The notes beneath the pieces were generated by a model that did no database searches, was not told where the DNA came from, and saw only the letters and a program-made list of their open reading frames with translations. The position numbers and the translations under genes were made by a program. 21,036 nucleotides of DNA from a virus, in the IMG/VR virus record IMGVR_UViG_3300044568_000623, positions 1 to 21,036 of that record. One strand, given 5' to 3'. This document shows, in pieces, positions 1-21,036 of the stretch. Positions within the stretch are counted from its first letter, which is position 1, and every line of letters starts with the position of its first letter.

Positions 1-518
1 TCATCGAGACTTTGATTGTTTAAAACTATCTTGAGTAGGTTATGCACTTCCTCACCACTAAAGTAATGACCACTCTTACGAATCTCACCGTACTGTTCAG
101 AGATACGTATGATTGCACCTCGTATGTTCGTACCGAATGTTCTATTAATAAACTCTTCGCTGTTCTTAGGTAACAAATCCTCCTTCTCTATGACTTTCAT
201 CAAGTGAGAGATTCTCTTAGCATAGTATGTGTACTTATCTTCCCAATGACGACCACGATCTTTAGCAACCATAGTCGCACGAATGTTATACGCATCGGTT
301 TGTCTGTCTTTCCATATAGATGCAATAGGAAAGCCTTGCTCATCAGCGAGTAACAGTCTTAAATGATGATTACTACCGACTGTCCTACTAATAACTTTTA
401 GCCCATACTTATGCGTAAGCTCTCTTAGAAGAGGGAACGCTTCGTGTTCTCGTATTGCTTCTTCAGTTATTATTGTATTGTCTGCAATAGGATGCAGATA
501 CGTTTGATGTATAGACAT
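1..518 (-). CDS. Unknown phage protein, C-terminus cut by window edge
   Basis: An open frame runs leftward from an ATG at 518 to the window edge (172 codons, no stop), beginning MSIHQTYLHPIADNT. An AAAGG Shine-Dalgarno lies 8 bases upstream. It follows the VWA gene by 35 bases in the same direction, so it is the fourth gene of the DUF3150-MoxR-VWA cassette. The visible part is mixed alpha/beta, rich in charged residues, with no membrane segment and no catalytic motif I recognise. I do not recognise the family. Its position suggests it is co-expressed with, and perhaps a substrate or partner of, the ATPase/VWA pair, but that is inference. Confidence 0.8.
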   Translation of the reverse strand, partial: MSIHQTYLHPIADNTIITEEAIREHEAFPLLRELTHKYGLKVISRTVGSNHHLRLLLADEQGFPIASIWKDRQTDAYNIRATMVAKDRGRHWEDKYTYYAKRISHLMKVIEKEDLLPKNSEEFINRTFGTNIRGAIIRISEQYGEIRKSGHYFSGEEVHNLLKIVLNNQSLD

Positions 519-553
519 TTTATTTACCTTTCCATGTATGAGTGGATTGTTAA
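519..553 (-). repeat. Intercistronic hairpin repeat, copy E1
   Basis: Imperfect inverted repeat TCCAT...AGTGGA (531-546) followed on the plus strand by TTGTTAATTA. It sits between the VWA stop and the next start, just upstream of that gene's SD. It is one member of a family also found near 2948, 3868, 6655, 7215 and 8374. Confidence 0.5.
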
Positions 554-1807
554 TTACAGCTTGTCAATCTTGACCAACTTGCCTTTCGGCGGTTTGAAGC
601 TACGATTTTGCGTAACGAGCCACAAAGTATCGACGCCAGTTATCCAAGCCGGATTATCTTCGACATAGCCGTCTGTAAACACAACGATACAATCTGGGTT
701 GTACTTCTTCTGCTCGATGTACTTCGATACACAACTAACGTGCGTACCACCACCGCCCAATGGTTTAAGAATATCTTTGACGTTAGGCGAGTCACCACCA
801 AACACCTGCTCACCATGCACCTCAGTATCCCACCATAGAACACGCACGGTCTCAGGCTTGCATACATCACAGATAGTCTGTAACTGCATTGCGAATGTAC
901 TGATGATCTCTTGAGTGATAGACCCCGATGTATCAATAGCTATGATGATCTCTGTCATTGTCTCTGACTCTACACTTGGTGCAAGAATGTCATTAGCCAA
1001 TAGACCTCGATGAAACCTACGCCATGTCAACTCGTCACGACCCCGCACCGATGCTGTCACGAACTCACGCAGCTCTTCCTTCCAATCGAGAGGCTTCTCT
1101 ATAGATACACTTACCTCACGAGGAACTTTAGCTCCGAGCCGACCCGCAAGAATCCCACCCTCACGCAATGCACGACCGACACCCTCTTCCAACTTCTTCA
1201 TCTCTTCGGCGGTCTTAGGCGCACCTTCTATATCATGATGATCTTGATTCTTAACAGTCACTTGCTTACCATTGATGTTTATCACTCCACCTTGACATGG
1301 ACTGTTATTTTCATCGCCATCACCAGACTCAGACCCTGATCCAGCACCGCCTTGTGGTTTCTGTCGCTGAGGATTCTGTTTACGCAACTCGTTATAGACC
1401 TCACGAACTGACCAACCATCGAACGCATGATCTAAGATACCGCCTTCTGGCATCTCGCACAAAGTCTTGTCCTCAAGGTTGTCGATAATATTGTTGACAA
1501 TAATATCCATCGCTATGTTTGCCAACGTAGCATCCTCACGCATCAAGTCTTTGTGACGTGGTATGTGCATCAACGCAACGTGGAGATTCTCGTGCATGAC
1601 TAAGAATCTCGCTTGCTTATCGTTTTGTTTAGCAAAGAACTCACGACCATACTTCTTATTAGTGCCGTCGGTGTACGCAGTAGGTACACCGTCAGCTATT
1701 GCACTCTCACCCATCATCATTATGCTGCCATACAGCGCAGTTTCTTTGTGACGCATGAGAGCGATGTGTTGCTTCTTCAAACGCTCTTCGTCTGTTAGGT
1801 ATGCCAT
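554..1807 (-). CDS. Metallopeptidase-like/VWA-like protein (DUF2201 type)
   Basis: Protein of 417 aa. The N-terminal domain (about 1-115) matches the putative metallopeptidase domain of DUF2201 proteins: HENLH at 72-76 is a zinc-binding HExxH motif, with H81 and D101 nearby as further ligand candidates. A Gly/Ser/Asp-rich linker (about 150-170) follows. The C-terminal VWA-like domain (about 283-417) has an intact MIDAS metal site: DTSGS at 292-296, T355 after a GGGG run, and FTDG with D379. In this family a VWA subunit works with a MoxR-type AAA+ ATPase, and that ATPase is encoded immediately upstream. I chose the ATG at 1807 because GGAGA lies 7 bases before it; an in-frame TTG at 1825 lacks a ribosome site. 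Whether the HExxH site cleaves anything is unknown. Confidence 0.9.
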   Translation of the reverse strand: MAYLTDEERLKKQHIALMRHKETALYGSIMMMGESAIADGVPTAYTDGTNKKYGREFFAKQNDKQARFLVMHENLHVALMHIPRHKDLMREDATLANIAMDIIVNNIIDNLEDKTLCEMPEGGILDHAFDGWSVREVYNELRKQNPQRQKPQGGAGSGSESGDGDENNSPCQGGVININGKQVTVKNQDHHDIEGAPKTAEEMKKLEEGVGRALREGGILAGRLGAKVPREVSVSIEKPLDWKEELREFVTASVRGRDELTWRRFHRGLLANDILAPSVESETMTEIIIAIDTSGSITQEIISTFAMQLQTICDVCKPETVRVLWWDTEVHGEQVFGGDSPNVKDILKPLGGGGTHVSCVSKYIEQKKYNPDCIVVFTDGYVEDNPAWITGVDTLWLVTQNRSFKPPKGKLVKIDKL

Positions 1808-1821
1808 ATTAGATTCTCCAA

Positions 1822-2922
1822 TCAAACAAACTTGTAATTGTCTTTAGTCCATGCCTTGACCGTGTCGTTATTACACGCCAACTTCACAGTCTTTTTGTTA
1901 CTCATCAACATGGTAAAGAATATAGATTGCAACTCGCTGTTCTTCATGCGGTTATTGAACTTCATGAACTGAGTCAACTCATCCTCTGTTGTTATCTCAT
2001 CTATCGCATTGAACATGATCATGCACAACGCTGCTACATCCTCTGGCATTGTTACGCCTTCGGGGTCGGCTATGATTGTCTTAATCGGTATCAACTGACT
2101 TTGCATATCAATAAATACAGACAACGCTTTCTGAGTAGCAAGACCTACGATACCTGCGATTGCAACGTCTGCCGCCTTGTGACCAATGATGTCACGATTA
2201 ACTACTACACGATTCAACTTGAAGATAGAACGTGGTGAAGCAAACGACACGCATTGACTTGGCTTGGTTGGGTTAAAGATGTGTGGATTATCTTCTTGCC
2301 CACCGTCTTTGTAAGATGCCATGATGCGAGGATTCAACGCAACGAAAGCACGAATAGTATTTGATACACCATTCTCACCCGCCCAGATATTCCACTTGGT
2401 TGAATTGGATTTCTCCATCGGTATCAACGCTACACGATTGCCAACGTGCGCTTGAACAGAGTCCCCTACACCATCGCTTCCGTTATTAGATGTTCCAAAC
2501 ACCATCGAACCCAACGGCAACTCACGATCACCCACCATACGCTCAAGCATCAAGCGAGTATAGATAACGCCCATCAACTTCGGAACTTTGAACAACTCGT
2601 CAAGCATGATGACCTTCGGCTTGTCACTATCCATCTTGAACAACGCACCGATGTACTGCTCTAGTGACTTGCTGTCATGGTTAGGAATGACTGCGGCTAT
2701 GTCCATATAATCTTTTGACGGACAGTCAACGTAGATGTAATCATAAGCATCACCCATCTTCTGTTTGAGTAACTTAAGTATGGAAGTCTTACCTACACCT
2801 GGCTCGCTAAGAAAGATTGGCGTGATGTGAGAGTCATCTCCCTCAACTGTGGTTGAGATAACAGGAATAAGATTCGCTGCTTCTTCGATTGTTACGGTCT
2901 CTGCAAAGTTTACTTTTGACAT
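1822..2922 (-). CDS. MoxR/CobS-type AAA+ ATPase
   Basis: Protein of 366 aa with a single AAA+ module. Walker A is SEPGVGKTS (39-47), Walker B is VIMLDE (104-109), and a sensor-1-like FGTSNN lies at 142-147. The motif spacing and the adjacent VWA gene place it in the MoxR/CobS group, ATPases that remodel or load metal into partner proteins through a VWA adaptor. The stop lies 14 bases before the VWA start, and the DUF3150-like gene lies 38 bases upstream, so the three are one operon. The start at 2922 has AAAGG about 10 bases upstream. The substrate in this phage cannot be told from the sequence. Confidence 0.88.
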   Translation of the reverse strand: MSKVNFAETVTIEEAANLIPVISTTVEGDDSHITPIFLSEPGVGKTSILKLLKQKMGDAYDYIYVDCPSKDYMDIAAVIPNHDSKSLEQYIGALFKMDSDKPKVIMLDELFKVPKLMGVIYTRLMLERMVGDRELPLGSMVFGTSNNGSDGVGDSVQAHVGNRVALIPMEKSNSTKWNIWAGENGVSNTIRAFVALNPRIMASYKDGGQEDNPHIFNPTKPSQCVSFASPRSIFKLNRVVVNRDIIGHKAADVAIAGIVGLATQKALSVFIDMQSQLIPIKTIIADPEGVTMPEDVAALCMIMFNAIDEITTEDELTQFMKFNNRMKNSELQSIFFTMLMSNKKTVKLACNNDTVKAWTKDNYKFV

Positions 2923-2935
2923 GATCTATTTACCT

Positions 2936-2964
2936 TTCAACGTATCAAGTGGATTAATAATTAA
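2936..2964 (-). repeat. Intercistronic repeat, copy E2 (degenerate left arm)
   Basis: AGTGGA (2948-2953) followed by TTAATAATTAA matches the right arm and AT tail of the E-repeat family. The left arm (TTCAACG) is degenerate. It lies between the DUF3150-like stop and the MoxR SD. Confidence 0.45.
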
Positions 2965-3860
2965 CGTGCTGCAAACATGGACAGAATGTCGTCCATACTA
3001 CTTTTAACATCGGAACGTGCTGCGTCTGATTCACGCAACATATCCGCATTAACTCCTCGCAACGCTAAGTCAAGCTGCGATACTGCTGCATCCAACTTCG
3101 CATCGTTCGTGAGATTAAACTCTTTAAATGTACGGCAATACTCTTTAGCCTTATCGACCGTACCCTCGTAAATCTTGCGCTTCTTCTGCTTCATCTCACC
3201 GTCTTTGCCAACGTACTCATCCACGTCACAGCAATGAGATAAACTCTCCATGACATCGACTAGTCGCTCGACCTGATCGTTAAGAATGTTTTGCACGATA
3301 CTCTGCGCTTGCTTGTTGTAATGATTGTTTAGATCATCGGCTAAGTCCTGCGCTATCTGGCAACGATAGTCGCCTTGTGGAATCTCGCTTGTATATAGTG
3401 TGATACCGAACTTGTTACGCACCTCTGCCACATCTGGATAATCATTACGATTAAACATCTGACCTTGAGCGAACGCCATGTTCGAAACTGTTGTTGCGTA
3501 GTTATTACAGAACACATCTAGCAACTTGTTGAACTCGACCTCATGATCATGAAACTCTTGCATGAACTTAGGTAAGCTAACGTGCGGTAGATAATCCTGC
3601 GACTTGTTCCATGAATACGTCATACGCTGCATCCAATTGTAAACAGTCTGACGATAATTCAATAGATTCTTGTGGTCGATATTGTTGGCTAAGAGATTCT
3701 TAACGAATCTGCCTGCGCTCTGATCGGCTTTCTTTGCGGTAGTAACCTCATTGCTGATAGCACGATCTTGCTTTGTTGCTGACCATACGTTGACTTCGAC
3801 TGATACTAATAAACCTGCTGTTGCAAGTGACGTAATGTGCTTCGGTTTTTCTAGATTCAT
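2961..3860 (-). CDS. DUF3150-like protein, partner of MoxR/VWA
   Basis: Protein of 299 aa, mostly helical, with charged helices throughout and a conserved-looking N-terminal segment LLVSVEVNVWSATKQDR. That segment, the size and the position beside a MoxR ATPase and a VWA protein resemble DUF3150 proteins, which accompany CobS/CobT-like pairs on phages and plasmids. Function is unknown; a role as substrate adaptor is inference. I chose the ATG at 3860 rather than 3872, because GGAG ends 6 bases before it while the upper ATG has no ribosome site. The SD overlaps the left arm of hairpin E3, so its translation may be controlled by RNA structure. Promoter A lies about 80 bases upstream. The family call is less certain than those for its two neighbours. 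Confidence 0.65.
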   Translation of the reverse strand: MNLEKPKHITSLATAGLLVSVEVNVWSATKQDRAISNEVTTAKKADQSAGRFVKNLLANNIDHKNLLNYRQTVYNWMQRMTYSWNKSQDYLPHVSLPKFMQEFHDHEVEFNKLLDVFCNNYATTVSNMAFAQGQMFNRNDYPDVAEVRNKFGITLYTSEIPQGDYRCQIAQDLADDLNNHYNKQAQSIVQNILNDQVERLVDVMESLSHCCDVDEYVGKDGEMKQKKRKIYEGTVDKAKEYCRTFKEFNLTNDAKLDAAVSQLDLALRGVNADMLRESDAARSDVKSSMDDILSMFAAR

Positions 3861-3867
3861 TTTAGAC

Positions 3868-3895
3868 TCCATGTGAACGTGGATTGATATTTAAT
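3868..3895 (-). repeat. Intercistronic hairpin repeat E3, overlapping an SD
   Basis: TCCATG (3868-3873), loop TGAA, CGTGGA (3878-3883), then TTGATATTTAAT. In leftward RNA this forms a 6-bp stem with one G-U pair, and the stem includes part of the GGAG that starts the DUF3150-like gene. Confidence 0.55.
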
Positions 3896-3941
3896 AAACA
3901 CTTAACTGAACTGATTTAACTTACTGAATTACTACCCTATT

Positions 3942-3970
3942 ATTATAGTATAACTTGACTTATACCACAA
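3942..3970 (-). promoter_or_regulatory. Promoter A (leftward, sigma70-like)
   Basis: On the minus strand, -35 TTGTGG (3965-3970), 17-base spacer, -10 TATAAT (3942-3947). It sits inside about 60 bases nearly repeated at promoter B (6706-6770). It would drive the DUF3150-MoxR-VWA cassette. The spacer contains TATAAGTCAAGTTATA, a near-palindrome that could be an operator. Confidence 0.65.
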
Positions 3971-3989
3971 TAGGTTTAAACAACTATTT

Positions 3990-4088
3990 CTAGCATCCGG
4001 CTCGTATAAAAATACCCATAGCGACGATAAAGCCAAGAACAAACGCACAGGCTAGGTACACGATAAAATCAGGGTCTTGATTATCCAT
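3990..4088 (-). CDS. 32-aa membrane miniprotein
   Basis: ATG at 4088 with GGAGA 9 bases upstream; the protein starts MDNQDPDFIVYLAC and ends in RAGC. Residues about 8-28 form one hydrophobic helix (IVYLACAFVLGFIVAMGIF), giving a single-pass membrane protein with an acidic N-terminus. It overlaps the 3' end of the preceding 49-aa gene by 37 bases in another frame, the kind of nesting seen in phage lysis or membrane-stress genes. There is no signature of a known holin or spanin. It is the last gene before promoter A. Confidence 0.55.
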   Translation of the reverse strand: MDNQDPDFIVYLACAFVLGFIVAMGIFIRAGC

Positions 4089-4201
4089 TTGAGTAGGTCT
4101 CCGTAAAGAAATAAATGAGCGACGAATCCACCGAGCAAAACAAGCCCGACAAAAGCCGCCCCGACGATAAATAGATGCCAGTTACTTATGCTTTGCAGCA
4201 T
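4052..4201 (-). CDS. 49-aa membrane miniprotein
   Basis: ATG at 4201 with GGGAG 6 bases upstream. The sequence begins MLQSISNWHLFIVGAAF; residues about 9-32 are strongly hydrophobic (FIVGAAFVGLVLLGGFVAHL), and a second weakly hydrophobic stretch (LLKWIIKTLILS) lies near the C-terminus. It overlaps the end of the upstream 75-aa gene by 20 bases and the start of the 32-aa gene by 37 bases. With those neighbours it forms a run of three small membrane proteins. Function unknown; a holin-like or superinfection-type role is possible but has no specific support. Confidence 0.6.
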   Translation of the reverse strand: MLQSISNWHLFIVGAAFVGLVLLGGFVAHLFLYGDLLKWIIKTLILSCT

Positions 4202-4409
4202 CTCGCACTCCCAACATAACTTCACCATCTGACGAGTCCACTACCTCGAATCCGTCATCGGTCTCGAACGCTTGCCACTTGTGATGTGCAATCTTGTCAA
4301 GACAGGTAGTCAACTTGTACACCATGCGTTTAGCTTTCTTCTTCTGACTATGTAATACCAACACCCACACCCCTAGAGCTATGGTTGCTATCTCGTAAAA
4401 GTTTTCCAT
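4182..4409 (-). CDS. 75-aa protein with N-terminal membrane anchor
   Basis: Start at 4409 chosen because AGGAGG lies 6 bases upstream; a longer in-frame start at 4424 is inside that ribosome site's own leader. Residues about 3-18 (NFYEIATIALGVWVLVL) form one membrane helix, followed by a basic stretch HSQKKKAKR that should stay in the cytoplasm. The C-terminal 45 residues are soluble and end in HK. It sits 1 base after the 145-aa gene and overlaps the 49-aa membrane gene. I do not recognise a family. Confidence 0.72.
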   Translation of the reverse strand: MENFYEIATIALGVWVLVLHSQKKKAKRMVYKLTTCLDKIAHHKWQAFETDDGFEVVDSSDGEVMLGVRDAAKHK

Positions 4410-4410
4410 G

Positions 4411-4848
4411 TCATACCTCCTCATCTTTATGTATATCTTCTTGCGGTGTCGTGTACTTCGTACTTTGATGAACGCTCGACCGGTCGTAATACTCCCTCTC
4501 TTCGCTACAAACTATTGCAAATGGCGGGTTGCCAATCGCTTCCTCTACTTGCGCTGTCGAAAGACTGTTGAGTATCGCTAATTTTTCTTCTACATCATCG
4601 TCCTCGCACCACCCGATCACATCCCCATCGGGGCATACTTCCTTCGGGTAGAACAACTCGAACTCATAGTTTGACGCACCGACAAAGTAAACAGGTGCAA
4701 CTTCCCACATACCCTCTTCACCGCCATAGGTATGAGAACCTTTGATGACACTCGCACCAGTAGCGTTTCTGAATCGGTATATCTTTTGCACACCCTCGAT
4801 GCGCTCAAACGGTCGCACCTCTACAGGCTCAAATATATTTATCGCCAT
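4411..4848 (-). CDS. Unknown acidic 145-aa protein
   Basis: The protein begins MAINIFEPVEVRPFER and has GGGAG with good spacing before the ATG at 4848. It is soluble and acidic, with aromatic residues through the first half (YRFRN, YFVGASNYEFELFYP) and an Asp/Glu cluster (WCEDDDVEEK) near residue 80-90. The C-terminal 30 residues look disordered. No family is recognised. The start overlaps the 3' end of the 45-aa gene by 10 bases, as elsewhere in this tightly packed operon. Confidence 0.75.
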   Translation of the reverse strand: MAINIFEPVEVRPFERIEGVQKIYRFRNATGASVIKGSHTYGGEEGMWEVAPVYFVGASNYEFELFYPKEVCPDGDVIGWCEDDDVEEKLAILNSLSTAQVEEAIGNPPFAIVCSEEREYYDRSSVHQSTKYTTPQEDIHKDEEV

Positions 4849-4976
4849 CCCATTCTCCCTTTCGTTTGATTAATAATGTTAAAAAGATTCTCTCTTACTT
4901 CATTAGGCAACTTGTTACGCTGTAACATCTTCTGTGCATCTTTAATTATTTTCTTATACGACGATCTATATTTCAT
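4839..4976 (-). CDS. 45-aa basic protein
   Basis: ATG at 4976 with GGAGGG 4 bases upstream; the frame ends with TAA inside the next gene's start. The protein, MKYRSSYKKIIKDAQKML onward, is Lys/Arg-rich and predicted to be mainly helical. Its ATG overlaps the TGA of the 72-aa gene (ATGA), a classic translational coupling. The small size, the net positive charge and the position suggest a nucleic-acid-binding or host-takeover peptide, but this is speculation and no family is recognised. Confidence 0.65.
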   Translation of the reverse strand: MKYRSSYKKIIKDAQKMLQRNKLPNEVRENLFNIINQTKGRMGWR

Positions 4977-5191
4977 TCCACCCTCCGACGGAGTGATAAT
5001 TTTCTTAGGTTGTCACGGGCTACTTTTTGCATCTCTTCATCCGGAAGCGACCCGATGTGCAACTCGTCCATCATCTGATTAAATCTCTCGTGACTCTTAG
5101 TCCATACCTCACGCTTATCTATATGCCGACCCGCCCCACTTTGTGTAGCCTTCGCTACGTGGTTGCGGGGTTTAAGTTTCATCGGTTTCAT
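4973..5191 (-). CDS. Unknown basic 72-aa protein
   Basis: It begins MKPMKLKPRNHVAKATQSG and ends KLSLRRRVE, so both ends are strongly basic, with a helical middle section. GGGAGGG lies 8 bases before the ATG at 5191. It overlaps the following 45-aa gene by ATGA and the preceding zinc-ribbon gene by 4 bases, so all three are translationally linked. No family is recognised; the charge would suit nucleic-acid binding. Confidence 0.72.
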   Translation of the reverse strand: MKPMKLKPRNHVAKATQSGAGRHIDKREVWTKSHERFNQMMDELHIGSLPDEEMQKVARDNLRKLSLRRRVE

Positions 5192-5421
5192 TTGATCAAC
5201 CCTCCCTTGTTATTGATACCCTTCGCCATTTCAAGTGCTGACTCTGCCGTAAAGAACATTGCACCTTGCTTGTGTGGTGTGAGTACAGTCCATGATTCCC
5301 TTACTTTTACCGCCAACTTATCACCGCATGGCATACAAGTTTTCTTGCCGATCTTCCATCTGCCGAACTCGTACTCCGCCCCGCATACCATGCACTCTGG
5401 TGTATGTGTATCATTAGCCAT
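5188..5421 (-). CDS. Small zinc-ribbon-like protein
   Basis: Protein of 77 aa (MANDTHTPECMVCGAEYEF...). Two CxxC pairs, CMVC at about 10-13 and CMPC at about 29-32, are separated by 15 residues, the spacing of a treble-clef or zinc-ribbon fold. The rest is short and helical with a Gly/Lys-rich C-terminus. I chose the ATG at 5421, which has GGGGATTGAG in front; the in-frame ATG at 5433 has no ribosome site. Probably a metal-binding nucleic-acid or protein adaptor; the exact role is unknown. Confidence 0.7.
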   Translation of the reverse strand: MANDTHTPECMVCGAEYEFGRWKIGKKTCMPCGDKLAVKVRESWTVLTPHKQGAMFFTAESALEMAKGINNKGGLIK

Positions 5422-5422
5422 C

Positions 5423-5815
5423 TCAATCCCCATCTATATGAATACTGCGACCGATGTACAGCCGCCCCTCGATTGCCCCACGCATACGCTCTTCGATGTC
5501 GTCGGTATCCTCACCAATACGGATAAACTCCAACCCATAAGATGTATTGCTCGCATCGTCACCGATCACCAACTCCTCGAACTCGTCGAACAACGCTTCC
5601 AAAAAGATAATGTCTGGATAACTCTCGTACCACTTCCACTCATCGGCTTGAAACGTGACACCCCACCCATCATAGTTAAACGCATTTTTAACATGAGCCG
5701 CCCCGTCACCTGAATACGCTTCGACTCGTGATCTAACAAACTCTTTGACGATAGTGTTGTCACCTATGTCGTTGTTGCCATACATTAAACAAACTACATT
5801 CGATCTATAACCCAT
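5423..5815 (-). CDS. Conserved phage protein of the MGYRS type
   Basis: Protein of 130 aa starting MGYRSNVVCLMYGNND. Many phages carry a small protein with a closely similar MGYRS(D/N)V start, of unknown function, and this looks like a member. The rest is aromatic and acidic (FNYDGWGVTFQADEWKWYES; EFEELVIGDD), soluble, with a probable alpha/beta fold. It overlaps the 163-aa gene by 11 bases and abuts the zinc-ribbon gene. Family membership is from memory of the N-terminal signature only. Confidence 0.75.
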   Translation of the reverse strand: MGYRSNVVCLMYGNNDIGDNTIVKEFVRSRVEAYSGDGAAHVKNAFNYDGWGVTFQADEWKWYESYPDIIFLEALFDEFEELVIGDDASNTSYGLEFIRIGEDTDDIEERMRGAIEGRLYIGRSIHIDGD

Positions 5816-6296
5816 GTCTGTTCTCCTCTATCCAATCTGAATTGTCCAACGATACCGGACACAACATCTCGTGCCGTACATCTATTGTGTGTTTAACTTC
5901 TATCCCATAATTGTGGTTGCCATAACGCTCATGCGAATACTTGCTCTCGTCTAGCCTTACGCAAGCAATCTCCATCGCATAGTCGCTCAACGTGTAATAA
6001 TCTTTTAAGTCAAAGTCCACAACGAACTGCATGACTTGTTCTTTTATCCGACGCAGCAAACTGTTTTGTAGGCAATGAGTCCAATCAACTTCTTTGAACT
6101 CGATCACATAACCACGACCTTCAACGCTGTGGATATTGACCACAATCTCGTTATACAGATTGAATGGCTCTATTAATTGTTTCTCTACCCATGTGTTGAC
6201 CATCGCAGCGCAGCCTAGCTGTGCGGGTATATGTCCCTTGTCCATCACGTTCCCGCCTTTGTTGGCGTAGAACAGAATCAATACGTTCTCTCTCAT
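5805..6296 (-). CDS. Unknown 163-aa protein
   Basis: Starts MRENVLILFYANKGG at 6296, one base after the stop of the preceding gene, with GGGGA 5 bases upstream. An alternative ATG at 6245 (MDKGHIPAQLGC) also has a GGCGGGA-like site, so the true N-terminus is uncertain by 17 residues. The protein is soluble and rich in Tyr, His and Asp, with no membrane helix or known motif. Like its downstream neighbour it looks like a small early-region accessory protein. Confidence 0.7.
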   Translation of the reverse strand: MRENVLILFYANKGGNVMDKGHIPAQLGCAAMVNTWVEKQLIEPFNLYNEIVVNIHSVEGRGYVIEFKEVDWTHCLQNSLLRRIKEQVMQFVVDFDLKDYYTLSDYAMEIACVRLDESKYSHERYGNHNYGIEVKHTIDVRHEMLCPVSLDNSDWIEENRHGL

Positions 6297-6297
6297 G

Positions 6298-6627
6298 TTA
6301 TTCCCCTATCCCATGCTCGCCCAACCACGAGTCGTAGTCGAACTGCTTTTCTGCATCTGCCAACGCTTCGCCTTCAAGGTCTGGCATATCTTCGCTCCAT
6401 GTCTGCGTGGACTGATGTTTAATGCTGTTGAGTCTGTGTACAGATACTGGGGCTTGCCATTCAGGTAGCGGGGGCTTTGCCTTGAATAAAAACTCTTCTG
6501 GCTGATGCTTATGTTCGTTTACCGCATGGTTTACTTTGCGGTTTAGTTCTATTTCTCTTTCGATAATGGCATGTACCATGTGTCGAGGTACTTGTTGCTT
6601 GATGATGTGGTCTTTCAGTTTTGCCAT
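6298..6627 (-). CDS. Unknown 109-aa protein, first gene after promoter B
   Basis: The protein (MAKLKDHIIKQQVPRHMV...) has a basic helical N-terminal half and an acidic C-terminal half (DMPDLEGEALADAEKQFD). The ATG at 6627 has GGAGTGAATC upstream, an SD arrangement that recurs at other leftward genes here (9364, 8932). It lies about 90 bases downstream of promoter B, with hairpin E4 in the leader. No family is recognised. Confidence 0.75.
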   Translation of the reverse strand: MAKLKDHIIKQQVPRHMVHAIIEREIELNRKVNHAVNEHKHQPEEFLFKAKPPLPEWQAPVSVHRLNSIKHQSTQTWSEDMPDLEGEALADAEKQFDYDSWLGEHGIGE

Positions 6628-6654
6628 GATTCACTCCATAAAGGTTTATTGAAA

Positions 6655-6681
6655 TCCACGCAGTACGTGGACTGATATTTA
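6655..6681 (-). repeat. Hairpin repeat E4 in the promoter B leader
   Basis: The best copy of the family: TCCACG (6655-6660), loop CAGTA, CGTGGA (6666-6671), then CTGATATTTA. Perfect 6-bp arms. It lies between promoter B and the SD of the 109-aa gene. Confidence 0.6.
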
Positions 6682-6715
6682 GCGGGGCTGTACGCTTCCA
6701 TTCCCCACTACCTTT

Positions 6716-6744
6716 ATTATACTATAAGTTGACATATACAGGAA
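6716..6744 (-). promoter_or_regulatory. Promoter B (leftward, sigma70-like)
   Basis: Minus strand: -35 TTCCTG (6739-6744), 17-base spacer, -10 TATAAT (6716-6721). Flanks and spacer match promoter A over about 60 bases. It lies at the left edge of the octamer-repeat region and should drive the 6627-3990 operon. Confidence 0.65.
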
Positions 6745-6817
6745 GAGGTTTAATTTACTATTTTTACGGGTTTTGTTCCGGCTGTTCGGGCAGAGTCAGA
6801 ACAGAAAAGGGTTGTTT

Positions 6818-6835
6818 TCCACCAGATCTGGTGGA
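6818..6835. promoter_or_regulatory. Perfect 18-bp palindrome
   Basis: TCCACCAGATCTGGTGGA is identical to its own reverse complement and lies inside the octamer array. It has the length and symmetry of a dimeric repressor or initiator site and is unlike the octamers themselves. With no loop it is unlikely to act as an RNA hairpin. Confidence 0.5.
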
Positions 6836-6921
6836 TTTTAGGGGTTTTGTTCCGGTTTTTTTGTGTTGCCAGAACAAGAACTTTTTGGTATGAATCGGGC
6901 TAAAAGCCGCATAAAATCTAG

Positions 6922-6963
6922 TCTTTATTAATAATAATAATTAAAAATATATATAATATTGTT
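6922..6963. other. AT-rich stretch, possible DNA-unwinding element
   Basis: About 40 bases almost entirely A and T (TTATTAATAATAATAATTAA and similar) flanked by octamer repeats on both sides. It could be a duplex-opening element; this is inferred from composition and context. Confidence 0.4.
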
Positions 6964-7214
6964 GTTCTGTTCCGGAAGAAAAAAGGTATATACCCCCCGC
7001 AGGTGTTTTTTCTTGCACTTGCCGAGCCGTTCGAACAATCTGCAAAAAACGCACGTTTCAGCCCATACCTCCTAAAAAGACCAGAACACTGGAACAAGCA
7101 GCTAAGTCCTTGATTTTAAAAGTAAAATCTTGTTCCGTTACCAGAACAACAACAGAATTACCGGAACAGAATTTAGCCCTGCTGCGTCATTTAAGAAAAA
7201 ATTAAATGATAGAA

Positions 7215-7242
7215 TCCACGCATGACATGGATTGATAATTAA
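7215..7242 (-). repeat. Hairpin repeat, copy E5
   Basis: TCCACG (7215-7220) and TGGA (7228-7231), then TTGATAATTAA. Same family as E4, but here it is not next to a gene start, which suggests that it may work at the DNA level. Confidence 0.45.
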
Positions 7243-7320
7243 GTGGCTGGGCGTAGGCAGGGCGTCGGCTGTTGTTCTCATGGCTGATGAGATTTCGTAA
7301 TTTACGCGGGCATACATACA

Positions 7321-7350
7321 CGCGCGCGACAATATATAACTGGTTTCAAT
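7321..7350. repeat. 30-bp dispersed repeat, copy 1
   Basis: Begins CGCGCGCGACAATA and continues to TGGTTTCAA. It matches 8417-8446 at 27 of 30 positions. Both copies lie just past a leftward terminator. Confidence 0.55.
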
Positions 7351-7360
7351 TTGTCTAGGC

Positions 7361-7390
7361 GAAAAAAAACCCTAGACCGTAGTCTAGGGC
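7361..7390 (-). terminator. Rho-independent terminator (leftward), twin 1
   Basis: Hairpin CCCTAGAC-CGTA-GTCTAGGG (7370-7389) with eight A on the plus strand to its left, so a U-tract follows the stem in leftward RNA. It ends the 56-aa gene and has the same hairpin as 7589-7608. Confidence 0.85.
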
Positions 7391-7396
7391 TGTGGG

Positions 7397-7567
7397 TTAT
7401 GGGTATCTTAATCCAGTGGCGGGATCAATTAAACCTGATACGTCACCGATAACGCCAATCCGATCAATTGCATTTTTGAATTCGACTAGCGTTAATATGC
7501 CGTTATAGTAATGCGTTACAGTTTCCTTAATGTATCCATCAATAGAATTCAAATCTTGTTGAATCAT
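7397..7567 (-). CDS. 56-aa unknown protein between twin terminators
   Basis: ATG at 7567 with AGGGG 6 bases upstream; the protein begins MIQQDLNSIDGYIKETV and ends GLRYP. It is soluble and probably helical in its first half. It is a complete reading frame with good ribosome-site spacing, enclosed by two identical terminator hairpins (7370-7389 and 7589-7608), so it is expressed either by leak-through or from a weak promoter I could not identify. No family is recognised. Confidence 0.65.
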   Translation of the reverse strand: MIQQDLNSIDGYIKETVTHYYNGILTLVEFKNAIDRIGVIGDVSGLIDPATGLRYP

Positions 7568-7580
7568 AATAATCCCCTAA

Positions 7581-7608
7581 GAAAAAAACCCTAGACCGTA
7601 GTCTAGGG
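7581..7608 (-). terminator. Rho-independent terminator (leftward), twin 2
   Basis: Same 20-base hairpin as twin 1 at 7589-7608, with seven A to its left on the plus strand. It lies 18 bases past the stop of the 211-aa gene. Confidence 0.85.
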
Positions 7609-7626
7609 TTGTGAGTTAAAACAATA

Positions 7627-8262
7627 TTACTGGATACGCTTTTTAATTACTTCGAAAAATGCGTCACGAGCTAAGCGGAAAGTTACCATGTCCGCATGTG
7701 GATCACCAGTTTGCTTACCATGTGTAACTTTCTTTTCTTGGTCTTTGAAGAAAGCTTGCCAAGCTTCGAACAAAGTTTTATTTGCCGCTCTAGCTTTTCT
7801 AGTAACACCTAAAATCGCTTTCTTGATGTCACTCTTGCGATTAGAACGATAGGTTGAAGCTTCATCACGCATTGTCTTAACTTGCGCTTTTAAACCTTTG
7901 TTCTCGATTTTGTTATATTCAACCGTAGTCATATTGATAGCATATGAATAGGTTAGAACGTGATGCCCTTCAGGTAAGGTTGTCTTATCTGATAGGTTAG
8001 CAAAATCGCCCGCACTGGTGATAATGTACGGCACTGCTTTGTGTGTCTCTGCAAAGTGTTGATTGTATCCAGAATCTAGCTCTGCTTCGAGTTCTTCATT
8101 TTTGTGTTTAGGTTGTGCAAAATCTTTGTCAATACTTTTGATATAAGCAGCAACCGATTTGATAACGCTAACACTTGCGTCAAACGCTTTTGATTGTTCA
8201 AGTGCTGCACTGCGAACGGATACTAGGTTAATGCTTTTTTCTACGATAGCTTTTTTTGCCAT
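7627..8262 (-). CDS. Unknown 211-aa protein under promoter C
   Basis: The protein starts MAKKAIVEKSINLVSVRS; I chose the ATG at 8262, with GGAGTG about 9 bases upstream, over an in-frame TTG at 8277 that overlaps that SD. It is soluble and helical, with many Lys residues and a C-terminal region (DAFFEVIKKRIQ) suggesting a packed helical bundle. It is the largest gene of this sub-cluster, has its own promoter (8322-8350) and is followed by a strong terminator, so it is a single-gene transcription unit and probably well expressed. No family is recognised; a nucleic-acid-binding role is possible but unsupported. Confidence 0.75.
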   Translation of the reverse strand: MAKKAIVEKSINLVSVRSAALEQSKAFDASVSVIKSVAAYIKSIDKDFAQPKHKNEELEAELDSGYNQHFAETHKAVPYIITSAGDFANLSDKTTLPEGHHVLTYSYAINMTTVEYNKIENKGLKAQVKTMRDEASTYRSNRKSDIKKAILGVTRKARAANKTLFEAWQAFFKDQEKKVTHGKQTGDPHADMVTFRLARDAFFEVIKKRIQ

Positions 8263-8321
8263 GATATTACACTCCAATTAAGTTAATAAAAATACGCGGT
8301 TTGTTACATCGCGTAAGACAT

Positions 8322-8350
8322 AATTTACGCATAATCGTTCTATATGTCAA
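8322..8350 (-). promoter_or_regulatory. Promoter C (leftward)
   Basis: Minus strand: -35 TTGACA (8345-8350, consensus), 17-base spacer, -10 TAAATT (8322-8327). It starts about 60 bases upstream of the 211-aa gene. TTGACATATA is shared with promoter D. Confidence 0.6.
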
Positions 8351-8373
8351 GTTAAATATCGCTTAATGTATGA

Positions 8374-8390
8374 CGTGGAACAATAAATAA
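8374..8390 (-). repeat. Repeat E6 (right arm only)
   Basis: CGTGGA (8374-8379) followed by ACAATAAATAA, a diverged E-family copy just upstream of promoter C. The left arm is not recognisable. Confidence 0.3.
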
Positions 8391-8416
8391 GCCCGCTCGG
8401 CATGCTCGCGCAGATT

Positions 8417-8446
8417 CGCGCGCGACAATAAATAACTGGTATCAAG
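8417..8446. repeat. 30-bp dispersed repeat, copy 2
   Basis: Matches 7321-7350 with three differences. It lies 13 bases from the terminator at 8460-8482, as copy 1 lies next to the terminator at 7361-7390. Confidence 0.55.
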
Positions 8447-8459
8447 CGCCATCAGGCAC

Positions 8460-8482
8460 AAAAAAAGGGAGCCGAAGCTCCC
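8460..8482 (-). terminator. Rho-independent terminator (leftward)
   Basis: GGGAGC (8467-8472), CGAA, GCTCCC (8477-8482), preceded on the plus strand by seven A. In leftward RNA this is a UUCG-capped stem followed by U7. It lies 4 bases past the stop of the 74-aa gene. Confidence 0.88.
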
Positions 8483-8486
8483 TCTC

Positions 8487-8711
8487 TTAGTCGTTCACAT
8501 CTAGCATTACATCTACCCACTCAGCCCCGATAACACCGGGATACCATTCATGCACCCAGCCTTTGTCGTCCATCGCTTTGCATAGCACGCGACCTGTACT
8601 ACTCGGCTTATGTGGCTCACGCATATCCATTACAAAGTATGGCTTACCATCTATATGCACCGGGTCGCCTGATTTTACTTCCTTACCTGATTGCGAATAT
8701 ACGAGTTTCAT
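8487..8711 (-). CDS. Conserved small phage protein, 74 aa
   Basis: The protein begins MKLVYSQSGKEVKSGDPV and contains YPGVIGAEWVD near the C-terminus. From memory, small phage proteins with an MKLV..SGKEVK..D start, an HKP.STGRV core and a YPGVIGAEW end are common, and this looks like one; they have no assigned function. The composition suggests a compact beta-rich fold of SH3 type. AGGGAGTGAG precedes the ATG at 8711, behind a GAAA-capped hairpin. It is the last gene of a four-gene unit ending at the terminator at 8460-8482. Confidence 0.78.
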   Translation of the reverse strand: MKLVYSQSGKEVKSGDPVHIDGKPYFVMDMREPHKPSSTGRVLCKAMDDKGWVHEWYPGVIGAEWVDVMLDVND

Positions 8712-8745
8712 AACTCACTCCCTAAAAGTGGGGCTTTCGCCCCGG
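8712..8745 (-). promoter_or_regulatory. Intergenic hairpin plus ribosome site, copy 1
   Basis: GGGGC-TTTC-GCCCC (8730-8743); in leftward RNA, a 5-bp stem with a GAAA tetraloop followed by ACUUUUAGGGAGUG and the start codon. It could be a weak terminator/attenuator or an RNA-stabilising stem. Nearly the same unit occurs at 8933-8968. Confidence 0.55.
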
Positions 8746-8749
8746 TTGA

Positions 8750-8932
8750 TTAAAGTAAATCGAATACGTAGTCTGGCTCAAGACCAAACTCGTAGTGCAA
8801 CATTTCTAACGGGTCTTCACCTTCTGCTACTGCTTCGCGTACCTCGTCAATCCATTCCTGCGCTTCGTCCCGGCTCAAGCCGTCGCGTGTCATCAATACT
8901 TCTAATATGCTGTAGTCCGATTTTGCAATCAT
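8750..8932 (-). CDS. Conserved small acidic phage protein, 60 aa
   Basis: The protein contains MTRDGLSRDEAQEWIDEV (residues 14-31) and ends in EFGLEPDYVFDLL. This acidic helical pattern (TRDGLS..EA....EVRE....G.DP.E.L..EFGLEPDY) is familiar from small phage proteins of unknown function. The two helices and the absence of Cys or basic patches suggest a protein-binding rather than a DNA-binding role. The ATG at 8932 has GGGAGTGAAT upstream. Confidence 0.78.
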   Translation of the reverse strand: MIAKSDYSILEVLMTRDGLSRDEAQEWIDEVREAVAEGEDPLEMLHYEFGLEPDYVFDLL

Positions 8933-8968
8933 TATTCACTCCCTAAAAGTTGGGGGGCTTTCGCCCCC
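8933..8968 (-). promoter_or_regulatory. Intergenic hairpin plus ribosome site, copy 2
   Basis: GGGGGC (8953-8958), TTTC, GCCCCC (8963-8968), then the same CUUUUAGGGAGUGA ribosome-site sequence as copy 1. The stem is longer by one pair. Confidence 0.55.
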
Positions 8969-8972
8969 GTTG

Positions 8973-9197
8973 TTATTTCCAATACTTCTGAATCATTACT
9001 TCAGCAGGAAAGCCCTGAATACCTTGCATTGCAAGACCCAAGCGGATCATATGTTCCTTACTGCTTTGCTGATCAGCTTGCAGAAGCCCAACTACTTTGT
9101 TGAACTGGCGCTTACCTAACCATTTAATGCAGTCCTGCTCTGCTTTTGTTTCTGCTGCTGCTGCGTCCATGCCGCTGTAATCTATGTCGTAATGCAT
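8973..9197 (-). CDS. Unknown 74-aa protein
   Basis: Begins MHYDIDYSGMDAAAAETK and is predicted to be helical and soluble, ending IQKYWK. AGAGGT lies 5 bases before the ATG at 9197, and the ATG overlaps the TAA of the upstream membrane gene (TAATG), so the two are coupled. The DYS/MDAAAAE start resembles small hypothetical proteins in other phages, but I cannot name a family. Confidence 0.72.
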   Translation of the reverse strand: MHYDIDYSGMDAAAAETKAEQDCIKWLGKRQFNKVVGLLQADQQSSKEHMIRLGLAMQGIQGFPAEVMIQKYWK

Positions 9198-9364
9198 TAT
9201 TCACCTCTCACAAAAATGTTATTAAGTATTAAACCAATCTGCACACCTGCGACTACTAATATGCCTTGCTGTATCCATCTACCTTGCTCTACATCAAAGC
9301 CCCATGTGATACCTACTACTGCACATGCTGCGGTTACAACTAACCATAACTTTTCTGATTTCAT
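9197..9364 (-). CDS. 55-aa membrane protein with two hydrophobic segments
   Basis: ATG at 9364 with GGAGTGAATC upstream; begins MKSEKLWLVVTAACAVVG. Residues 6-22 and about 34-51 are hydrophobic, separated by a short charged turn (FDVEQGRW), giving a helical hairpin in the membrane with both ends probably cytoplasmic. It is the first gene of the leftward unit from promoter D. Small two-helix phage membrane proteins include holins, but no endolysin gene is adjacent, so a lysis role is only a possibility. Confidence 0.68.
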   Translation of the reverse strand: MKSEKLWLVVTAACAVVGITWGFDVEQGRWIQQGILVVAGVQIGLILNNIFVRGE

Positions 9365-9417
9365 GATTCACTCCATATGATGTTTATAAGGTGAAGCGTG
9401 TCTATCGCTCAGTTGTT

Positions 9418-9446
9418 AATGTACCTCTACTATCTATATATGTCAA
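9418..9446 (-). promoter_or_regulatory. Promoter D (leftward)
   Basis: Minus strand: -35 TTGACA (9441-9446), 17-base spacer, -10 TACATT (9418-9423). TTGACATATA is shared with promoter C, and the same decamer occurs on the plus strand at promoter B. Confidence 0.58.
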
Positions 9447-9468
9447 GCCAAACTAGCATTATGTTTCA

Positions 9469-9497
9469 CCCCTACCCCCTACCACCCCCCACCCCCC
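9469..9497 (-). other. G-quadruplex motif between divergent promoters
   Basis: On the minus strand, four G-runs of 6, 6, 5 and 4 bases separated by loops of 1, 5 and 2 bases. This fits the strict G4 pattern and is the only such tract I noticed. It is upstream of promoter D and could modulate either promoter. Confidence 0.6.
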
Positions 9498-9634
9498 AAA
9501 TATGCGGTCGGAGTCCCGCCGCCTCCTATACTCTTAGATTTGCACAAACGATCCCACTTTTTTTGAAATCTCACGCCCCACCAAAAAATATTTCGCAAAA
9601 ATTTTCCAAAACTCAGTTGCTAAATTGACAAGTC

Positions 9635-9662
9635 TTTACATTCTAGAAATTCGTGTTATATT
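9635..9662 (+). promoter_or_regulatory. Promoter R (rightward, late genes)
   Basis: -35 TTTACA (9635-9640), 16-base spacer, -10 TATATT (9657-9662). The start of transcription would be near 9669, about 28 bases before the chosen terminase ATG. A TTGACA at 9625 has no well-spaced -10. Confidence 0.6.
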
Positions 9663-9696
9663 GCGCTAATTGTTCACCAAGCCACAGAACGCTTAC

Positions 9697-10263
9697 ATGA
9701 ACGTTATTGTCCCCAACATCGAAGAAGATATTCCTCTGCCAGCCTCCGCGATGGATGCGCTGCCTGATATGTCGCCCCAGCAAGAAATAGAAATGCGGGC
9801 TAAGACTATTAAACTAATCTCAGATTTAAACGGGGTTCCCATAGAACCCACACCCGCGCACATGGAAGAAGCCCGCCAAGTTGCACGTCAGATGATAGAA
9901 AACCCCACGATGCGACCTGAGTTTGCTAAATATCCTAATGAGGTGATGGCATACCTTGCAGGTATGGTTGCACAATCCAACTGCATGATCGTAGAAGAGT
10001 TGTCAGATTTAAAACTCTACGTCGTAAACAAATTAATAGCAGAAGTCGAGAACGCAAAGGACGCAAAGGCACGAATAACTGCCCTAAGTAAGCTAGGCGA
10101 GGTCGATGGAGTTGATGCATTTAAGAAACGCAGCGAAGTAACGCACAAAGTGCAGACTATTGAAGAGGTTGAGACCGAGTTGTTCAGTATATTGAACACG
10201 TTAGAAGATCAGATAACCGATGTAGAAGTCAGGGAGGTCTCTAGTGGGCTTGGAGAATCTTAA
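9697..10263 (+). CDS. terS: Probable terminase small subunit
   Basis: Protein of 188 aa (MNVIVPNIEEDIPLPASAM...). It lies directly before the large terminase and overlaps it by 20 bases. It is helical and acidic, with a C-terminal segment (ITALSKLGEVDGVDAFKKRS, then EEVETELFSIL) of the kind seen after the oligomerisation core in terminase small subunits. Small subunits bind the packaging site and load the genome onto the motor. I see no clear N-terminal helix-turn-helix, so the call rests mainly on position. I chose the ATG at 9697, because an in-frame TTG at 9670 would leave almost no 5' leader from promoter R. The SD is weak. Confidence 0.7.
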   Translation: MNVIVPNIEEDIPLPASAMDALPDMSPQQEIEMRAKTIKLISDLNGVPIEPTPAHMEEARQVARQMIENPTMRPEFAKYPNEVMAYLAGMVAQSNCMIVEELSDLKLYVVNKLIAEVENAKDAKARITALSKLGEVDGVDAFKKRSEVTHKVQTIEEVETELFSILNTLEDQITDVEVREVSSGLGES

Positions 10264-11770
10264 ATTAACAGCTGAACATATAAATAAGATACGTGCGTCG
10301 TTAAATTCAATGCCGGACAATAAAAAACGCCGTGCAGTTGAGCTATTAAAACAGTATAAACAAGAGACAACTCGTGAAATAAGCAAAGATTCGTTCCTAG
10401 ATTTCGTCAAACACGTCTATCCGGGCTACAAAGTTGGTCCACATCACTATAAATTAGCCCGTATTTTCGAAGAAATTGCCGCTGGCAAGAAGAAAAGGGT
10501 GATAGTTAACATTGCACCGCGTCATGGCAAGTCAGAATTGATCTCATATCTCGCTCCGGCGTGGTTTTTGGGTAAATATCCACAAAAAAAGATCATTATG
10601 GCGTCACATACAGCGGATTTGGCGGTGAATTTCGGTCGTAGAGTAAGGAATTTAGTAGGTTCAGAGCCATACCATGACATTTTTCCACAAATTGAGCTAC
10701 AAGCTGACTCGAAATCTGCCTCACGTTGGGGTACTAATTTTCAGGGCGAATATTTTGCTATTGGTGTTGGCGGCGCTCTTGCTGGTAGGGGTGCAGACCT
10801 ATTCATTATTGACGACCCACACTCTGAACAAGAAGCAAAAACAGGACGACCGGACGTGTTCATTCCAGCATGGGAGTGGTTCCAATCGGGTCCTCTACAG
10901 CGTCTCATGCCCGGAGGGGCGATCATCATCGTAATGACAAGATGGTCGAAGTTGGACTTAACTGGTCAGATTATTACGCAGATGGAGCGTGCAGAAGGGG
11001 TAGATCAGTGGGAAGTAGTTGAGTTTCCAGCGATTGATGAGAACGACAACGTACTTTGGCCTGAGTTTTGGTCGGCAGAAGAACTACTTGCTAAAAAAGC
11101 GGGTATGGATATTCGCTACTGGAACGCCCAGTACATGCAGCAGCCAACCTCTGAAGAAGGCGCACTAATTAAAAGAGAGTGGTGGCAGATATGGGAAGAA
11201 GAAGACCCACCTCAATGCGAATTTGTGATTATGTCTTTGGATGCCGCACAAGAAGCGAACAACCGATCTGACTTTAACGCTCTTACAACATGGGGTGTTT
11301 TCTTCAATGAAGAGACTAATAACTATGCAATAATCTTACTGAACAGCATTAAGAAGCGCATGGAGTACCCTGAATTAAAAGCATTAGTTCTTGAAGAATA
11401 CGGTCAGTGGGAACCCGATGCGTTTATCGTGGAGAAAAAGTCTTCTGGCTCAGTGTTGTACCAAGAGATGAGAAGGATGGGTGTGCCAGTACAAGAGTTC
11501 ACACCGGGCAAGGGACAAGACAAGATTTCCCGTGTAAATGCGGTATCAAGTTTATTTCATGGGGGCATAGTATTTGCCCCACAGAGACGCTGGGCGCAAG
11601 AAGTTATTGAGGAATGTAACGACTTCCCAGCAGGTATTAACGATGACTTAGTTGACTCGACAACACTAGCACTACTTAGATTCCGTCAGGGCGGATTTAT
11701 TCGCTTAGATTCGGACGAGAAAGACGATATACAGCTGTTTAAATCAAAACGTAAGAAGGCGTACTACTGA
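10244..11770 (+). CDS. terL: Terminase large subunit (packaging ATPase/nuclease)
   Basis: Protein of 508 aa, full length for the family. ATPase domain: Walker A-like APRHGKSE (91-98), Walker B LFIIDD (176-181), and IVMTRW (229-234) as the coupling motif. The RNase H-like nuclease domain has D333 in SLDAA, E397 in IVEKKS and an acidic D467/D468/D471 cluster, the three positions expected for two-metal cleavage. TerL pumps DNA into the prohead through the portal and cuts it. The start is GTG at 10244 with AGGGAGG 6 bases upstream, clearly preferred, which gives a 20-base overlap with the small subunit. Confidence 0.95.
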   Translation: MGLENLKLTAEHINKIRASLNSMPDNKKRRAVELLKQYKQETTREISKDSFLDFVKHVYPGYKVGPHHYKLARIFEEIAAGKKKRVIVNIAPRHGKSELISYLAPAWFLGKYPQKKIIMASHTADLAVNFGRRVRNLVGSEPYHDIFPQIELQADSKSASRWGTNFQGEYFAIGVGGALAGRGADLFIIDDPHSEQEAKTGRPDVFIPAWEWFQSGPLQRLMPGGAIIIVMTRWSKLDLTGQIITQMERAEGVDQWEVVEFPAIDENDNVLWPEFWSAEELLAKKAGMDIRYWNAQYMQQPTSEEGALIKREWWQIWEEEDPPQCEFVIMSLDAAQEANNRSDFNALTTWGVFFNEETNNYAIILLNSIKKRMEYPELKALVLEEYGQWEPDAFIVEKKSSGSVLYQEMRRMGVPVQEFTPGKGQDKISRVNAVSSLFHGGIVFAPQRRWAQEVIEECNDFPAGINDDLVDSTTLALLRFRQGGFIRLDSDEKDDIQLFKSKRKKAYY

Positions 11771-12000
11771 TGACTATTATCGAGACCATTAAGTTCTGGT
11801 GGAAGGTAAAGAAGTACAACCGCCGTTTACTTAAACAAGCTAAGTACGGTAACAAAGACCCGTATGAAACAACGAAAGAGGACGTAGATAAGTGGTTCGA
11901 GACAAACCCATTTGAACTTGATCGAGAACTATTGAATACACACCACATGGAACCGGCACCTAAAAGTCGTGCCGTACATATTTTTAGGAATTTATCATGA
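11770..12000 (+). CDS. Unknown 76-aa protein between TerL and portal
   Basis: The ATG shares its A with the TerL stop (TGATG) and the 3' end overlaps the portal start by 4 bases, so it is coupled to both. The N-terminal half is basic and aromatic (FWWKVKKYNRRLLKQAK) and the C-terminal half acidic. There is no membrane segment or known motif. Its fixed place in the packaging series suggests a small packaging or head accessory factor; no family is recognised. Confidence 0.75.
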   Translation: MTIIETIKFWWKVKKYNRRLLKQAKYGNKDPYETTKEDVDKWFETNPFELDRELLNTHHMEPAPKSRAVHIFRNLS

Positions 12001-14456
12001 GCATTGAAAAAGGTTTATATGCAGCGCCTCTTGGCATTATGGAAGATGAGGCAGAGCCATTAGAGATTGAGATCGAGGACCCAGAGGCAGTGCGTATTCG
12101 CGCGGGTGATCTTGAGCTTGATATTGAAAAAGAAGAGATGGACGAAGAAGACTTCGAGGCTAACTTAGCTGAGTATATTGATGATAGTGAACTAGCTATG
12201 TTAGCTAGTGAATTAGTTGATGCTTATGAAGAAGATGTATCGAGCCGCAAGGATTGGATACAGACTTATGTAGATGGTCTTGATCTATTAGGTATGAAGT
12301 TAGAAGAACGTACTGAACCGTGGAACGGTGCGTGTGGTGTTACACATCCACTATTAACAGAAGCACTTGTTAAGTTTCAATCAGAAACAATCATGGAGAC
12401 GTTCCCAGCGTCAGGTCCTGTTAAGACAAAGATCATCGGTAAAGAAACACCAGAGAAGAAACAAGCTGCTGATAGAGTTCAAGCTGACTTGAATTTCCGT
12501 TTAACAGAAGGTATGCCTGAATATCGTCCTGAACAAGAACGTTTGTTATGGGGCTTGGGTTTATCAGGTAATGCGTTTAAGAAGGTTTACTTTGATCCTG
12601 CATTAGATCGTGAAACAGCGATATACATTCCATCTGAAGATGTAGTTGTTCCATACGGCGCGTCGTCTCTCAAAACGGCAGAGCGTGTTACACATGTGAT
12701 GCGTAAGACTGAGAACGAGTTACGTAAGCTACAAGTAGCGGGCTTCTATTTAGATGCAGACTTAGGTGACCCTGTTAACTCTATTGAAGAAGTAGAGAAG
12801 AAGATTGCAGAGAAGTTAGGCTTTAGAGCTACAACGGATGATCGTTACAAGCTCTTAGAGATGCATGTTGACTTAGACTTACCGGGCTTTGAAGATGAAG
12901 ACGGTATAGCATTGCCTTACGTAGTTACTATTGAGAAGTCAACACAAACAATTCTAGCTATCCGTCGTAATTGGAAGCCTGATGACAAAACAAGACAAAA
13001 ACGAAACCATTTCGTTCACTATGGGTATATACCGGGCTTTGGTTTCTACTGCTTCGGTCTCATTCACCTTATCGGAGCTTTTGCAAAGTCAGGCACATCC
13101 ATTCTCCGTCAACTCGTTGATGCAGGGACCCTCTCGAACCTTCCGGGTGGACTTAAAGCTCGCGGGATGCGAATCAAAGGAGACGATACACCAATCGCAC
13201 CGGGTGAATTCCGTGACGTAGATATACCAAGTGGTGCTGTTAAAGACAACATCATGATGCTCCCATACAAGGAGCCAAGTACAGTATTAGCCTCTTTGAT
13301 GAATCAGATCATTGAAGATGGACGTAGGTTTGCTAGTGCGGCTGATATGAAAGTATCTGATATGTCCGCTAACTCCCCAGTTGGAACCACACTAGCTATT
13401 TTAGAGAGAACCCTGAAAGTAATGTCAGCGGTTCAAGCGCGTATTCACTACGCTATGCACGAAGAGTTCCGTCTATTGAAAGACATAGTACGTGACTTTG
13501 CTCCACCTGATTATGAGTATGAACCAGACGTCGGCAATAGAACCGCAAAGCAAAGTGATTACGACATGTGTGATGTTATACCTGTCTCTGATCCAAACGC
13601 TGCGACTATGTCGCAAAAGGTTGTTCAGTATCAGGCGGTATTTCAGTTAGCTCAATCAGCACCACAGCTATATGACATGCCACTTCTACATCGTCAGATG
13701 ATTGAAGTATTAGGTATTAAGAACGCAGCTAAGTTAGTACCGATGAATGAAGACAGACGTCCACGCGACCCTGTTACAGAAAATATCGACATTTTAAAAG
13801 GCAAACCTGCTAAAGCGTTTGTATTCCAAGATCATCAAGCGCATATTTCTGTACACATGGCAGCGATGCAAGACCCGAAGATACAGTCAATCGTAGGACA
13901 AGACCCACAGTCAGCACAAGTAATGATGGCAGCCATGCACGCACACATCAACGAGCATGTTGGGTATGAGTATAAGAAACAGATTGAAGCTTCTATTGGT
14001 ATGGAGATTCCTGACTTTGAGGATGACGATGATCAAGAGATACCGAAGGAAATGGAAAACCGTATCGCACAGATGGCAGCTCAAGCGTCACAACAGATAC
14101 TACAACGTAACCAACAAGAAGCTCAACAACAGCAAGCTCAGCAGCAGATGCAAGACCCTATCATTCAGATGCAAATGCAAGAATTGCAGATCAAGCAAGC
14201 AGAGGTTCAGCGCAAGATTGCGAAAGATCAACTCGATGCGGCTGCAAAAGACAAGCAGATGCAGATTGAAATGGAGCGAATTAATGCGCAGAAAGAGATT
14301 GCTGGGGCGAATATGGCGATGAAACATACCGCAGATAAGCAAAGAAATGATACACAAATGGAGCTGGAAGGCTTCCGTCAAGGTATGGAAATGAACAAAC
14401 AACGTATGCAGCAAGCGTCTATTAGTAAACCCCCACAAAAAGGAAAGAATAAGTGA
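11997..14456 (+). CDS. Portal protein with long Q-rich C-terminal tail
   Basis: Protein of 819 aa, longer than most phage portals. After an acidic N-terminus, residues about 70-150 (RTEPWNGACGVTHPLLTEAL, then ETIMETFP) match large P22-like portals of environmental phages; the central region has the mixed alpha/beta pattern expected of a clip/wing/stem core. Residues about 689-819 are a Gln/Met/Lys-rich coiled coil (for example QQEAQQQQAQQQMQDP), comparable to the barrel helices of large portals. Twelve copies should form the DNA entry ring that docks TerL. It begins with ATGA overlapping the 76-aa gene. The portal call is strong; the exact family is from memory. Confidence 0.88.
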   Translation: MSIEKGLYAAPLGIMEDEAEPLEIEIEDPEAVRIRAGDLELDIEKEEMDEEDFEANLAEYIDDSELAMLASELVDAYEEDVSSRKDWIQTYVDGLDLLGMKLEERTEPWNGACGVTHPLLTEALVKFQSETIMETFPASGPVKTKIIGKETPEKKQAADRVQADLNFRLTEGMPEYRPEQERLLWGLGLSGNAFKKVYFDPALDRETAIYIPSEDVVVPYGASSLKTAERVTHVMRKTENELRKLQVAGFYLDADLGDPVNSIEEVEKKIAEKLGFRATTDDRYKLLEMHVDLDLPGFEDEDGIALPYVVTIEKSTQTILAIRRNWKPDDKTRQKRNHFVHYGYIPGFGFYCFGLIHLIGAFAKSGTSILRQLVDAGTLSNLPGGLKARGMRIKGDDTPIAPGEFRDVDIPSGAVKDNIMMLPYKEPSTVLASLMNQIIEDGRRFASAADMKVSDMSANSPVGTTLAILERTLKVMSAVQARIHYAMHEEFRLLKDIVRDFAPPDYEYEPDVGNRTAKQSDYDMCDVIPVSDPNAATMSQKVVQYQAVFQLAQSAPQLYDMPLLHRQMIEVLGIKNAAKLVPMNEDRRPRDPVTENIDILKGKPAKAFVFQDHQAHISVHMAAMQDPKIQSIVGQDPQSAQVMMAAMHAHINEHVGYEYKKQIEASIGMEIPDFEDDDDQEIPKEMENRIAQMAAQASQQILQRNQQEAQQQQAQQQMQDPIIQMQMQELQIKQAEVQRKIAKDQLDAAAKDKQMQIEMERINAQKEIAGANMAMKHTADKQRNDTQMELEGFRQGMEMNKQRMQQASISKPPQKGKNK

Positions 14457-14641
14457 ACATAATCGAAGCGGCACTTAAAGAAATAAGGGAGCGTCGGTCA
14501 CAACTATCCGATGCGCTGGCAAACAAAGCAGCCAAGACCTATGACGAGTACCAATTCATTTGCGGCGAGATTCGAGGCCTTTCCGCAGTGGAGATTTATC
14601 TTGTAGACCTCGCAAAAAACATGGAGCAAAACGATGACTGA
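14453..14641 (+). CDS. Unknown 62-aa helical protein
   Basis: GTG start at 14453 overlapping the portal stop, with AGGA 8 bases upstream. The sequence (MNIIEAALKEIRERRSQLSD...) is helical throughout, with a coiled-coil-like first half and an acidic end (MEQNDD). It overlaps the co-chaperonin gene by 8 bases. Small helical proteins at this place recur in related phages, but I know no assigned function. Confidence 0.72.
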   Translation: MNIIEAALKEIRERRSQLSDALANKAAKTYDEYQFICGEIRGLSAVEIYLVDLAKNMEQNDD

Positions 14642-15032
14642 AATAGTAATCGCTACAGACAGCGGTGAAGTTTCGACCCTGCCACAAACAGCGGAAGAAA
14701 GAGCAACACAACTGCCTACCCCATCTGGGTATCACATTCTGGTGGCAATACCTGAGATCGAAGAGAAGTACGAGAGCGGGTTAATTAAGGCAGATACAAC
14801 TAAGCATTATGAGGAAGTCCTTAGTACGGTCTTCTTTGTCGTGAAGTTGGGTCCAGACGCCTATAAAGGTGAACGGTTTACGTCAGGTCCGTGGTGTAAA
14901 GAGGGAGACTTTATCCTCGCACGCCCGAACAGCGGTACTAGATTGAAGATTCATGGACGCGAGTTCCGTCTAATTAATGATGATTCAGTTGAAGCGGTTG
15001 TTGACGATCCACGCGGTATTTCACGAGCATAA
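14634..15032 (+). CDS. GroES-like co-chaperonin (Cpn10)
   Basis: Protein of 132 aa; GroES features run in order. After an N-terminal extension of about 28 residues come GYHILVAIPEIEEKYESG and SGLIKADTT, the place of the mobile loop that binds GroEL; then VFFVVKLGPDAYKG, equivalent to the GroES VxAVGxG strand; then CKEGDFILARPNSGTRLKI (GroES VKVGDxVLF...G) and HGREFRLINDDSVEAVV (GroES EYLILxExDILAVI). T4 gp31 is the known precedent: a phage co-chaperonin that replaces host GroES so that GroEL can fold the capsid protein. Its place between portal and scaffold suits that role. GGAG precedes the ATG by 7 bases. Confidence 0.87.
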   Translation: MTEIVIATDSGEVSTLPQTAEERATQLPTPSGYHILVAIPEIEEKYESGLIKADTTKHYEEVLSTVFFVVKLGPDAYKGERFTSGPWCKEGDFILARPNSGTRLKIHGREFRLINDDSVEAVVDDPRGISRA

Positions 15033-15041
15033 GGAGGCTAT

Positions 15042-16010
15042 ATGCCAGATTTTGATAAAGAAGAGTACAAATTCCCTGACGAACTTGAGTCTAAGGTGTC
15101 TATGAAGGATGACGAGGATGAAGAAGAGTTCACCGTCGAGATCGAAGACGATACACCGGAAGAGGATCGTGGTAAGGAACCCCTCCCTAAAGATATTATT
15201 AACTCACTGGAAGCCCCAGAGGACGGCGGTGAGTATCCCGAAGAAGTAGTTACTAAGTTTAAGCAGTACAAGAAAGCTTGGCACGACGAGCGTAGGGAGA
15301 AGGAAGCAGCTTACCGTGAGCAAGAAGAAGCTCTACGGATGGCTCAAAGCATACTTGAGGAGAATAAGCGCCTTAAGTCTACCCTAGCGTCTGGCGAGCA
15401 GGTTTACATCTCTACGATGCAGGATTCTGCTGAAAAAGAAGTCGAGATGGCTAAGCGTGAGTATCGTGAAGCATATGATTCGGGCGACTCTGAGAAGTTA
15501 ATTGAAGCACAGCAAGCCTTAACTAATGCTAGTTTAAAGTTGGATCGTGCAAAAAACTTTAAACCCACTTTACAAGACGAAGAAATTGAGGTAAAACTGC
15601 CGGAAAGATCACAAGCTGACAACAGACAGCAGCAACCTGATCCAAAGTATGCAGCATGGCAGCGTCGGAATTCAAACTGGTTCAATAAGGACGAGGAGAT
15701 GACCGAAGCGGCAAAGGGTCTGCATATGAAACTGTATCGTGAGTACGGCCCTGAATATATTGGTACTGACGATTATTACGAGCGCATCGACAAAACGATC
15801 CGTAAACGGTTTCCAGAATCCTTCCCTGAAAACAGGGACGTTGAGACAAAACCTCAACAAAGAAGTAAGCCTAGTACAGTCGTAGCTTCAGCTAAGCGGA
15901 GTACGGCTCCGAAGCAGATTAAGTTGACAGCGACACAAGCGGCGCTGGCGAAAAAATTTAGACTGACACCGGAGCAATATGCTCGTGAAGTACTTAAACT
16001 GGAGAAATAA
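15042..16010 (+). CDS. Scaffolding protein
   Basis: Protein of 322 aa. The N-terminus is very acidic (DDEDEEEFTVEIEDDTPEED, about 23-42), followed by a long charged helix (about 75-150) predicted to be a coiled coil, a Gln-rich linker and a basic C-terminal helical end (KKFRLTPEQYAREVLKLEK). This arrangement, low hydrophobicity and position before the capsid genes are typical of phage head scaffolds, which line the prohead interior and leave before DNA entry. The SD is AAGGAGG. No protease motif is visible, so it probably exits intact. Confidence 0.75.
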   Translation: MPDFDKEEYKFPDELESKVSMKDDEDEEEFTVEIEDDTPEEDRGKEPLPKDIINSLEAPEDGGEYPEEVVTKFKQYKKAWHDERREKEAAYREQEEALRMAQSILEENKRLKSTLASGEQVYISTMQDSAEKEVEMAKREYREAYDSGDSEKLIEAQQALTNASLKLDRAKNFKPTLQDEEIEVKLPERSQADNRQQQPDPKYAAWQRRNSNWFNKDEEMTEAAKGLHMKLYREYGPEYIGTDDYYERIDKTIRKRFPESFPENRDVETKPQQRSKPSTVVASAKRSTAPKQIKLTATQAALAKKFRLTPEQYAREVLKLEK

Positions 16011-16012
16011 TT

Positions 16013-16459
16013 ATGACTACTAATAGACTTACTCGTGAACTTGAATCCCGTAAAGAAGTAGAACGTCCAAAGCAATGGGCGCCTGCTGAGACACTACCAG
16101 AACCGGATAAGCAGCCGGGTTTTGCGTATAGATGGATTCGTATTTCGACCTTAGATAAGGCCGATCCCCGCAACTTGTCAGGCAAGCTACGCGAAGGATG
16201 GGAACCTGTGAAAGTGTCGGAACAACCAAGATTTCAACTGCTAATTGATCCTAACAGTCGTTTTAAAGACAACGTTGAGATTGGTGGGTTATTGTTGTGC
16301 AAGACGCCACAAGAGTTTGTAGATCAACGGAATAAACATTTCGAGAATCAGACACAAGCTCAGACGACTGCAATTGACAATAGCTTTATGCGAGAAAGCG
16401 ATGTACGTATGCCACTCTTTGCGGAGCGCAAATCGTCTACATCGTTTGGTAAAGGTTAA
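16013..16459 (+). CDS. Conserved head-region protein of unknown function, 148 aa
   Basis: Begins MTTNRLTRELESRKEVER; the middle part (FAYRWIRISTLDKADPRN, then WEPVKV...) and an LLLCKTPQEFVDQR segment look like a family often found between scaffold and capsid in environmental phages. The C-terminus is disordered, Ser/Arg/Lys-rich and ends FGKG. GGAG lies 8 bases before the ATG, inside the scaffold stop region. Its function is not established; a minor head protein is the likeliest inference. Confidence 0.7.
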   Translation: MTTNRLTRELESRKEVERPKQWAPAETLPEPDKQPGFAYRWIRISTLDKADPRNLSGKLREGWEPVKVSEQPRFQLLIDPNSRFKDNVEIGGLLLCKTPQEFVDQRNKHFENQTQAQTTAIDNSFMRESDVRMPLFAERKSSTSFGKG

Positions 16460-16484
16460 TTTAAAACTTTTTTTGGAGTCAAAT

Positions 16485-17312
16485 ATGGCATATCCTGTTG
16501 TAGACAAGCCTTACGGCCTACAGCCAGTGAATTTGATTGGTGGTCAAGTATTTGCAGGTTCAACCCGCATGTACCCTATCATTTACGGTTATTCAACCGA
16601 CATTTTCTACGGCGATTTTGTTGTTTTATCTCGTGGTCGTTTAGAGCGTGCTTCAGTAACTACTGGCACAACTCTGAATCAAACCGTTGGTATTTTCTTG
16701 GGCTGCACTTTTACTAGCCCTGTTACTAAGCAAAAGCAGTTCAGCCAATACTGGCCTTCTGGTACTCTGGCTGGCGATGCACAAGCTTACGTATCTGATG
16801 ATCCAGATGCAGTGTTTAAAGCTGCTGTTTGTTCTTCTGGTGTAGTTATGGCTTCTGGCTCAAACGCAATCGTTGGTTGCAACGTCAGCGCTATTAACAA
16901 CACTGGCAGCACAAATACTGGTAATTCAGCAAATGCTGTTTTAGCGCCTACTGATACCCCAGTAACAACTACTCTGCCATTACGTGTAATTGGTGTTGTT
17001 CCTGATACTGCTGTTAGTTTAGGCAGTGCAACATACTCAAGTATCTCTACCAACACGATCACTGTTTCTGCAATACCTTTTGCGTTACCGGTAGGAACAG
17101 ACGTTGCTTCAGTTGCAGCTAATGGTCAGATCATTGCTTCAGGTTCATTTGTTGATACCGCTGCTTCTGCGGGCGCAACTACTGTTGTGTTGAATCAGCC
17201 GCCTGCAACTGCATTTGTTGCAAGCTCAACAATCGTATTCACCCAGTACCCAGAAGTCTTGGTTAAGTTGAACCAAAGTCTGCATGGCTACTATTCTGCC
17301 ACTGGTGCTTAA
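16485..17312 (+). CDS. Head-associated structural (decoration-like) protein
   Basis: Protein of 275 aa starting MAYPVVDKPYGLQPVNLIGG. It is rich in Ser, Thr, Ala, Gly and Val, with alternating hydrophobic strands, typical of an all-beta virion protein. The N-terminal PYGLQPVNLIGGQ segment resembles proteins encoded just before capsid genes in environmental phages. A longer in-frame start at 16374 lies inside the previous gene; GGAG 6 bases before 16485 decides the start. A capsid decoration or stabilising role is inferred. The gene stops at the SD of the capsid gene, so the two are translationally linked. Confidence 0.68.
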   Translation: MAYPVVDKPYGLQPVNLIGGQVFAGSTRMYPIIYGYSTDIFYGDFVVLSRGRLERASVTTGTTLNQTVGIFLGCTFTSPVTKQKQFSQYWPSGTLAGDAQAYVSDDPDAVFKAAVCSSGVVMASGSNAIVGCNVSAINNTGSTNTGNSANAVLAPTDTPVTTTLPLRVIGVVPDTAVSLGSATYSSISTNTITVSAIPFALPVGTDVASVAANGQIIASGSFVDTAASAGATTVVLNQPPATAFVASSTIVFTQYPEVLVKLNQSLHGYYSATGA

Positions 17313-17322
17313 GGAGTAAATA

Positions 17323-18234
17323 ATGGCTATTTCACGCGCACAACTACTTAAAGAACTCTTACCGGGCTTAAATGCTCTGTTTGGTTTGGAATATGCTCGC
17401 TACGGCGAAGAGCATAAAGAAATCTACGAAACCGAAACATCGGAACGTAGCTTCGAAGAAGAAACAAAACTGTCAGGCTTCAGCGCTGCACCAGTCAAAA
17501 ACGAAGGTTCTGCTATTCGTTACGACAATGCACAAGAAGCATGGACAGCACGTTACAACCACGAAACAATCGCTTTGGGCTTCTCTTTAACTGAAGAAGC
17601 AATCGAAGATAACTTGTATGACTCGTTATCAGCTCGTTACACCAAGGCTTTGGCTCGTGCAATGTCTTATACCAAGCAAGTTAAAGCTGCAAACGTATTG
17701 AACAATGGCTTCAGCAATGCCTACACAGGCGGCGACGGCGTATCTTTATTCAATACTGCGCATCCTTTAGTTTCTGGTGGCACCAACGGTAACACTCCAT
17801 CAACTGCTGCTGACTTGAACGAAACTTCGTTGGAAAACGCTGTTATTCAGATCGCTGCATGGACTGATGAACGTGGTCTGTTGATCGCTGCTAAGCCTAA
17901 GAAATTGATCGTTCCACCTGCTCTGCAATTCGTTGCAACTCGCCTGTTAGAGACCGAACTCCGTGTTGGTACTACTGACAACGACGTAAACGCATTGAAG
18001 AACAATGGTTCAATCCCAGAAGGCTACACAATCAACCACTTCTTGACCGACTCAAACGGCTGGTACTTAACCACCGACGTTCCAAACGGCATGAAGCACT
18101 TTGTTCGTAGCCCACTGGCTAACTCAATGGATGGTGATTTCGATACAGGTAACGTACGTTACAAGTCTCGTGAGCGTTATTCGTTCGGTTGGTCTGATCC
18201 ACTTGGCATGTACGGTTCACCCGGCGCAGCCTAA
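17323..18234 (+). CDS. Major capsid protein (Mu gpT-like, HK97 fold)
   Basis: Protein of 303 aa, the size expected for the Mu gpT family. N-terminal features: KELLPGLNALFGLEY, then EIYETETSERSFEEE, an E-loop-like stretch; then ARYNHETIALGFSLTEEAIE, a typical gpT segment. The C-terminal part has FLTDSNGWYLTTDVPNGM and ends with YSFGWSDPLGMYGSPGAA. It has the HK97-like coat role, assembling the head shell round the scaffold. AAGGAG lies 7 bases before the ATG. A strong terminator follows 6 bases after the stop. Confidence 0.87.
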   Translation: MAISRAQLLKELLPGLNALFGLEYARYGEEHKEIYETETSERSFEEETKLSGFSAAPVKNEGSAIRYDNAQEAWTARYNHETIALGFSLTEEAIEDNLYDSLSARYTKALARAMSYTKQVKAANVLNNGFSNAYTGGDGVSLFNTAHPLVSGGTNGNTPSTAADLNETSLENAVIQIAAWTDERGLLIAAKPKKLIVPPALQFVATRLLETELRVGTTDNDVNALKNNGSIPEGYTINHFLTDSNGWYLTTDVPNGMKHFVRSPLANSMDGDFDTGNVRYKSRERYSFGWSDPLGMYGSPGAA

Positions 18235-18240
18235 GTAATG

Positions 18241-18267
18241 AAAGGGGGGTTACGACCCCCCTTTTTT
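18241..18267 (+). terminator. Rho-independent terminator after the capsid gene
   Basis: GGGGGG (18244-18249), loop TTACGA, CCCCCC (18256-18261), followed by six T; AAA pairs with TTT beyond the core stem. It ends the head operon and isolates or attenuates the genes to its right. Confidence 0.9.
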
Positions 18268-18366
18268 ATGGTATAAAGTAACAAACCGGGATTTCCGGTA
18301 CGTCAAATAGCCCCGGCTAGCAACATGCAGATTGGCGTACTTAACTCGCATGTGAGGATATATATC

Positions 18367-18843
18367 ATGGGTTTCGCTACACACCTAGGCCCTTGGCTGC
18401 TCGGTACTGTTAAAAATACAACCGGTACCACTGCTGGCACTGTTCGCAATTTAGGCGCAACTGTTGTTGCCCAAACCATTCCTGTAACTTTTACCACGTT
18501 TACTAATTCATTGACTGGCACTTTAGGTTCAATCCCTGCTGGCTCGTTAATTACTGGCGTTCAGATCATTACGTCTGCTGACTTTAGCTCCGCTACTACA
18601 TTAAAGATCACTATCGGTGGTACTGATGTAGCTACAGCTTCTACTATTACTTCAACTGGCTTTATTAGTGTAACGATTGCTTCTACTTTCGCTGCTCTTG
18701 CTGCTAATACTGGCACTACTGACGACTTAATTACTTACACTGCTACTGGTACTTCTTTAACTACTGGTGCTGCTACTGTTGTAATTCAGTATGTTGTTCG
18801 TGACACTAATGGCAACGCTAACCCTACTGCTACTCAACAATAA
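18367..18843 (+). CDS. Thr-rich all-beta structural protein, 158 aa
   Basis: Starts MGFATHLGPWLLGTV. The ATG at 18367 has GAGGA about 9 bases upstream, while an in-frame ATG at 18325 has no ribosome site, so I take the shorter form. It is very rich in Thr, Ala, Ser, Gly and Val with a strand-forming alternation and a Gln-rich end; no catalytic motif. That composition fits a surface or decoration virion protein. Codon choice keeps to ACT and GCT repeatedly, more biased than neighbouring genes, which suggests high expression. Confidence 0.68.
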   Translation: MGFATHLGPWLLGTVKNTTGTTAGTVRNLGATVVAQTIPVTFTTFTNSLTGTLGSIPAGSLITGVQIITSADFSSATTLKITIGGTDVATASTITSTGFISVTIASTFAALAANTGTTDDLITYTATGTSLTTGAATVVIQYVVRDTNGNANPTATQQ

Positions 18844-18858
18844 TAGGGAGGCATCATC

Positions 18859-19140
18859 ATGATGCAAACAGACGTTAAGTCATCTCACGTTGAGGCGACA
18901 GGCACTATGGTTACGGGGCGCACTCGTGTTAAGGGCTACCAATGTTTATCTGGTGGCACTGCTGGCGATATTATTTTTAGAGACGGTGGCGCAACAGGCG
19001 TTATTAGACTGCAATTTAATGTCCCTGCTAACACAAACAACCCATTTGCAAACTTAATCCCCGGCGAAGGTATTTTGTTTACAACGGATGTACATGTAAC
19101 AGTACCAACATCGGCAAAAGTAACGGTGTTCTATGGCTAA
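18859..19140 (+). CDS. 93-aa beta-rich structural protein
   Basis: Starts MMQTDVKSSHVEATGTMV with GGAGG 7 bases upstream, then TGRTRVKGYQCLSGGTAGDI and IFRDGGATGVIRLQFNVP, a pattern of short strands and Gly turns with a final VHVTVPTSAKVTVFYG. Small all-beta proteins of this type follow capsid genes in other phages; a decoration or connector role is possible. Its stop overlaps the start of the next gene by 8 bases. No family name is certain. Confidence 0.7.
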   Translation: MMQTDVKSSHVEATGTMVTGRTRVKGYQCLSGGTAGDIIFRDGGATGVIRLQFNVPANTNNPFANLIPGEGILFTTDVHVTVPTSAKVTVFYG

Positions 19141-19378
19141 GACTCCTGCATGGCAGAGAAAAGAAGGCAAGAACCCCGCTGGGGGTTTGAACGCCAAGGG
19201 GAGAGCCTCCGCGAAAAAGCAAGGCATGAATTTGAAACCTCCCCAGCCGGAAGGCGGTTCAAGGAAAGAGTCGTTCTGCGCCCGTATGTCAGGTATGAAA
19301 AAGAAGCTTACATCTGCGAAAACAGCAAATGATCCGAATAGCCGCATCAATAAAAGTTTAAGGGCATGGAAGTGCTGA
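19133..19378 (+). CDS. DUF6321-like basic phage protein
   Basis: Protein of 81 aa starting MAKTPAWQRKEGKNPAGG, with GGLNAKGRAS, PPQPEGGSRKESFCARMSG and KTANDPNSRINKSLRAWKC. This series of motifs closely follows a short, highly conserved phage protein I recall as DUF6321; function unknown. It is rich in Lys, Arg and Gly with two Cys, and is likely to bind DNA or an acidic virion surface. The start lies inside the end of the previous gene, with no strong SD, so translation is probably coupled. Confidence 0.75.
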   Translation: MAKTPAWQRKEGKNPAGGLNAKGRASAKKQGMNLKPPQPEGGSRKESFCARMSGMKKKLTSAKTANDPNSRINKSLRAWKC

Positions 19379-19635
19379 CTAATATGGAACTTACAATTGC
19401 TTGGACTGGTGGGCTAACACTGTTCACCGGATTATTTGCTTACATAGCTCACGAGAAGTTCTCTGAGCTTGCGCGTATTACTATTTTGCTCAACAGAACT
19501 CGTGAGGAGATCGCCCGTGATAACGTCACTAAAGCTGAAGTTGAGCGTATTACTGACCACATTGATCAACGTTTTAACCGCCTTGAGGCAAAAATTGATC
19601 AGCTCATTGGGCAAAGGATGAATCATGAAACGTAA
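19366..19635 (+). CDS. Membrane-anchored coiled-coil protein, 89 aa
   Basis: An N-terminal hydrophobic helix (LTIAWTGGLTLFTGLFAYIA, about 9-28) is followed by a charged coiled coil (about 33-84) with regular Ile/Leu/Val spacing (EVERITDHIDQRFNRLEAKI). The layout resembles small phage proteins of DUF2730 or spanin-like type, but no lipobox or partner gene is seen. The start may be 19366 or 19384 (MELTIAWTG), neither with a strong SD. It overlaps the flanking genes by 13 and 11 bases. A lysis or ejection role is possible. Confidence 0.65.
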   Translation: MEVLTNMELTIAWTGGLTLFTGLFAYIAHEKFSELARITILLNRTREEIARDNVTKAEVERITDHIDQRFNRLEAKIDQLIGQRMNHET

Positions 19636-20413
19636 AATGAAAAAGTTTAACGAAGGTGGTAAGACCTACGATAAAGAAGACGAAGGTATTCTTGGTGGCA
19701 AAGTAAATTACCGTGAAGAAGATGGTCGTAAGTATGTAGCTGGTAAGGCTAACCCTTTTGATCGTAACCCATCGGAACAGCGTTATTACTCTATGGACGA
19801 CGTTAAAGGCAAACTATCTGGTTTGTTTGGCGGTAAGAAAGAAGCGCCTAAGTCTGTTGACTCAGAACCAGTGGGTGATGCAAATAAATCATCCTCGTAC
19901 AATACAAGAGCAAAATCAGAAGAAGAACCTCGTCGCCAGATAACCGACTACATTAAGAAGAGTGAACCAGAAGAGCCTTATAAGCCTACTGGTAAGACAT
20001 TCTTAAGAGAAGAAGCAGACATAGACGAGAAGCCAGCTAAGAAAGTTGTAGCTAAGAAAGTTGTAGCTAAGAAAGTTGAGCCTAAAGCAAGTCAAGATTC
20101 TGGCTTTCCTAAAGACACTAAGTCTACTCGTATGCCATCTAATTCAGGGTCAAGATTTAAAGGTCGTTCAGAGAACCCTATACAAAGCACAATCGACAGT
20201 GCTACTAAGACTTTGGACCGCCGTACTAATGAGCAAAAAATGGCTGATAGGGTAAGGTTTGTTGCAGAGGGTCGTAAAAAAGAGAAAGCTGATGAGTTGG
20301 GCTATGGCATTAAAAAAGGTGGCATGGTTAAGAAAATGGCTTCAGGTGGTTCAGTTAAATCAGCGTCAGCCCGTGCAGATGGCTGCGCAATTCGTGGAAA
20401 GACGAGGGCTTAA
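19625..20413 (+). CDS. Disordered protein with a C-terminal GGxVKKMAxGGS module
   Basis: Protein of 262 aa, Lys/Glu/Ser-rich and mostly disordered. The N-terminus is MKRKMKKFNEGGKTYDKE. A triple repeat AKKVV/AKKVV/AKKVE lies at 138-152, then ASQDSGFPKDTKS at 155-167. The C-terminal 33 residues (230-262: KKGGMVKKMASGGS ... RADGCAIRGKTRA) match the C-terminus of the next protein. These shared blocks suggest paralogous or modular virion proteins, perhaps packaged internally. AGGA precedes the ATG by 6 bases. I know similar C-terminal tails from other phage proteins but no assigned function. Confidence 0.75.
   Translation: MKRKMKKFNEGGKTYDKEDEGILGGKVNYREEDGRKYVAGKANPFDRNPSEQRYYSMDDVKGKLSGLFGGKKEAPKSVDSEPVGDANKSSSYNTRAKSEEEPRRQITDYIKKSEPEEPYKPTGKTFLREEADIDEKPAKKVVAKKVVAKKVEPKASQDSGFPKDTKSTRMPSNSGSRFKGRSENPIQSTIDSATKTLDRRTNEQKMADRVRFVAEGRKKEKADELGYGIKKGGMVKKMASGGSVKSASARADGCAIRGKTRA
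20036..20080 (+). repeat. Three 15-bp tandem repeats inside the 262-aa gene
   Basis: Two perfect copies of GCTAAGAAAGTTGTA and a third ending in GAG. They encode AKKVV, AKKVV, AKKVE. In-frame repeat slippage could change copy number without breaking the gene. Confidence 0.85.
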
Positions 20414-20415
20414 TC

Positions 20416-20940
20416 ATGGCTGAGAAAATGCACTACGACGCTTCTGGTAGTACTTTTAAAGAAGCATTTAAAGACGCTCGTGAAGAAGGTAAAAAAACTT
20501 TCGAGTGGAACGGCAAGAAGTACTCTACTGAGATGGAGTCTCCTAAAGCTAGTATGGATTCCGGTGTTCCTAAAAAGGACAAATCCGATGAAAAAGTGGG
20601 CAAAGGCTATGAGGATGTTGGCAAGGAAGATAAACGTAGCAGAGGTGTTGCCGCTGGTCTTGGCGCTGCTGCTGTCGGTCTTGGGGGCGCGGCTCTTCTA
20701 TCTGGCATGAAGCGTTCTGAACAACAGCGTAAAGAGCGTGAACTGTCTAAAGGCAAAGAAGATCGCAGTATGAGGTCTCCTGTACGCAACATCAGTCCTG
20801 AAGAAGCTGCTTTTGAAAACGAAGGCGGTAGACATTATAAAAAAGGCGGTAAGGTTAAGAAGATGGCTGGTGGTGGTTCTGCTTCTTCTCGCGGTGACGG
20901 TATTGCTCAGCGTGGTAAGACAAAAGGCAGGATGTGCTAA
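20416..20940 (+). CDS. Modular virion-like protein with a hydrophobic Gly/Ala segment and the shared C-terminal module
   Basis: Protein of 174 aa. Residues 12-39 (STFKEAFKDAREEGKKTF, then EWNGKKYSTE) look like a phage module seen in several virion proteins. ASMDSGVPKKDKS (45-57) parallels ASQDSGFPKDTKS in the preceding protein. Residues 77-97 are Gly/Ala-rich and hydrophobic (GVAAGLGAAAVGLGGAALL), a possible membrane-inserting helix. The C-terminal 33 residues (142-174) carry KKGGKVKKMAGGGS and DGIAQRGKTKGRMC, again shared with the preceding protein. A protein that is both packaged and able to insert in membranes would suit ejection; this is inference. GAGGG precedes the ATG. Confidence 0.75.
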   Translation: MAEKMHYDASGSTFKEAFKDAREEGKKTFEWNGKKYSTEMESPKASMDSGVPKKDKSDEKVGKGYEDVGKEDKRSRGVAAGLGAAAVGLGGAALLSGMKRSEQQRKERELSKGKEDRSMRSPVRNISPEEAAFENEGGRHYKKGGKVKKMAGGGSASSRGDGIAQRGKTKGRMC

Positions 20941-21036
20941 TGCCAGCCGTTAGTAAAAAGCAAGAACGATTCATGCAAGCGGTGGCTAACAACCCTAAGT
21001 TTGCAAAAAAGGCGGGTGTTCCGCAAAGTGTGGGTA
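20940..21036 (+). CDS. DUF3008-like small protein, cut by window edge
   Basis: The ATG shares its A with the preceding TAA. The visible 32 codons read MPAVSKKQERFMQAVANN, then PKFAKKAGVPQSVG. The MPAxSKxQxRFM start is the signature of small basic proteins that I recall as DUF3008-like, of unknown function and common in phages. The 3' end is outside the window. Confidence 0.7.
   Translation, partial: MPAVSKKQERFMQAVANNPKFAKKAGVPQSVG

Follow-up and report, generated by a model that had tools for sequence, protein, structure and literature searches.

A fixed phage block of a DUF3150-like protein, an AAA+ ATPase, a zincin-VWA protein and an accessory protein placed with DNA-replication genes

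Four genes at the end of the contig

The whole stretch of viral DNA analysed here (the window, 21,036 nt) carries four co-directional open reading frames on the minus strand at positions 1–3872, and recovery of these frames and of their Pfam domains confirmed the gene set as originally predicted. Gene 1 (2961–3872, minus strand, 303 aa) codes for a DUF3150-like protein and may start at 3860 instead of 3872, probably giving 299 aa. Gene 2 (1822–2922, minus strand, 366 aa) codes for an AAA+ ATPase of the AAA_5/MoxR-midasin kind, gene 3 (554–1807, minus strand, 417 aa) for a protein with a zincin-type DUF2201_N domain and a DUF2201 VWA domain, and gene 4 (1–518, minus strand, 172 aa present) for an uncharacterised protein whose 3' end is lost at the contig end. 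Upstream of gene 1 lies a promoter-like repeat on the minus strand (3940–3992, TTGTGG-17-TATAAT), which reads as a promoter by consensus match only. This 53-nt direct repeat is 79% identical to a second copy at 6714–6766 and carries TATAAT. A single promoter for the four genes is plausible, but promoter-like sites in this arm are no more frequent than in shuffled sequence (20 found, 22.5 expected).

The label of gene 1 is supported through its relatives. A direct Pfam scan returned no PF11348 (DUF3150) match to the window protein, and its relatives score 9–16 bits, below the cut-off of 24.9. A plasmid protein annotated as DUF3150 in its own record likewise reaches only 21.8 bits against this model. 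By hhalign, the gene 1 profile aligned with 98.8% probability to the annotated DUF3150 proteins of Cupriavidus plasmid pRK1-1 and phage MinM2, and with 99.5% to a Simplicispira plasmid open reading frame that is unnamed in its record. The AlphaFold2 model (pLDDT 80.6) consists of long helices and found generic helical matches only in the PDB. Residues 34–57, an N-terminal segment, are conserved and modelled with low confidence. A literature search found no paper naming DUF3150.

The ATPase matches Pfam AAA (27.4 bits, cut-off 21.2) and PHROG 1297 'ATPase' (1e-40). AAA_5 remains below its cut-off of 22 for the window protein (14.7 bits) and exceeds it for the proteins of XC38, MinM2, pSYSA and pRK1-1, while AAA_3, the Pfam model typical of MoxR, gave no match to the window ATPase. 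Both Walker motifs are intact (Walker A EPGVGKTS, residues 40–47; Walker B IMLDE, residues 105–109), with GxGK and DE each kept in 49 of 49 ATPases. The best solved relative in the PDB is midasin (1.8e-28), a match obtained with the wider ATPase profile only, since no PDB relative emerged when the profile was restricted to the nine closest ATPases.

Gene 3 matches PF13203 (DUF2201_N, 1.4e-21) and PF09967 (DUF2201, 2.4e-16), both over cut-off. The frame can be extended to a TTG at 1825, but the start is probably the ATG at 1807, which follows a Shine-Dalgarno sequence (TGGAG). In the longer, 423-aa frame the VWA domain spans residues 293–421 and is thus C-terminal, with the zincin domain in front. 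Numbered from the start at 1807, the protein contains HENLH (72–76), DTSGS (292–296), T355 and D379. The predicted pairing of a MIDAS site with a zinc HExxH motif holds: the MIDAS is intact in 49/49 VWA proteins and HExxH in 48/49, and in 30 diverse sequences, drawn from plasmids and phages of several kinds, conservation is complete only at H72, E73, H76, D101, W242, D292, S294, S296, G353, G354, T355 and D379. Most of these positions are presumed ligands of zinc or of the MIDAS metal, D101 being a putative zinc ligand. Conservation of the catalytic glutamate of HExxH argues for real peptidase chemistry, although proteolysis may be dispensable since Schitovirus Littlefix has HLxxH in its place.

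Gene 4 behaves differently. Its homologues (47 non-redundant loci) have a median pairwise identity of 23%, compared to 50–54% for the other cassette genes, and thus diverge far faster; intact relatives measure about 295–340 aa, typically ~325 aa. Comparison with Pfam, PHROGs, NCBIfam and PADLOC, and tblastn of phages, gave nothing convincing. A model of the homologue from relative L006 reached a pLDDT of 89.4 and had no PDB match with E ≤ 0.001. A second PDB comparison brought up YjbR and frataxin-like entries with Z scores of at most 5.2, which we consider too weak to use. The model does match viral predicted models, and those exclusively (A0A516LPG7, E 6.5e-16, unnamed), so no function follows. 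Genes downstream of the trio in MinM2, one of them labelled anti-CRISPR AcrVA2 in Pag-Yong1, bear no relation to gene 4.

A joint unit with separable parts

The order DUF3150-ATPase-VWA-gene 4 is kept in all 46 distinct viral loci in which the four genes were found, and this arrangement is not due to chance. The gene-to-gene divergence matrices are concordant (Mantel r 0.86–0.92). Together with the intact Walker, MIDAS and HExxH residues, these observations support the view that the four genes form a joint unit. The original prediction would have been weakened by relatives with separated genes or broken motifs; instead, the set is found together, with Walker and MIDAS residues invariant and HExxH nearly so. 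The neighbourhoods bear out the full set in the 46 loci and part of it in L120 and MinM2, which lack a recognisable gene 4. The DUF3150-like gene is present in 76 viral loci, and many relatives carry an additional gene between genes 3 and 4 that is unrelated to gene 4. In the studied phage lineage the cassette is fixed and vertically inherited.

The cassette had been described as occupying the far end of an early-type arm, away from structural genes, and this position had been taken to suggest action on a protein of the host or an invading element. This argument is not supported. The apparent far end is an effect of the contig end: in relatives with near-complete sequences it is internal to the early arm and stands immediately ahead of the replication genes, which code for DNA polymerase A, a PD-(D/E)XK exonuclease, a helicase and a primase. 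The four genes are a fixed phage block placed with DNA-replication genes. This larger cassette appears to be undescribed, whereas the ATPase-VWA/peptidase pair has already been published.

In N4-like phages (Schitoviridae), the gp24 ATPase and a DUF2201 VWA protein (PHROG 1297/1314) are homologous to genes 2 and 3 at about 20–25% identity, are usually neighbours or close, and keep the MIDAS intact, with Littlefix lacking the HExxH glutamate. Genes for helicase and DNA polymerase come directly after this pair, and N4 gp24/25 belong to the middle transcripts (PMC4193335). DUF3150 and gene 4 were absent from the seven searched phage records with the pair (five N4-like phages, CRP-7 and Vequintavirus YP-6). 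Since N4-like and Vequintavirus records contain the pair without it, DUF3150 is not essential to the pair. Group 2.2 jumbo phages encode a MoxR-vWA pair with a fused metallopeptidase, which has the same domain architectures by its authors' description; the portion of that paper describing the pair makes no mention of DUF3150 or gene 4 (PMC7824862).

The trio recurs outside this lineage. Cyanophages MinM2, Pag-Yong1 and Pra-JY27 (65,014 bp), whose capsid protein is 70% identical to that of the window, carry ATPase, DUF3150 and VWA genes in this order within 4.5 kb of the early arm, with small genes between them. The Burkholderiales plasmid pRK1-1 of Cupriavidus, which is not a virus, has genes for an ATP-binding protein, DUF3150 and a VWA-like protein side by side, again in the order ATPase-DUF3150-VWA. 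Among the matches listed, DUF3150 adjoins VWA in 20 of 20 plasmids, which are Burkholderiales plasmids. DUF3150 thus appears to be a real third component, being fixed in one phage lineage and recurring with the pair in MinM2 and the Cupriavidus plasmid. Gene 4 was not found in the DUF3150-ATPase-VWA trios of plasmids and MinM2. This absence, and the lack of a family or PDB-fold match, lends no support to the suggestion that gene 4 is a substrate or effector; we regard it as a rapidly diverging accessory confined to one lineage, with a fold that is predicted with confidence but unmatched. An actinobacterial MAG contig (L135) seemed to offer a clue to the host but was dismissed as a chimera of the assembly: its phage trio is joined to a UDP-glucose dehydrogenase gene missing the first ~30 residues, and the gene is absent from 149 related genomes.

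A remodelling complex and its alternatives

We consider it somewhat better than even (roughly 55%) that the four genes specify a complex that uses ATP to remodel proteins, has what looks like an intact zinc-peptidase site and is expressed together with the replication genes. From the protein families we infer a ring-shaped ATPase, a MIDAS grip and zinc binding. Gene 2 would form the AAA+ ring, and gene 3 would be its partner, with the VWA domain gripping an acidic residue of the bound protein via the metal-bound MIDAS and the N-terminal HExxH...D domain able to cleave the gripped protein. Gene 1, with its long helices and conserved flexible N-terminal segment, would be a dedicated third component, most likely an adaptor that links the complex to a target or docks in the MIDAS, a role suggested by this conserved, poorly modelled segment. 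Gene 4, and in many relatives the gene between genes 3 and 4, would be lineage-specific accessories. Such a complex may strip apart or cleave a protein complex that forms in early infection, more likely a DNA-acting complex than a part of the virion.

Midasin (Rea1/Mdn1) is also an AAA+ ring that works with a MIDAS domain, although it is a single, giant polypeptide that serves ribosome assembly in eukaryotes and is not known to carry a zincin domain. Its MIDAS domain binds partner proteins, which the ring then removes. Midasin is named among the studied MoxR-vWA couplings (PMC7159879), and the ring of NorQD uses its VWA partner to exert force (PMC13036017). The MoxR-vWA ternary conflict systems likewise combine such a pair with a third protein, but theirs is a VMAP, iSTAND, FtsH or beta-propeller protein instead of a DUF3150-like one, and their vWA proteins often carry a C-terminal effector (PMC7159879), whereas the window VWA domain is itself C-terminal and gene 3 has no effector domain behind it. 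Pfam, NCBIfam and PADLOC, a comparison that did not extend to VMAP and iSTAND profiles, revealed no such domain in gene 1. Membership in a defence system was rejected for want of a PADLOC match.

The same complex could act in counter-defence, unfolding and cleaving a host defence or restriction factor picked by gene 1 or gene 4. The early-arm position, the intact peptidase site, the far faster divergence of gene 4 and the occurrence of the module in phages as well as in conjugative and other plasmids, all of them exposed to the same defences, are consistent with this proposal. We nevertheless think it unlikely, since gene 4 is missing from the trios of plasmids and MinM2 and the cassette is a constant, vertically inherited feature of this phage lineage, while anti-defence genes usually come and go; that PADLOC gave no match is weak evidence, as its library covers defence and not counter-defence. 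A bolder version, to which we give slightly less credence still, is a new type of ATP-dependent metalloprotease borne by phages and plasmids: a MoxR/midasin ring would feed substrates into the zincin-VWA peptidase, DUF3150 would serve as the substrate adaptor and gene 4 as a fast-evolving specificity factor, and the machine would clear away host proteins that keep the incoming element from replicating.

For the group 2.2 jumbo phages, the relevant part of the published account proposes that the same domain pair serves virion assembly, and cites as a precedent the tail chaperone of Acidianus two-tailed virus (PMC7824862); some RPP1 virion proteins are also encoded near the N4 gp24/25 homologues (PMC4193335). 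A virion-assembly chaperone with a processing peptidase, folding or cutting structural proteins, is quite improbable here. HTVC023P, DSL-LC04, CRP-902, Caulobacter RW and QDWS535 have homologous major capsid proteins (41–65% identity) and no DUF3150 or VWA match, which shows that this virion does not need them. Furthermore, the module lies in the replication arm instead of the structural arm, accompanies virions of unrelated types (N4-like, Vequintavirus) and is found on plasmids that have no virion.

A NorQD/CoxDE-like chaperone for metal insertion or metalloenzyme maturation, acting on an enzyme of phage or host, for instance a reductase, is very improbable, since no metalloenzyme gene lies beside the cassette in the families scanned, the best solved ATPase relative is midasin with no NorQ/CbbQ chain among the best 60 PDB matches of the wide profile, and we know of no fused zincin domain in NorQD/CoxDE-type partners; its precedent is metal insertion by MoxR-VWA pairs, NorQD among them (PMC13036017; PMC9976466).

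The favoured remodelling complex turns the vague notion of 'MoxR-VWA in phages' into a testable idea, for which the cultured relatives Pag-Yong1 and MinM2 exist. The ATPase-VWA/peptidase pair is widespread in phages, with no tested function found in our literature search, and the module occurs irrespective of the type of virion and alongside replication genes. Finally, gene 3 matches PHROG 1314, whose public label 'HNH endonuclease' appears to be wrong for the VWA/peptidase family.

Gene content and linkage of the cassette

The window, a virus fragment of 21,036 bases from IMG/VR, carries four genes that read leftward on the minus strand. Gene 1 (2961-3872), the first of them, returned nothing above cut-off in a direct family search; it aligns with database-annotated DUF3150 proteins by profile alignment (98.8% with a deep profile, linked also with a shallow one), and the matches of its relatives to PF11348 are all below cut-off. 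For gene 2 (1822-2922), Pfam AAA scores above cut-off and PHROG 1297 ("ATPase") reaches 1e-40. Gene 3 (554-1825, though ATG 1807 is the better start) matches DUF2201_N and DUF2201, both above cut-off, and PHROG 1314 at 3.9e-82. Gene 4 runs from 518 to the contig end, and family searches assigned it to no family. PHROGs and many phage records give the DUF2201 zincin-VWA family (PHROG 1314) the label "HNH endonuclease", which the domains identified in this analysis do not support. Examples of the family lie in L017 (phage Littlefix, 5538-6764), L018 (5459-6670) and L019 (5036-6160).

The original prediction of a joint system was largely borne out: relatives keep the genes in fixed order in 46 distinct loci with conserved active sites, rather than separately or with broken residues. 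A search with the ATPase alone found 12 viral loci, all 12 with gene 1, and with genes 3 and 4 in order wherever the locus is long enough. A DUF3150 profile search led to 76 loci. Among all fetched loci, 69 (46 distinct) have the complete set arranged 1-2-3-4; these loci were recruited through one of the four, so the result is that the other three accompany the recruiting gene. The pairwise divergence matrices of the cassette genes are concordant (Mantel r 0.86-0.915, reached by 0 of 500 permutations). The exceptions concern gene 4, which is not recognisable within 3.3 kb past gene 3 in L120, the locus most divergent by gene 1, and which was absent from MinM2 when searched for with a positive control.

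Among the 46 distinct loci, 31 leave over 700 bases between gene 3 and gene 4. In 33 loci this gap is occupied by another, fifth gene family, with proteins about 335 aa long (for example 12976-14019 in locus L116, and 32 others). This family belongs to more distant relatives, shows no relationship to gene 4 and gave no matches in Pfam, PHROG or PADLOC.

Active sites and predicted structures

Walker A GxGK and Walker B DE are present in all 49 ATPase sequences, and the MIDAS residues D, S, S, T and D in 49 of 49 VWA sequences. The HExxH glutamate is kept in 48 of 49; the exception, from the Schitovirus Littlefix (L017 5538-6764), is a natural HLxxH metallopeptidase variant with an intact MIDAS, a hint that some phages may get by with remodelling and need no cleavage. 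When 30 VWA proteins of the present lineage, N4-like phages, CRP-7, MinM2 and plasmids were aligned (Littlefix excluded), the columns without any variation were H72, E73, H76, D101, W242, D292, S294, S296, G353, G354, T355 and D379. The spacing HExxH...NxAxD suggests D101 as a candidate third zinc ligand.

Midasin is the best solved relative of a broad ATPase profile (1.8e-28); the window ATPase gave no match to the MoxR-typical AAA_3 and a below-cut-off match to AAA_5. The gene 1 model consists of long helices (pLDDT 80.6). Its residues 34-57 are of low model confidence and lie within the family's most conserved stretch, a pattern compatible with a docking segment; D36 and V43 are kept even in plasmid proteins. 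A gene 4 model, built for the relative in locus L006, is alpha/beta with a long central helix (pLDDT 89.4). Against the PDB it found nothing at E <= 0.001, with weak Z values on a second look; three viral matches were significant, all without named function.

Distribution, position and proposed function

By capsid, the closest cultured phages are MinM2, Pag-Yong1 and Pra-JY27 (70% identity); both of the two examined cluster ATPase, DUF3150 and VWA genes in the early arm. DUF3150 and VWA had no match in HTVC023P, DSL-LC04, CRP-902, Caulobacter RW and QDWS535, of the same capsid family. Absences are based on profile searches and on named phages with complete records; absence from a fragment was not counted as proof. 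DUF3150 stands beside VWA on Burkholderiales plasmids, several of which are conjugative; the two genes are neighbours in all 20 plasmid records common to both listed searches. An ATP-binding protein gene precedes DUF3150-VWA in pRK1-1, the DUF3150 locus of a Simplicispira plasmid has no immediately adjacent ATPase, and Synechocystis pSYSA has only the ATPase-VWA pair. A published study already reports the ATPase-VWA pair, with a fused metallopeptidase, from jumbo phages (PMC7824862). A candidate host link, L135 4418-5764 on an actinobacterial MAG contig, was rejected as an assembly chimera, in which a truncated UDP-glucose dehydrogenase gene and purE/purK are fused to the phage trio. Of three cyanophage records that are each 65,014 bp long, one names the second gene past the VWA gene (L028 13051-14091 in Pag-Yong1) anti-CRISPR AcrVA2 and another calls it hypothetical; the AcrVA2 label has no backing from Pfam or NCBIfam.

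The terminal position on the arm ascribed to the cassette was not confirmed, as it reflects the contig end. The near-complete genome G009 (64,341 bp) shares synteny with the window, with 81% identity in the terminase and 93% in the capsid. Its cassette occupies 9.3-13.7 kb, and the genes after it encode DNA polymerase A, a PD-(D/E)XK exonuclease, a helicase and a primase/helicase; DNA polymerase A likewise comes soon after the cassette in other large relatives. N4-like phages have homologous ATPase and VWA genes directly upstream of helicase and DNA polymerase, and gp24/25 of N4 belong to the middle transcripts (PMC4193335). These neighbours and, by analogy, the timing in N4 suggest that the cassette works during replication. 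A role in building the virion is less likely, given that the cassette is missing from capsid relatives and that DUF3150-VWA occurs on plasmids.

We infer every functional statement on the cassette from protein families. Judging from characterised members such as midasin, a MoxR/midasin-type ring and its VWA partner together exert a pull on the protein that the MIDAS binds. Such pulling is characterised for the ring-VWA pair NorQD (PMC13036017), and by analogy gene 2 and gene 3 would act alike. The bound protein may also be cut, because the VWA partner bears an apparently intact zinc-peptidase site. Found both in phages and on plasmids, which are unrelated settings, DUF3150 is the leading candidate for the role of constant adaptor. 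Gene 4, which evolves faster (median identity 23% versus 50-54% for the others) and is restricted to the lineage, is probably an accessory.

Repeats and hairpins in the minus arm

An intergenic element recurs at 519-558, 2923-2971, 3867-3895, 6395-6423, 6655-6689 and 7205-7249, just upstream of minus-arm genes and near or overlapping the Shine-Dalgarno sequence. Several copies form a short stem-loop (e.g. TCCACG-TTCA-CATGGA), and a TTCACC..CCTGAAAGG hairpin occupies matching places in the related loci L003, L006 and L007. The element may have a shared role in translation or RNA processing. A promoter-like 53-nt direct repeat (3940-3992 and 6714-6766, 79% identical) contains TATAAT on the minus strand, and two terminator-like minus-strand hairpins (7363-7399 and 7582-7618) are 95% identical and 219 bases apart.

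Follow-up and report, generated by a model that had tools for sequence, protein, structure and literature searches.

Conserved iteron array with a changing recognition word as a probable replication origin of tailed phages of ~60 kb

Whether a field of short repeated words in the non-coding DNA of a tailed phage serves the start of replication or the control of a neighbouring promoter is the question raised by the locus analysed here, which lies in a 21 kb virus record of a tailed phage (the window, meaning this whole stretch of 21,036 nucleotides). The window carries leftward early genes, including those for an AAA ATPase and a metallopeptidase/VWA protein, and rightward genes for terminase, portal and capsid, and its terminase is nearest to those of phages of ~60 kb, namely DSL-LC04 and the pelagiphages HTVC027P and HTVC023P. 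Related phages are likewise ~60 kb and mostly uncultivated. All seven exact copies of the octamer CCRGAACA found in the window fall within positions 6774-7168, as compared to a maximum of two in the densest 450 bp of the shuffled window (200 first-order shuffles). When up to one mismatch is allowed, 13 copies lie inside these 395 bp, and the remaining 23 one-mismatch matches are spread across the other 20.6 kb. The sequence-only reading had described an array of about eleven octamers; the array is real, and this number is replaced by the two counts given above. Its description of octamers in both orientations, several as inverted pairs, around some 40 bases of nearly pure A/T also holds, with inverted pairs at 6848/6869 and 7131/7141 in addition to the direct pairs B and C (Table 1). 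Such clustering of several copies of one short word at a single place in the genome is a feature of iteron origins. Among the open reading frames listed for the window, none of at least 60 aa with a conserved counterpart lies inside the array, and the sole one touching it (7138-7332, minus strand, 64 aa) overlaps only its end.

Table 1. Parts of the array and its flanks, in positions of the window
Feature	Position	Strand	Details
Leftward sigma-70-like promoter	6716-6744	-	-10 TATAAT at 6716-6721, weak -35 TTCCTG, conserved TATATGTCAACTTATAG spacer
Outer iteron set A	6774-6876		TGTTCCGG 6774, TGTTCGGG 6783, TCAGAACA 6796, TGTTCCGG 6848, CCAGAACA 6869
AT-rich core, putative unwinding element	6924-6963		39 of 40 bases A/T
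Iteron direct pair B	6963-6975	-	TGTTCTGTTCCGG, starts 5 bp apart (6963/6968)
Central spacer, pair B to pair C	6976-7080		B-to-C start distance 113 bp
Iteron direct pair C	7081-7096	+	CCAGAACA CTGGAACA, starts 8 bp apart (7081/7089)
IHF-consensus site	7103-7115	-	AATCAAGGACTTA
Outer iteron set E	7131-7168		TGTTCCGT 7131, CCAGAACA 7141, CCGGAACA 7161
Terminator-like hairpin	7363-7399	-	CCCTAGAC..GTCTAGGG; between array and right-hand gene; second copy 7582-7618
Right-hand neighbour gene	7627-8277	-	conserved all-alpha protein, function unassigned; often duplicated in relatives

Relatives were gathered via the AAA ATPase and via the terminase, and all 28 loci selected by terminase whose upstream DNA extends to 4 kb or more carry the array, located 2.0-4.8 kb before the terminase gene (3.3 kb in the window). 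A second set of relatives was picked by alignment of the primase-helicase described below, in order to avoid selecting loci by the array itself; here, each of the 13 records with a terminase match carries the array, with all four word types represented. The recognition word depends on the lineage and is CCRGAACA, TAGAACA, TGGAACA or TTGGAAT. Whole-genome counts in five long related genomes (G001-G004 and G007) revealed no second octamer cluster beyond two copies, nor does the window contain one. Octamer density elsewhere and conservation in relatives, the two checks that the sequence-only reading had proposed for itself, thus both come out in its favour. Rfam yielded no match, and a DNA-level search with the region found none in the phage collection.

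The order of parts, common to 35 arrays, is set A, the AT-rich core, the leftward pair B, the spacer, the rightward pair C and set E, and 15 further arrays exhibit the same build, a few of them with one site extra or missing. Across 48 arrays, most B-C distances fall into two groups, 111-114 and 121-127 bp. The AT-richest 40-mer sits 36-56 bp to the left of pair B in 32 of the 35 arrays, with a mean AT of 0.91 in the 20-bp bin at -40. A putative unwinding element, as predicted from base composition, lies beside the iterons. Set A of the window comprises two inverted pairs with starts 21-22 bp apart, and inverted pairs with starts 20-23 bp apart were also found in loci L010, L013, L014, L023 and L025. 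Starts within pair B are 5 bp apart in the CCRG type and 7-9 bp apart in nearly all other arrays. What is new here is the conserved, two-fold symmetric frame of the probable origin, combined with an ever-changing recognition word. Two further ideas about the geometry were rejected. Helical phasing of the B-C distances was given up, since the two peaks are 10 bp apart but show no optimum at 10.5 bp, in sequences that are related. The central spacer as a structured RNA or cruciform was also discarded: a B+C stem appears in the folds of most relatives and is broken in the CCRG type, including the window, because of the different spacings within B (5) and C (8), and the stem is probably a by-product of inverted iterons.

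Predicted sites for host proteins accompany the iterons. The perfect IHF consensus AATCAANNNNTTA occurs in 30 copies in 25 of 35 arrays, including that of the window, with a shuffle mean of 2.0 and a 34-fold enrichment, whereas 0.9 copies would be expected from its density elsewhere in the same loci (22 outside copies in 456 kb), counts which are to be read with the loci being related and hence not independent events. These sites are placed either in the gap between set A and the AT-rich core or in that between pair C and set E. Two letters in its middle, mostly AC, vary less than an IHF site would require, and another protein may therefore act there. Exact DnaA boxes (TTATCCACA) are located near nine of the 35 arrays; the window contains none. 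In two cultured phages, the Pseudomonas phage Rollin and the Rhizobium phage RHph_TM27A, which encode the same primase-DUF927 protein as the relatives of the window (see below), IHF-consensus sites were also found in AT-rich non-coding DNA, comprising the only two such sites of RHph_TM27A and one of the two of Rollin, where this stretch holds arrays of the repeats TATGCAA (8) and AAAAGGTA (9). DSL-LC04 (L103, 13450-13740) has an inverted repeat TTCCTATAG..ACACTCTCT around an IHF-consensus site and GCGCGCGCGA, which is possibly the counterpart of the array.

In its sequence features the array belongs with iteron origins, and it very probably serves a ~60-kb tailed phage as its replication origin, read by a phage initiator. 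A constant layout combined with a shifting word is what would be expected of an origin recognised by a rapidly evolving initiator. The iteron-origin interpretation already offered by the sequence-only reading gains support from the fixed AT-rich element, the IHF-consensus site, the DnaA boxes of some relatives and the SaPI-Rep-like helicase gene. In the proposed mechanism, octamers to either side of the AT-rich core would be bound by a phage initiator. Pairs B and C, divergent and a near-fixed distance apart, would seat two initiator assemblies in opposite orientations, with IHF bending the adjacent DNA, and melting of the AT-rich stretch that adjoins pair B would let helicase and primase load; protein binding, melting, the direction of replication and the identity of the initiator are what we infer. 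A bolder and more tentative extension is that bidirectional firing starts from two primase-MCM-like helicase assemblies positioned by the divergent pairs, and that initiator and word coevolve fast, giving at least four words within a single phage group on an unchanged frame. The GC skew was dropped as evidence for an origin, since it follows transcription and is uninformative: at third positions it shows no difference between the left and the right of the array (p = 0.79), and the cumulative skew reaches its minimum where transcription diverges, 3-4 kb further right.

As for the initiator, if the array is an origin, we lean towards the primase/DUF927 helicase fusion encoded in the leftward replication arm, which would act via a C-terminal winged-helix-like domain. 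The gene lies outside the 21 kb window and is known here from relatives: the long genomes G001 and G002 (both with terminal repeats) and G003 encode PolA, an SNF2-type helicase and a 951-aa primase-helicase, the latter encoded in ten of the 13 examined records. This protein combines a primase-like N-terminus with a helicase matching Pfam DUF927. Its sequence finds the SCCmec protein Cch (phmmer), and the top Foldseek matches of its AlphaFold model, which is weak (pLDDT 58) and has a C-terminal strand-helix-helix-strand-strand stretch among its better-modelled parts, are Cch and SaPIbov1 Rep, followed by PrimPol domains. Association of residues with the iteron type peaks in the last 100 residues (0.57 vs 0.45-0.51), which, with 24 related proteins and covariation confounded by phylogeny, is only a hint. 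SaPI Rep is known to recognise iterons with its C-terminal domain, and the DUF927-containing Cch is related to SaPIbov1 Rep (PMC7581432).

Comparison with known systems places the array close to several classes of origin. In PICI origins, an AT-rich region has a set of iterons on either side (PMC6092414). The phages resemble SaPI/PICI elements in the arrangement of short iterons as two sets around an AT-rich stretch, in an iteron sequence that differs between relatives, and in a DUF927/MCM-like helicase of the kind found in the SaPI/PICI rep-ori module, present here in the relatives. However, the SaPI origin is next to rep, directly 3' of it, whereas the array, at the start of the replication arm, is ~18 kb from the helicase gene in complete relatives, and because of this separation the array is not classed as a SaPI/PICI origin. 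Further differences are the fusion of the phage helicase to a primase, the mirror-image pairs B and C at 113/123 bp, and the carrier, which is a full phage genome and not a satellite. In phage P4, the alpha protein is a primase-helicase fusion and the origin has iterons near an AT-rich stretch, in both of which it resembles the present phages; however, the primase and helicase of alpha are of another kind, and P4 needs a second site (crr), while no second octamer cluster was found in the window or the five long genomes. Iteron plasmid origins (pSC101, P1, R6K) share with the array the iterons, the AT-rich element, IHF and sometimes DnaA sites, but their initiators are of the RepA/Pi type, not helicases, and no such gene was seen among the phage proteins searched. 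For most of the phages that are known only from metagenomes, the origin was never placed; here a probable one becomes placeable by sequence in dozens of related genomes. The changed recognition words offer a natural series for testing how a SaPI-Rep-like helicase recognises its origin. A link would also be drawn between free-living phages and the replication of satellites and cassette elements (SaPI, SCCmec).

The main competing explanation, also raised by the sequence-only reading, is that the octamers serve transcription and not replication, as an operator field through which a phage regulator controls the leftward early promoter bordering the array on the left. The position of this promoter speaks for it: in many relatives a leftward promoter with a better match, TTGACW-N17-TATAMT, abuts the array at the same edge, and the first early gene of the window starts at 6627. 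However, ~400 bp with at least ten sites on both sides of an AT core would be unusual for one promoter, which moreover has its own conserved TATATGTCAAGTTATG-like element, and the IHF-consensus sites and the constant B-C distance would be left unexplained. The word clusters at no other promoter, or anywhere else in the window and the five long genomes, and, among the proteins searched, none encoded beside the array showed a recognised DNA-binding domain. Origin function is favoured because it explains all parts together and the operator only the promoter; a pure operator field is improbable, although control of the adjoining promoter may be a secondary role. A role in packaging or segregation, as a cos/pac or centromere-like site recognised by the small terminase or a partition protein, is more improbable still. 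The array does lie ~3.3 kb before the terminase gene and is followed by a conserved GCGCGCGAC..ACTGGTNTCAAA stretch, but the proteins searched included no recognisable partition protein, two complete records have their terminal repeats, perhaps artefacts of assembly, at other places, and pac and cos sites do not, to our knowledge, require an AT core between two mirror-image iteron sets.

A variant of the preferred explanation, overlapping with it in confidence, keeps the array as an origin and assigns the initiator role to another early protein, such as the product of the right-hand gene, with the primase-helicase loaded afterwards. The gene stands beside 34 of 35 arrays and evolves fast. In addition, an initiator other than the primase-helicase would fit the pelagiphages HTVC023P and 023Pt_psg01, which possess smaller repeat arrays although the stretches searched revealed no DUF927 helicase. 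Against this, the right-hand protein, modelled as all-alpha with a pLDDT of 91.6, gave no match in a fold search, to a DNA-binding fold or otherwise, and belongs to no known family, and no homologue of its gene was found in Rollin, RHph_TM27A or the pelagiphage stretches. On balance we regard this variant as rather unlikely.

Several minor observations concern the pelagiphages and the flanks of the array. In 023Pt_psg01 (L105, 13575-13784) there are seven copies of TGGCACA, and in HTVC023P (L106, 11681-11960) several copies of CTAGGAAA, in both cases with direct pairs near AT-rich DNA; HTVC023P also contains TTTGTAGGGAAGAGTATTAG, which by eye resembles GTAAGGAGAAGTATTA of L041, L059 and L079. 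The literature on HTVC023P-type genomes does not mention iterons or an origin in the text searched. A second copy of the right-hand gene is located ~1 kb further right in many relatives (L019, L023, L053 and others). To the right of the array, at 7312-7352 of the window and in relatives, lies a conserved GCGCGCGAC..ATAACTGGTNTCAAA stretch, and in L059 a TCAGTTCTGAGAACGGTAGGCGATG-like element is found three times between the array and the right-hand gene, other loci having related ACCGTTTGCTTAA hairpins. On both flanks (6653-6681 and 7213-7241 in the window), and in similar places in relatives, there is a short hairpin with an A/T run after it; its stem varies between phages, the two copies within one phage being alike.
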